A stretch of DNA of 54,839 nt, taken from assembly GCA_019313915.1 (NCBI GenBank), contig JAFDAJ010000005.1:1-54839 (forward strand), given 5' to 3'. The position numbers were made by a program, and so were the translations under genes. Positions 1 through 54,839 of the stretch are shown in pieces (the first letter of the stretch is position 1; each line of letters starts with the position of its first letter). Origin of the DNA: Deltaproteobacteria bacterium (GTDB lineage Bacteria > Myxococcota_A > Polyangia > Polyangiales > Houyiibacteriaceae). The notes under the pieces were generated by a model. The model saw only the letters and a program-made list of their open reading frames with translations, ran no database searches and was not told where the DNA came from.

Positions 1-21
1 CGACATGTTGTCTTCCGACAT
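1..21 (-). CDS. 5' end of a leftward gene cut by the window edge
   Basis: Only seven codons are visible (M-S-E-D-N-M-S), so no function can be given. The start is supported by a strong Shine-Dalgarno stretch (AAGGGGAG, minus strand, near 26-33) five bases before the ATG, and by a promoter-like pair of boxes about 115-145 bases upstream. Confidence 0.45.
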
Positions 22-135
22 CTGGACTCCCCTTCAATTGCCAAAGCCAGATTACCAGCGTTTTCGTCATTTGACCGAAAGTGCGTCGAACCCGGACCCC
101 CAAGCGCATGCAAAGTTACGCCAGCGTCAAAAAAA

Positions 136-165
136 AGAATAGAGGTCCCGCCCCGGCCCTGTCAA
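136..165 (-). promoter_or_regulatory. Sigma70-type promoter for the truncated gene at the left edge
   Basis: On the minus strand TTGACA (160-165, a perfect -35) is followed after 18 bases by TATTCT (136-141, four of six matches to the -10). It points at the partial gene starting at 21. Two copies of the 12-mer TAGAGGTCCCGC (140-151 and 169-180 on the plus strand) lie 29 bases apart, one over the -10/spacer and one just upstream of the -35, which is how a repressor or activator site would be placed. Function is inferred from sequence only. Confidence 0.45.
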
Positions 166-204
166 CGCTAGAGGTCCCGCGAAACGCGCGTCCGGACCAA
201 GTTC

Positions 205-999
205 TCAGTACGCGACGCGCGCGTTGGCCGCCAGCCGGAAGAGCACCCGGCGATCGATATCTCCGAAAAACGCGTAGTTCACGCCGCCCTGCTGGCGGAT
301 CGTCACCACGTTGCCGCCTACATCATGATAGTAGATCTCCCGGCCACCGACATGTGTGCGCTGCGCATTTCGCACGATCTCGGGCGACTGGAACACTAGC
401 AGCGTGACCCGGTGCCCACCGAGGTTGTAGTAGAGGGCGGCGGCCGGCCGAGAGCCGACTCTGATGTAGCGGGCGCCGATGAACTTCATGCTCGGCTCTT
501 CAAACTTTGCTGGCTTTACCGGGAATGGCGTCTTGCCCTTGAAGTAGCGAACGACTTCCTGCGGCGCCTCCGCCTGCACGTCGGAGGGCAGCGCCTGGGA
601 ATGCAGGTTCATGACATCCTGGAGCATACCGGCGCTTTGGTACTCCGGGCTCTCGGGCAACCCAACCACGCCACCGATGATCAACACCGCCGCGGCGGCG
701 GCTGCGATCGGCCAAGTCTGGCGCCACCGCATTGGCCGCACTTCGATCGGTGAAGTGTGATCCGCCCTCGCCTCGTCGATTTCGTCCAAGCGATGGAGCG
801 TGCGGCCCCATAGATGCTCGGGCGCGCGAGCGCCGCCGATCGAATCGCGCGTCTGCTGACGCAGGGAGCCCTCGAACGCGAGGTGTTCCTGACAACCCGG
901 GCACGCTTCCAAGTGGCGCTCAAACTCGATTTGCGTTGCGGGATCGAGCTCTCCGTCCACGAATGCACCGAGATGACGTCGTACGAGCTTGCAACTCAT
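205..999 (-). CDS. Membrane anti-sigma factor with zinc-finger (ZAS) domain
   Basis: This 264-residue protein starts with a cytoplasmic anti-sigma zinc finger: H29, C33 and C36 form the H-x3-C-x2-C signature (ERHLEACPGC). A hydrophobic segment at about residues 96-114 follows, then a 150-residue presumably periplasmic domain. Such proteins hold their cognate ECF sigma factor until an envelope signal releases it. Its ATG overlaps the sigma gene's stop as ATGA (996-999), which indicates translational coupling and a matched pair. The zf-HC2/ZAS family is clear. The signal sensed by the outer domain is unknown. Confidence 0.85.
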   Translation of the reverse strand: MSCKLVRRHLGAFVDGELDPATQIEFERHLEACPGCQEHLAFEGSLRQQTRDSIGGARAPEHLWGRTLHRLDEIDEARADHTSPIEVRPMRWRQTWPIAAAAAAVLIIGGVVGLPESPEYQSAGMLQDVMNLHSQALPSDVQAEAPQEVVRYFKGKTPFPVKPAKFEEPSMKFIGARYIRVGSRPAAALYYNLGGHRVTLLVFQSPEIVRNAQRTHVGGREIYYHDVGGNVVTIRQQGGVNYAFFGDIDRRVLFRLAANARVAY

Positions 1000-1646
1000 G
1001 ACTCCCTCGCCTTGCGTGAACGAAACGCTTCGAGCGGAATCGGATCCTCGATGTCATCATCGTCGTCGCCTTCGATGATGCCGAGTTGCACCGCATGCTG
1101 GTGCAATGACACTTGAAGCTGTTTCCGGGCGCGATGCAAGCGAGACATGACCGTGCCGATGGGACAGCCGATCACCTCGGCGATCTCTTTGTACGAAAGC
1201 TCTTCGACATCGGCAAGCAACACCATGGCGCGCGCTTCGTCCGAGAGTTCCTCGAACGCTCGATTGATCTCGCGAGCGATCAATCGCCGCTGCGCATCAC
1301 CCACGGGGTCGGTGAGGCCTCGCATGCTTGCGCGGCTCATCACGCCCTCACCGACGGGCACCGCCATGGGGCCGTCGAAGACCTGTCGCTCGCGCGTGGC
1401 GCGACGGTATCGGTTGACGAACGTGTTCATTTGAATTCTCAAAACCCAGGCCTTGAAGTTCGTGCCGGCTTCGAACCGATCGTAAAAACGATAGGCTCGC
1501 ACGAGCGTGTCTTGCACGAGGTCCTCGGCATCGACCGGCGAGCGGGTCAACCGCAGCGCCATCGAATAGAGCGCATTGAGATGCGGTTGCGCTTCCACCT
1601 CGAAAAGCTGCCGCTCAACGGCAATTTTCTTGGATTTCCTGGGCAT
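996..1646 (-). CDS. ECF-family RNA polymerase sigma factor
   Basis: The 216-residue protein has sigma region 2 at about residues 21-85 (AEDLVQDTLVRAYRFYDRF, FKAWVLRI) and region 4 at about 125-178 (SYKEIAEVIGCPIGTVMSRL, the helix-turn-helix that reads the -35). There is no region 1 or 3, as usual for group 4 sigma factors. An acidic tail with five consecutive Asp near residue 195 is unusual for the family. It is the first gene of a two-gene unit with the anti-sigma factor and probably activates its own promoter, but I could not identify an ECF-type promoter in the 30 bases before it. Confidence 0.9.
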   Translation of the reverse strand: MPRKSKKIAVERQLFEVEAQPHLNALYSMALRLTRSPVDAEDLVQDTLVRAYRFYDRFEAGTNFKAWVLRIQMNTFVNRYRRATRERQVFDGPMAVPVGEGVMSRASMRGLTDPVGDAQRRLIAREINRAFEELSDEARAMVLLADVEELSYKEIAEVIGCPIGTVMSRLHRARKQLQVSLHQHAVQLGIIEGDDDDDIEDPIPLEAFRSRKARES

Positions 1647-1676
1647 GCCTGCTCGTAGAACCCCCGAAAACGGGAA

Positions 1677-2180
1677 TTATTCCAAGTTATCAGGCGACTC
1701 GTCTTTTGGGGAGCCCTGGCGCACTTTGGTTTCCAGTTCCTCGATTCGAGTCTGAAGCCGGAGCACTTCGCCCTGAAGCTGCTTCACGTGAGCAGTGGCG
1801 CTCTCGAGCAAGGCGCGGACGCGTTCGTCCGCGGCACTGTATACCTCCGCCCCAAACTCCTCGGCGCGCCCCACGAGCTTGCCCACAGGGCCTTCTTTCA
1901 GCGAGGAAAGAAGCTTCTCGCGCCCTTGCAGGATGAAGCCTCGAAGACTTTGCACCGACCAGGCCGTGGCGTTTCCGCTCTTTTGCTCTTCGTAAATGAT
2001 TTGAGCGAGCGTGACCTTGGTGAGGTCGGCTTTGGAGCGATTGTCGATGACCTTGACTTCTTCGCCGTTGCGAACGAACTCGGCGATGCGGTCGAGCGTG
2101 ATGTATTTGCTGTCGCGCGTGTCGTACAGCTTGCGGTTCGCGTAGCGCTTGATGACCCGAATCTGTTTTGCCTCCGCCAT
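1677..2180 (-). CDS. phaR: PhaR/PhbF-type polyhydroxyalkanoate regulator
   Basis: The 167-residue protein begins with the PHB/PHA accumulation regulator DNA-binding domain (about residues 6-65), seen as IKRYANRKLYDT, SKYITLDRIAEFVRNG and VIDNRSKADLT. A coiled-coil-like C-terminus follows (QLQGEVLRLQTRIEELETKV). Family members repress phasin and PHA-granule genes. I took the ATG at 2180 (MAEAKQIRV) rather than an upstream in-frame codon because the conserved domain follows at once. No PHA synthase gene is in the window, so the role in PHA metabolism is inferred from the domain alone. Confidence 0.85.
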   Translation of the reverse strand: MAEAKQIRVIKRYANRKLYDTRDSKYITLDRIAEFVRNGEEVKVIDNRSKADLTKVTLAQIIYEEQKSGNATAWSVQSLRGFILQGREKLLSSLKEGPVGKLVGRAEEFGAEVYSAADERVRALLESATAHVKQLQGEVLRLQTRIEELETKVRQGSPKDESPDNLE

Positions 2181-2270
2181 GGTGGACACGAGGCTACCGC
2201 GGCGACGCACTGCGTCAAGCTGGCGCTTTGGCGCGCTCTCATTAGGCTAGCCGGGAGGGACACTGAGGAC

Positions 2271-3014
2271 GTGGATCACGCAACACCGTTCGGAGCACTG
2301 TTTCAGCGGCTCGCACGCCTAGACGAGATCGACATGCGGGTGGGCCTCATCTGCGAGCGCTTCGAATCGCTGTCGGACGAGGACGCCGTACAGCTGCTCG
2401 ACGAGGCCCATCGCGGCGCCTCGCATGGTGGGACCGATGCGCAATCAGTGTTTCTCGCCCTCGGCTGGGCGCTCTTCGAACCGCGCCTCGCCCCAAGGCG
2501 ACCCGAGCTTGGTACCGCCGCAAGACGCGCGGAGCTTCACCAAGTCGCAGACTTTGTCACGCCGCCTCTGGAAGACGACACGCCGACGGAAGACAAGCGA
2601 GGGGTTCCCGATTTCGGACGTGGACGTCCACTCACGCTCGGCGAACGGAAGTCGCTCGCGCGCACCCACGACCGCTCCTTGATTCAACGCGTCGTGCGCG
2701 ATCCCCATCCCGACGTTGTTCGCATTCTGCTCAACAACCCATCGCTCACTGAAGAGGACGTCGTGCGAGTCTGCGCTGCGCGTCCCAACCATCCGACGGT
2801 CTTGCAAACCGTTTACCATCATCGACGATGGATTGTGCGCTATCGACCACGCAACGCGATCGTGCGTAACCCAGACACGCCACTCGACACCGCGCTGCTC
2901 CTCGCCCCCCTTTTGCACAAGGGCGAGCTCAAGGAAGCGGCGACATCGTCAGAGTTGGCGCCGCCGCTCCGGCTGAGCTGCAAGACGATTCTCGAAATAC
3001 GGACGACGCCCTGA
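2271..3014 (+). CDS. Conserved hypothetical protein with HEAT/LRV-like repeats
   Basis: I do not recognise this protein of about 247 residues. The C-terminal half carries short helical repeats built around DPHPDVVRILLNNPSLTEE, then RPNHPTVLQTV and NAIVRNPDTPLDTALLLAP. These resemble leucine-rich-repeat-variant or DUF2336-type repeats and suggest a protein-binding scaffold. I chose the GTG at 2271, which follows GGGAGGGA, because the frame upstream runs antisense through phaR. The gene diverges from phaR and converges on tatA with a three-base gap. Confidence 0.6.
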   Translation: MDHATPFGALFQRLARLDEIDMRVGLICERFESLSDEDAVQLLDEAHRGASHGGTDAQSVFLALGWALFEPRLAPRRPELGTAARRAELHQVADFVTPPLEDDTPTEDKRGVPDFGRGRPLTLGERKSLARTHDRSLIQRVVRDPHPDVVRILLNNPSLTEEDVVRVCAARPNHPTVLQTVYHHRRWIVRYRPRNAIVRNPDTPLDTALLLAPLLHKGELKEAATSSELAPPLRLSCKTILEIRTTP

Positions 3015-3017
3015 AGG

Positions 3018-3266
3018 CTACTTGCTCTCGACCTTGTCCACGACCTCAGCATCCTCCACGCGGGAGGCAGACTGCTTCGGGACTTGCTTGTCGACAGGAG
3101 TCACATCGGGCGTCACATCGATGTCGTCATCGGTGTTGAGGCCCCGCTTGAGGTTGCGGATGGCCTTTCCGAGTCCTTCGCCGATTTGAGGCAGCCGTCC
3201 AGCGCCGAAAATCAGCATCACAATCAGAAAAACAATGACTAGCTCGCCGAATCCAAGATTGGGCAC
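3018..3266 (-). CDS. tatA: Twin-arginine translocase subunit TatA/TatB family
   Basis: This is an 82-residue protein with one N-terminal membrane helix (LVIVFLIVMLIFGAGRLP). The family's FG-x-GRLP hinge and amphipathic helix follow (IGEGLGKAIRNLKRGL), then an acidic, Pro/Asp-rich tail. TatA multimers form the pore for folded Tat substrates in the inner membrane. The GTG at 3266 is preferred because GGAGGGG lies just upstream and the protein then starts in the normal way, directly before the helix. It stands alone; tatC is not in the window. The hinge reads as TatA rather than TatB, but this was not tested. Confidence 0.88.
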   Translation of the reverse strand: MPNLGFGELVIVFLIVMLIFGAGRLPQIGEGLGKAIRNLKRGLNTDDDIDVTPDVTPVDKQVPKQSASRVEDAEVVDKVESK

Positions 3267-3346
3267 GGTATCCCCTCCGTCTCGTTCCACGGTACGCCGC
3301 TCGGAACGGGTCCGCAAGTCCAGGGGTTATGGTATGGGGAGCCGAG

Positions 3347-4126
3347 ATGGAGAGCTACCGAGAGCTGGATCCCGCGGGTGTTCGCGGCGTGGTGTTCGAT
3401 ATCGACGATACGGTGACCCGCAATGGCGTGCTCGAGCCAGATGCGTACGCCGCTATGCACCTGCTCGCGGATGGAGGATTCGAGCTGGTCGCCGTGACCG
3501 GGAGGCCGCTTGGATGGACCGATGTGATCGCTCGCCTGTGGCCGGTCCGCGTGGCCGTCGGAGAGAATGGCGCCGGCTGGGCCTGGGTCGACGACGCCGG
3601 GACGCACGAGGGCTACTTCTGCACCGAGGCGGAACGTAGCAAGCAAGCCGCCCTACTCGATACGATTCGCCGCAAGGCCAAGTCGGCCATGCCCCATGTA
3701 CAGACGACAAACGACGATCGTCACCGCCGTTGCGATCTTGCCTTCGATGTCGGCGAGTCCGTGTCTCTGCCGCGCGCGGAAATCGACGCGTTGGTGGCGC
3801 TCATCGAGGACCTCGGGGCGCGCAGCTCTGTCTCCACTGTGCATGCGCACGCGATCCCCGGTCCATGGGACAAGGCCGAAGGTGTTGCGCGAGCGCTCGA
3901 AGACGTACTCGGTATCGATCTAAGTAGCGAGATCGAGCATTGGGTGTTCGTGGGCGACAGCGGCAACGACGCCGCGGCCTTCGAGCGCTTCCCCAAGAGC
4001 GTCGGCGTCGCGAACGTTCGCGAGCATTTGGACAGGCTCCCGGTCCCCCCTAGATACGTCACCGACGGCGACCGAGGCCGCGGTTTTGCCGAGCTTGCTG
4101 CGCACCTGGTGGACGGCCTTGGCTAA
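3347..4126 (+). CDS. HAD-superfamily hydrolase (Cof/phosphomannomutase-like subclass IIB)
   Basis: The 259-residue protein shows the HAD motifs in order: motif I VVFDIDDTVT (nucleophile and acid/base aspartates), motif II VTGR, and motif IV FVGDSGNDAAAFE. The cap between motifs II and IV fits subclass IIB, the group of sugar-phosphate and sucrose/mannosyl-glycerate phosphatases. The substrate is not predictable. The ATG at 3347 has GGGGAG upstream and is preferred to the ATG at 3329. The gene diverges from tatA and abuts the downstream methyltransferase. Confidence 0.8.
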   Translation: MESYRELDPAGVRGVVFDIDDTVTRNGVLEPDAYAAMHLLADGGFELVAVTGRPLGWTDVIARLWPVRVAVGENGAGWAWVDDAGTHEGYFCTEAERSKQAALLDTIRRKAKSAMPHVQTTNDDRHRRCDLAFDVGESVSLPRAEIDALVALIEDLGARSSVSTVHAHAIPGPWDKAEGVARALEDVLGIDLSSEIEHWVFVGDSGNDAAAFERFPKSVGVANVREHLDRLPVPPRYVTDGDRGRGFAELAAHLVDGLG

Positions 4127-4145
4127 GCGAAGGCCGCGACGCAGC

Positions 4146-4928
4146 GTGACGGGAACGCAAGCGCACTACGAGAATGGCCGTTACTACGATCAGGCGTATC
4201 GCCGGCGCCGACACGACGTTCGGTTCTACACGGACCTGGCGCTCGAGTCGGGAGGCCCGGTCCTCGAGCTCGGCGTGGGTACTGGCCGCGTAGCGCTCAC
4301 GATCGCCAAGGCCGGCATCGGCGTCGTCGGAATCGAGCCGATGGAGCCGATGCTCGAGCAGGCCCGTCAACGGGTGGGCAGGCTGCCCCACAGCGCGCGC
4401 GGCCGAATCGAGCTCCGCCAAGGCGACCTCATGCGTCTCCGCCTCCGACGAAAATTCCCATTGGTCATCGCCCCCTTCAACGTGTGGATGCACCTCTACA
4501 CGCGCGAGGAAATTGAGCGCGGCTTCGCAACCGTACGTCATCACCTCGGTCCCGGAGGCCGCTTTGCCTTCGACGTGTTGCTGCCGGACCCGGTCAGCCT
4601 CGCCCGAGTTCCATCCAAACAATATCGGGGCGGCGAAGTCCCGCATCCCCGCGACGGCGTCCGCTACCGCTACAGCGAGTATTTCAGCTACGACCACGCC
4701 ACGCAGATCGAAACCGTCGTTATGGATTTCGAGCATCCCGTCAAGAAGGACCAATCGTTTTGCACGCCCCTCACCCAGAGGCAGTTTTTCCCCGCGGAGC
4801 TCGAGGCTCTGCTGCATTACAACGGCTTTGAGGTGGAATCCCACACGAGCGACTTCGACGGGGGACCGATCACCGCCGCTACGGAGTCTCAGGTCATCAT
4901 CGCCCGCGCACGCCGTTCTACTCCCTGA
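4146..4928 (+). CDS. Class I SAM-dependent methyltransferase
   Basis: The Rossmann SAM-binding motif I is clear (PVLELGVGTGRVAL), with an acidic residue ending strand 2 (GIEPMEPML) and motif IV/post-I elements (IELRQGDLMRL, LVIAPFNVW). The substrate is unknown. The start is uncertain: the frame is open from 4086 but offers only TTG codons overlapping the HAD gene. I chose the GTG at 4146 because homologues of this type begin close to the HYENGRYYD region. The end overlaps the convergent sulfotransferase by 11 bases. Cotranscription with the HAD gene is likely. Confidence 0.75.
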   Translation: MTGTQAHYENGRYYDQAYRRRRHDVRFYTDLALESGGPVLELGVGTGRVALTIAKAGIGVVGIEPMEPMLEQARQRVGRLPHSARGRIELRQGDLMRLRLRRKFPLVIAPFNVWMHLYTREEIERGFATVRHHLGPGGRFAFDVLLPDPVSLARVPSKQYRGGEVPHPRDGVRYRYSEYFSYDHATQIETVVMDFEHPVKKDQSFCTPLTQRQFFPAELEALLHYNGFEVESHTSDFDGGPITAATESQVIIARARRSTP

Positions 4929-5910
4929 GCAGCACGTCGCAGTAGTATTTCACGCGCTTCACGATCCTGCCGTGCGCGCGATTGTGAATGTCCTTCTTCA
5001 GGGCGAGCATGACCCGACGCTGGAACGTGTAGCTGTTGCGTGTGGGCTTGGGCGCCGGGCTGCCTCCCGCCGCCTCAATCGGTAGCCACAACGCGTCGGC
5101 GGGCCATTGCCATGCTTCGAGGTCGGCTCTGTCGATCTGTCCGACCATCTGCTCGGCCAAGGCGCGCTTGTCGGCGTCATGCGCGAGTTCCGCGGCCCAC
5201 TTGCCCACGTTATCCGTCACCGGGCGGTCCTGCGTGTTGACCGTGATCGGATCGCCCATCCCCTTCTTCACGGGTCCCGCTTTGCCGTACTCGACGGCGC
5301 CGGGATCGTGCTCGAGATCGAGAAACGCAAAGATGCGTTCGAGCTGGGGCTCGGGCTCGGTCACGAGGTCTTCGTAGGCGACATGAAGCAAGGGAACCGG
5401 TCGCTCACGTAAGAACATCGCCATCGCGGGGACGTACCGCTCGAGGATCGGATTGAATGCGTGCGCGGCCTGCCAGTCGCCGTTGAAAAAGCTGTTTGCA
5501 TACGAGCTGAAGACCGCGAGCGGATGCCGCGTGAGCACCACGTACTTCGCGTCTGGATAGAGGCGCTGCAAGAACGGAAGCACGAGCGCGTTGGCCGGCG
5601 TCTTGTCGAGGAAATAACGGCTCTCGCTCGTCGAGAGCATTCGCCCGTACAGGGTGTCGGTGTACGCACGCAGCGCATCGAGGTAGTCCTCCTCCCCGCC
5701 GGGCAGTCCCTCGATGAACGTCTTAGCCGCCTCGGCCGCATTGATGTGATCGTACGGCGCCTTGTCGACGTTGTCGTAGACGCCGAGGTGCGCGATTGGC
5801 GTGATCAGGTGCGGCTCCGGGTACGTGAAGATCTCGGAGTGCGCACCCATCATGCGCTGAAGCAGCGTCGACCCCGCACGGGGCGGCGAGATTACGAAGA
5901 CGAGTGACAT
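4918..5910 (-). CDS. Sulfotransferase family protein
   Basis: The 330-residue protein begins with the PAPS 5'-phosphosulfate loop (VISPPRAGSTLLQRMMGAH) and has the 3'-phosphate-binding element YVVLTRHPLAVFSSY with its conserved Arg and Ser. Family members transfer sulfate from PAPS to hydroxyl or amino groups of glycans, peptides or metabolites. The acceptor cannot be told from the sequence, and there is no signal peptide. It lies 18 bases after aconitase on the same strand and converges with the methyltransferase. Confidence 0.8.
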   Translation of the reverse strand: MSLVFVISPPRAGSTLLQRMMGAHSEIFTYPEPHLITPIAHLGVYDNVDKAPYDHINAAEAAKTFIEGLPGGEEDYLDALRAYTDTLYGRMLSTSESRYFLDKTPANALVLPFLQRLYPDAKYVVLTRHPLAVFSSYANSFFNGDWQAAHAFNPILERYVPAMAMFLRERPVPLLHVAYEDLVTEPEPQLERIFAFLDLEHDPGAVEYGKAGPVKKGMGDPITVNTQDRPVTDNVGKWAAELAHDADKRALAEQMVGQIDRADLEAWQWPADALWLPIEAAGGSPAPKPTRNSYTFQRRVMLALKKDIHNRAHGRIVKRVKYYCDVLLRE

Positions 5911-5928
5911 GACACCCCAGGCAGTCGT

Positions 5929-8604
<2,676 letters not shown>

Positions 8605-8711
8605 GTGGGAGTGCCTACCACGCAAGGTGTGGCGCGCCACCCCGGTCCTCGGCTAAGCTGGAAAACGCTGCGTGACAAGCGCTGTTAGAAGCGCTACAGA
8701 CTGCAGCTCGC

Positions 8712-8786
8712 GGCGCCGTAGCCAAGTGGTAAGGCAGAGGTTTGCAAAACCTCCATTCGCTGGTTCGATCCCAGTCGGCGCCTCCA
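8712..8786 (+). tRNA. tRNA-Cys (anticodon GCA)
   Basis: A complete cloverleaf can be folded by eye. Acceptor arms GGCGCCG (8712-8718) and CGGCGCC (8776-8782) pair fully. The D-arm is GCC-AAGTGGTAA-GGC. The anticodon arm is GAGGT-TTGCAAA-ACCTC with GCA at the centre. The T-arm is GCTGG-TTCGATC-CCAGT. The CCA end is encoded (8784-8786). It lies 24 bases before the membrane sensor gene on the same strand. Confidence 0.95.
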
Positions 8787-8809
8787 GTCTGCCTCTTGTG
8801 GTAGTGGGT

Positions 8810-10453
8810 ATGTTTCCAATCGCTGACCTCTTCAGGCTCCGGCCACGAAACGTCCGCACTCGGCTCCTGAGGGACCTCACTCTGGTCATTTTCGTCACGT
8901 CGGGCGCCATCGTAGCCCTGGCTGTTTCGAGCGCGTCCAAGGCGGAGCGGAGCACGGCCCGTGCGCACATCGAGCGGGCTTCGACCCAGGCGCAACAGGA
9001 GTTCCGAACGCGCATGGAACCGGTCGACCGACGGCTCCGGCTGACCTGGGAGTGGGGAAAGGCGGGACTCCTCGACTCCAATGACCGGCCCACTACGCTC
9101 GCGAAGCTCGCTCCCGTGCTCGAGCCACTGCCGATGGTGACGGCGTTGATCATCGCGGACTCGAAAGGCCACGAGTTTCTCGTCTCGCGAGACCGCAACG
9201 CGGATGGCGAACCGGAAGGCTGGGTAACGCGAACCAGTGGTCTGCACGAATCCAAGGGGCAACTGCTTCGGGAACGGTGGAGTGAGCAGCGCCAACTGGT
9301 CGAGAAGTTCTGGATCGACCTCCCCGGTTACGTGCCGACCGAGCGACCGTGGTTCGTGGGCGCGGTGAGCAGCGAATCCGACGATGAAATCTATCGCACC
9401 GAGCCGTACCAGTTCTTCGAACGGAAACAGCTCGGAGTGACGGAGTCGATGCGCTGGACTCCCGTGGATGGAAACACACACGTGGTCGCGTTCGACTTGC
9501 TACTCGGCGATGTGTTCGCGGTCGTAAGTGAAATCGAGGTCAGCGACGGAGGCGAAACTTTCCTATGCAAGTCGAACGGAGATGTCTTCGTGCCCTACCG
9601 CGCGCGGCGGCCCGGAGAGCCTGCCCGCGAACCGCAGCACGTCTTCGTCGACCCTGCAAAGACCGGCAGCACGGTGATCGAGAGAGCGGTCGCGGCTTGG
9701 CTGGAAGCCGGGGGCAAAACCGACGAGCCCGTGCGATTCCGCGCGGGCGACGTCTCGGGATGGGCCGGCTTTCGTTTGGTCAATCCGCTCTCAGGCATCT
9801 GGATGGGCGTTGCGGTGCCCGAGCCGGAGATCTTTGGCGCCACGATCGATTGGACACCGCAGCTCATCGTGATCATTGCCTTGGTCTTGTTGCTCGGCCT
9901 GCTTCCCGCGGTGACCATCGTCCGCAAGTACAGCCACCAACTCAAAGACATCCCCAAGCAGCTCATCGGTCCGAAGACCTTCGAGCGCGACGTGCAAGAA
10001 CTGATCGCGCGCGGCGAAGGCCCCACTCTGGAGTTCAAGTCCACCGTTCGAATGAACCTCAAGACGGAGAAGTTTGGAAAAGAGATCGAGCTGGCATGGC
10101 TCAAGAGCGCGACCGCGTTCATGAACTCCGATGGGGGCACACTCCTCATCGGCGTGAGCGACGACGGCGAAGTGCTCGGCGTCGAGCACGACAAGTTCGA
10201 TAACGAGGACAAGTGCCGACTGCACCTGAAGAACCTCGTCAACCAACACATCGGCGCTGAGTTCTCCCGGCTCATCCGCTTCGTGGTCCAACCGATCGAC
10301 GCCAAGACAGTCGTCGCAGTCCAATGCGAGCGCTCCGCCAAACCAGTCTTCCTCAAGGGAAAGAACAGGGAGTCCTTCTACATCCGAAGCGGCCCCTCCA
10401 GCGTAGAGCTCTCCCCCCGCGAGGTCCTAGAATACGTAAACCGTCGAACGTAA
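8810..10453 (+). CDS. Membrane sensor with periplasmic Cache-like domain and cytoplasmic Schlafen AlbA_2 domain
   Basis: The protein has 547 residues from the ATG at 8810; the open frame upstream runs through tRNA-Cys and is not coding. It has a membrane helix at about residues 21-40, a long extracytoplasmic region of dCache-like layout (41-348), and a second helix at about 351-371. The cytoplasmic part ends in an AlbA_2 (Schlafen-type) domain from about residue 400: GEGPTLEFKST, then FMNSDGGTLLIGVSDDG. E403, E408 and an aspartate near 451 lie where RNase Schlafens keep their E-x4-E...D site. The architecture suggests a one-component signal-to-nucleic-acid switch. The function is unproven. 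Confidence 0.75.
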   Translation: MFPIADLFRLRPRNVRTRLLRDLTLVIFVTSGAIVALAVSSASKAERSTARAHIERASTQAQQEFRTRMEPVDRRLRLTWEWGKAGLLDSNDRPTTLAKLAPVLEPLPMVTALIIADSKGHEFLVSRDRNADGEPEGWVTRTSGLHESKGQLLRERWSEQRQLVEKFWIDLPGYVPTERPWFVGAVSSESDDEIYRTEPYQFFERKQLGVTESMRWTPVDGNTHVVAFDLLLGDVFAVVSEIEVSDGGETFLCKSNGDVFVPYRARRPGEPAREPQHVFVDPAKTGSTVIERAVAAWLEAGGKTDEPVRFRAGDVSGWAGFRLVNPLSGIWMGVAVPEPEIFGATIDWTPQLIVIIALVLLLGLLPAVTIVRKYSHQLKDIPKQLIGPKTFERDVQELIARGEGPTLEFKSTVRMNLKTEKFGKEIELAWLKSATAFMNSDGGTLLIGVSDDGEVLGVEHDKFDNEDKCRLHLKNLVNQHIGAEFSRLIRFVVQPIDAKTVVAVQCERSAKPVFLKGKNRESFYIRSGPSSVELSPREVLEYVNRRT

Positions 10454-10473
10454 AAAGGGGACAGTCCCTTTTT
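10452..10473. repeat. Perfect A/T-flanked palindrome, REP-like or terminator
   Basis: Five A and four G pair with three C, a wobble T and five T around an ACAG loop, giving a nine-base-pair stem. It starts inside the sensor gene's stop codon. It can work as a rho-independent terminator in either direction. The GGGGACAGTCCC core is also of the short palindrome type that recurs in proteobacterial genomes, and a related element sits at 11640-11656. Confidence 0.6.
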
Positions 10474-10533
10474 GAAAGGGTTAAATCACAGACCTCGGGT
10501 GGCCCATTACTTTATTTAATGTAAAGCAAGCTC

Positions 10534-10968
10534 ATGAACGCCCAAAGCCCTCGAATTGACGTGGATTTGCTCAAGGAGCACCTGGTCGAGGTCTCGGAGC
10601 ACGAGTCCGAGCTCACCGATCTCGTGTACGAAAGCCTCTTTGCCAAGCGTCCCGACGCCGTGGAGCTCTTCGGCACCTACAGCCGGGCCAACCAGCAGAG
10701 GATGATGGCGGAAACCCTCGGCGCGGTCCTGAACATGCTCGACCAGGAGCACTGGCTCGGCGAGTACGTCCACGCGATGGGGTCACGCCACCAGTTTTCC
10801 TACGAGACCCCCTCCGACATGTACGCGCCCTACGCCGAGGCGATGCTGGAAGCGCTTGCGGCGGTGTCCGGAGCGGACTGGACGCCGGAGTTGCAGCACT
10901 CTTGGAAGGCGGCCTTGGATCGGGTGAACGAGATGATGACAGCGGGCTACGTCCCCACTTCGCACTAG
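10534..10968 (+). CDS. Single-domain globin
   Basis: The 144-residue all-helical protein has the length and layout of a bacterial single-domain globin. The proximal haem ligand is probably H86, in HAMGSRHQFSYETPSDMYAP, which matches the F-helix/FG-corner pattern. The C-terminal helix (WKAALDRVNEMM) fits the H helix. Bacterial globins bind O2 or NO; without a fused reductase, NO dioxygenation would need a separate electron donor. It converges on a nitrobindin-like haem protein, and both lie between two palindromic elements. Confidence 0.8.
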   Translation: MNAQSPRIDVDLLKEHLVEVSEHESELTDLVYESLFAKRPDAVELFGTYSRANQQRMMAETLGAVLNMLDQEHWLGEYVHAMGSRHQFSYETPSDMYAPYAEAMLEALAAVSGADWTPELQHSWKAALDRVNEMMTAGYVPTSH

Positions 10969-11026
10969 CGAGGCGCGAACTACACGATCGGAGAACGGCA
11001 CGCGACGGCCGTGCCCCGGAGACGCC

Positions 11027-11593
11027 TTACTCTACCTTGCGCAGCGTATTGTCATCCGTGTGCGCGAAGATCTCGCTCTGCCCCTTGATCTGTAGCTGCG
11101 TGTTTTGCGCGTACGAGAACGAACCGTCTTCGTTCACAGTGAGCTCGATGTCGTAGCGGACGGTCTTGAACTGTTCGTCGAGGAACGGGCCGGAACAGAT
11201 CCCGAATACCTCGCTGCCCACCTCCGCGGCCAGCTTGAACGACTTCGCATCAGGTTCGACCATGCCCCCTGCAAGCACAGTTACGCCGCGCGGAACGATG
11301 AAACTGAGCATGACTTGGCGCGCAGCTGCGTCCCAGAGCCAATAGCCTACTTCCTCGTGAAAGGGGTCCTCGGCACCAAGGCGCCACGCCGTCTTCGCGT
11401 ACCGGAGGCCGTAGAGCGATTGCTCGTGATTCTGGACGAGCCCGATCGGCTCCAGAACCACGTGCTCGCTGAACTCGTTGCGCTCGACGGTGACTCGATC
11501 GTCGTCGGGCGCGATGTCGACGCCGCTCGTGCCTTCCCACATCCCGGCGAAGGGTGCGAGCGGGCCAAGGTTGCGGATGTTGTCGTCGGTCAT
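11027..11593 (-). CDS. Nitrobindin-like haem-binding beta-barrel protein (FABP-like, DUF1794)
   Basis: The 188-residue protein has the family's N-terminal barrel motif GMWEGTSG (compare GxWxGxG) and the C-terminal FAHTDDNTLRKV element, in which H178 is the likely proximal haem ligand. Nitrobindins bind ferric haem and react with NO or isomerise peroxynitrite. I chose the ATG at 11593 (MTDDNIRNLG). The frame stays open to 11659, but that extension is encoded by a palindromic repeat and is probably not translated. The neighbouring globin and peroxidase genes fit reactive-nitrogen/oxygen defence. Confidence 0.7.
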   Translation of the reverse strand: MTDDNIRNLGPLAPFAGMWEGTSGVDIAPDDDRVTVERNEFSEHVVLEPIGLVQNHEQSLYGLRYAKTAWRLGAEDPFHEEVGYWLWDAAARQVMLSFIVPRGVTVLAGGMVEPDAKSFKLAAEVGSEVFGICSGPFLDEQFKTVRYDIELTVNEDGSFSYAQNTQLQIKGQSEIFAHTDDNTLRKVE

Positions 11594-11639
11594 GGGGGAA
11601 CTCTGGGGCAGACCCAGCGCCAGCGCCACTGTCAGAGTC

Positions 11640-11656
11640 GGGGTCAGGCCCCTTTT
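11640..11656. repeat. Second REP-like palindrome (GGGGTCAGGCCCC followed by T4)
   Basis: GGGG and CCCC pair around TCAGG, and four T follow on the plus strand. It resembles the element at 10452-10473: both have a GGGG-x-CAG-x-CCC core with an adjacent T-run. The pair brackets the globin and nitrobindin-like genes. It overlaps the possible 5' extension of the nitrobindin-like frame. Confidence 0.5.
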
Positions 11657-11684
11657 CACAGATGTCTACGTGTCCCGGAGCCCC

Positions 11685-12785
11685 CTACTTCGGCAGCTTC
11701 GGTTGTTCCAGCTTCCCGCAATCGAGTGCGCCGAGGAAGGCGACGATGGAGGCCAGCTCCTCCTCGCTCAGGCCTCGATCGGCCAGCAGTGGCGTCTTGT
11801 TCTTGTTGTCGATGCCTCCGGTCGCCATGACCTTCACGGCACCGGCCAGCGTCTGTGCCGACCCATCGTGAAAGTACGGCGCGCTCTTGGCGACGTTACG
11901 CAGCGACGGAACTTTGAAAGCCCCCCAATCCGCGTCTTGCTCGCTAACCTTGGAGCGTCCTACGTCGACCTGGTCCTCTGCCTTCCCTGCCGTCCCGATC
12001 CCGACGTTGTAGTAGAGGCCGCCGGGAACCCCCATCGCGCTCGAGAAGAGCGGCGGGGCATGGCAGACGGCGCATTGGCCCTTGCCCATGAAGAGCACCC
12101 ATCCCTGCTTTTGCTGCGCGGTGAGAGCACTGTCGTCGCCCTTCGCGTAGCGGTCGTACGCAGTGCCGTCGCAAATCAGCGTGCGCTCGTACGCGGAAAT
12201 GGCTTTCGCAATCGTGTCTGGAGTCATCCCCTCTTCGGGGAACACCTTCTTGAACTGCTTCTTGTACCCTTTGATCTTCGCAAGCTCGGCGGTCTTGGCA
12301 TCGAGGTTCTCTTTGCCGACCCCCATGTTGCCGCCGCCCCACGCGCCCTTGGCCTGCGCTTCGAGGCTTCCGGCTCGGCCGCCCCAGTAGAACGCCTCGA
12401 AGTACGCGGTGTTCCAGATCACGGGGCTATGCCGTGTGAGCTGCTTTTCCTTTGCGCCCACGGCAAGCGGCGTCTCCCCACCGTTGCCATGCTCGTTCTG
12501 GTGACACGAGTAACACGAGCGCGACCCGTCGACGCTCATGCGCGCGTCGAAGAAGAGCTGGTGACCCAGCGCGATCTTTTCCGGAGTCTGGGGATTGTCC
12601 TCCGGGATATTCATCTGCGGAAAGTCGGCCGGAGCCGGCGGCAACTCGACCTTCTCGACGGGAGGTTCGGCAGGCGGTGCAGCCTTCTCCTCTGCGGGTT
12701 TACTCGTGCAAGAGGCGAGTCCGACCGAAAGAATGACGGCAATAGTGGCGGCCAACGCGTGCCAGGTGCTGGAAGTGCTCGACAT
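11685..12785 (-). CDS. Di-haem cytochrome c peroxidase (CcpA/MauG family) lipoprotein
   Basis: The 366-residue protein starts with a lipoprotein signal ending in a lipobox (GLASC, lipidated C26) and a Pro/Glu/Ala-rich linker. It has two c-type haem sites, C91-YS-CH95 and C238-AV-CH242, with the family's N-terminal high-spin haem domain first. It reduces H2O2 in the periplasm using cytochrome c electrons; MauG-type protein oxidation is a possible alternative. It lies after the nitrobindin-like gene on the same strand and diverges from the secreted protein at 12822 with 36 bases between. Confidence 0.92.
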   Translation of the reverse strand: MSSTSSTWHALAATIAVILSVGLASCTSKPAEEKAAPPAEPPVEKVELPPAPADFPQMNIPEDNPQTPEKIALGHQLFFDARMSVDGSRSCYSCHQNEHGNGGETPLAVGAKEKQLTRHSPVIWNTAYFEAFYWGGRAGSLEAQAKGAWGGGNMGVGKENLDAKTAELAKIKGYKKQFKKVFPEEGMTPDTIAKAISAYERTLICDGTAYDRYAKGDDSALTAQQKQGWVLFMGKGQCAVCHAPPLFSSAMGVPGGLYYNVGIGTAGKAEDQVDVGRSKVSEQDADWGAFKVPSLRNVAKSAPYFHDGSAQTLAGAVKVMATGGIDNKNKTPLLADRGLSEEELASIVAFLGALDCGKLEQPKLPK

Positions 12786-12821
12786 GCGGCGATACTACCG
12801 CAAAAGTACCCAGAAGATCCC

Positions 12822-14585
12822 ATGAACACGTCGACACAATGGAGAGGCCGTGCGGCCACAGTTAGTCTGCTTTCGTTGACTTGGTTGCTCGCAACCGGAC
12901 AAACGCCCGACGACGCAGATGCCTTTTATGAAATCGCGGAGGCGGCGGTCACTCCATCGCAGCTTGCGGAAATGTCGGCCGGACTCGGCCCCGTCGGCGT
13001 CCTGGCCGATGGGACGGGCCGCGAAAGCTTCGAGCTTCCGTCTGGGCCGACCGTGCCCGCAGCCATGGGAACCCAACCGCTCGAGTACAAGCCGCTTCCG
13101 CCACTGCCCATGCCGGACAATCCCGGCCTGCTCGATGAGATTGCAAGTGGAGGCGTGCACACCGACGGCTACAACAGCAGCACCTCGCCGCTTCCTGGGC
13201 CCCGCGGCATCAACCCGCTCACCATCACGAGCCCGGTCCATGATGAGGAGATCCGCGCGTGTACTCCGCTCATGCGAGACAACGACGGCTATCTTTCGTC
13301 CCTGTGCATTTCGCTGTTCACCGCAAGCGAGCTCGTCCTGTTCGACCCGAATGACGATTTCAAGATCCTCGCCAAGACCTCGATTCCGCCACGCTCGCAC
13401 GTCCTGGATCCCGCCGGTGGTTGGTATACGAGGATGGACCATCTGGGCCGGCCGCTGGTGCCCACCGCTACCCAACAGCTACGAGCGTACAAGGCGGTGC
13501 AAACCGATGGTGTGTTCGAATGGACCATCGATGAGCAATGGGATCTTTCGAAAGCGCTTCCGCAGGGCATGTCCGCAAGCGATGTGATTCCGGACTTCAA
13601 TGGGGACTACTGGTTCATCTCCGGGTTTGCGCACGTAGGCCACCTCGATGCGGAGACCGGCGAGGCGAAAACCATCTGGCTCTACAACGACGGCTACGAG
13701 TTGATTGGCGCCGCGTTCACCGTCGGACCGGAGGGCGCGTATGTCCTCACAAGCAAGGCAATGTACATGTTCGTCCTCGACGCCGAGGGCGTACCCACCC
13801 AGAAGTGGCGCTGGGAGTACGGTGATCTCGAGAATCCTGATCTCAGCACGCCGACCCTGCACGACCAAGGCCGGCTGGTGACGTTCTCGATCAATCATCC
13901 GGACGGAACAACCGAGCTCGTCGTCATGAACACCAGCGCAGAGCCGATGGAAGCCGAAGACCGGCTGGTGTGCCGAATGAACATGTTCAAGGATGGAACG
14001 GCCGCGATTCAGAACACGGTCATGGCATACGGACGCTCGATCGTCGCCGAGAACAACTACGGAGGGAACTTCTACGAAGTGGGCGATTTCCCTCCGGGCC
14101 TCACACGTGTGGATGTACGAGAAGACTACAGCGGCTGCGACGTCATCTGGGAGAACTACACGGTTTCCTCGCAGGTCCCTCCGCGTCTCTCCACGGGCGA
14201 CGGGCACATCTGGCTCTACTCGCACCGGCGCGGTGAAGCCGAAGATGTTCACGCCTACTATCTCACCGCCATCGACTTCGAGACCGGCGAGGTCGAGTCG
14301 GAGACCTTCGTCGCCAGCGGCAAGCGCCTCGATAACCCCATGCTCTCAGTCGATTTCCTTCCCGGCGGCGTCATGGTCGGGGGCGTCCGAAACGGCATCA
14401 TCAGCGTCTGCGACTCGGAGCTCGATGAGCTCGGCACACCGGTTTGCATCAAGAACAACGAAGGCGAAGGCGGTTCTGGCGGATGCGCGGTTGGGCACGG
14501 GCGCCCCACCGCCGCTACGACGGTTTGGTGGCTAGCGCTCGTCGCAGCAGGCTGCTTCTGGCGCCGACTGCGCCGCGTGCTCTGA
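12822..14585 (+). CDS. Secreted beta-propeller-like protein with C-terminal sorting tail
   Basis: The 587-residue protein has an N-terminal hydrophobic signal (SLLSLTWLLA). The body contains repeated strand-rich blocks (WFISGFAHVGHLDAETGEAK, YVLTSKAMYMFVLDAEGVP, YYLTAIDFETGEVESETFV) like a PQQ- or SGL-type propeller. The last 34 residues run GCAVGHGRPT, a hydrophobic helix (about 564-579), then RRLRRVL. That Cys/helix/Arg layout matches MYXO-CTERM-type tails used for surface anchoring. No enzyme signature was found. The real start is the ATG at 12822; the longer open frame upstream is antisense to the peroxidase gene. Confidence 0.7.
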   Translation: MNTSTQWRGRAATVSLLSLTWLLATGQTPDDADAFYEIAEAAVTPSQLAEMSAGLGPVGVLADGTGRESFELPSGPTVPAAMGTQPLEYKPLPPLPMPDNPGLLDEIASGGVHTDGYNSSTSPLPGPRGINPLTITSPVHDEEIRACTPLMRDNDGYLSSLCISLFTASELVLFDPNDDFKILAKTSIPPRSHVLDPAGGWYTRMDHLGRPLVPTATQQLRAYKAVQTDGVFEWTIDEQWDLSKALPQGMSASDVIPDFNGDYWFISGFAHVGHLDAETGEAKTIWLYNDGYELIGAAFTVGPEGAYVLTSKAMYMFVLDAEGVPTQKWRWEYGDLENPDLSTPTLHDQGRLVTFSINHPDGTTELVVMNTSAEPMEAEDRLVCRMNMFKDGTAAIQNTVMAYGRSIVAENNYGGNFYEVGDFPPGLTRVDVREDYSGCDVIWENYTVSSQVPPRLSTGDGHIWLYSHRRGEAEDVHAYYLTAIDFETGEVESETFVASGKRLDNPMLSVDFLPGGVMVGGVRNGIISVCDSELDELGTPVCIKNNEGEGGSGGCAVGHGRPTAATTVWWLALVAAGCFWRRLRRVL

Positions 14586-15117
14586 GCTCAGCGCCCAGTT
14601 TGGCATGCTTTGCGTGCATGGCCCGGTGGCGTCGTGCCTTCCGAATGCGCCAGGCGAAGGCGACGGCGACGACAAATAGAACGAACAGGCCGCCGCCGAC
14701 CCAGGCGAAGTGGGTCGACACGCCTTGCGCAAGCGCCGCCACTTGCGTGTGAAAGACGCCGCCAACTACGACGTACGCCGTGCTCCACAGCAGCAATCCC
14801 AACGCGTCGAACAGCACGAACCGGCGGTAATCGAATCCCGAAAGCCCCGCGGCAAAAGCCGGGACGCTTCCGCTGCCCGGAATGAACTTGGCGGCGATGA
14901 GGATCCCAGCTCCGTTCTTGCGCACTCGGTCCCGGAACGAGAGTACGCACACGCTGGGGTTCGAAGCCAACCCGCACGCCACGTCGAGTAAACGCCGGCC
15001 GCGCCAGCGAGCAAGACCGAACCAGACCGACTCACTCAGCAGCGCGCCAATGGCTACCGTTCCAACCGCGAGGAAGGGATTGAGGACGCCAGCAATCGAG
15101 GCGGCGCCGACCACCAT
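14515..15117 (-). CDS. DedA/SNARE-associated family membrane protein, N-terminus short
   Basis: The 200-residue membrane protein carries the DedA core KFIPGSGSVPAFAAGLSGFD with helices before and after it (LLLWSTAYVVVGGVF, LFVLFVVAVAFAW). DedA proteins support membrane homeostasis and lipid-carrier flipping. From the only good start (ATG 15117) the protein lacks the first helix and acidic/PG motif usual in the family. The frame is open further up (towards 15180) but offers no ATG, GTG or TTG, so the gene is N-terminally truncated or uses a rare start. Its last 71 bases overlap the convergent gene at 12822-14585. Confidence 0.7.
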   Translation of the reverse strand: MVVGAASIAGVLNPFLAVGTVAIGALLSESVWFGLARWRGRRLLDVACGLASNPSVCVLSFRDRVRKNGAGILIAAKFIPGSGSVPAFAAGLSGFDYRRFVLFDALGLLLWSTAYVVVGGVFHTQVAALAQGVSTHFAWVGGGLFVLFVVAVAFAWRIRKARRHRAMHAKHAKLGAELRARGAVGARSSLLRRALATKPS

Positions 15118-15199
15118 CAGAACCGGAGCGGCCGCAATGGGCGCACCCGATATATGCGCAGCGCACCGATTCGTTAGTCGTGGGTCGGGAGACGAAGCA

Positions 15200-17014
15200 T
15201 TACTGAACGATAATACAGGAGGGATCAGCCCCGTCGGTCAGACCGTCGCCGTCGTTATCGATGCCGTCGTTGCAAATCTCTTGAACGCACTCGTCTACGA
15301 CGCAGTTGCAGTTGTTGTCGACCCCGTCATCGCAGATCTCGACGGGCCCGCACTCGCTGCACATCGCTTCGTCTGCCGTGCCGTTGCAGTTGTTGTCGAT
15401 CCCGTCACCGCAGATGTCCACGCACAGGCACTGCTGTTGCCGGTCCTCATCGGACACGGTCCAAAATGCCCGATGGTTTCCGTCCTCGATGCTTTGGAAT
15501 GGTGCCCAGAAGGCCGCGTAACTCACGTCTCCGCTCGCCTCCGGATCGACCGCGGCGATCCATATCTGGTCCTCTTTGTCGTCTCGGGGACGCAGCGTCG
15601 CGTACGCACGAAGGCTAGAGAACGCGAGCCAGAAGGTTCCTGGGAGCGTGCTAGGCGCCCAGCGCGGCATCGCGTTACCTATGTCGACGACGTTCTCCTC
15701 GTCGTTGACGCGCTCATTCAAGCGAGTCAGCTCTCGGGAGGTTCCTCCGTCGGCAGAGATCATGCGAATCGTGGCGGTGACCGCGTCCTTCGATTTCTGC
15801 TGCGCATTCACGTAGGCAATCCACGCGCTGTCTGGGCTCCAAGCCGGGAAGAAGTTGTTGTCTTCCCCACCCTGGCTCTCCACGAGCACCGTGACCGCGC
15901 CCCAGGCGCCGGCATCGTAGTCGATGACGGCGATGCTGGCGGCCTCGATTTCCTTGTTTCCGACCCTGCCCTCGGTCATGGCAAACGCAACCTTGTCCCC
16001 AAGAGCCGACCAGTCCGGCATGTTCGCCAATTTTCCGGCCGGAAGGGGCACGACGCCAGCATTGTCGCCCACCGGCTCTCCGCTCTCGGTGTCCAGCAGA
16101 CGTAGAACGCCCTTTTCCGACACGAGCAACAGCTCCCCATCAGGCGAGAATGTGGACCAGCCGACTTTCCGTTCTGCCTGCGCTGGTTTGGGCACGAGCA
16201 CGTCGAAGCTGTCGATATCGATCGTGCGTAGCGCTTCGCCGCCGTAGCCCATGGCCATGCGACGTCCGTCGCGAGAGACGGTGTGACACGCCACGCATTC
16301 CTCCGCGTCTGGCGCATCAGGATCGGTGTAGAACTTCTGCGAAATGGAGTCCTCGATGCGTGCCCGCATGATTCCGCTGGTGCCCGTCGACCAGTAATAG
16401 ATCGCTCCAGGGACCGCCCCTTCGCTAATGAAAACGTCGATGGGGTTCGACGTCCAGGCTTGCGCCGGATCGTCGAGGTCGAGCGCAGTGACCGTGAAGG
16501 CAACCGCGCCGCCACGGTTCGACTCGGCAACCCAATCCCACTCTTCCTCGGTGGGAGACCAGCTACTGCCAGTGGTATAGATCGACACTGCGGTCGCATC
16601 GCCGTCGAACCTCAGTTCGTACGCGAGGTCCGCCGCAGGTTCCGTCCACTCGAAACGAACACGAGACACGTTGACCGGAAACATCGTTTCATGGCTTGGG
16701 TAGACAATCGCTGATTCGTTGGCGGCGTTTGTCGCAGGAGGATTCCTCATCGCAGCATCAAAGAGCGAATCCGTTCCAACTGGAACGCCGTCATGGGTGA
16801 ACTGCTGTTCGCCGGTGTGCTCCGCACACGGCCCTCCGCCACAGAGTTCTGCGTCTGGAACGATGACCGTAGGATTCTCACCCGTTCCGATACCGCCTGC
16901 TCCGGCCGTGCCCATGGTCCCAGCCGACCCGCCGCCAGCTCGAACGCCGCCTTCACCATTGCTCGCACACGCTGTCGCCGCACAGGCGATCATCACTACC
17001 AGAATCAGTCTCAC
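15200..17014 (-). CDS. TolB-like propeller lipoprotein with one c-type haem motif and MopE-like metal-binding repeats
   Basis: The 604-residue lipoprotein has a lipobox (TACAS) followed by a Gly-rich linker. A TolB/WD40-like propeller (STFSPDGELLLVSEKGVLRL, FPAWSPDSAWIAYVNAQQ) is preceded by a single haem site C240-VA-CH244. Three C-terminal copies of an Asp/Asn-rich motif (ICGDGIDNNCNG, ICDDGVDNNCN, ICNDGIDNDGDG) match the MopE/putative metal-binding family and the Ca-type DxDxDG pattern. It is presumably exported and periplasmic or surface-exposed. Substrate and partners are unknown; electron transfer is inferred only from the haem motif. Confidence 0.75.
   Translation of the reverse strand: MRLILVVMIACAATACASNGEGGVRAGGGSAGTMGTAGAGGIGTGENPTVIVPDAELCGGGPCAEHTGEQQFTHDGVPVGTDSLFDAAMRNPPATNAANESAIVYPSHETMFPVNVSRVRFEWTEPAADLAYELRFDGDATAVSIYTTGSSWSPTEEEWDWVAESNRGGAVAFTVTALDLDDPAQAWTSNPIDVFISEGAVPGAIYYWSTGTSGIMRARIEDSISQKFYTDPDAPDAEECVACHTVSRDGRRMAMGYGGEALRTIDIDSFDVLVPKPAQAERKVGWSTFSPDGELLLVSEKGVLRLLDTESGEPVGDNAGVVPLPAGKLANMPDWSALGDKVAFAMTEGRVGNKEIEAASIAVIDYDAGAWGAVTVLVESQGGEDNNFFPAWSPDSAWIAYVNAQQKSKDAVTATIRMISADGGTSRELTRLNERVNDEENVVDIGNAMPRWAPSTLPGTFWLAFSSLRAYATLRPRDDKEDQIWIAAVDPEASGDVSYAAFWAPFQSIEDGNHRAFWTVSDEDRQQQCLCVDICGDGIDNNCNGTADEAMCSECGPVEICDDGVDNNCNCVVDECVQEICNDGIDNDGDGLTDGADPSCIIVQ
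15215..15430 (-). repeat. Degenerate repeats encoding three ICxDGxDN motifs
   Basis: Three similar stretches inside the lipoprotein gene share a GTTGCAGTTGTTGTCGA-type core, each encoding a Cys/Asp/Asn-rich metal-binding motif. They look like intragenic duplications. Confidence 0.6.
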
Positions 17015-17054
17015 GGGACCCCCTCAACCAAAGACAATGGATCCACGATAGACA

Positions 17055-17106
17055 ATCGTTGGGGCGGCGACCAACGATGTAGGGCGAGTCACCCCCCCCG
17101 CCCTAC
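17055..17106. terminator. Two back-to-back perfect hairpins at the end of the rimP-truB operon
   Basis: ATCGTTGG (17055-17062) pairs with CCAACGAT (17071-17078). Directly next to it GTAGGGCG (17079-17086) pairs with CGCCCTAC (17099-17106). Both stems are eight perfect base pairs. The second contains the stop codon of the flavoprotein gene and a run of eight C/G in its loop. There is no U-run, so this is a structured 3' end or transcript stabiliser rather than a standard intrinsic terminator. Confidence 0.45.
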
Positions 17107-18350
17107 AGCATCGCCAATTGTCGCGCTTCTACGATGTTGTCCTCGATCGAACAGTAGGTCCATGAGCCATAGCGGCCGATCGAATGCACATCCTGGGCGG
17201 CCAGCAGCCGCTTCTTCGCCGCTGCTTCAGCGTTCGACTTCGTGGTGATGTGCACGTAGGCGGGATCGAGCAGGACGTCGTGGGAGGCAACGAGGGCTTG
17301 GTTGGTCACTACGCCGCAGGTCTGCAGGTCGGCCAACACCCGTGCCTTCATTGCGCCGCGGTCATCCTCACAAAGCACTGCGTCCCACGGCAGCCCCACC
17401 TCCACGTACAAACTCATCCGGTCCGCGCCGAAGATGTTGTCGTAGAAACCGACTCGATAGAACGAGATGTCTCGCTGGGGGTAGTAGATCCAGTGCACTC
17501 CCGTCGGACCCTTGCTGTCGAAGCCGAGATTGAAGACCTGCACCTTATTGTGGCTGAAGACGGATGAGTCGTAGGCGAGGCCGCACATATCGAACAGGCT
17601 TACCAGCGGTGCACTGCTCACGAGGGCCTCGTACTGAATCTCGCGTTTCGTCGTGGTGGCTACCTTGGCTTCGAGGTCGATTCGGACGACGCGTTCCCCC
17701 AGCGCAATTCGGTCGGTGCGTACCCCTTGGGCGAGCGCCTCGATGTACTGAATCGCCCCGCCCTCCGGGTAGGTAAACGTAGCGTTGTAGCCGTCGTTCG
17801 CGGGTGTCTCCCGGTTCCGCAAGATCTCTTCGACGCTAACGTGCGGAAAGAAGCGCCCCATCGCGTCGGCATCGAGGGCCGTCAAGTTCAGTGCGTAGAG
17901 CTTTTCGTTGTAGGGAATCAGGAACTTCTCGGCGATGCCGCGGCCGTAGTGCGCATAGAGCATATCCTTGAAGTTTTCCGCCTTTTGTTCGGGTCGGCTC
18001 CGGAGGTCGCGCACGCATTGTTCGTACTCCGCCTCCGGCAGCTGATGGATGTTCTTCTGAAATGGAAAATCGATGAACCGGTCCGCGTACCAGATTCGGC
18101 TATCACGTTCGACGCGAAGGACACGCTGATCACCCATGCGTTCGACCAGGTATTGCTCGATCTCGGGGTGCCGAAAATGAAAGAAATGTCCCGAATAGTC
18201 CCAGACGAAACCATCGCGCTTTATCGTACGGCAATAGCCGCCAATCTCTTCTTCGGACTCGACGATCAGGTAGTCGTCGTCGCGCAGCCAATCGGCAAAC
18301 GCGAGGCCGCTGACGCCGGCTCCGACGACCAGGTAGCGCGTGCGATCCAC
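17103..18350 (-). CDS. FAD-dependent amine oxidase / UDP-galactopyranose-mutase-like protein
   Basis: The 415-residue flavoprotein begins with the FAD dinucleotide-binding loop VVGAGVSGLAFADWL, followed by ESEEEIGGYCRT. The GHFFHFRHPEIEQYL and IPYNEKLYALNL elements are typical of the UDP-galactopyranose mutase and protoporphyrinogen-oxidase-like branch. It may act in surface-sugar or haem biosynthesis; the reaction is not settled. Its GTG start comes one base after the truB stop, so it is the last gene of the rimP operon, an unusual place for such an enzyme. Two hairpins follow. Confidence 0.75.
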   Translation of the reverse strand: MDRTRYLVVGAGVSGLAFADWLRDDDYLIVESEEEIGGYCRTIKRDGFVWDYSGHFFHFRHPEIEQYLVERMGDQRVLRVERDSRIWYADRFIDFPFQKNIHQLPEAEYEQCVRDLRSRPEQKAENFKDMLYAHYGRGIAEKFLIPYNEKLYALNLTALDADAMGRFFPHVSVEEILRNRETPANDGYNATFTYPEGGAIQYIEALAQGVRTDRIALGERVVRIDLEAKVATTTKREIQYEALVSSAPLVSLFDMCGLAYDSSVFSHNKVQVFNLGFDSKGPTGVHWIYYPQRDISFYRVGFYDNIFGADRMSLYVEVGLPWDAVLCEDDRGAMKARVLADLQTCGVVTNQALVASHDVLLDPAYVHITTKSNAEAAAKKRLLAAQDVHSIGRYGSWTYCSIEDNIVEARQLAML

Positions 18351-18351
18351 G

Positions 18352-19284
18352 CTAAGGGCTTACCACATCGGGGGCGGTGGTTGTGAACCCGCGGACGACG
18401 CGAATGCCCTCATCAACGCGACGGCCGAGCGCAACCGGGTTGCCGTCCGGCGCAAAGAGCGCAAGCGATTCCTCCGGCGAAACGTCCCGCCACCCATCGC
18501 CGACGACGACCTCGGGCCCAATTGGCCGTCCGTGTCGCGCATGGCGGACCCCTTCGTCGGTGAGCTCGACACGGGTCAGCGCGCCACATGCCTCCTTCAA
18601 AGGGATCAGTTGCCCCGCGATCCCCTCGGCAGTCATCTCATCGCCACAGATCGCGTCTTCGATCGAAAACGCTCCGCTCGCCGTCCGCCGCAACACCTTC
18701 ACATGCCCCAACGTCCCGAGGGCACGTGCGACGTCCCGCGCCAGCGACCGCACGTAGAAGCCCTTGCCGCAATGAAGGCTCAGTCGAAGGGTCTTCGGGC
18801 TGACCTCATCCACCGTCGCTTCGTAAAGCTCCACCTCGCGCACCGGCGCCTCGACGGCTTCACCGCGTCGAACACGGCGGTGAAGCGGGGTACCGCCAAC
18901 CTTGATCGCGCTCAGCTTCGGCGCCTCTTGCGGATGACGACCGATGAACGGTTGAAGCGCTTGCTCCACCGCCGCCGCATCGAGCGGAGGCACTTCCGAG
19001 GTTTCGGTGACCTCGCCATCCGCATCGAGGGAATCGGTTTCCGCGCCCAGAGCGATGGTCACCTCGTACCGCTTGTCGTCGGACTGAAGGTGAGAAACGA
19101 GCTTGGTGCCCTCCCCGACCGCAATCACCAATACCCCCGTCGCTAGCGGGTCGAGGGTTCCCGCGTGCCCGACTGATCGCTGACGTAAGGCCTTCCGGAC
19201 GCGCTGCACGACATCGTGCGACGTGCACCCCGCCGGCTTGTCGACGATCAGGATGCCGCTCACCGTAAAACCGCTGCTATCCAT
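18352..19284 (-). CDS. truB: tRNA pseudouridine(55) synthase TruB
   Basis: The 310-residue enzyme makes pseudouridine 55 in the T-loop of tRNAs. It shows the family start GILIVDKPAGCTSHDVV, the catalytic aspartate in GHAGTLDPLATGVL and a C-terminal PUA-like region. The ATG at 19284 overlaps the nrnA stop by eight bases; a GTG at 19263 is an alternative start even closer to the conserved region. The frame further upstream is antisense or out of frame to nrnA and was discarded. Confidence 0.95.
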   Translation of the reverse strand: MDSSGFTVSGILIVDKPAGCTSHDVVQRVRKALRQRSVGHAGTLDPLATGVLVIAVGEGTKLVSHLQSDDKRYEVTIALGAETDSLDADGEVTETSEVPPLDAAAVEQALQPFIGRHPQEAPKLSAIKVGGTPLHRRVRRGEAVEAPVREVELYEATVDEVSPKTLRLSLHCGKGFYVRSLARDVARALGTLGHVKVLRRTASGAFSIEDAICGDEMTAEGIAGQLIPLKEACGALTRVELTDEGVRHARHGRPIGPEVVVGDGWRDVSPEESLALFAPDGNPVALGRRVDEGIRVVRGFTTTAPDVVSP

Positions 19285-20281
19285 CGCCCACGGGGCTGTC
19301 GCATCCGAAGTATTTGACGAGCTCCGCCCGCAACCGTTCTTCCGCTTGATCGATCGTGACATTGAGCTGGGTCGCAGCGGCAGCGCGATGCCCGCCCCCG
19401 TTGAGAGCCGCCGCAATCACGGACACGTCAGCATCGCCGCGCGAGCGGAGACTAACCTTGGTCTCGATGTGACCACCGGCAACGTCAGGCATGCGCCACT
19501 CCCACAGCAACGCCCCGATCTCGGCGCCTTCGACCCGGCGTGCGTAGTTGACCATGCCCTCGACCATGTCGTCGTCCGCGTCGCAGATCTCGAGCATCTC
19601 GCGGGTCACGCGCATGATCGCCACGCGTCCGTCGAACGCCATTTCGAGCGTAGCGATGATCGCCGAGAGCAACCGCAGCCGCGCTGGCTCCCACCGCTCG
19701 AACAATTGATACGCCACGTGCCAAGGGTCGGCCCCCTCTTCGACGAGCCGCGCGCCCAGGCGCAAGGTTGCGGGCCTCGTGGTGGCGTAGCGGAATCCAC
19801 CCGTGTCCGACACGATGGCCGCGTATAACGGGGTAGCGGACCCCTCAGGCAACGACTTCAGCCCAAGGCCATCGATCAGACGGACGACCACCTCTCCCGT
19901 CGCAGCAGCGTCTGTGTCCCGGTATACGACGTCACCGATGTCATCGTGGGCATGATGATGATCGATGATCACGACGGGACCAGTGACGTCGCGGGTGGGG
20001 AACCCTGGCGGCAACAGCGCCTTGGCGGCGATGTCCATGACCCAGGTCGCATCGTATCGCACGCCATCGGGGATCTTCGGGAGACCCTTCTCGCCGTCCA
20101 TCAAGAAGAGGAGCGAGTTTGGAATCTGTTCCGGCATGAACAACGCGGCCTCTTTGCCGATGGCGCGAAGAGTATGGATGAGCCCCAGCGCCGAGCCGAG
20201 CGAATCCGCATCGGGGCGCCGATGGCAGGCCACCAGGAAGCGCTCCCCGTTGCGGGCGACATCGAGCACATCTTCGATCAC
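19277..20281 (-). CDS. nrnA: DHH/DHHA1 phosphoesterase NrnA (oligoribonuclease / pAp phosphatase)
   Basis: The 334-residue protein has the DHH-family metal motifs: HRRPDADSLGSA (usually H-x-x-PDGDA-xGS; here the Gly is Ala), WVMDIA, IIDHHHAHDD and the DHHA1 signature GGGHRAAA. NrnA degrades nano-RNAs from the 5' end and hydrolyses pAp. It sits between rbfA and truB as in many Gram-positive and deltaproteobacterial operons and overlaps both neighbours by a few bases. Confidence 0.9.
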   Translation of the reverse strand: MIEDVLDVARNGERFLVACHRRPDADSLGSALGLIHTLRAIGKEAALFMPEQIPNSLLFLMDGEKGLPKIPDGVRYDATWVMDIAAKALLPPGFPTRDVTGPVVIIDHHHAHDDIGDVVYRDTDAAATGEVVVRLIDGLGLKSLPEGSATPLYAAIVSDTGGFRYATTRPATLRLGARLVEEGADPWHVAYQLFERWEPARLRLLSAIIATLEMAFDGRVAIMRVTREMLEICDADDDMVEGMVNYARRVEGAEIGALLWEWRMPDVAGGHIETKVSLRSRGDADVSVIAAALNGGGHRAAAATQLNVTIDQAEERLRAELVKYFGCDSPVGDG

Positions 20282-20667
20282 TTGGAACCCTCCGAGCCGG
20301 CGTCCGGATCCTCTCGAATCTCTTGCAGGATGGATTCGATCCGAAGCGCCGAATCCACCACGTCGTCCCAGTAGAACTCCAGCTTTGGAACGTGCCGGAG
20401 CTGCAGCCGTTGCCCAATCTCGTGGCGAAGGAACCCACTCGCGCGATCGAGCGCCTCCACCACGGCATCCTGGCGGTCCGAACCGATCTCCTCGAGCACG
20501 CGAACGTACACCCGCGCGATACTCAAGTCGTCGGTCATCCGCACGGCGGAGACGACGACATCTTTGGCCGCAGGGTCACGCACGCTTCCACGAAGCACGA
20601 GCTCCATCAGCTCGCTCCGAATGCGTTCGGAAACGCGGTCTGCCCTTCGAAAACCTTTTTGCGCCAT
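20278..20667 (-). CDS. rbfA: Ribosome-binding factor A
   Basis: The 129-residue KH-fold protein has the family hallmarks GFRRADRVSERIRSEL at the start, KDVVVSAVRMTDDLSIARVY in the middle, and the HVPKLEFYWDD element. RbfA helps mature the 16S rRNA 5' end in the 30S subunit. It overlaps nrnA by four bases (ATGA) and follows the DUF503 gene by three bases. Confidence 0.95.
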   Translation of the reverse strand: MAQKGFRRADRVSERIRSELMELVLRGSVRDPAAKDVVVSAVRMTDDLSIARVYVRVLEEIGSDRQDAVVEALDRASGFLRHEIGQRLQLRHVPKLEFYWDDVVDSALRIESILQEIREDPDAGSEGSK

Positions 20668-20670
20668 CGT

Positions 20671-20982
20671 TCAGTCCGTCCAATCCCCGAGCTCGCCCAA
20701 AGACACCAGCTCCGTCGAGCGGTTCAAGACAACAGCATCCGCAGAGCCTTCCACGAACTCGGCAATCGAATCGAGCATCGAATTCGCATGACGCCGGTCA
20801 CCCGACACCACGGCGAAGCCGAGCGTGGATTGCTGATGCGCGTCCTGCTGCCCGACCTCGGCCACTGCAACGTTGAAACGATTCGCCGTCCGGTCGAGCA
20901 CCTTGCGCACGATCGATCGTTTGGCCTTCAGCGAGGTCACACCCGGCAACGAAAGCGAAATCTGGCAAACGCCAACGACCAT
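20671..20982 (-). CDS. DUF503 family protein (YlxP-like)
   Basis: The 103-residue protein matches the small DUF503/YlxP family: VGVCQISLSLPGVTSLKAKR at the start, VRKVLDRTANRFNVAVAEVG, and a C-terminal SMLDSIAEFVE helix. Such genes lie regularly between infB and rbfA, where they are thought to help ribosome assembly; their biochemical role is not known. The position here is the standard one. Confidence 0.9.
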   Translation of the reverse strand: MVVGVCQISLSLPGVTSLKAKRSIVRKVLDRTANRFNVAVAEVGQQDAHQQSTLGFAVVSGDRRHANSMLDSIAEFVEGSADAVVLNRSTELVSLGELGDWTD

Positions 20983-21005
20983 GTTCCGACCTCTCGGCGC
21001 TCAGC

Positions 21006-23500
<2,495 letters not shown>

Positions 23501-23504
<4 letters not shown>

Positions 23505-24109
23505 CCATCCTCCGATAGGGCCTCGATGTGCGACAGGCAATCCAGAATCGCACGGGCAATGCCCCGATCCATGACCAGGAGGACCCCGAGCTCCGAACGA
23601 CTGAATGCGTCCCCCAAGCTCGCCTTTGTCCCCCAAGTGACTGTCGCGCAACCATGCGCCGTTGCAGCGTGTGCGAGCTCATCCCCGCGACCACGCGAAT
23701 CCTTTGCACGGATCAGCAGATCCCCTTTGTTTGCCTTCAAAGCGGTACGGACCGCGTCGCCCCCGAGCGCTACGCTGCGTGCTCGCTGGGCGGCGCTCAG
23801 GAGGCCCAAAGCGCGTTGCTCGAACTGCTGCACGATCATCCGTTCGATGCTCTCGGGCTCGACTTGAGCCACCCCTCGAAGCGCGCGGGCCAACCCGCCA
23901 CGGAGCGCAGCTGAGCGGACGCACGCCCGCTTCGGATGGACCGAAACGCCCCGGCCGCCAAGCCGCCGGCCAAGGTCCACGGCCACGAACGGCGTGCTGT
24001 CCCCAACCACCAAGCGCACGAGCTCGCCGCGTTCGGTGCGGCTACCGCACCCAGCGCACATCCGCCGCGAAGGCTTGTCTCGTTCGGTCTTGTCCATGAC
24101 GCCCAGCAT
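23501..24109 (-). CDS. ylxR: YlxR-L7Ae fusion protein (DUF448 plus ribosomal L7Ae-like domain)
   Basis: The 202-residue protein joins two RNA-binding modules that are often separate small genes (ylxR and ylxQ) between nusA and infB. The N-terminal YlxR part has CAGCGSRTERGELVRLV and GRGVSVHPKRACVR. The C-terminal L7Ae/YlxQ-like part has ALKANKGDLLIRAKDSRGRG and WGTKASLGDAFSRSELGVLL. I chose the ATG at 24109 with an AGGAG upstream, near the nusA stop; a TTG lies just before it and an ATG at 24094 is also possible. It overlaps infB by four bases. Confidence 0.85.
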
Positions 24110-24115
24110 CAACGG

Positions 24116-25960
24116 TTACTCCTGCTTAGTCTCCACCGGGTCCGCAGTCTCACTCGCGCCCTCCGACTCGACCCCGGGCTCCGACTCGGTTTCTGAACCG
24201 GTCTCGGCCGGCGCCTCTGCAGCTGCTGCCGCCTCCGCGGCTGCTGCCGCTTCCACGGCTGCCTCTGCCTCCGCGGCTGCCTCCGCCTCCGCGGCTGCCT
24301 CTGCCTCCGCAGCTGCTTCAGCCTCCAGCCGCGCTGCCTCCGCCTGTGCGGCGGCAATGCTCTCTTGCATCTTCGCCTCGACGGGAGGCCACTCGGTGCT
24401 GGCGAACTCCGCGACCGCGGCTTTGAGCGCCTGAGCCTTGGAGGCGCCGAGGCCCGATTTAATCGCCAGGCGATCGGTGTCCTCTTCAGCTGCAATCGCG
24501 GCGATCGACGCGTAGCCGTTTTGCTCGAGCTGGTCGGCAACGCGCGGGTTGACACCGCGCACGAGGAGAAGCTTGTCACGCTCCGCGGGGGCCTCGGTCA
24601 GGTCCGTCATCGCGGCCAGCCGTTCCTTGCGAAACTCCTCCATCGCGATCGCGGCGTCGTCGCGAAGCTGCGCCACGTCGTCGGCCGAGACTCCCGGCAC
24701 CGACGCAAGCTCGCCTTCGCTGGCATCGACCACCTCGTCAAGGCTTCGAAAGCCCATGCGGTAGAGGGACCGAGAAAGCTCTTCGTTGCTGCTCAGGCGC
24801 GACAGCGCAGCCATGGCCTCTTCCTCGATTTGCTGGAAGCGGGACTCGCTGACGATGTCGAGGCGCCAGCCGCTGAGCTGCGATGCGAGCCGCACGTTCT
24901 GACCGCGCCGTCCGATCGCAAGGGACAGCTTCGCGTCCGGGACCACGAGCTCCATATTGGCATTGCCCTCGTCAATGACGACGCGGACCACCTCCGCTGG
25001 AGCGATGGCGTTACAAACGAAGCGGGCTGGGTCGCGATCCCACGGTACGATGTCGATTTTCTCTCCACGAAGCTCCTGGACCACGGCCTGGACGCGTGAG
25101 CCTTTCATGCCCACGCAAGCGCCTACCGGATCGACGTCGGAATCACGGCTGCTCACCGCGATCTTCGAGCGAGCCCCGGGCTCGCGCGCCGCGGCCACAA
25201 TTCGCACGATGCCCTCATAGATCTCCGGAACCTCCATTTCGAAGAGCTTCACGAGAATCCCGACGTCGGTACGGGAAAGAATGATCTGCGGGCCTCGGGC
25301 TTCGCGGTCGATGTCCTTCAAGAGCGCCACGATGCGGTCGCCGGGACGGTAGCTCTCGCGCGGCGTCTGCTCACGCGGCGGCAACACGGCTTCTACGCCA
25401 CGGCCAAGGTCGACGATGATGTTCGAGCCACGCTCGAAGCGACGCACGACGCCGGTGATGATCTCACCCTGACGGCTCTTGTACTCGGCGTAGACCCGAT
25501 CGCGCTCGGCATCACGGACACGCTGAATGATGACCTGCTTGGCGGTCTGCGCCGCGATCCGCCCAAAACGGCTCCGGCTCTGATCGAGGCCGAGTAGCTC
25601 GCCGAACTGCTGGTCTTGCTCGCGGGCCTTCTCACGGTCCTCGGGAAGGTAAAAGATCTGGAAGCCGAGCTCCTCGCCGATCTCCGCTTCGAGCCCGTAG
25701 GTCTCCGCTTCTTCGACCGTGATCTCTTGCTCGCTGTTTTCGACCGCCTCGACGACAGTCATGTATTGATAGAGATCAACTGCCCCAGTCTCCTTGTTGA
25801 ACCGTGCTTCGAGCTCCCGATCGGGACCGAAAGTCTTCTTGGCTGCCGTCAGGATCGCCTGCTCGGTGGCCTCCACCAGAATCTTGGCATCGATGCCCTT
25901 CTCCTGGCTGACCTGTTCAATGACGTTCTGAAGGGAGAGCGCGCTTTGCTGCATAGCCAT
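24116..25960 (-). CDS. nusA: Transcription termination/antitermination factor NusA with long Ala/Glu tail
   Basis: The 614-residue protein has the N-terminal RNA-polymerase-binding domain, an S1 domain ([20 protein letters not shown]), two KH domains ([39 protein letters not shown]) and helix-hairpin-helix acidic repeats ([30 protein letters not shown]). After about residue 540 comes a low-complexity Ala/Glu tail and a Glu/Ser/Thr-rich end that other NusA proteins usually lack. It sits nine bases after rimP. Binding to RNA polymerase and rho is assumed from the family. Confidence 0.96.
24205..24350 (-). repeat. Alanine/glutamate-coding low-complexity repeat in nusA
   Basis: A tandem GCCTC(T/C)GC-type repeat, encoding [13 protein letters not shown]-like sequence, covers the NusA tail. 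Near-identical copies make it prone to slippage and length change. Confidence 0.75.
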
Positions 25961-25968
25961 CTACCCAC

Positions 25969-26469
25969 CTAGTTCGAGAATCGGTACACGAGGTTCGCTT
26001 GCACGATATCCGCGTGCGGAATCAAAAAGACCTTGCCATCTTGGTCGAGCTCGATGCTCTGGTCGACGACTCTGAGCAGCTTCCCGCTGAAGCGGCGCTG
26101 CCGTTCAATTGGCGATTGTGTTCGCACTTTGACCTCGCGACCTGAGAAGCGTTCGAAGTCCGTGAGCTTCACGAGAGGCCGCTCGAGCCCAGGAGAGCTC
26201 ACCTCGAGGCGGTAGGTCCCAGAAGGAAGCAAGTCTTCGTGAACGTCCAAAGCGGTCGATAAGTCCCTGCTGACACATGTGCAATCTTCCAGGGACACCC
26301 CACTGCCAACCTCGACGTCGGGGACTTCCCTGTCGATGATGACCCGGATCAGCATCCCAGCCGGATCCCGCAGACAGCGCACGTCGACCAGCTCCACGCC
26401 GTGGGCACGGCAAATCGGGTCGATTAATGGCTCCAACGCGTGGACGAGCTGTTCCGTAGCCTGGGTCAA
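25969..26469 (-). CDS. rimP: Ribosome maturation factor RimP
   Basis: The 166-residue protein matches RimP: LEPLIDPICRAHGVELVDV near the start, VSRDLSTALDVHEDLLPSGTYRLEVSSPGLERPL (as several conserved blocks), then an SH3-like C-terminal domain. It helps assemble the 30S subunit. An in-frame TAG lies two codons upstream, so the TTG at 26469 is the first possible start. A terminator-like hairpin is found 19-52 bases before the start, so operon entry may be attenuated. Confidence 0.93.
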   Translation of the reverse strand: MTQATEQLVHALEPLIDPICRAHGVELVDVRCLRDPAGMLIRVIIDREVPDVEVGSGVSLEDCTCVSRDLSTALDVHEDLLPSGTYRLEVSSPGLERPLVKLTDFERFSGREVKVRTQSPIERQRRFSGKLLRVVDQSIELDQDGKVFLIPHADIVQANLVYRFSN

Positions 26470-26487
26470 TTTCTACTCGGGGTCCCT

Positions 26488-26521
26488 AAATGAAAAATGG
26501 GCGGGCCGTGGCGGCCCACCC
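26488..26521 (-). terminator. Intrinsic-terminator-like hairpin in the rimP leader (possible attenuator)
   Basis: On the minus strand GGGTGGGCCG (26521-26512) pairs with CGGCCCGCCC (26508-26499) through ten pairs around a CCA loop, and ATTTTTCATTT (26498-26488) follows. The single wobble pair is T-G on the minus strand but would be a C-A mismatch on the plus strand, so the structure is built for leftward transcripts. It stands just before rimP, so it could attenuate the rimP-nusA-infB operon or end an upstream transcript. Confidence 0.55.
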
Positions 26522-26607
26522 AGTGAGGTAAACCAAATTTTCAGGCAGCCACGTACCACGGCGCCCCATCCCCCGCAAGCAAAGCGACCCGTTAGTGCTT
26601 TGCGTCA

Positions 26608-26637
26608 TTGACAGCAAGAAAGGCATCTTGGTATGCC
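26608..26637 (+). promoter_or_regulatory. Promoter for the TRAP tatT-tatP genes
   Basis: TTGACA (26608-26613) is followed after 18 bases by TATGCC (26632-26637), preceded by TGG as in an extended -10. The ribosome site AGGAGGAAA (26671-26679) and the ATG at 26682 follow. Assigned from consensus match only. Confidence 0.4.
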
Positions 26638-26681
26638 CCGCCAGTAGCCCTGCCGGTTCGGCGAGGGAGCAGGAGGAAAGC

Positions 26682-27593
26682 ATGATGCGTTCGTTGAACA
26701 TCGGGCACTGGGTTGCCCTAGTAGGCATGGCGGCCCTGGTGGCCAGTTGTGGGTCCACCCGTGAGACTGCTTGGGACACAACGTCAGATTCCGCGAAGCT
26801 CGATGACGCGGCACAGAAGCAGGTGGTCCAGCTCTTGGAAACCGCCCGCGCAGCTTGGGACAACCGCGGAGACCAAGCACAGGCCAAAGCTGCCGTCGAC
26901 GCATGGACCGCGGCAACCGACCTCGATCCAAGTAACGCGCAGGCGCTCACCAACCTCTCGCATGCGATCTACTATTACTCAGACTGCTTTCTTCGTCCGG
27001 ACGAGGACAACCCGCAGCTCTACAAGGACAGTCACGAGTCGGGCACCCAAGCGGCCGAGCGCGCGCTGTCGGCGCTGTCGCCGGCCTTTGCCGACAAGAT
27101 GGCGAGCGGCGAGCGCATCGAGGATGCGATCAGCGTTCTCAGCGCCAACGCGGTTCCGGCTCTCTACTGGCGGTCCTCGAACATGGGCCGATGGGCCATC
27201 CTCGAGAGCTTCGCGACCTTGCTTTCATACAAGGACGAGATCCGCGCGATCATGGAATTCTGCCTCGATGAGGATCCGCTCTACTGGTACCAGGCACCGG
27301 ACCGCTACTTCGGCATCTTCTTCGCCAAAGCGCCCGGCTTTGCCGGTGGCGACATGAAAGCATCGGCCGCACACTTCAACGTCTCGATCGACGCGCATCC
27401 CAATTACTTCGGCACGCGCATCTTGATGGCGGAAGAGTGGGCAGTGAAGGAGGACAACCGTCCCCTCTTCGAAGAGCTCGTCAACTACGTCCTCAACGGC
27501 GACGTCAACTCGATCCCGGCGATCATCCCTGAGAATCAGTGCGAGCAACGCAAGGCCGAGAAGCTGCTGGCCGAGATCGACGACATCTTCTGA
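26682..27593 (+). CDS. TRAP transporter T-component (TatT-like) lipoprotein
   Basis: The 303-residue protein has a lipoprotein signal (lipobox LVASC, C23) and an all-helical TPR-like body, seen in AWDNRGDQAQAKAAVDAWTA, LDPSNAQALTNLSHAIYYYS and WRSSNMGRWAILESFATLL. This matches the TatT family, known as the trimeric TPR partner of a TRAP solute-binding protein. A strong AGGAGGAAA site precedes the start. The TRAP binding protein follows after 64 bases, as expected for a TatT-TatP pair. Confidence 0.8.
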   Translation: MMRSLNIGHWVALVGMAALVASCGSTRETAWDTTSDSAKLDDAAQKQVVQLLETARAAWDNRGDQAQAKAAVDAWTAATDLDPSNAQALTNLSHAIYYYSDCFLRPDEDNPQLYKDSHESGTQAAERALSALSPAFADKMASGERIEDAISVLSANAVPALYWRSSNMGRWAILESFATLLSYKDEIRAIMEFCLDEDPLYWYQAPDRYFGIFFAKAPGFAGGDMKASAAHFNVSIDAHPNYFGTRILMAEEWAVKEDNRPLFEELVNYVLNGDVNSIPAIIPENQCEQRKAEKLLAEIDDIF

Positions 27594-27657
27594 TCTGAAT
27601 AGGCTCTACGACCGTAGCGTCCACTGGGCAGTCGCCCCCCCGTCCGAGGAGAATTCA

Positions 27658-28671
27658 ATGCGTAAGTCTATCGTTTGTGCAGTGGCGTTATTCGCCCTTT
27701 CCTTCCTGTTTGCCGCACCCGCCCCCGCATCCGCGCAGGAATACGTATTGGAGATGGGGACGGTCGTCCCCGGAGGCAGCCCGTGGGCGCTACAACTGAA
27801 GCGTCTGAAGAAGTACATCGAAGAAGAGACCAACGGCCGCGTTAAGGTGAAGTTGCGCCTCGGTGGCTCGAACGAGCGATCGTTGGCGCGGCGGACCCAG
27901 ATGGGCAGCAAGCAGGGCTTTGCCGGATCGGTCGGCGGGTTGAGCTCGATCGTCCGAGAGGTGAACGTCATTGAGGCGCCATACCTGTTCGATAGCGTAG
28001 AAGAGGCGGACAAGGCTCTCGACGACCCCGAAGTGTTGAAACAAGTACGCGCGATGTTGTTGAAGCAGAAGCTCGTCTTCGCGCTTTGGTCAGAGAACGG
28101 CTTTCGCTCATACTTCAGCCGGCGACCCATCCGGACTCCGGGCGACATGAAGGGCATTCGCTACCGGTCGCAAGAGGCGGTCGCCCACGTCGCGGCATAC
28201 AGAGCCCTCGGCGCGAGCCCGGTCACGATCGATATCGCCAACACGATGACTAGTCTGCAGACCGGCGTCGTGGACGGCTTCGACAACACGGCACTCTATG
28301 CGATGGCCTCGACATGGTACCAGGGCCTCGACGATGGCGAGCGCAATTTGTTCATGTCTCGCCACTCGTACCAGCCCGGCATCGCCGTCTACTCGAAGAA
28401 ATGGTTCGACACGCTGCCCGCAGACATCCAGAAGGTTCTGATGAATGCCCCACACGACCTCACCACGTGGGGTCGTGAGCAAGTCCGCAAGATGGAGCCG
28501 GTCCTCCTGAAGAACCTCGTGCGCTACGGCTACGACATCCACGAGCCAACCGCCGCCGAGCTCCAGCAGTTCAAGGACAAGGAAAAGGGCGTCCCGGACA
28601 GCGTAGCGAAGCAGGTCGGTCCAGCGGGTCAGAAGCTTCTCAAGGCGGTCAGGGCGGCCCTGGCCAAGTAG
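27658..28671 (+). CDS. TRAP transporter solute-binding protein (DctP/TatP family)
   Basis: The 337-residue protein has a cleavable signal peptide ending ASAQ-E and the DctP fold. Conserved blocks are LEMGTVVPGGSPWALQLKRL, the ligand-arginine region DMKGIRYRSQE, and GASPVTIDIANTMTSLQTG followed by VVDGFDNTALYA. It would bind a carboxylate or other organic acid in the periplasm for a TRAP permease. It follows TatT as in the TatPT type, but no DctQ/DctM-type membrane subunits are in the window. The last 23 bases overlap the convergent L,D-transpeptidase gene. Confidence 0.88.
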   Translation: MRKSIVCAVALFALSFLFAAPAPASAQEYVLEMGTVVPGGSPWALQLKRLKKYIEEETNGRVKVKLRLGGSNERSLARRTQMGSKQGFAGSVGGLSSIVREVNVIEAPYLFDSVEEADKALDDPEVLKQVRAMLLKQKLVFALWSENGFRSYFSRRPIRTPGDMKGIRYRSQEAVAHVAAYRALGASPVTIDIANTMTSLQTGVVDGFDNTALYAMASTWYQGLDDGERNLFMSRHSYQPGIAVYSKKWFDTLPADIQKVLMNAPHDLTTWGREQVRKMEPVLLKNLVRYGYDIHEPTAAELQQFKDKEKGVPDSVAKQVGPAGQKLLKAVRAALAK

Positions 28672-30070
28672 CCCCGTGCACATAGACCCAAGTCCCGGGA
28701 TTCTCCTCGGTTGCGGAGCCGCCGTGCCACGTGTCCGGTAAGTCCGGCCCTGCCCAGTTGTAGAGCCACTTGGCGTCGTTTGGGGCCAGATTGATGCAGC
28801 CGTGGCTCCTCGGGCGGCCGAAACGGTCGTGCCAGAAGGCGCTGTGGAAAGCGTACGCGCCCTTGAAGTACATCACATAGGGAACGTCCTCGAGAGAGTA
28901 CGGTGGCTCGCCTGGTTCGTCGTTGTCCATCGTCGAGGTCAGGTGCTTTGCTCGAATGCGGTGGAGGCCCCTCGGCGTGCCGTAGTCCAACTCGGGACTC
29001 GGGGTCTTGGTCCGCCCCGTCGAGACGAGCGTCACGTAGCGTGGCTGCTTCCACTCGTAGGCCACGAGGACCTGGTGGGTGAGATCAACATCGATCCATC
29101 GTTCGCCCTCACCGACTTCCGCGGGCGGCGTGCTGGGTTGGATCACCAACACGTCGGCCTCGCGAACGAGCCTGCCATCTCCGACGACCAGATATGTGCT
29201 CTCGCCAATGCGACGACGTGATCTCACCACGGCCCAGGCACGCCGCTCGAGACGCTCGCGGGTCGCCCGGAGCTTCTCTCGCTCGCTGACGCGATAGACC
29301 GTCGTTTCTTCGCTTCGGGTCACGGCCATAGGGAGGTCCCAGCGCTGACCGTCGAGAGGCTGCCCATGGAACTCGCTCCACTCCTTTTGCCGCGTGCGGC
29401 TGGCCAGCACGAATCCGTTCTGCTGCGTCCGCCAGTAAGTCTCGCCGTCCTTTTCGAAGGTGCGGTCCAAGCTGACGTAGAAGCCTGGCTGGAGGACTCG
29501 CAATACGAGAGGGTTGTCGATTCTCTCGGGTTGTTCGGAAGGCGCGACCCCGGCGTCTGGGGCCTCTTCAGGAATCGTGTAGACCTCATCGGTATTCGGA
29601 AGTCGTTTGTAAAGCGGCGTCTTCCGTCGAACCGTCACGTAGTCATACGGCATAGCCGCTTCACGGTCCGGTTGACGCGCGCGCAGCTCCGGCAGGCGTT
29701 CGGTCGAAAACACGAGGATGTCCCGCCCGCCGCAAGCGTATCCGCCGGTGTCTAGCTCATACCAACCATCCTCACAGCCGTCGTGCCCAATCGGCTCCGT
29801 CGCGGTCGAATGAAGAAGCGCTCCGGCTCGCAGATAACCGATACGCGCACCCTCCGAGCTTGGCGCATCGCGTATTGGCGTGACGAAGCGCTTAGCGAAG
29901 ACTCGCTGCGGCGGGCCGAGATCGCGGGGCTCCGCTAGGCGTTCGAGCTCGATCGAAGAGAGGATTTCTTCGAGGCTACAGCCGGCGAATGCCCCAGCAA
30001 ATGACAAAACGACGGCCGTGCCAAGAAGCACACCGCAGGACTCCAACAAAGCTCGTCGTGTGCGCCGCAC
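28649..30070 (-). CDS. L,D-transpeptidase (YkuD) lipoprotein with SH3-like N-terminal region
   Basis: The 473-residue protein has a lipobox (FAGC, C31), a strand-rich SH3-like region, and at the C-terminus the YkuD catalytic domain. Its nucleophile motif is FHSAFWHDRFGRPRSHGCIN, the H-x14-SHGC signature with the catalytic Cys near residue 425. Such enzymes make 3-3 peptidoglycan crosslinks or attach proteins to peptidoglycan. Lipid anchoring would place it on a membrane facing the wall. The ATG at 30070 is used. Confidence 0.9.
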   Translation of the reverse strand: MRRTRRALLESCGVLLGTAVVLSFAGAFAGCSLEEILSSIELERLAEPRDLGPPQRVFAKRFVTPIRDAPSSEGARIGYLRAGALLHSTATEPIGHDGCEDGWYELDTGGYACGGRDILVFSTERLPELRARQPDREAAMPYDYVTVRRKTPLYKRLPNTDEVYTIPEEAPDAGVAPSEQPERIDNPLVLRVLQPGFYVSLDRTFEKDGETYWRTQQNGFVLASRTRQKEWSEFHGQPLDGQRWDLPMAVTRSEETTVYRVSEREKLRATRERLERRAWAVVRSRRRIGESTYLVVGDGRLVREADVLVIQPSTPPAEVGEGERWIDVDLTHQVLVAYEWKQPRYVTLVSTGRTKTPSPELDYGTPRGLHRIRAKHLTSTMDNDEPGEPPYSLEDVPYVMYFKGAYAFHSAFWHDRFGRPRSHGCINLAPNDAKWLYNWAGPDLPDTWHGGSATEENPGTWVYVHGATWPGPP

Positions 30071-30100
30071 AGCCGTGGTCTGCTACGAAGTGTCATTAGG

Positions 30101-31381
30101 ATGCGCACGGGTCAACAACTCGAAGCGTTTTCCACGATGTTGGGAGTCGTGGCATCCGTCGCCGTGCATCTGGCAGCGCTCGCATACATCGCAACCATCA
30201 GCGCCCAGTTCGACTTCGACTTCGAGCTCACACTACCGGCGGAGGTGGAGTTCGGCCTGACAGGCGAGATGGAAATGGCCGCTGCGCCGGCACCACCGCG
30301 AGCCACAGGCGCAACGGACCCAAGGTGGTCGGGCGAACCCAATCAAGAGGGGGAGCACCCCACCACAGACGCCGGAGTCCCGCTCGACCCTGATACCGAC
30401 GCTGACACCGACACCGACACCGACGCTGACCCTGACACTGAACCCGATCCCCCCCCCGTCGCGGCTCCCACCCTCTCGGGCCCTTCCCGCATCCCCCCGG
30501 GCGCTCAACTGGCCCTCCGCGTCGACATGAAACGGGTGCGCGAATCCGCGCTGGCGCCCGATGTCACCAGCTTCTTGCAGGGGGTTCCCGACTGGCAGCT
30601 CCTGCTCGAGGGATCCGGGATCGATCCTGTGGAGGACCTCGACCGGCTGTTGGTCGCTACGCCCAATTTGCAGCGCTCCAAGCTCGTGCTCGCCGGACGG
30701 CACCGTCGCGATGCGAGCTTTGCGCGCAGGAGCGTCAAGCGCCTGGCGCGCTCACGAGGCAAAGGTGTGCGTTGGCGGCAGCGTTACGGAGTGGCGACTG
30801 CACCGTGGTACAACCTCGACCGAACACCGCGAACGATCGCGCTCCTGAGCGCCCATCATTTCAGCATCATGCGCCGTCAGGATCTCCAACGCATCCTCGC
30901 GATGACGAAGGCGCGCGAGCTTCGAGATGCCAAAAAGGAGGGGCTCGTCGCCGCGCGCGGTCCCGACGCATTGCTCTCAATGGGACCGGAAGAAGCGATT
31001 TCACTCGAGGTCGAGGGCGTGCATCGCTTCATCATCGGGAACATCAAGCACGTACCGGTACGACTGCGTCTAGCCATACGCGAGACCGGTCCGGATGAAG
31101 CGACTGTCAGTGTCCTGGCGACCTACGCCTCGGAAGACGATGCGCGCGGTGCGTCGGTCTATTGGAAGAAAGTCGCTGAGTTCTATTCACAGCAGCTGAT
31201 CATGACGATCGCGGGCTTTGGGAAGACCCTTCGGCGAATGGAGTTCGCGCCCGACGAGGATCGCATCCAAGTGTCCTTCACCCTCAGCGCTGATCAGATT
31301 CGCTTCATTCTCAGCTACGCGGAAGGCCGGCTGCGTGGCGCAGCATCGACGCGACGGCAACCAACAAAAAAGGGGCCCTGA
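30101..31381 (+). CDS. Membrane-anchored hypothetical protein with Asp/Thr repeat linker
   Basis: I do not recognise this 426-residue protein. It has one N-terminal helix (about residues 14-34), then a Pro/Ala region and a linker of DTDADTDTDTDADPDTEPDP, and a globular C-terminal domain (about 130-415) with strands such as LALRVDMKRVRESALAPDV, SKLVLAGRHRRD and TIALLSAHHFSIM. The N-terminal helix plus extended linker is like TonB-type or gliding-envelope proteins. The gene diverges from the L,D-transpeptidase. Its stop codon lies in the loop of a terminator. Confidence 0.55.
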   Translation: MRTGQQLEAFSTMLGVVASVAVHLAALAYIATISAQFDFDFELTLPAEVEFGLTGEMEMAAAPAPPRATGATDPRWSGEPNQEGEHPTTDAGVPLDPDTDADTDTDTDADPDTEPDPPPVAAPTLSGPSRIPPGAQLALRVDMKRVRESALAPDVTSFLQGVPDWQLLLEGSGIDPVEDLDRLLVATPNLQRSKLVLAGRHRRDASFARRSVKRLARSRGKGVRWRQRYGVATAPWYNLDRTPRTIALLSAHHFSIMRRQDLQRILAMTKARELRDAKKEGLVAARGPDALLSMGPEEAISLEVEGVHRFIIGNIKHVPVRLRLAIRETGPDEATVSVLATYASEDDARGASVYWKKVAEFYSQQLIMTIAGFGKTLRRMEFAPDEDRIQVSFTLSADQIRFILSYAEGRLRGAASTRRQPTKKGP

Positions 31382-31394
31382 GGGGCCCCTTTTT
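31367..31394. terminator. Bidirectional rho-independent terminator
   Basis: AAAAAGGGGCCC pairs with GGGCCCCTTTTT around a TGAG loop, a twelve-base-pair stem with T-runs on both strands. It serves both the rightward gene ending at 31381 and the leftward HU gene ending at 31419. The rightward gene's TGA stop is the loop itself, so its last codons are part of the stem. Confidence 0.9.
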
Positions 31395-31418
31395 CTCGAT
31401 TCGTTTTGTCTCAGTGAC

Positions 31419-31733
31419 TCAGAGGACGAGGTCCTTGAGTTTCTTGAGAGGCGTTGCACGGATCTTCTTGGACGCAGCCTTGGGCGGAAGCATCATCTCC
31501 TCGCCGGTTGCTGGATTGCGTCCCATCCGAGCCGGTTTCGCTGGAATCTTACGAACTTTGAGTTTGATCATATCGGGAATGACAAACTCCCCGGGGCCAC
31601 GGCGACCAAGCTCTTTCTTGACGAGGTCTTGAAGTGCATCAAAAACCCCCACAATTTCCTTCTTGGTGAGGCCGGTCTTTTCTGCCAGCTCACTCATGGT
31701 CTGAGCTTTCGTCATTCGCTTGCCTGCTACCAT
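31419..31733 (-). CDS. HU/IHF-family DNA-binding protein
   Basis: The 104-residue protein has the HU/IHF layout: MTKAQTMSELAEKTGLTKKE in the helical dimer part, then FVIPDMIKLKVRKIPAKPAR in the strand/arm region and a GRNPATGEEM motif with the intercalating Pro. It bends or compacts DNA as a dimer. Compared with HU the N-terminus is extended by about six residues, and the last residues are a Lys-rich segment. The ATG at 31733 follows AGGAGGG. A strong bidirectional terminator stands at its 3' end. Confidence 0.9.
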   Translation of the reverse strand: MVAGKRMTKAQTMSELAEKTGLTKKEIVGVFDALQDLVKKELGRRGPGEFVIPDMIKLKVRKIPAKPARMGRNPATGEEMMLPPKAASKKIRATPLKKLKDLVL

Positions 31734-32123
31734 AATTCCCTCCTAACTCTCTGCCCTGCCGCTTCGATCCAGTAAAAAAGGCCCCCAAAAGAAGCCCTAG
31801 ACAGGCACGGCGCCATCTATGCCTAGGTTTTTCCATGCTGACAAGGGCCTTTGTGCGATTTGGCAAACAAATTTCTAGGGGTTAATCGATCGAGGGCAGC
31901 ACACCATCGAGTCTCGGCCGACCCAGACGCATCGCACAGAGGAAGTTACCCACAGGCCGTCCACAGCTTCCCGACCACTCACGTCGTGCTTGGGCGCGCA
32001 AGCTGAGCAAGAAGCAAATCAATTCTAGTTTCAACCAGTTACGCGCCAAAATATCGGAGGCGCTCGAACATTGAGCACTCGAATTCATGAGCGCCGAGAA
32101 GGGTTTTCCACACGCTTGGGCGC
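31734..32123. other. 390-base AT-richer gap between HU and ybeY
   Basis: No gene seen. The HU side holds an imperfect inverted repeat, CCTAG-ACA-GGCA against TGCCTAGG (about 31797-31834), followed by T5 on the plus strand. Further in are DnaA-box-like words: TTACCCACA (31946-31954, eight of nine to TTATCCACA), GTCCACAG (near 31960) and TTTTCCACA (32104-32112). The stretch 32000-32100 is clearly AT-richer than its neighbours. HU's promoter should lie on the left, but no convincing -10 was found. An open minus frame across here (31882-32559) carries no recognisable protein. Confidence 0.5.
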
Positions 32124-32567
32124 TCAGTGGGCGGCGCCGACAGCGGCCAAGAGATCCTCTGTTCGTGCCTTCATTTCCTGCTCTTCTCGCTTGTTGGCGT
32201 GGTCGTATCCGAGAAGATGAAGCAGCCCGTGGGCCAGCAAGAACGTGACTTCTTGGATGATTGGGCGATCGTGTTCCGCCGCCTGGCGGGTCGCGGTGGG
32301 CAGCGAAATCACGACATCGCCAAGCAGCCCTGGGCTCGACGCCGGGCCGGGGCCCTCTTGCATCGGGAATGCGAGGACGTCGGTGGCCGTGTTCGTCTTC
32401 CTGTAGCGGTGGTTGAGGGCGCGAATGGTCGCGTCGTCGCAGAGCAGGATCGAAAGCTCCGCGTCGCGAAGCCCCAAAGACTCGAGCATTGCCTCGGCGC
32501 GCCACGACAGCTCCCCGTGACGAACCGAGCGACGCTCCAAACCACGCGAACGGAGCCATACCGGCAT
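32124..32567 (-). CDS. ybeY: Endoribonuclease YbeY (rRNA maturation)
   Basis: The 147-residue metalloenzyme has the zinc-binding motif HGLLHLLGYDH. The upstream conserved element LNHRYRKTNTATDVLAFPM is also complete. YbeY takes part in 16S 3'-end maturation and ribosome quality control. I chose the ATG at 32567 (MPVWLRSRG); the open frame up to 32765 lacks homology and would overlap the divergent gene. Confidence 0.93.
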   Translation of the reverse strand: MPVWLRSRGLERRSVRHGELSWRAEAMLESLGLRDAELSILLCDDATIRALNHRYRKTNTATDVLAFPMQEGPGPASSPGLLGDVVISLPTATRQAAEHDRPIIQEVTFLLAHGLLHLLGYDHANKREEQEMKARTEDLLAAVGAAH

Positions 32568-32650
32568 CGTCTGGCTACTGCCTCCCCCGCCTGATTCGGT
32601 CAAGCCGGGCCGCGGGATGCCCCGAGCGAGCCGATTGCTATGCTCCGCGG

Positions 32651-33793
32651 GTGTTCGAGAAAGTATTGATCTTGCGGCGCGGAGAGGCCGCGACCCGCGT
32701 CGCGCGCACGTGTCGGCGGATGGGGGTGGAATCCATTGTCGTCGCCCCGAAAGGTGCCCCGGCAAGCCGCCACATCGAAGCTGCGGACGGGAGCATCGAG
32801 GTCGACTTCGAAGAAGCTACGGCGATTCCGACCGACCAACTCCCAGCGATTCTCGAACAGTCCGGCGCCGACGCAGCGCACCTCGGATACCAGGGCCAGC
32901 CGGAGATGTTCGAGCTGGCGAGCGCGGCCGAAAAGGCCGACGTGGCCGTAGTCGGGACTGACCTCGACGTATTGGGTGCGCTCACCGACCCAGCCACCAT
33001 TCGCGCCGCCGCGGAGCGTGCACATGTCCGAACGATCCACGATGCCGAGGATTTGCCGCAGCCACGTGAAATCGGCGTGCTCGTCGCCGCGGATTCCCAT
33101 GGCGAGACCACCGCCATTGCGGAATGCGACCGCAGCCTGTCGACGTCGGAGCACACCCTCATTCACGAAACTCCGTCGCCTGAGTTCCTCTTCCGCTCCG
33201 ACGGCGAGGCATTTCGAATGGCGCTGTTTGAGAGTGCCAGGCGCCTCGCCGCCGAGCTTCGCTATGCCGGGCTTCTCGAAGTGAAGTTTCAGATCGATCC
33301 CTCCGGATTTTCTTGGGTATCCGACGTCAAGATCGGCTTGCCCCGGCACCACACCCTCATCGAAATGGTCACGCGCGTGGACCTGGTCGCGCTGCAACTT
33401 CGAATCGCGTCGGGCGAACCGATCCCCGAAGAGCTGGAGACCGTCGAAGCTCGAGGGCACGCGCTAGACGCAGCTATCCTCGCGCTCGACCAACAGGACG
33501 CTATCGTTTCCTCGTACTCTGTGGCACCCGCATCGCAGGAGCGCGTTCGCGCGACCTCGTCGGCCACCGTGGGCTTGCCACTGCCAGCCGATGACCGCCC
33601 GTTGATCGCGAAGCTGTCCACGTACGCGCCCATCCGCCACCGAGCGCTCCTCTCGATGGATCGCATGTTGGCCGAGATGCGGGTCGAGCCGTTCTCGACC
33701 AACGTCGAAGCACTACGACGAATCCTCTGCGACTACTCGTTTCGCGCAGGGCAATACGACAGAGAAGCCGCCGTACGATTTGCTGCGGGCTGA
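32651..33793 (+). CDS. Biotin-carboxylase-like pseudoenzyme
   Basis: The 380-residue protein aligns along its length with AccC-type biotin carboxylase (about 450 residues). FEKVLILRRGEAATRVARTC matches the N-terminal ANRGE region, DAAHLGYQGQPEMFE matches the HPGYGFLSEN region, and LIEMVTRVDLVALQLRIASG matches TEMITGVDLIKEQLRIAAG. The ATP-grasp glycine-rich loop (GGGGGRGM) is missing. The metal/catalytic stretch around IEMNTRIQVEHP has become SDVKIGLPRHHT, losing the Asn, Arg and Glu. It should not carboxylate biotin; a regulatory or scaffold role is a guess. The GTG at 32651 matches the AccC start. No BCCP or transcarboxylase gene is nearby. Confidence 0.7.
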   Translation: MFEKVLILRRGEAATRVARTCRRMGVESIVVAPKGAPASRHIEAADGSIEVDFEEATAIPTDQLPAILEQSGADAAHLGYQGQPEMFELASAAEKADVAVVGTDLDVLGALTDPATIRAAAERAHVRTIHDAEDLPQPREIGVLVAADSHGETTAIAECDRSLSTSEHTLIHETPSPEFLFRSDGEAFRMALFESARRLAAELRYAGLLEVKFQIDPSGFSWVSDVKIGLPRHHTLIEMVTRVDLVALQLRIASGEPIPEELETVEARGHALDAAILALDQQDAIVSSYSVAPASQERVRATSSATVGLPLPADDRPLIAKLSTYAPIRHRALLSMDRMLAEMRVEPFSTNVEALRRILCDYSFRAGQYDREAAVRFAAG

Positions 33794-33806
33794 CGCCAGA
33801 CGTTCG

Positions 33807-35141
<1,335 letters not shown>

Positions 35142-35156
35142 CTAGGCTCGGCCGCC

Positions 35157-36017
35157 ATGCACGCTTTGCTGTTCATTCCTTGGTTCCGTCTCGAGTCGTG
35201 GGACATCCCACTACCGTTCTCACTCCCCGTCTTGGGCGACACGTTGTCGATTCAGCCATTCGGCGTTCTGGTGGCCACCGGAGTGCTCGTCGGTGCGTGG
35301 GTGGCGGGCCGATTCGCACAAAGGAACGGTCTCGACACCATCGCAACAGGCGACCTGGTGACTTACGCGGTCGTGACCGGCTTCATCCTCGGCTACTTTT
35401 TGAACGGCCTGTTTTACGAACGTGAAACCTTGATGGAAGTCCTACGCCATCCCTCCATGTTATTCTCGACTTGGCTCGGACTCTCCTCGTACGGCGGCTT
35501 CTTCGGCGGCATTCTCGGATGCTTCATCTGGCGCTACCGAAAAAAGATGCCGCTGCTCCCCTACGCCAACGCGGTCTGTTTCGGCTTGCCGTTTGGATGG
35601 TTCTTCGGGCGCATGGGCTGCTTTGTCGTCCATGACCACGCTGGCAAGGTCACTGACTTCGCACTGGCGGTCGCCGACTATCGATTCGGCGCCCCTCCGT
35701 TTCAGCCGCGCCACGACCTCGGCTTCTACGAAGTCCTGTACTCAGCCGCTATCATCGCGCTCTTCATCTGGCTCGAGCGCCGGAGCCGCCGCCCGGTCGG
35801 CTTCTACTGCGTGATGCTCCCGTTGGTGTACGCGCCGGTGCGCTTCTTACTCGACTTCCTCCGCGCCGCGCCCCTCGAAGGCGGCGACGTTCGATACGTC
35901 GGGCTGACGCCGGCGCAGTGGTCGTCAATCGCCATGGTCGGCATCGGGATCGCCGTGTGGCAGTTCGGCGTGAAGCCGCGGATGGCCGAGGGCGAGCCGG
36001 AGAGCGCCAACGCCTAA
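35157..36017 (+). CDS. lgt: Prolipoprotein diacylglyceryl transferase
   Basis: The 286-residue multi-spanning membrane enzyme transfers diacylglyceryl from phosphatidylglycerol to the lipobox Cys of prolipoproteins. The Lgt signature region reads GWFFGRMGCFVVHDHAGK: the essential Arg is kept, while the Asn of GRxGN is a Cys, a variant I believe occurs in other phyla. I chose the ATG at 35157 (MHALLFIPW); in-frame ATGs at 35133 and 35139 and a TTG at 35112 are alternatives. The several lipoproteins in the window would be its clients. Confidence 0.9.
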   Translation: MHALLFIPWFRLESWDIPLPFSLPVLGDTLSIQPFGVLVATGVLVGAWVAGRFAQRNGLDTIATGDLVTYAVVTGFILGYFLNGLFYERETLMEVLRHPSMLFSTWLGLSSYGGFFGGILGCFIWRYRKKMPLLPYANAVCFGLPFGWFFGRMGCFVVHDHAGKVTDFALAVADYRFGAPPFQPRHDLGFYEVLYSAAIIALFIWLERRSRRPVGFYCVMLPLVYAPVRFLLDFLRAAPLEGGDVRYVGLTPAQWSSIAMVGIGIAVWQFGVKPRMAEGEPESANA

Positions 36018-36025
36018 TCGCTACT

Positions 36026-36037
36026 GGCCCGAAGGCC
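36026..36037. terminator. Short hairpin between convergent lgt and mutS2
   Basis: GGCC-CGAA-GGCC, a four-base-pair GC stem with a stable tetraloop (TTCG on the minus strand), directly before the mutS2 stop. There is no T-run, so termination is uncertain. Confidence 0.25.
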
Positions 36038-38416
36038 CTACTTGAGAGACACAACGGTCACCTGAGGGCCGCCTTCGTCTTGGGTGGCCTGGCGGAACCC
36101 TTCGACATAGGTGGTATCGCGCGACAGGTGCTCGTGGATCGCCCCTCGGAGTGCCCCACTCCCGACCCCGTGGACGATGAACGCGATCGCTTCGGCAGCC
36201 CCGTACATTCGATCGAGGAAAGCCTCGGCCGATGCAACCGCATCGTCTGCGCGAAGCCCACGAACGTCGAGCGTATTGTCGGTCGTCCGGAGGGCTCTCT
36301 GCGGCTTTGGATGCGCCCCGGAAACCGCCCTCGGCTCTCTTGCGGGCGGCGCAGAGACTTGCTTGAGCGCGCGCAAGTCGGTCACATTGACCCAGAGCTT
36401 CATCATACCCGCAGACACGCGCACCTTGCCGCGCGCAGGCCCTTCGATCACGTCAGCAACGCTTCGAAGCCGTTCGACCCACACGCGGTCACCGACCCGA
36501 ACGGCATTTGCATCGAGCGCGGCGGTTTCCACCGGCTCGGGCTCCAACGACGAACGATGGGCGTCCAGTTCGGCGAGTAGCGCGCCTCCATCACGGAGCA
36601 CCTCGGAGGCCTCCGCGACCGACTCGGCTTTGGAACGCTGGCGAAGCTCCTTCTTGGCGTGGTCGAGCCTGCCATGAAGCTCTCTGACCTGATCGACCAA
36701 TTTCTGTGCTTCGCGACCGAGCCCTTTCGCCTCGCGCGCCTTGAGCTCTTGGCGACGCATCTCGAGCTTCGCGCGCTCCTGCGTGACCTCTCCCCGCTCG
36801 CCTTCGAGAGCCGACTGCTCTTCCTGCACCGCCTTGGTTGCCGCTTCGAGCTTCGCAACCAAGGTCTCGAAATTTCGAGAATGCTCCGGGAGCGTGCGGC
36901 GCGCCTGATCGATGACTTCCGTGGGAATCCCGTATCGACGCGCGACCTCGAGCGCGTTGGAGCCGCCCGGCACGCCCATCGTCAGCCGGAACGTGGGCGC
37001 CATGTTGTCGAAGTCGAAGCCGACCGAGGCGTTGTGCATGTTTTCGCGTTCGGCCGCCAGTGCCTTCAAGGCTTCGTAGTGCGTCGTCACCGCGACCGCG
37101 GTTCGGCGCTCGACCAGGGTCTCCACGATCGCGCACGCCAGTGCGGCGCCGGCTTCGGGGTCAGTCGCGCCCGCTAGCTCGTCGAGTAACACCAGCACTC
37201 GCTCACCCGCTTGCTCGAGCACACTGCGGAGCGTGACCAGATGCGCGGAGAATGTGGATAGGCTTCGGGCGAGGCTCTGCTCGTCGCCCACCGCCGCAAG
37301 CACAGGCGAGAAGAATCCGCAAATGCTCCCCTCGTCGACCGGAATCGCCAAACCCGCTCGGGTCATGAGCGCTGCCAAACCGAGCATCTTGAGGGCGACG
37401 GTCTTGCCGCCAGCGTTCGGCCCGGAAATCACCAGCGCTTCGCCGCCCGAGAGCTCGATGTCGTTGGGGACCACCTCGGCGCCACTCAAAACCAACGACG
37501 GATGGCGAGCCGCGCGCAAGGAGATGCGCGGCTCCTGGCACAGCTCGACGAAGTGTGCGTCCAGATCGACGGCGAGCTGGGCGCTCGCGCCGCGCAAATC
37601 GGCGTGGTTGAGGGCCTCGGCCGCAGCGCGGAGCTGGGGCACATACTGACGCACCAACTCCGAGACGGCGGCGAGGATCCGCCGCTCCTCTCGCTCGAGC
37701 TCGCCCTGAGCCATCTTGAGACGGTTGCCTCGTTCGATGAGCTCCCGCGGTTCCACGAAAATGGTCGCACCGCTCGCGCTCGAGCCGTGCACGATTCCGT
37801 GGAATCGTTCGTGCGCATCGGTACGCACCGGAAGCACGTAGCGTCCCTCTCGAATCGTATAAAACGAATCCTGCAAGATGGCGCTGCGCTTCTGGATCAG
37901 GTCTTCGAGCTTCCGAACGATCCGTCCACGAAGGTTGCCCACCTCTTCACGAAGACGCGCGAGCTCGGCGCTGGCGGAATCGAGGATCGTGCCGTCATCG
38001 CCAATCGACATGCCAACCTCTTCTTCGAGACCGTCAAGCGTGGGATCGATCGCACACACCCGATGCAAATACGGAACGCTGTCTTTTCGCTGGCCGAGAA
38101 ACCGTCGAAGCGCCGCCGCTGCTCGCAAGGTCATGCGGATGTCCTTCAGCGCGCCGCCGCCGAGCACCCCTTCTCGCTCGAGGTGTTGCAACGACGATGC
38201 GATCTCGCAGATACCGTCGAGTGGCAGGGACTCGTTCCGGTCGAGCAGGGTCCACGCTTCTTTCGTCTCCGCAAGCGCGCGCTTGGTCTCTTCGAACGAT
38301 GGAGCGATCTCTAAGGAAAGACCTTCGCCGAGCGGTCCCCGGCAGCGAACGGCAACCGCCTGCTCTATCTGGCCCCACTCGAGATCCTCTAGCGTTTTGC
38401 GCTCGGCGTCGCTCAC
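36038..38416 (-). CDS. mutS2: Endonuclease MutS2
   Basis: The roughly 792-residue protein has a MutS core ATPase with Walker A GPNAGGKTVALK (about residues 330-340) and VLVLLDELAGATDPEAGAAL. A charged coiled coil follows, then a C-terminal Smr nuclease domain starting LDVRGLRADDAVASAEAFLD with HGVGSGAL. It lacks the mismatch-recognition domain of MutS1. In other bacteria MutS2 acts on recombination intermediates and collided ribosomes. I chose the GTG at 38416 because it overlaps the kinase stop as GTGA; a GTG at 38425 adds three residues. Confidence 0.95.
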   Translation of the reverse strand: MSDAERKTLEDLEWGQIEQAVAVRCRGPLGEGLSLEIAPSFEETKRALAETKEAWTLLDRNESLPLDGICEIASSLQHLEREGVLGGGALKDIRMTLRAAAALRRFLGQRKDSVPYLHRVCAIDPTLDGLEEEVGMSIGDDGTILDSASAELARLREEVGNLRGRIVRKLEDLIQKRSAILQDSFYTIREGRYVLPVRTDAHERFHGIVHGSSASGATIFVEPRELIERGNRLKMAQGELEREERRILAAVSELVRQYVPQLRAAAEALNHADLRGASAQLAVDLDAHFVELCQEPRISLRAARHPSLVLSGAEVVPNDIELSGGEALVISGPNAGGKTVALKMLGLAALMTRAGLAIPVDEGSICGFFSPVLAAVGDEQSLARSLSTFSAHLVTLRSVLEQAGERVLVLLDELAGATDPEAGAALACAIVETLVERRTAVAVTTHYEALKALAAERENMHNASVGFDFDNMAPTFRLTMGVPGGSNALEVARRYGIPTEVIDQARRTLPEHSRNFETLVAKLEAATKAVQEEQSALEGERGEVTQERAKLEMRRQELKAREAKGLGREAQKLVDQVRELHGRLDHAKKELRQRSKAESVAEASEVLRDGGALLAELDAHRSSLEPEPVETAALDANAVRVGDRVWVERLRSVADVIEGPARGKVRVSAGMMKLWVNVTDLRALKQVSAPPAREPRAVSGAHPKPQRALRTTDNTLDVRGLRADDAVASAEAFLDRMYGAAEAIAFIVHGVGSGALRGAIHEHLSRDTTYVEGFRQATQDEGGPQVTVVSLK

Positions 38417-39987
38417 TGAGCCCACTCGGGAACCTTGAGGTCCGAGGAACGGGTCGGCTTCTCGCGCTTTCGCTTGGGGGCCTCCACTTTGCGGGACTTG
38501 GGCCGGGACTTCTTCGGGGCCTGGAGCTCGATCAAAACGCTTTCCTCTTGGGTCGGGGTGATCGCGGTGCGCCCCCTTCGTTTACCAAGCTTGGCGCGAA
38601 TCACCAGCGTCGACCCACGCTCGGCCGCGAGCGTGCATGGCGCCGCGGCGCAAGCCTCCGACCCATCGTCGAGCATGATTCTCGCCCCGACGGGGTCGGT
38701 CGCGACGTGAACGTTGACGAACGTGAGCACTGGCTCGACATTGACGAGGAGCGGCTCAAGGGCCTCGGTTGGCTCGGCTAGCTCGGCTGGAGGGTTGAGT
38801 TCCGCTGACGCGGTGCTTGCGTCGGCTTCGCTCCACTGACCCGCCATGGGACCCAAAGCGACCCACGCGAGCGCGGCGACGACAGCCGAAACGGTCGTCG
38901 CCCAGACCCAGCGAGACGTCTTGCGGTGTGGCACCGGCGCGAGGTAACTCAGCGAAGGCGGGCCAAATGCCGAAGGCGGGGTCTTCACGGTCGCGCGGCT
39001 CAAACGCCCGTCGAGAGCGCAGCTGACCGCCTCTGCAAGCTCTTCGGTGTCCTGATAGCGGTCGTCAGGATCCTTGGCGAGCGCCTTTCGAATCACCAGT
39101 TCGAGCTCTCGGCTGACCTTGGCGTTCGGATTCAGCTCGTCGATCGGCGGCAACTCAGCGAACAAGTGCTGAGTGAGCACTCCCATGAACGTGTCGCCCT
39201 CGAACGGAACCCGGCCCGCCAGACACTCATAAAGAATGATGCCGAGCGCATACACGTCAACGCGGTGATCCAGATCCTTCCCGGCTGCTTGCTCGGGCGA
39301 CATGTATTCCGGCGTGCCGAAAATCATCCCCGTCTTGGTGAGCTTGCGGCCCGGCGCGCCATCGGTTTCGATGTCACTCATCTTGGCGATACCGAAATCG
39401 ACGATCTTCACGAAATCGTCGACGCCATCGCGCTTGGTCAGGAAGATGTTTTCGGGCTTGATGTCGCGATGCACGATCCCTTTGGCGTGCGTCGCCGATA
39501 GCGCTCGGCAGCACTGAAGCACGATGCCGCACACTCGATCGGCATCGACGGTGACCTCTCTGCCGAGAACGTTCCCCAGGTCTTCGCCGTCGAGAAACTC
39601 CATGATGAAGTAGCTGGCGCCGCCGGTGGTCTCACCGAAATCAGAGATGTCGACGATATTCTCGTGACCGATCCGCGATGCGCTTTTGGCTTCTTGTCGG
39701 AAACGCGCAACGACATCGGGACGACGCGACAGGTCATCGCGGAGGACCTTGATCGCCACTCGCTTGTCGATGTCGCGGTGGAGCCCCTCGTAGACCAGCC
39801 CCATGCCACCCTCGCCGATGCGGCTTTTCACCACATAGCGGCCAGCCAGCACGCTGCCGACGAGCGGATCGTCCGGGTTGAGGGGACTGATGCTCATCTG
39901 CGACGTCGTCACGAGACGCGTGGCGTCGACGGGGCAGAATACCTCTCCCCGACCGTAATCAACTCTGCAGGCAGGACATACCTTCAT
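38413..39987 (-). CDS. Membrane Ser/Thr protein kinase with N-terminal zinc ribbon and PEGA-like domain
   Basis: The 524-residue protein opens with a zinc-ribbon-like CPAC...C motif (C4, C7, C18). The PknB-type kinase domain follows: GEGGMG at 59-64, catalytic K80, HRDIKPEN at 173-180, DFG at 197-199 and APE-type GTPEYMSPEQ. A membrane helix lies at about 352-372. The outer part has a PEGA-like carrier (VATDPVGARIMLDDGSEACA) and a basic tail. All catalytic residues are present. It ends with a GTGA overlap with mutS2. I chose the ATG at 39987 (MKVCPACRVDYG). Confidence 0.9.
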   Translation of the reverse strand: MKVCPACRVDYGRGEVFCPVDATRLVTTSQMSISPLNPDDPLVGSVLAGRYVVKSRIGEGGMGLVYEGLHRDIDKRVAIKVLRDDLSRRPDVVARFRQEAKSASRIGHENIVDISDFGETTGGASYFIMEFLDGEDLGNVLGREVTVDADRVCGIVLQCCRALSATHAKGIVHRDIKPENIFLTKRDGVDDFVKIVDFGIAKMSDIETDGAPGRKLTKTGMIFGTPEYMSPEQAAGKDLDHRVDVYALGIILYECLAGRVPFEGDTFMGVLTQHLFAELPPIDELNPNAKVSRELELVIRKALAKDPDDRYQDTEELAEAVSCALDGRLSRATVKTPPSAFGPPSLSYLAPVPHRKTSRWVWATTVSAVVAALAWVALGPMAGQWSEADASTASAELNPPAELAEPTEALEPLLVNVEPVLTFVNVHVATDPVGARIMLDDGSEACAAAPCTLAAERGSTLVIRAKLGKRRGRTAITPTQEESVLIELQAPKKSRPKSRKVEAPKRKREKPTRSSDLKVPEWAQ

Positions 39988-40052
39988 AACGGCAATTTGT
40001 GGGCTAACTCCCCTAAATTCACGGTAGCATCGCGATTGTTGGAGGGTCAAAG

Positions 40053-40100
40053 ATGGAGCCCGATTCGCACGCTCCCGTTGCCAATCGAAACCAGCTTTGA
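40053..40100 (+). CDS. 15-residue leader ORF in frame upstream of mutL
   Basis: A strong GGAGGG (40041-40046) stands six bases before this ATG, and the ORF encodes M-E-P-D-S-H-A-P-V-A-N-R-N-Q-L, then TGA. The mutL GTG follows 12 bases later in the same frame and has no good ribosome site of its own. It may be a leader that couples or limits mutL translation, or a former N-terminal extension cut off by the TGA. No homologue is known to me. Confidence 0.35.
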   Translation: MEPDSHAPVANRNQL

Positions 40101-40112
40101 TACGCGCACGCC

Positions 40113-41786
40113 GTGGGTCGGACCGTACAATTGCTCAACGATACGCTGATCGACCAGATTGCCGCCGGCGAGGTGATCGAGCGACCCGCTAACTTGGTCA
40201 AAGAGCTTCTCGAGAACGCTATCGATGCGCACGCGACCGATATTACCGTGTCAGTGGAAGACGGGGGCCGGGGCCAGGTGCGCGTAAGTGACGACGGAAT
40301 CGGCATGTCGCCCGAGGATGCCGCCCTGTGTATCGAACGCCACGCCACCAGCAAGATCACGGCATTTGAGGACCTCGCTCGCGTGTCGACGCTTGGCTTT
40401 CGGGGAGAGGCCCTTCCCTCGATCGGATCGGTCTCGAAAATGACGATCACCACCCGGCTCAAGAATGACCTGGAGGGCACGCGCGTCGTCGTCGAAGGTG
40501 GAGATGTGTTGGGGGTGTCGCCCGCCGGATGCCCCCCTGGCACGACGGTCGAAGTGAACGACCTCTTCTACAACGTGCCGGCGAGAAAGAAGTTTCTTCG
40601 CGCACGTCAGACCGAAACCTCTCGAATCTTCGAGGTTTGTCAGCGGGTTGCCCTGAGCCATCCGGAGTTGCGTCTCGTGGTGACGTCCGACGGACGTACC
40701 GCAAGGCGGTATCTGCCAGCGGACGGCCTCGCGGAGCGTGCGTATCAAGTCTTTGGCGATGTGACGCTCCAAGAGCTCCACGCCGAGCGGGAGGGCGTGA
40801 TCCTCGATGCTGTCATGGCGCCGATCGAGCTTGCACGTGCCGGGGCGCGCCACCTCTTCCTCTTCGTCAACGGGCGGCCCATCGTCGATCGGGGCCTCGC
40901 CCGAGCGATCGCCTTCGCTTACGGGGATCGATTGCCCCCGGGGCACTACCCGCGTGGCGTGGTCTCCCTCCGCCTCCCTCCGGAAGACGTCGACGTGAAC
41001 GCGCACCCGCAGAAGATCGAAGTGCGTTTCAAACAGACCGCCCAACTGCTGGATCTGGTGACCCGGATGGTTGCCGCCCGGCTTCCCGCCGCACCGGCGG
41101 GCGATGCCTATTGGGAGGCGCGCATCGGAGCACCCGGACCGCTGCGAGACTCCGACGCGACCTCACGTTCGGACCCGTCTGCCGACCGAGCCGCCACGGT
41201 CGCGCAGACCCCCAGCAAGTACGACGTGCGCAGCGCAAACGGGCTGCGCCTGGTCGCTCAGGTCCGAGACCGTGTGTTGCTCTGCGAGGCCGAGGAGCAC
41301 ATCATCATGTTGGACCGACAGCGCGCAGATGCGCTGGTTCGCTATGACGCCCTCCGCGAAGCGGCCAGCAACAAGATCCTCGCGCGTCAGAACCTACTCT
41401 TCCCGGATCGACTCGAGCTCGAGCCTTCAGCCGAAGCCGATCTCGAACGGCATGAAGCGCTTCTTCACTCGATTGGATTCGACTGGTCCGCGCTCGGGGA
41501 AGGTTCGTACGTCGTGCGGACAGTCCCTGCACTGGTCGCCGACGCACGCGCGACTCAGCTCTTCCAAGACGTGCTTTCGAGCCTCGAAGGAGGCGGGCAG
41601 GATCGGACGGACGCTGCCCTTCGCGCACTCGCAAACCGGGCCGCTATGCCCAACGGCGAACCGCTCGACGACGCTGCCGCACGGCGCATCGTCGCCAGCA
41701 TCTGGCCAGCCCGTGACGCCCATCGGTCCTGTCTCGTCGCGCGTGTTCCGATACCGTCGGGAGCTGCCGAGATTGCAGATGACTAA
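40113..41786 (+). CDS. mutL: DNA mismatch repair protein MutL with degenerate endonuclease domain
   Basis: The 557-residue protein has the complete GHKL ATPase half: IAAGEVIERPANLVKELLEN, DDGIGM, ATSKI, LGFRGEALPSI and the DVNAHPQKIEVRF element. The C-terminal half is present but diverged: the metal-binding DQHAxxE(x)4E motif is replaced by DRQRADALVRYD, and the CPHGRP element is missing. It probably does not nick DNA itself. The GTG start matches the family N-terminus (six residues before the conserved Leu-Asn). It begins the rightward operon that runs to 47505. Confidence 0.9.
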   Translation: MGRTVQLLNDTLIDQIAAGEVIERPANLVKELLENAIDAHATDITVSVEDGGRGQVRVSDDGIGMSPEDAALCIERHATSKITAFEDLARVSTLGFRGEALPSIGSVSKMTITTRLKNDLEGTRVVVEGGDVLGVSPAGCPPGTTVEVNDLFYNVPARKKFLRARQTETSRIFEVCQRVALSHPELRLVVTSDGRTARRYLPADGLAERAYQVFGDVTLQELHAEREGVILDAVMAPIELARAGARHLFLFVNGRPIVDRGLARAIAFAYGDRLPPGHYPRGVVSLRLPPEDVDVNAHPQKIEVRFKQTAQLLDLVTRMVAARLPAAPAGDAYWEARIGAPGPLRDSDATSRSDPSADRAATVAQTPSKYDVRSANGLRLVAQVRDRVLLCEAEEHIIMLDRQRADALVRYDALREAASNKILARQNLLFPDRLELEPSAEADLERHEALLHSIGFDWSALGEGSYVVRTVPALVADARATQLFQDVLSSLEGGGQDRTDAALRALANRAAMPNGEPLDDAAARRIVASIWPARDAHRSCLVARVPIPSGAAEIADD

Positions 41787-42711
41787 GCCGCTCCAGCCAC
41801 TGGTGGTGATTGCGGGGCCTACTGCCACCGGCAAGACCGCCGCGGCGATTGAGGTCGCACGCCAGTTCGACGGCGAGCTCGTTGGCGCCGACAGCGTACA
41901 GGTCTACCGGGGATTCGACATCGGGTCCGCAAAGCCCACGGCGGACGAGCTCAGGGGTATGCCGCACCACGTTCTCGATGTGCTCGACCCCGACCAAGAC
42001 GTCGACGCCGTCACATATGCAAACCTGGCAGACGCGGCGATTGGGGACATTCGCGCCCGAGGCCGTCTTCCCGTTGTGGTGGGAGGCACCGGCCTTTGGA
42101 TCCGGGCGCTCGTCCGGGGGCTAGTCGAGGTCCCGCCGGTGAACCCGGAGGTCCGGGAACGCCTGGAGAAGGCGGCCGCCGCGCTGGGGGCGCCCGCGCT
42201 ACACGCGAAACTGGCGCTCGTCGATCCGATTTCCGCGGACGCAATTCACCCAAACGACACCCTCCGAATCGTGCGCGCGCTGGAGGTCTACGAACAGACC
42301 GGCACGCCCCTCGGCACCCTTCGCGCGGAGCACGCTCTCGGAGAGCCGCGGTACCGCGCGATATTCGTCGTCCTCGACATGGATCGTGAGCAGCATGGCG
42401 TCGTCATCGAAGATCGCGCGAAGCAGATGCTCGCCGCCGGCTGGGTCGACGAAGTGCGCGCGCTGCGGACTCAATGGGGCGACGATATCCGACCCTTCGG
42501 TAGCGTCGGCTACCGTGAGGTCCTCGAGCATCTGCGCGACGGGATCCCCCTCGAGGAAACCCTGCGCCGAATTCGAAAATCGACCCGGATCTATGCGCGC
42601 CGGCAGCGAACCTGGTTCAAAGGCGAGCCCGGTGTAAGCTGGCGGAGCAAGAGCGCCGAGCTCCGCAAGCCAGGCGGCCTCGATCGCATCGAAGAGGAAC
42701 TGAGGCTTTGA
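41779..42711 (+). CDS. miaA: tRNA dimethylallyltransferase MiaA
   Basis: The 310-residue enzyme adds a dimethylallyl group to A37 of tRNAs that read codons starting with U. Its P-loop IAGPTATGKTAAAIEVAR is followed by GADSVQVYRGFDIGSAKPT, GGTGLWIRALVRG and RQRTWFKG. It overlaps mutL by eight bases. It is full-length. tRNA-Cys in this window reads UGY codons and is a plausible substrate, since bacterial tRNA-Cys commonly has A37. Confidence 0.95.
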   Translation: MTKPLQPLVVIAGPTATGKTAAAIEVARQFDGELVGADSVQVYRGFDIGSAKPTADELRGMPHHVLDVLDPDQDVDAVTYANLADAAIGDIRARGRLPVVVGGTGLWIRALVRGLVEVPPVNPEVRERLEKAAAALGAPALHAKLALVDPISADAIHPNDTLRIVRALEVYEQTGTPLGTLRAEHALGEPRYRAIFVVLDMDREQHGVVIEDRAKQMLAAGWVDEVRALRTQWGDDIRPFGSVGYREVLEHLRDGIPLEETLRRIRKSTRIYARRQRTWFKGEPGVSWRSKSAELRKPGGLDRIEEELRL

Positions 42712-43334
42712 ATTTCTTCGGACACGCAGTCGTCGCCGGTTGGCAGGACAAGCGGGCCGGCCACCTGCTGGGCAGCATGTTGCCGGACTTCGAAGCGATG
42801 CTCGGCGTCGCACTGATCGAGGTTCGCGACCCCGACATTCAGCGTGGGATCGATCTGCACCACCGAACCGACGAAGCGTTTCATCGGGCCCCCGCCTTTC
42901 TGGCATTCTGTGCGCACGCGCTCGGCGAGCTCACGGCGGCCGGCGTGCGGCGTGGAACCGCCCGCGCCGTCGGACACATCGGCAGCGAGATGTTCCTCGA
43001 TGGCTGGTTGGCCCGCACTCAATCTCACATCGACGACTACCTGGCGGCGCTCGATGTCGAGATGGACGGTCTGCTCGGATGGCAGGACGGTGGGCACGCC
43101 TTCTTGAAACTGCACACCAGGCTCAAGTTGTGGGGAGCGCCGCTCGACTATGCGGAGCCTTCGTTCGTAGGGGCGAGGGTCACCGATGCCCTTCGCCGCC
43201 GCCCGGCTCTGGAGGTGCTCGAGGAGCAATCGTGCCTGGTCCTAGAGTTCCTCCCATCCCTTCAGGAGATGGTGGAGCGTGGCGCCCCAGAACTACTCAA
43301 CGAGCTTCAGGACGCGCTAGGCTCGGAAGACTGA
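42708..43334 (+). CDS. Acyl carrier protein phosphodiesterase-like (AcpH/ACP_PD) protein
   Basis: The 208-residue helical protein starts MNFFGHAVVAGW and continues HLLGSMLPDFE, IQRGIDLHHRTDEAFH and a GHIGSEMFLDGWLA block, the pattern of the ACP_PD family (MNFLAH...GI-x-xHR...D). AcpH removes 4'-phosphopantetheine from ACP; the activity here is unverified. It begins at a TTG overlapping the miaA stop (TTGA) with GAGGAA upstream. Confidence 0.7.
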   Translation: MNFFGHAVVAGWQDKRAGHLLGSMLPDFEAMLGVALIEVRDPDIQRGIDLHHRTDEAFHRAPAFLAFCAHALGELTAAGVRRGTARAVGHIGSEMFLDGWLARTQSHIDDYLAALDVEMDGLLGWQDGGHAFLKLHTRLKLWGAPLDYAEPSFVGARVTDALRRRPALEVLEEQSCLVLEFLPSLQEMVERGAPELLNELQDALGSED

Positions 43335-43335
43335 G

Positions 43336-44310
43336 ATGCTCGACGAGGGGGGAAGACGCAGCGCGGGCGGCGAAAAGCGACGGCGCTACCTGAGGTGGGG
43401 CCGAATCACGGTAACCATCGGCGCAGTCGCCTATCTCGCGAGCCGCGTTGAGCCGCGCGATGTTCTGGATGCCTTTCAAAGGCTCTCTCTCGGTGCCGCA
43501 CTGACCGCAATCACGGTTGTCGTCGTCGGCCTCCTGTGCGGCATGATTCGATGGCGGATGCTTCTTCGCGCTTACGGGGCTATCGACATTCCCCCGTGGC
43601 CGCGCGTCGCCCATCTCTATCTGGTCGGCCATTTCTACAACACGTATGCCCCAGGCGGCGTGGGCGGTGACGTCATTCGCGGTGTAGCCAGCCGCAAGGC
43701 GTTTGGGGATCTCGACTGGGCGGGCGCCACTAGCGGCGTGGCCGTCGTGTTCATCGAGCGGGTCATCGGCGTTTCGGCCTTGCTCGTCCTCGCGACGAGC
43801 GCCTACTTGATTAGCCCGATCCCAGGCATCGAGAATGTAGGCCTCTGGGCAGCCCTCGGTCTCGCTGCGGCAGGCGGCGCGCTGGTCGGCATCGCGATCG
43901 CGCCGCGGCTCGCCCCTCTCCTTCCGGAAAAGCTCGGCAAGCCTCTTCGTGCCCTCCCACGCCTCTACTCGGCCGGGCCTTTCCTGATCGCGATCTTTCT
44001 CTCGTTGATCATTCACGCGATCAACATCGTCGCGGGACATGCCATCATGCACTCGCTAGAACCTTCGGTGACGTTCGCACAATCGGCCGTAGTGATGCCG
44101 CTGATCAGCGCATCGGCTTTCTTCCCGTTTACCGTGGGTGGCGCCGGTGTCCGGGAGGCGGCGTTCGCGGCACTCTATGGAACCGTCGGAGTCCCCGAAG
44201 CAAGCGCCTACGCTGCCTCGCTCTGCTTCTGGGGGACGCAGTTACTCTCCGCGGGAGTCGGCGGCGTCGTCAACCTGCTGGTTCCGCTCTCGGGAAGAGA
44301 GCGTGACTGA
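43336..44310 (+). CDS. Lysylphosphatidylglycerol-synthase-type transmembrane flippase-like protein (UPF0104)
   Basis: The 324-residue integral membrane protein of about eight helices carries the LPG_synthase_TM motifs HFYNTYAPGGVGGDVIRG and the late FPFTVGGAGVREAAF. This domain without a catalytic C-terminal part is found in many glycan clusters and is thought to flip lipid or lipid-linked sugars. It follows the AcpH-like gene by one base and overlaps the next gene by eight. Confidence 0.85.
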   Translation: MLDEGGRRSAGGEKRRRYLRWGRITVTIGAVAYLASRVEPRDVLDAFQRLSLGAALTAITVVVVGLLCGMIRWRMLLRAYGAIDIPPWPRVAHLYLVGHFYNTYAPGGVGGDVIRGVASRKAFGDLDWAGATSGVAVVFIERVIGVSALLVLATSAYLISPIPGIENVGLWAALGLAAAGGALVGIAIAPRLAPLLPEKLGKPLRALPRLYSAGPFLIAIFLSLIIHAINIVAGHAIMHSLEPSVTFAQSAVVMPLISASAFFPFTVGGAGVREAAFAALYGTVGVPEASAYAASLCFWGTQLLSAGVGGVVNLLVPLSGRERD

Positions 44311-46273
44311 GCGACTCCTCGGCCTCCCCGTCCACTCGCGCCGCGTGACAGGCGGAGCCGCCGCCGCCCTGTTCGTCTTCTACGTGTTGACGATGTGCAG
44401 GGGCCTATCGATGTACGACAGCCCAGAGCTCGCGCTCGTCGCGGAGCAGCTTGGGCTCGGACATCCATTCGGCCAACCACTGCACACCATCATTGGCGCT
44501 ATGCTCACGAGGCTGCCGGGCGCCGACCCCCTCGTTGCGTTGAACGCGCTCTCCGCGCTCGCTGGCGCGCTGACCGTCATCCCTGCAACCAGCTTCGCCG
44601 AGACGTTGGTGCGACCGGGTCCTAACTCCCCGGCAGGAGACGTGCGATTCATCGCGCCCACCGTCGCGCTCGCGGGAATACACCCTGCCCTATGGGAGCC
44701 ATCGACTCGCATCGAGGTCTACCCTTTGGCGGTCTTTTTCGCACTTTGGGCGGCGGCACGCTTCGCCAGCGCCGTCCTCGACCAGGAGCAAGGCTCGCGC
44801 TCCTATTTCGCGACAGGCCTCGGCTTGGGGATCGCGGCAAGTGCCAACGTCTTGTGCGCCTTCGGCGTCGCACTCGCGATCACCCCGCGACTTCTGATGG
44901 CGACCGCGCGCAGTGAAATTCCGCGTCGTGCGCTCGGGTTGGTCATCGCAGGCGGGCTGCTTGGCCTGGTGACGTATGTCTATGTCTTTGCCGTCGCGGG
45001 ACGGGAGGACGTGGTCGTGTGGGGCGCGCCGACGAACGCGGCCTCGATCAAGCACTACTTCACGGCTGCGGACTTCAACAGCAAAGGGGTCACTTCATGG
45101 TCGGAGTGGTGGGGGCATCTGCGCGAGCTATTGCTGTGGTCCCTCCACAACGGTCTCGTCGCCATGCTCATCGCGGGCTTCACGGGCTACGCGATTTACG
45201 CGCGCAGGCGCGGGCTTGGCCGCTTCTTCTTCAACGCAACGTTGATTTTTTTCGTTGCGTTCATCGCCCGCGACGGCATGTTCGCGCCCGATATTCTCGA
45301 CTACGCCGGATATCTCGCTATTCCCACGTGGATCGCTGCCTCCGGGGTTGGTCTCTTGGTCGCCTACCTCGCACAACGCAACCGGTCACTAGCCACCCCA
45401 GCGCTCGCCGCCGTCGTGCTCCTCGTCATGATTGCGCCGCCCGCCCCATACGAACGTACGCGGCACCGCGACTCATTCACCTGGGACATTGCGCAAGAGG
45501 CGCTTCGAGCCGCACCACCGCATGCCATCGTCATCGTCGAGCTCGATCACTGGATCGGTCCGATGTGGTACCTGCAGGAGCAACGTGGTGTCCGCCCCGA
45601 TGTGATCCTGCTCGCCCATGGCCTCGCGTCATCCGAGTGGTTCTGGCGACATCTCTACCGGCGCCACCCGCAGCTCGAGCCGATCGAGCTTAGGGGCCCA
45701 GGGGGACGCAACGGACGGGTCCGACGCTTTCTTCGCGCGAACAAGTCGCGCCCGGTTCAAATCGAGCGCGCCGCCCTGGCCAACCGGCTGGGTTTGCCCA
45801 CCTGCCCAAGCGAGTGGCTCTTGGACGTGCGGGCGGCCTGTGGCGAGGTCGCGCACGAGCCGAGCCTCGCGCGCTACGCGAGCTCCGCTCTCGCCGAGCT
45901 TCAACAGGGCTCCCCGGGCACCGACGGTTTGATCGCCTTGGTGACCCTCGACCGTGGCCACGATCTGTACTCGCAAGGGTTCCCTCGGGCCGCGATCGCG
46001 ACCGTCTTGGCCGGTGTCCCCAGAATCGCGGGTATCGAAGAAGTGGACCTTTCTTCGATCCCACTTCGAATTCAGCCATCCGTGCGGCCCGCCCCGAGCT
46101 ACGAGCCGCGCGTGGCTCTAGGGGATGCCGCGCGCAACCTGCACTACGCCTCGATCATCGCGCGAGCGACGGGCGCGACCTCCCTCGGAAGCTACTTCGC
46201 CACTTGGTCGGAGGCGCTGGGACCCGTTCAGCCGAAGTTTGCGGCCTTGCCGGCCTCTCCTGCTAACCTCTGA
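44303..46273 (+). CDS. DUF2723 GT-C-type membrane glycosyltransferase
   Basis: The 656-residue membrane protein has about ten helices in its N-terminal 400 residues. The DUF2723 opening SMYDSPELALVAEQLGLGHP contains the acidic residue typical of GT-C enzymes, and FGQPLHTIIGAMLTRLP follows. A soluble C-terminal region has PHAIVIVELDHWIGPMWYLQ. GT-C proteins transfer sugars from lipid-phosphate donors to proteins or glycans outside the membrane. The GTG at 44303 overlaps the flippase-like gene. The GT2 enzyme three genes on may supply its donor. Confidence 0.85.
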   Translation: MTERLLGLPVHSRRVTGGAAAALFVFYVLTMCRGLSMYDSPELALVAEQLGLGHPFGQPLHTIIGAMLTRLPGADPLVALNALSALAGALTVIPATSFAETLVRPGPNSPAGDVRFIAPTVALAGIHPALWEPSTRIEVYPLAVFFALWAAARFASAVLDQEQGSRSYFATGLGLGIAASANVLCAFGVALAITPRLLMATARSEIPRRALGLVIAGGLLGLVTYVYVFAVAGREDVVVWGAPTNAASIKHYFTAADFNSKGVTSWSEWWGHLRELLLWSLHNGLVAMLIAGFTGYAIYARRRGLGRFFFNATLIFFVAFIARDGMFAPDILDYAGYLAIPTWIAASGVGLLVAYLAQRNRSLATPALAAVVLLVMIAPPAPYERTRHRDSFTWDIAQEALRAAPPHAIVIVELDHWIGPMWYLQEQRGVRPDVILLAHGLASSEWFWRHLYRRHPQLEPIELRGPGGRNGRVRRFLRANKSRPVQIERAALANRLGLPTCPSEWLLDVRAACGEVAHEPSLARYASSALAELQQGSPGTDGLIALVTLDRGHDLYSQGFPRAAIATVLAGVPRIAGIEEVDLSSIPLRIQPSVRPAPSYEPRVALGDAARNLHYASIIARATGATSLGSYFATWSEALGPVQPKFAALPASPANL

Positions 46274-46276
46274 GCG

Positions 46277-46795
46277 ATGCGCCACCGCACTCACGGCGAC
46301 GGCTCCTTTCGTGCCGACCAGTTTGCGCGCTGCGGCTCTGACTGCGTCTTCGAAGCCGGCGTGTTGGTCTTTCATCCCGAGAACATCGAGCTCGGCACGA
46401 ATGTGTACATCGGGCACCACGCCATCCTCAAGGGCTACCACAAGAACACGATGCGCATCGGCGACGAAACGTGGATAGGACAACAATCATTCTTGCATAG
46501 TGCCGGCGGAATCGAGATCGGCGCCCGGGTCGGGATCGGACCCGGAGTTCGGATCATCACTTCCTTCCATGACGAGGCGGGTCGCGACATCCCGATCTTG
46601 AGCTCACCCGTCGAGCTCGCACCCGTCGTCATCGAGGATGATTGCGACCTTGGCGTGGGCGCGATCGTTCTTCCCGGAGTGCGCATCGGCAAGGGTGCAC
46701 AGATCGGCGCCGGCGCCGTCGTCACCGAAGACGTGCCCCCCTACTCCGTGGCAGTCGGGGTGCCTGCCAAGGTGACGAGAGAGCGGCCGGAATGA
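46277..46795 (+). CDS. Hexapeptide-repeat (left-handed beta-helix) acyltransferase
   Basis: The 172-residue protein is built of LbH hexapeptide repeats ([66 protein letters not shown]). A His in SFHDEAG is the likely catalytic base, as in galactoside/maltose O-acetyltransferases. It would acetylate a sugar or lipid-linked intermediate; the acceptor is unknown. The next gene starts inside its stop codon (ATGA). Confidence 0.85.
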
Positions 46796-47505
46796 CCGCT
46801 CCCGGCCTGAGCGTGATCATCTTCGCTTTCAACGAAGAGGCCAACATCGCACCCGTGTTGACCGAGCTTCGACAGTGGCTTTCGGCCAACGAGCCGTCGG
46901 CCGAGATCGTGTTCGTCGATGATGGATCCTCAGACGGCACATCCGCCGAAGCTGCAAATGCCCTGTCGGGAACACCGCATCAGCTGCTTCGCCACGAGAC
47001 CAACCGCGGCATCGGCGCTGCGCTCAAGACCGGGGTGCGCGCGGCCAAAGGCGCGTGGGTCACTTTTCTTCCGGCGGACGGCCAAATCGCGCCCGCTGCG
47101 ATTGGAACGCTTCGCGCTGCGGCGGCCCAGGAACGAGCCGAAGTTGTGTTCAGCGTGTACGACCACCGCGACGACGGCCTTCATCGCAAGGTCTTGTCCG
47201 CAGGCGTCCGCGCCCTGATCTGGATGATCCATGGCGTGCGAATGCAAAGCGACGGCCCCTACCTCTTCCGTCATTTACACTTCGATCCCGATCAGCTCAT
47301 CCCGGACACCTTTTTCCTGAACTTCGAGTTTCCAATCCGTGTGTTGGGCGCAGACATTCCGGCGACCGTGGTGACGATCGAATGCCGGCCTCGCAGGTCC
47401 GGGCACTCCAAGTCGACGGGCCTCAAGAGAATCTACGGAGTCGCCCAGGACCTTCTCGAGCTCCGCGTTCGACGCGCTAGAGAATTGCGCGCGAGCCGCG
47501 CCTAA
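46792..47505 (+). CDS. Family 2 glycosyltransferase (dolichyl-phosphate-mannose-synthase-like)
   Basis: The 237-residue soluble GT-A enzyme has [13 protein letters not shown], the nucleotide-sugar [12 protein letters not shown], and the metal-site region [15 protein letters not shown] typical of DPM1-like enzymes. No membrane helices follow, so it acts at the inner face of the membrane. It may charge a polyprenyl phosphate for the GT-C enzyme. The ATG at 46792 overlaps the acyltransferase stop. It is the last gene of the run and converges with the sigma54 regulator (four-base overlap). Confidence 0.85.
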
Positions 47506-49040
47506 CCTTCGATCTCGGGCCCGCTCTTCAGCCAGTCGCGAAGGGTCGAGCGCGGAATGCCCAGGGCGCGAGCCGCGGCCGACATGTTGCCACCATACTG
47601 CTCGAGCGCCTCTCGAAGGGAATCTGCCGAAGGCCGCTGCGCGTGCGGCTCGCAAATACGCCGGAGCGACCGTTCGACCGCTGCCAGGTCGATCTCCGCT
47701 CCATCGCAATTCACAGCGGCCAGCTCGAGCACGTTTCGAAGCTCGCGGACGTTGCCCGGCCAGCCATACCCGTGGAGACGTTCAAGCGCCTGAGGCGCGA
47801 GGCACCGCTCGCCCACCTCGGGCTGCATTTTGCAAAGGAAGTGCCGCGCTAGGAGCGTGATGTCGTCAGGACGGACACGCAGTGGTGGGACGTCGATCAC
47901 CAAGCGATGAATTCGATAATAGAGGTCGGAGCGGAAGCGGCCCTCGTGCACCATCGTGCGCAAATCTCTGTGCGTCGCGCACACCAGCCGCACATCGACT
48001 CGGCGGGCGGCTTCACTGCCAACACGACGGACCTGCCAAGTCTCGAGCACGCGAAGGAGCCGGGTTTGAAGACCCGGCGGCAGCTCCGCGACTTCATCGA
48101 GAAAGAGGGTCCCACCGTGCGCCTGTTCGAACGCTCCGCGATGCGCTTGAACCGCGCCGGTGAACGCGCCTCGCTCGTGCCCAAACAACTCGCTCTCGAT
48201 GAGCTCACGCGGAAGGCCACCCCCGTTGAGAGGCACGAATGGGCCCTTGCGACGCCGCCCTCGTTCGTGAAGTTCCCGCGCGACGTGCTCCTTGCCGACA
48301 CCTGTCTCGCCTCGAACCAGCACCGGCCAGGGCAGGTCCGCGAAACGATCCACCTCGGCCATGACCGACAACATGGCGCTCGATTCAACGACGACTTCCG
48401 AAGAGGGTGTCCCACCACGACTGACCACCCGGAGCTCGGTTCGGCCAATACGGACCACGGCCCCTGGCCGAAGCTCATGGCGGCGGATGCGAAGGCCGTC
48501 GACCCAGGTGCCGTTGGTGCTGTCGAGATCGCGAATGGACACGCCTCGTGAAGAGGGCTCGATGCGGCAGTGGTACCGACTCACCGCCCGATCGGACAGC
48601 GCGATCGCATTGTCGTCCGCGCCGCCGACCGAAATCGGCGCGTCCCCGACATGAAAGGCACGCGCGCCCAGACCATGACCGCCCACGAGCGAAAGCATGC
48701 GTGGCCCGGCGCAGCGACTGCGCAGAAGCTCGGTGCCGCGGGGCTCGAGCGAGGGGGTCTGTGCCTTGACCCGCACCACCGAAAAGCCCGCCCCCACCGG
48801 AACCCGGGCTCCAACCGGGATGACCGAACGTGCCCCCAGCGCCGGCCCCTTGGCCAAATCGTAGACGTACAACGTGCCCCCATGAGGCTGAAAAAGCAGC
48901 GCTCGCGGGGGCACCGCCGCCGCATGGATGACGATGTCACAGTCGGGATGCGAGCCTACCTCGACCGCGGCAGCTCCCAGAGGAAACGCGCGAACGCGCC
49001 GACCCGCGCGGCACAGACAAAGCGTATCTCCCCATGCCAT
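47502..49040 (-). CDS. Sigma54-dependent activator with two FHA-type domains
   Basis: The 512-residue protein has a first FHA-like region (about 20-95) lacking the S-x-x-H core. A canonical FHA domain follows (about 128-205: ALSDRAVSRYHCRI, DLDSTNGTWVDG), which should bind phospho-Thr. The AAA+ domain has Walker A GETGVGKE (244-251), the sigma54-contact loop GAFTGA (291-296) and TLFLDEVAEL. A Fis-type helix-turn-helix ends it (GGNMSAAARALGIPRSTLRD). I chose the ATG at 49040. It lies head to head with gcvT, and no -24/-12 promoter was found between them. A Ser/Thr kinase such as the one at 38413 may be its partner. Confidence 0.9.
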   Translation of the reverse strand: MAWGDTLCLCRAGRRVRAFPLGAAAVEVGSHPDCDIVIHAAAVPPRALLFQPHGGTLYVYDLAKGPALGARSVIPVGARVPVGAGFSVVRVKAQTPSLEPRGTELLRSRCAGPRMLSLVGGHGLGARAFHVGDAPISVGGADDNAIALSDRAVSRYHCRIEPSSRGVSIRDLDSTNGTWVDGLRIRRHELRPGAVVRIGRTELRVVSRGGTPSSEVVVESSAMLSVMAEVDRFADLPWPVLVRGETGVGKEHVARELHERGRRRKGPFVPLNGGGLPRELIESELFGHERGAFTGAVQAHRGAFEQAHGGTLFLDEVAELPPGLQTRLLRVLETWQVRRVGSEAARRVDVRLVCATHRDLRTMVHEGRFRSDLYYRIHRLVIDVPPLRVRPDDITLLARHFLCKMQPEVGERCLAPQALERLHGYGWPGNVRELRNVLELAAVNCDGAEIDLAAVERSLRRICEPHAQRPSADSLREALEQYGGNMSAAARALGIPRSTLRDWLKSGPEIEG

Positions 49041-49107
49041 AGCGGGGGTATCGACCGGTCCCGCCGTCGGTTGCGTAGACGCCTCCGGTCCGTAAGCTCC
49101 CGGCACC

Positions 49108-50202
49108 GTGTCTGAAACACTTCGTGAAACCTCTCTCACCGACGAGCACCGAGCCCTTGGCGCGCGGCTCGTTCCTTTTGCCGGTTGGCGCATGGCCGTT
49201 CAGTACGAGGGCATCAAGAAAGAACACGAAGCCGTTCGCAAGCGCGTGGGGCTGTTCGACGTTTCGCACATGGGAGAGATTCTCATCGAAGGCCCCCATG
49301 CTGTCGCCGCGGTCGACCGCCTCGTCACGAATGACATGTCGAAGCTCGAAACCGGTAGAGCGCTCTATACGGCATGCTGCAACGAGCAAGGTAATATCCT
49401 CGACGACCTCATCGTCTACCGGTTGGAAGACGAGAAGGTCCTCGTCGTCTGCAATGCATCCAACCGCGACAAGATCGTTGGCCACTTTGCAAACAACCTG
49501 AGCCTCGAAACGCCCTGGAACGACGTGTCGGACGCGTGGGCGCTGCTCGCGCTGCAGGGCCCGAACGCCGTGGCGGTCATGAAAGACTTGGGCGCGGAAC
49601 AAAGCGTTCTCAATCTTCCGTATTTCCACGTCACTCGAACACGCGTCGCCGGCGTGAACCTGTGGGCTGCCCGAACCGGCTACACCGGCGAAGATGGCTT
49701 CGAGCTCTTCTGCTCGAGCGAGGACGCCGTCACTTTGTGGAGGGCGTTGCTCGAAGCCGGCCAGACCCACGGCTTGAAACCCGTCGGCCTCGGCGCCCGC
49801 GACACCCTTCGGCTCGAAGCCCGGCTGATGCTGTACGGCAACGACATCACCGAGGAGACCAACCCGCTCGAGGCAGGCCTGGGCTGGGTGGTGAAGCTCG
49901 ACGCTGGGGACTTCATCGGACGCGACGCGCTCCGGGCGGTGAAAGCGGCGGGGCTCGACCGGAAGCTGGTTGGCTTCGAGATGACCGGACGCGGAATCGC
50001 ACGCCATGGCTACCCGATCGTGGCCGCCGGGGACCCCATCGGAGAGGTCACCAGCGGCTCCCCAGGGCCGACGGTTGGACGGAACATCGGTCTCGGCTAT
50101 GTGCCCCTGGCGCTCGGCAAAGCCGGGACCACTTTGGGCATCGAGATTCGTGGCAAGGTGGTCGACGCCGTGGTAGTGAGGACCCCGTTTTACAAGAGGT
50201 GA
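49108..50202 (+). CDS. gcvT: Glycine cleavage system T protein (aminomethyltransferase)
   Basis: The 364-residue enzyme transfers the methylene group from the aminomethyl-lipoyl H protein to tetrahydrofolate. It has VPFAGWRMAVQYEGIKKEHE, LFDVSHMGEI, the folate-site Asp in LVTNDMSKLE, and GLGARDTLRLEARLMLYGND. It is complete and starts with a GTG. No glycine riboswitch is seen in the 67 bases upstream. It is followed at once by the broken gcvH and then gcvPA. Confidence 0.95.
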   Translation: MSETLRETSLTDEHRALGARLVPFAGWRMAVQYEGIKKEHEAVRKRVGLFDVSHMGEILIEGPHAVAAVDRLVTNDMSKLETGRALYTACCNEQGNILDDLIVYRLEDEKVLVVCNASNRDKIVGHFANNLSLETPWNDVSDAWALLALQGPNAVAVMKDLGAEQSVLNLPYFHVTRTRVAGVNLWAARTGYTGEDGFELFCSSEDAVTLWRALLEAGQTHGLKPVGLGARDTLRLEARLMLYGNDITEETNPLEAGLGWVVKLDAGDFIGRDALRAVKAAGLDRKLVGFEMTGRGIARHGYPIVAAGDPIGEVTSGSPGPTVGRNIGLGYVPLALGKAGTTLGIEIRGKVVDAVVVRTPFYKR

Positions 50203-50562
50203 TGATGGCGACGTACCCAAGGGACCTGCAGTACACGCGAGAGCACGAATGGGCGCGTATCGGCCGTCGAGCAGCTTGGCGACGTGACGTTGGTCGACAT
50301 GCCTGCGCCCGGGGAAGACGTCCAGGCGCACGAGCGCTTTGGCGACATCGAGTCGGTCAAGACCGTGAGCGAGCTGTTTGCGCCGGTGAGCGGAGAGGTC
50401 GTGGACGTCAACGACGACCTCGAGTCGAGCCCGGAGCTCGTGAACGAGGGCCCATACAAAGAGGGCTGGCTGGTCACCATCCGCCCTTCCGACCAAGCAG
50501 AGCTCGATGGACTGATGGACGCGGCCAAGTATGAGGAGTACCTCGGAACGCTCGACGGCTGA
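50202..50562 (+). pseudogene. gcvH: Glycine cleavage H protein, broken by an internal deletion and frameshift
   Basis: The first frame reads MMATYPRDLQYTREHEWARIG and then turns into nonsense. From about 50269 the second frame reads VEQLGDVTLVDMPAPGEDV and continues normally through the lipoyl-lysine motif FGDIESVKTVSELFAPVSGE to the end (LGTLDG). The conserved stretch expected in between (about 13-14 residues, of the type GD-TVGITD-A) is absent. The loss is not a multiple of three. Either the gene is dead, or the deletion is an assembly/sequencing error. A GTG at 50284 could yield only a headless 92-residue fragment. The ATG at 50202 overlaps the gcvT stop. Confidence 0.85.
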
Positions 50563-50577
50563 GCCACCGGTACGCAT

Positions 50578-51924
50578 GTGAGATACCTTCCGCACACCGA
50601 CGAAGAGATTCGAGCCATGCTCGCGCGCGTCGGTGTCGAACGCATCGACGATCTCTTCGAAGCGATCCCCCCCTCGCATCTCCTGGACCAGGCCCTCGAC
50701 CTCGAGCCCGCGCTCGATGAGCCGAGGCTCATGCAGCACCTCACGGCCCTCTCGAATGCGAGCGCCGGCGCGAACATGCTGTCGTTCCTCGGTGGAGGCA
50801 TGTACCGGCACCACGTGCCCCCGGCGGTCGACCAGCTCTTGCTGCGGAGCGAATTCTACACCGCGTACACGCCTTACCAGGCGGAGCTTTCGCAGGGGAC
50901 GCTACAAGCGACCTTCGAGTTTCAGACGATGGTGTGCGAGCTCTTGGGCACGGACGTTGCCAACGCATCGATGTACGACGGCGCGAGTGCGGCGGCGGAA
51001 GCGGTCCTGATGGCACGCCGGATCAAGCGGCGCACCCACGTGGTCATCAGCGACGCGCTTCATCCGGAGTACATCGAGACCATTCGCACCTACGTGCAGG
51101 GGCTCGATACGGAGACCACCATCAGCCTGGCACCCATTGGCGCCGACGGCCAAACCGATTGGGACACCGCCAGGAGCCTCGTCACAGACAAGACCGCGGC
51201 GCTCGTGGTCGGATACCCGAACTTCTTGGGTTGTGTCGAGGACCTCGGCGCGGCCCGCGCCGTCGCGGACACCCGAGGTGCGCTCCTGGTGACTGCAACG
51301 GCCGAGCCCTACGCGGTCTCGGTGCTTCGATCGCCCGGGGCGTGTGGAGCGGACATCTGTGTCGGCGAGGGGCAGGCACTTGCGGTGCCGCCTCAGTACG
51401 GGGGGCCCGGGGTCGGCTTGTTCGGCGCATCGCAGAACCTGGTCCGGCAAATGCCGGGCCGGCTCGTCGGACGCACCGTCGACTCCGAAGGCCAACCTGG
51501 ATACGTCCTCACCTTGTCGACTCGTGAGCAGCACATTCGCCGCGAGAAGGCGACCTCCAACATCTGCACCAACCACGGATTGATCGCGCTCGCCATGGGG
51601 ATGCGAACCGCGATGCTCGGACGCCGAGGCTTTCGGGAGGCCGGGCAACGCTGCCTCAATGCAGCGCATTATCTGCGAGCGGGCATAGCGAAGCTCGAAC
51701 ACTTCGAGGTTCCGTACGCCGCGCCCGTCTTCAACGAGCTGGTCGCCCGCAGCGGCGGCCCCACCGCAAGCGAGGTCGTCGGCCGCTTGCTCGACGACGA
51801 CATCATCGCTGGGGTCGACCTTGGCCGCTTCCGGGACGATTGGCGCCAAGACCTCTTGATCGCCACCACCGAGCTCCACACCCGAGACGATCTCGACCGG
51901 CTGCTCCAAGCTCTCGCAAGCTAG
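50578..51924 (+). CDS. gcvPA: Glycine dehydrogenase (decarboxylating) subunit 1
   Basis: The 448-residue protein is the N-terminal half of the two-subunit glycine decarboxylase: YLPHTDEEIRAML at the start, FLGGGMYRHHVPP, YTPYQAELSQGTLQ, and STREQHIRREKATSNICTNH. The Lys for PLP is on subunit 2, which is not downstream. It begins with a GTG (50578), or the ATG at 50576 in another frame is not usable. It follows the broken gcvH after 15 bases. Confidence 0.93.
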   Translation: MRYLPHTDEEIRAMLARVGVERIDDLFEAIPPSHLLDQALDLEPALDEPRLMQHLTALSNASAGANMLSFLGGGMYRHHVPPAVDQLLLRSEFYTAYTPYQAELSQGTLQATFEFQTMVCELLGTDVANASMYDGASAAAEAVLMARRIKRRTHVVISDALHPEYIETIRTYVQGLDTETTISLAPIGADGQTDWDTARSLVTDKTAALVVGYPNFLGCVEDLGAARAVADTRGALLVTATAEPYAVSVLRSPGACGADICVGEGQALAVPPQYGGPGVGLFGASQNLVRQMPGRLVGRTVDSEGQPGYVLTLSTREQHIRREKATSNICTNHGLIALAMGMRTAMLGRRGFREAGQRCLNAAHYLRAGIAKLEHFEVPYAAPVFNELVARSGGPTASEVVGRLLDDDIIAGVDLGRFRDDWRQDLLIATTELHTRDDLDRLLQALAS

Positions 51925-52123
51925 CCAACCGCCCGTCACGACAGCGGACCACAGGCCGCGAACCTCACCCCCGCTCCGATCGCATGTCAGCCAACTCGCG
52001 CAGACTGCAAAGTTCCGACGAGCATGCACAGAAACGGTGATGCCTACATGTCAGCGTGGGTGTAACTCGCTGTTTTCACTACTTTTTTTATGCTGAGGCA
52101 GAGGAAGCTCCGGAGGCTGCAAC

Positions 52124-52405
52124 ATGAATGAACAGCGACGACAATCCTTCATCAACTTCCGAGCTGACTCGGAGCCTGGGGCGGCCCCCGATCCGATGGC
52201 ATGGGCTGATATCTGCCGCGAAGAGACATGGCAGGGGCGCTGGGTCGCGCTCGACGACTGCGCATACGACGACGCTGGTGAAGCGACCGCAGGCCTGGTC
52301 GTAGACTACGACCACAACCTCGCCGATCTGTGTGCTCGCCTCAGCGCGGAGCGGCGTAAGCGCTGCTCGGTCGTGTTCTGCCCGCCCGCCGAGTCGGCTG
52401 CCTAG
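52124..52405 (+). CDS. Small hypothetical protein
   Basis: I do not recognise this 93-residue acidic protein. A strong GGAGG seven bases before the ATG supports translation. It has no signal peptide or helix, and two Cys-containing segments (ADICREETWQG; RCSVVFCPP). The 199 bases before it contain two copies of ATGTCAGC (51984-51991 and 52048-52055), each followed by AACTCGC, a possible binding site. It sits where gcvPB would be expected. Confidence 0.5.
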   Translation: MNEQRRQSFINFRADSEPGAAPDPMAWADICREETWQGRWVALDDCAYDDAGEATAGLVVDYDHNLADLCARLSAERRKRCSVVFCPPAESAA

Positions 52406-52435
52406 CCGGATTGACTCGGTCGAGTCGTCCTGGTT

Positions 52436-52936
52436 CTAGGGAGACTCGTCTTCCACGTCCCAGGGGTGTTGCTTGTCTTCGAGCGAGATCGGCTCGTCGG
52501 CGCCAGTGCACCGGTCCGGCTGGCCCCTTCGAAGCTTCACCGCGTTCCAGGGCCCGCCGCCCGACAGTTCGTCGTCCATGCCCCACTCGCCCTTGACGTA
52601 CTGGTCGCCATCCTCGCCAATCTGGATGCGGAAATACCCTCGGCCCCTGCGGACCTGAGGCTTCCCCGATACCAGCTCGCGGCGGTCCTCCCACTGGAAG
52701 ACCAGGAGGTCGCCGTCGACGTCGCCCTGAATTCGTCCGGCACGCTCGTGCTTGACGTAGTCGCCAATCACCTGATTGCCGCTCTGACAGAGGTGCATGT
52801 TGCCGTACTGGGGCGACTGCCAGACCCCGTAGAAGGTCGCTCCCTGCGGCAGCGAGCCGGCTTTCGGCTTCTGAGAACCCCCGCAGCCGAGGATGACCCC
52901 AAGCAACAGGGCCAGCGCTATGTGCTTTGCCTTCAT
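52436..52936 (-). CDS. Small lipoprotein of unknown function
   Basis: The 166-residue protein has a lipoprotein signal (MKAKHIALALLLGVILGCGG, lipidated C18). The mature part is strand-rich (FYGVWQSPQYGNMHLCQSGN, YVKGEWGMDDELSG) and recalls small beta-sandwich lipoproteins, but I cannot name a family. GGGAGG precedes the ATG at 52936. It converges with the small gene at 52124 and lies downstream of sppA. Confidence 0.65.
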   Translation of the reverse strand: MKAKHIALALLLGVILGCGGSQKPKAGSLPQGATFYGVWQSPQYGNMHLCQSGNQVIGDYVKHERAGRIQGDVDGDLLVFQWEDRRELVSGKPQVRRGRGYFRIQIGEDGDQYVKGEWGMDDELSGGGPWNAVKLRRGQPDRCTGADEPISLEDKQHPWDVEDESP

Positions 52937-52995
52937 CGAGTGCCTCCCCGCTCCCACGATAAACGACCCTCGGCCGAAAGCGTAATTTCGGCGGC

Positions 52996-54702
52996 TCAGC
53001 GTATCCGCGGAATGGAAATGACGTGGTAGAGGACCCCCGGGCCCTCGCACAGCAAGAGCGCCAGGTCCCGGACGCCTTCGAATACCGAGCCTTCGAGGCC
53101 AAGCTGGGCGGCCGGCGGAGGGGGCTCGAGGCGATAACTGGCGACCACCATGGGGCGCAGTCGTTCACGCAGCCGTGGAGGCACGTCGATGCTGTCCCGC
53201 AAGCGGTCGAGCGCGGTGTCCATGCCGCCGAGCTCGTCGATGAGACCATGGCGGTGAGCGTCGGCCGCAAGCCACACCCGGCCTCGAGCGAGCGGCTCGA
53301 TGTCTTCGACCGGTCGCCCTCGCCCATCGGCAACCAGCGCGACGAAGGAGTCGTAGAATGCGTCGAGCTCTCGATTCATGAGCACCCGCTCGCCGTCGGT
53401 GAGTGGGCGGTGGGGTGAAAACATGTCGGCGTGGGGCCCCGTCCGGAGAACCTCGGTTCGTATTCCGACCCGATCGAGGAGCTGAGACGCCATCAATCGG
53501 GCGGAGACGACTCCGATGGAGCCTGTGAGGCCGAGGGGTTGAGCGACGATGGCGTCTGCATGGGCCGCCACGTAGTACCCGCCGCTGGCGGCGACCTCAC
53601 CGAAGTAGGCGACGACCGGTTTCTTCTCTTTGACGCGGACGACCTCACGGTGAATCAGATCGGACGCTTCCGCGGAACCGCCGGGAGAATCGACCCAGAG
53701 GAGCACGCCGAGCGCCCGGCGGTCCCGGCGCGCGTGACGAAGCGCAGCCACGATGGAAGCTCGCCTGCCCATAGGCGCACCGGACTCCGAGATGGCGCCT
53801 TTGATCGCAATGACCGCGATATACGGTTGCCGGCGCAATGGGCGGAAGAGCTTCGCTTCCTTGAAGGCGAGGTAGCGGTCGGCCTCGATGATTTGCTTTT
53901 TCTTCTTCTTCTTCGTCTGCTCTAGCCCGAGCCTACTGGGCAGCTCGTCTTCGTACGCGAGCGCATCGGCGAGGCGCGCATCAATCGCGTCTTGCCCGCG
54001 GAAGACCCCCACTTCGAATAACGTGCGGGTTTGCTCCGGCGTCGTGCCAATTCGTTGGGAGAGCGCTTCGAGCAAAGCCGTCGTATGCCCATCGATGAGC
54101 GCCTGAACTTGCTCACGCTGATACTCGCTCATCGAGTCGCGGCTCATGCGTTCGACCGCGGTCTTGTACTCCTTGCGCGCGAACGGCTCGACCTCGACGC
54201 CAATGCGATCGAGAAGCGGCTTCACGTAATGCGACTGTGCGGAGAGGCCGAGTAGCGTGATCGTCGCTTGTGGCGCGACGTAGATTTGCTCGGCCGCCGA
54301 GGCGACATAGAGCTCCCGGTGTCCGCCGCCGCGGGGGAGAAGCACCGCGGTGCGTTTGCCTTCATCCCTCAGTCTGAGAATTTGCTCGCGGAGGCCGACG
54401 CAGACCGACCACCCCGCCTGAAGGGGAGGCAACACGAACGCGAGCCCTTCAATGCGGGAATCGCTGATCGCATAATCAGCAAGCCGGCGAACGGCGGCCA
54501 GCGACGAGGTGCGCCGCAGCGAACCGGCATCGAGAACCCGGCGAAGCCACGGAAGCGGCTGACGGACCTCTACGAGGCGTGGTTTGAGCCGTACGACGAT
54601 CCATCGACCCTTGGGTCGCGATAGCCAACGGGCGATCGCCCAGATTGGTAGGAGCGGCACACACAGCAGATTCCGGATCGAACGGAGGACGAAACGAAGC
54701 AT
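52996..54702 (-). CDS. sppA: Signal peptide peptidase SppA (67K type)
   Basis: The 568-residue protein has an N-terminal membrane helix and two S49 domains. The base Lys is in the first half (FARKEYKTAVERMSRDSMSE) and the nucleophile Ser in the second (GEVAASGGYYVAAHADAIVA, then GLTGSIGVVSARL), as in the E. coli tetramer. It degrades released signal peptides in the membrane. DSPGGSAEASDLIHREV marks the second domain start. Full-length. Confidence 0.95.
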   Translation of the reverse strand: MLRFVLRSIRNLLCVPLLPIWAIARWLSRPKGRWIVVRLKPRLVEVRQPLPWLRRVLDAGSLRRTSSLAAVRRLADYAISDSRIEGLAFVLPPLQAGWSVCVGLREQILRLRDEGKRTAVLLPRGGGHRELYVASAAEQIYVAPQATITLLGLSAQSHYVKPLLDRIGVEVEPFARKEYKTAVERMSRDSMSEYQREQVQALIDGHTTALLEALSQRIGTTPEQTRTLFEVGVFRGQDAIDARLADALAYEDELPSRLGLEQTKKKKKKQIIEADRYLAFKEAKLFRPLRRQPYIAVIAIKGAISESGAPMGRRASIVAALRHARRDRRALGVLLWVDSPGGSAEASDLIHREVVRVKEKKPVVAYFGEVAASGGYYVAAHADAIVAQPLGLTGSIGVVSARLMASQLLDRVGIRTEVLRTGPHADMFSPHRPLTDGERVLMNRELDAFYDSFVALVADGRGRPVEDIEPLARGRVWLAADAHRHGLIDELGGMDTALDRLRDSIDVPPRLRERLRPMVVASYRLEPPPPAAQLGLEGSVFEGVRDLALLLCEGPGVLYHVISIPRIR

Positions 54703-54839
54703 CGTTTTTGCCTATAGTGACGGCTTGTTATGCTGGAAGCGGTGGGGCCGTAAATCTTTACCGGCGACTAGCGCTCTGCTAGGAACTCATAGCACTGAAG
54801 AAGGCGAAGGAGCACGGCTCAAAACATGGCAAGCCCCCA
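54703..54839. other. Right-edge stretch upstream of sppA, possible start of a rightward gene
   Basis: A weak -10-like TATAGG lies near the sppA start on the minus strand. On the plus strand an ATG at 54826 (M-A-S-P) runs off the end, with AAGGAG about 13 bases before it, too far for a good site. No gene can be called. Confidence 0.3.

What the first reader, a model, noticed from the sequence alone, without database searches (positions are those of the whole stretch)
8712..10453. Two-helix extracytoplasmic sensor fused to a Schlafen-type AlbA_2 domain, 24 bases from tRNA-Cys
A periplasmic Cache-like sensor is joined directly to an AlbA_2 domain that keeps E403/E408 (E-x4-E) and a downstream Asp, as in vertebrate Schlafen RNases, which cut tRNA. 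The gene lies directly after a tRNA gene on the same strand. This suggests a membrane-signalled RNA- or tRNA-targeting system. The link to tRNA is only positional and the nuclease idea is an inference.
Basis: partly seen in the sequence, partly recalled or inferred. Interest (0 to 1): 0.6.

Follow-up and report, generated by a model that had tools for sequence, protein, structure and literature searches.

The report
Membrane sensor with Schlafen RNase domain
This bacterial gene encodes a membrane receptor whose outer part resembles amino-acid sensors and whose inner part resembles tRNA-cutting Schlafen enzymes, so it may turn an outside signal directly into RNA cutting; the neighbouring tRNA gene looks like an accident of location.

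Summary
Window 8810-10453 (+) encodes 547 aa: TM1, a ~300-residue extracytoplasmic domain, TM2, then a Schlafen AlbA_2 domain (Pfam E 2e-21), 23 bases after tRNA-Cys. The sensor is a double Cache by predicted structure and carries the amino-acid-binding residues of PctA (Y-R-W-[F/Y]-Y-D). The AlbA_2 domain (pLDDT 90) matches the SAMD9 tRNase domain and the catalytic lobes of SLFN11/13/14, and has the catalytic set E403-x4-E408-x-K410 plus D451 (aligned with SLFN13 E205/E210/D248). The sensor's relatives drive Ser/Thr kinases (13 of 29) or class III cyclases (13 of 29); only this protein and one ortholog drive a Schlafen domain. The AlbA_2 relatives sit mostly on restriction enzymes. So this is an output swap: most likely a receptor ribonuclease. 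The tRNA link fails: tRNA-Cys stays at this spot in 14 congeneric genomes without the gene, one of which keeps a remnant of it, and no other relative examined lies near a tRNA. RNase activity, substrate and ligand are inferred. No paper in the searched library holds both 'Schlafen' and 'Cache domain'.

The parts
8712..8786 (+). tRNA-Cys (gca); conserved neighbour, not judged a functional part
   Evidence: ARAGORN; same place beside aconitase in 15 other genus genomes
8810..10453 (+). CDS, 547 aa: TM1 - dCache sensor - TM2 - Schlafen AlbA_2 domain
   Evidence: ortholog 83% identical; dN/dS about 0.12
8876..8932 (+). TM1, residues 23-41, preceded by a strongly basic N-terminus (cytoplasmic side)
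   Evidence: hydropathy script
8939..9844 (+). extracytoplasmic dCache sensor, about residues 44-345
   Evidence: AlphaFold2 model pLDDT 83; Foldseek to Mlp24, PctA, Tlp3 ligand-binding domains
9329..9496 (+). amino-acid-binding motif: Y174, R179, W181, F182, Y200, D229 (PctA Y121, R126, W128, Y129, Y144, D173)
   Evidence: alignment to PctA, conservation in 20 sensors, residue roles in PMC10104139
9866..9922 (+). TM2, residues 353-371, followed by basic linker
   Evidence: hydropathy script
10016..10411 (+). Schlafen AlbA_2 domain, residues 403-534
   Evidence: Pfam; AlphaFold2 model pLDDT 90; Foldseek/VIA to SAMD9 tRNase and SLFN catalytic lobes
10016..10039 (+). ExxxxExK motif E403-E408-K410
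   Evidence: invariant in 14 of 14 rows of A1; aligned to SLFN13 E205/E210
10160..10162 (+). D451, counterpart of SLFN13 D248
   Evidence: invariant in 14 of 14 rows; alignment

Best explanation
A one-component receptor ribonuclease. The periplasmic double-Cache domain binds a small molecule, most likely an amino acid or a relative of one. Binding (or loss of the ligand) moves the two transmembrane helices of a receptor dimer, and this brings or turns the two cytoplasmic AlbA_2 domains so that their E403/E408/K410/D451 sites cut RNA, most likely tRNA, with Mg2+. The cell would thus slow or re-tune translation directly in response to an outside signal, without kinase, second messenger or transcription factor. 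Shown by computation: architecture, both folds, presence and conservation of the catalytic and ligand-binding residues, output swap with kinases and cyclases, purifying selection. Inferred: RNase activity, tRNA as substrate, amino acid as ligand, dimer-based switching, direction of the response.
For: Fold and active site: SLFN_AlbA_2 E 2e-21; model pLDDT 90.1; best solved structures by Foldseek are the SAMD9 domain 7ksp and the SAMD9 tRNase domain 9o0d, then 3lmm, 2kyy and SLFN13/14/11/5; VIA Z 14.2 (3lmm, unknown function), 13.0 (7ksp), 12.5 (9o0d), 8.0-10.1 for SLFN entries (one SLFN14 entry 6.5) over their catalytic C-lobes. E403, E408, K410, D451 invariant in 14 of 14 subfamily members, aligned to SLFN13 E205, E210, its Lys, D248 (roles from passages of PMC5862951); in SLFN14 the ExxxxExK residues are each essential (passages of PMC12215978). 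Sensor: dCache by structure, PctA motif residues present, R179 and W181 in 20 of 20 relatives, D229 in 17 of 20. Output swap: the same sensor type is joined to Pkinase in 13 and Guanylate_cyc in 13 of 29 ORFs, SLFN in 2. Purifying selection on both halves. Single AlbA_2 copy in the genome.
Against: No biochemical evidence for this protein. The motif is common to AlbA_2 domains, including ones of unknown function, so it does not by itself prove activity. Vertebrate SLFN nucleases use two lobes (PMC5862951 passages) and this protein has one AlbA_2 domain; it must dimerise or work like SAMD9, whose single domain suffices in human but not in rabbit (PMC12027330 passages). The full-length architecture was found in only 2 genomes of one genus, and at least one congener has lost it, so it is dispensable. 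The dCache_1 Pfam match is below its cut-off. Model coordinates could not be measured, so clustering of the acidic residues is inferred from fold matches and alignment, not from distances.
Confidence: 0.5

Rival explanations
1. Membrane-bound nucleic-acid-binding regulator: the AlbA_2 domain binds DNA or RNA without cutting it, and the receptor acts like a one-component membrane transcription factor.
For: AlbA_2 was annotated as putative DNA-binding (passages of PMC5445408), and SAMD9's domain binds dsDNA as well as tRNA (passages of PMC12027330). Receptors with DNA-binding outputs are common (recalled).
Against: The full catalytic set is invariant in 14 of 14 relatives, which pure binding would not require; the closest solved structures with known activity are tRNases.
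Confidence: 0.2
2. Anti-phage abortive-infection device: the envelope sensor detects phage attack and the Schlafen domain cuts tRNA.
For: Closest AlbA_2 relatives are fused to HsdR-like, GmrSD and type IIG restriction proteins; bacterial Schlafens are reported as anti-phage tRNases (statement and citations in PMC12839542; the preprint itself not read); patchy presence, loss in a congener.
Against: The neighbours are metabolic (aconitase, globin, THAP4-like heme protein, cytochrome c peroxidase), no defence genes among those scanned; the sensor belongs to a family that otherwise drives kinases and cyclases and has small-molecule-binding residues; PADLOC gives only a weak pAgo match in the AlbA_2 region (E 7e-4).
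Confidence: 0.15
3. Chance fusion on its way out: a rare domain join with little function.
For: Only 2 of 19 genus genomes have it; one keeps only a decayed 3' remnant.
Against: dN/dS about 0.12 overall and about 0.08 over the SLFN half; catalytic and sensor motif residues intact in both copies.
Confidence: 0.1
4. One reading: the protein acts on, or is regulated with, the adjacent tRNA-Cys.
For: Only 23 bases (36 in the ortholog) separate tRNA and gene on the same strand, with no terminator-like or sigma-70-like site found between, so co-transcription is possible.
Against: tRNA-Cys is at this place in 14 genus genomes without the gene; no relative outside the genus lies by a tRNA (0 of 28; 0 of 9).
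Confidence: 0.04

Closest known systems
SAMD9/SAMD9L tRNase domain (PDB 7ksp, 9o0d)
   Same: Single AlbA_2 domain, best Foldseek match (E 1e-6), VIA Z 12.5-13.0
   Different: SAMD9 is a cytoplasmic STAND-like protein with SIR2-like, P-loop and TPR parts; no membrane sensor. Its reported catalytic residues (E184, E196, E218, D241; passages of PMC12027330) were not mapped here
Vertebrate Schlafen endoribonucleases SLFN13, SLFN14, SLFN11
   Same: C-lobe fold and ExxxxExK + Asp active site
   Different: Two lobes in one chain, no membrane sensor, further C-terminal parts in long forms; here one lobe behind a receptor
PUCH (TOFU-1/TOFU-2), C. elegans piRNA precursor nuclease
   Same: Nuclease built from separate chains each with one SLFN fold (passages of PMC10567574), a precedent for assembly by dimerisation
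   Different: Heteromeric, no membrane sensor
dCache_1AA amino-acid receptors (PctA, Mlp24)
   Same: Double Cache fold and the six motif residues (one Y to F)
   Different: Known members feed chemotaxis, kinases, second-messenger enzymes or phosphatases; none an RNase in the passages read
IRE1 (eukaryotic; recalled, no call)
   Same: Works alike in outline: sensor outside the cytosol, TM helix, RNase inside, activated by self-association
   Different: Unrelated domains; not a family member

Membership tests
SLFN_AlbA_2 (PF04326) | Score over Pfam gathering cut-off | tested here: met
   77 bits against 25.3
Schlafen-type nuclease | ExxxxExK motif | tested here: met
   E403, E408, K410
Schlafen-type nuclease | Downstream Asp equivalent to SLFN13 D248 | tested here: met
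   D451 by profile alignment to 5yd0
Schlafen-type nuclease | AlbA_2 / C-lobe fold | tested here: met
Vertebrate-type SLFN | Two-lobed pseudo-dimer in one chain | tested here: not met
   One AlbA_2 domain only; so not a vertebrate-type SLFN, but single-domain nucleases exist (SAMD9, TOFU)
Schlafen-type nuclease | RNA cleavage | not testable with these tools
   needs an assay
dCache_1AA amino-acid receptor | Double Cache fold | tested here: met
dCache_1AA amino-acid receptor | Pfam dCache_1 over its cut-off | tested here: not met
   16.3 bits against 45; one relative reaches 46.5 (L022)
dCache_1AA amino-acid receptor | Motif residues Y, R, W, Y/F, Y, D of PctA | tested here: met
   Y174, R179, W181, F182, Y200, D229
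dCache_1AA amino-acid receptor | Binding of an amino acid | not testable with these tools
   needs titration or thermal shift
tRNA-gene-linked system | Linkage to a tRNA gene conserved among relatives | tested here: not met

The most novel reading that the evidence does not exclude
A bacterial receptor ribonuclease: a transmembrane amino-acid sensor whose direct output is tRNA cleavage, so that an extracellular metabolite sets the translation capacity of the cell in one protein. It would be a bacterial counterpart, by unrelated parts, of the IRE1 principle, and Schlafen domains would join kinases and cyclases as a receptor output.
Probability: 0.33. Interest if true: 0.85.

Novelty: new variant of a known kind. 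Interest (0 to 1): 0.6.

Why it matters
Bacterial receptors are known to end in kinases, cyclases, chemotaxis adaptors or DNA-binding domains. A receptor ending in a Schlafen-type RNase would be a new way to turn an outside signal into an immediate change of translation, and it would place Schlafen nucleases, otherwise discussed as antiviral and anti-phage effectors, in ordinary environmental sensing. The sensor carries amino-acid-binding residues, so the idea of amino-acid-controlled tRNA cleavage can be tested directly with two purified domains.

Tried and rejected
tRNA linkage as evidence of function: rejected. D441 (NSDGG) as third catalytic residue: rejected, acidic in only 10 of 14 relatives and Gln in SLFN13; D451 is the counterpart. 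Mobile-element insertion at the tRNA 3' end: not supported; G377 keeps an 88-base, 90%-identical remnant of the gene's 3' end plus a 38-base piece in the right order, which points to an ancestral gene that decayed. G384 keeps 34 bases after the tRNA including the gene's first 11 bases, weaker evidence that could also be older spacer DNA. CbCash (PDB 9ylu), a weak profile match (E 1.7e-5): looked for in papers, nothing found. Distances between E403, E408 and D451 in the model could not be measured, as no coordinates are laid out (file listing). Literature: 'Schlafen' with 'Cache domain', 0 papers; looser searches showed no sensor-Schlafen fusion in the rows listed (one search listed 15 of 59, 10 of 1,064). 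The bioRxiv preprint on bacterial Schlafens cited in PMC12839542 was not read. One search read the 15 minus-strand loci in the wrong orientation and was superseded.

Full report
What is there. tRNA-Cys(gca) at 8712-8786 is followed after 23 bases by a 547-aa gene at 8810-10453 on the same strand. The protein has two strong hydrophobic segments (23-41, 353-371) around about 310 residues, and a C-terminal SLFN_AlbA_2 domain (403-534, E 2e-21). It is the only AlbA_2 protein found in the genome. Against its 83%-identical ortholog in the same genus (G373 = JAUXFZ010000126), dN is 0.10 and dS 0.86: the gene is under purifying selection in both halves.

Sensor half. Pfam sees dCache_1 only weakly, but an AlphaFold2 model from an alignment of 20 sequences (pLDDT 83) matches double-Cache ligand-binding domains of chemoreceptors (Mlp24, PctA, Tlp3 and others; best solved domain E 4e-10). 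The alignment to PctA puts Y174, R179, W181, F182, Y200 and D229 on PctA Y121, R126, W128, Y129, Y144 and D173 (my numbering: chain index plus 8), the amino-acid motif residues named in PMC10104139 (passages read). In the 20 sequences R179 and W181 are invariant, position 182 is F or Y in 20, Y200 in 19, Y174 in 17 and D229 in 17. An amino acid or a close relative is therefore the likeliest type of ligand (inference).

Output half. The AlbA_2 model (pLDDT 90.1) has as best Foldseek matches the SAMD9 domain structures 7ksp and 9o0d ('tRNase domain'), then 3lmm, 2kyy and SLFN13, 14, 11, 5. VIA-align gives Z 14.2 for 3lmm (142 residues, 3.4 A; function unknown), 13.0 for 7ksp (150, 3.3 A), 12.5 for 9o0d (146, 3.3 A), and 8.0 to 10.1 for SLFN entries over their residues of about 170-350 (one SLFN14 entry, 9jn9, at 6.5), their catalytic lobe. 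A profile search of PDB sequences aligns E403, E408, K410 and D451 to SLFN13 E205, E210, its Lys and D248 (my numbering: chain index minus 13). SLFN13 E205A and E210A are inactive and mutation of D248 diminishes activity (passages of PMC5862951); in SLFN14 each residue of ExxxxExK is essential and the Asp pair is peripheral (passages of PMC12215978). All four are invariant in 14 of 14 members of the subfamily. In a wider sample of 30 AlbA_2 loci from the order, 26 could be aligned; all 15 alignments that reach the motif have E, E and K, and 22 of 26 have the Asp. So the motif is a property of the family and not a special feature of this gene.

Output swap. In 377 genomes of the phylum, the full protein finds 38 genomes at E 1e-10, but only the window and its ortholog match over the full length; the rest match one half. 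The sensor half is found in 51 of 377 genomes. Of 30 loci returned by that search I gave 29 ORFs to Pfam (one truncated ORF left out): 13 have Pkinase, 13 Guanylate_cyc, 2 SLFN. The SLFN half is found in 23 of 377 genomes; in the ten ORFs scanned by Pfam it sits at the C-terminus of HsdR-like proteins (4), on GmrSD_N proteins (2), inside an Eco57I-type enzyme (1), on a small membrane protein (1), on a contig-truncated ORF (1), and on one with no other Pfam domain (1; it groups with a GmrSD type). A maximum-likelihood tree of 20 domains puts the window pair nearer to the HsdR type than to the short two-TM type. The best reading is that a Schlafen module of the restriction-enzyme kind was placed behind a receptor front end that normally drives kinases and cyclases.

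Mechanism. Receptors with such a front end usually work as dimers (established knowledge, recalled). Vertebrate Schlafen nucleases use two lobes, and separate single-lobe chains can assemble into a nuclease (PUCH; passages of PMC10567574). A receptor dimer would bring two AlbA_2 domains together, so ligand-driven rearrangement is a natural switch. Substrate: tRNA is favoured because SLFN13, SLFN14 and SAMD9 cut tRNA, but rRNA or mRNA are not excluded. Everything in this paragraph beyond the cited facts is inference.

The tRNA neighbour. tRNA-Cys next to the divergent aconitase gene is present in 15 of the 17 loci fetched from 16 other genus genomes (the two without it are contig-end pieces of one genome, G387), each with aconitase beside it. 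Only one of these 15, the ortholog's, has the gene. By whole-genome search the full-length gene is in 2 of 19 genus genomes. In two of the 14 others the contig ends within 300 bases of the tRNA, so the locus itself could not be read there. G377 keeps a decayed 3' end of the gene before the globin gene (88 bases, 90% identity, E 3e-29). So the gene was probably present in an ancestor at this place and was lost; its nearness to tRNA-Cys is inherited position within one genus. Partial relatives elsewhere have no tRNA nearby (0 of 28 loci; 0 of 9). Co-transcription with the tRNA is possible, as no terminator-like or promoter-like site was found in the gap, but such scans are weak in this group.

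Neighbours. Downstream lie a globin, a THAP4-like heme protein and a di-haem cytochrome c peroxidase; no defence gene was seen among the neighbours scanned. This weighs against an anti-phage role for this member, though its SLFN relatives are clearly tied to restriction proteins and PMC12839542 reports Schlafen RNases in and around BREX loci (passages read).

Novelty. No paper in the library holds both 'Schlafen' and 'Cache domain', and the rows I saw of the looser searches show no such fusion. Parts are known; the combination, a receptor with a Schlafen RNase output, appears new. I rate it a new variant of a known kind, with an open path to something larger if the RNase activity and the ligand are shown.

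Noticed in passing
L009, L011, L012, L013, L015 (HsdR type); L026, L031, L051, L158 (GmrSD type); L050 (type IIG); L157 (N-6 methylase): The same Schlafen AlbA_2 subfamily is fused to several restriction-modification proteins, mostly at the C-terminus: restriction enzymes that may carry a built-in RNase, reminiscent of tRNases guarding restriction systems (PrrC, recalled). (L015 and L051 assigned by sequence likeness).
   Followed up: partly
L018 1120-2004, L024 (contig-cut), L154 3707-4468, L155 3581-4498, L156 3671-4480: A family of short proteins with two TM helices, a coil and the AlbA_2 domain in Myxococcota, Bacteroidota, alpha- and gammaproteobacteria; they group together in the tree (84/85; L024's N-terminus is cut, so its TM part is inferred from likeness; the script found only one TM segment over threshold in L018). 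The Pontibacter one lies between cytochrome c3 and RND efflux genes, the Sphingorhabdus one among metal-transport genes.
   Followed up: partly
L156 3671-4480 (Sphingorhabdus plasmid): The two-TM AlbA_2 gene is interrupted by an in-frame stop within the catalytic motif; it is annotated as two genes. Intact relatives exist.
   Followed up: no
window 10452-10473 and 28 other exact places in the genome: An interspersed palindrome (AAAAAGGGGACAGTCCC and its mirror) directly after the gene's stop; 29 exact copies in the genome, reversed control pattern 0.
   Followed up: partly
window about 10500-10533, upstream of the globin gene 10534-10968: An inverted repeat (CTTTA-N7-TAAAG type) kept before the globin start in G373, G377 and G384; possibly an operator.
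   Followed up: no
L021, L143-L145: In some relatives the sensor follows the Ser/Thr kinase instead of preceding it (L021 by Pfam; the others by match position only).
   Followed up: no
L160 (IMG/VR contig): A viral-collection contig carries an AlbA_2 protein with a C-terminal extension of unknown kind; not examined.
   Followed up: no

Follow-up and report, generated by a model that had tools for sequence, protein, structure and literature searches.

A frame-breaking gap in gcvH of a Myxococcota-type draft genome is probably a local assembly fault

Has the organism behind the window (the whole stretch of 54,839 nucleotides analysed here) lost its glycine cleavage system, or does the draft merely misrepresent gcvH? 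In this stretch, gcvH at 50205-50562, a member of a gcvT-gcvH-gcvPA operon, is 35 bases short after base 50262, and the reading frame is consequently shifted. The features of the locus are collected in Table 1.

Table 1 Features of the gcvT-gcvH-gcvPA locus in the window
Feature	Coordinates	Strand	Description
gcvT (aminomethyltransferase, T-protein)	49108..50202	+	intact, 364 aa; PF01571 E 1.8e-95, PF08669 E 7.1e-27
gcvH 5' remnant	50205..50261	+	19 codons, MATYPRDLQYTREHEWARI; ATG also at 50202
gcvH deletion junction	50262..50263	+	35 bases of relatives absent; from alignment with same-genus loci
gcvH 3' remnant	50263..50562	+	99 codons and stop, other frame; PF01597 from profile position 26, E 2.4e-31
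gcvPA (glycine dehydrogenase subunit 1)	50578..51924	+	intact, 448 aa; PF02347 E 6.7e-117, positions 1-429/429

An earlier note on this DNA had described an internal deletion with a frameshift in gcvH, and the alignment bore this out. The Ile and Ala codons at the site, separated by 36 bases in the 6 close relatives measured, have a single G (50262) between them in the window, and the two halves of the gene lie in different frames. Bases are indeed gone where the note had placed a gap of about 40 bases, but the size of the gap in the alignment with the 6 close relatives is exactly 35. The absent bases correspond in relatives to about 12 residues, which read EDDVIRVGITAY or a close variant of it. 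The codons of the 3' remnant, AVEQLGDVTLVDM...LGTLDG, occupy 50263-50559 and are followed by the stop codon at 50560-50562; the lipoyl-Lys codon is at 50359-50361, within GDIESVKTVSE, which contains the ESVK motif. When the shifted frame was read from 50202, a stop was reached at 50532-50534 after 110 residues. The gcvH of the window does not form a single open frame over PF01597 positions 1-119; the match starts at position 26 and the frame changes at 50262/50263. The contig runs cleanly across the junction, with no Ns. By inspection, its ends share 0 bases in the simplest reading, and a CGCGTA pair lies near both ends in some relatives, from which the observed junction needs a further 2-base change.

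Both halves were otherwise conserved, as the note had also held. All 19 residues of the 5' remnant were identical in 4 of the 6 close relatives measured, and 18 of the 19 in the other 2, while mostly 92-97 of the 99 residues of the 3' remnant were identical in comparison with the closest relatives. The 22 base differences between the 3' part and that of the relative G008 fall 2, 2, and 18 at codon positions 1, 2, and 3, respectively. This pattern indicates that normal selection acted on both halves until a very short time ago, or that it still does. The remnants are nearly identical to those of relatives, with base changes mostly at third positions; the broken gene has therefore not had time to decay. 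This absence of decay fits a fresh mutation and an assembly fault equally well.

The other genes of the system were present. As in same-genus loci, gcvT lies upstream and gcvPA downstream, and gcvPB is unlinked and intact in the window's own genome (G000:C129, 512-aa open frame), which ruled out its loss as a sign of pathway decay. No Rfam matches were obtained in window positions 48800-50600. In a profile search, gcvH was intact from PF01597 position 1-2 in 18 of the 18 other same-genus genomes and likewise in 18 further genomes of the family and order (36/36 in total); since the full region is present in all of these genomes, the lack of the region is not chance variation. The window's own genome is a Myxococcota-type draft of 448 contigs and 4.41 Mb with a completeness of 100%. 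A second gcvH, the check that had been suggested, was sought in its 448 contigs with PF01597, and the search returned one gcvH, matching only from profile position 26. Furthermore, DNA and pattern searches of the same contigs found neither the missing 35-base piece elsewhere nor a contig with an intact gcvH fragment. The earlier statement that the system is inactive unless another gcvH exists therefore follows if the sequence is real, as no second gcvH was found.

Subsequently, the base rate of frame breaks in this assembly was examined against G014, a relative assembled as a single contig, of which about 2 Mb was used; from the own genome, the window and a further 18 stretches of 20 kb each were compared. 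The longest non-overlapping frames of G014 served as queries and reached about 186 kb of sequence, 33 kb of it in the window and about 153 kb on other contigs. In those 153 kb, two clear frame breaks were read at the DNA level, one in rpsA (ribosomal protein S1) and the other in an NrfD-like membrane protein gene; both names were assigned by reading the sequences and not from a family library. The rpsA gene is broken by a 10-bp tandem duplication at about 37,318 of G000:C208 (37300-37330; L157:17300-17332) and carries a premature TGA. The own genome holds no second full copy of rpsA, the next match being 36% identical and located in an 811-aa frame. An 11-bp tandem duplication at about 19,320 of G000:C448 (L152:19316-19325) interrupts the NrfD-like gene; another full copy was absent from the own genome, and the gene forms one frame without an internal stop in 6 other same-genus genomes. 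Both genes were unbroken in several same-genus genomes. Since rpsA is essential in E. coli, its break can hardly be biological, and it is probably an assembly fault that is not in the organism. Local indels thus break further genes in this assembly, one of them essential as judged from E. coli. On the appearance of the alignments, the signals at L156 and L158 were put down to intergenic sequence, shadow frames, or poorly conserved ends of genes.

In the window, about 42 kb lay under at least two relative-derived hits, and no real gene break besides gcvH was seen there. The candidates at about 19270, 28975, 30194, 40060, 52400, and 52942 were judged to be antisense or shadow frames, ends of genes, or faults in a single relative and were dropped; that at about 8660-8730 was likewise dropped, being an open frame of a relative that crosses a stretch resembling a tRNA, upstream of the aconitase gene. 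The window also holds, at 10452-10484, a palindromic dispersed repeat, AAAAAGGGGACAGTCCCTTTTT, which has about 35 matches in the own genome and many in relatives and looks like a REP-type element. Imperfect 6-base repeats (GACACC/GACGCT) lie in a coding frame at 30390-30441, and similar stretches occur at many sites in relatives.

As a control, loci of other drafts in the genus, 133 kb in all, were put through the same break test. Breaks were found at two places, truB and the gene facing window 30.0-31.4 kb, both in the draft G017. Both amount to a net loss of about 30-40 bases and a changed frame, at messy junctions (L113, about 840-880; L085, about 9173). Frame-breaking faults of this kind are therefore not confined to one draft of the group.

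The earlier note had left three causes side by side: an assembly fault, a fresh mutation, and a phase-type event. We consider a local assembly fault to be the most likely cause, with gcvH probably intact in the organism, because two more conserved single-copy genes, including rpsA, carry frame-breaking duplications of 10-11 bp. However, these other faults of the same assembly are duplications and not deletions, and the clean N-free junction, the 42 kb of the window without another break, and the lack of an intact fragment among the contigs count against a fault. A clean junction inside a 54.8-kb contig with apparently unbroken other genes, together with the lack of both a second gcvH and an intact fragment, instead speaks for a genuine 35-bp deletion that arose very recently in the strain sampled, by which glycine cleavage would be off without having decayed yet, and C1 units would come from serine via GlyA. 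Such a loss also agrees with the fact that several cultured bacteria can do without their glycine cleavage genes. Nevertheless, each of the 36 other genomes searched has an intact gcvH, gcvT, gcvPA, and gcvPB are all intact, and a single gcvH mutation leaves the rpsA and NrfD-like breaks unexplained. The fresh mutation is compatible with the lack of decay and, on the whole, rather unlikely. That the deletion is real and fixed in the species appears quite improbable; one member of a genus otherwise always keeping glycine cleavage would just have lost it here with the rest of the pathway intact.

A clean junction would also result if the deletion occurred in part of the population and the assembler took that path, and strain mixtures are common in metagenome-derived drafts. 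A contig with the intact version was not found, though assemblers often drop the alternative path, and we regard this explanation as very unlikely. The phase-type event fared worst: a phase-type switch or programmed frameshift restoring or controlling GcvH is scarcely credible, and no support for it was found at gcvH. The roughly 12 residues from the lost 35 bases could not be replaced by any frameshift, and neither tandem repeats nor inverted pairs nor matching direct repeats were found bounding the site. Near the junction there are only short chance repeats and 6-bp palindromes, none of which matches it. A hairpin or unusual fold at the site was also rejected, as the DNA of a relative folds no better than its shuffles (z +1.5).

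Taken together, these findings favor an assembly fault, in which the draft contig would have dropped 35 bases of gcvH through a wrong join between read paths or contig pieces. The breaks in gcvH, rpsA, and the NrfD-like gene would then share one technical cause. The organism's own gcvH would be intact, and the H-protein would shuttle the aminomethyl group between the P-, T-, and L-proteins as usual. To call the glycine cleavage system absent from this genome is probably wrong, and a claim of pathway loss from a draft genome needs to be set against the rate at which faults break frames in that assembly.

The gcvH of the window resembles known GcvH (PF01597) in its lipoyl-Lys region, its C-terminal part, and the gene order gcvT-gcvH-gcvPA shared with same-genus loci, but it differs in its broken frame and in the loss of about 12 residues from the N-terminal half. 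Curation of metagenome scaffolds is known to target local assembly errors (PMC6784885). The probable fault described here resembles the kind curated with ra2.py (PMC6784885) in showing several isolated indels per assembly that break the frame of conserved single-copy genes.
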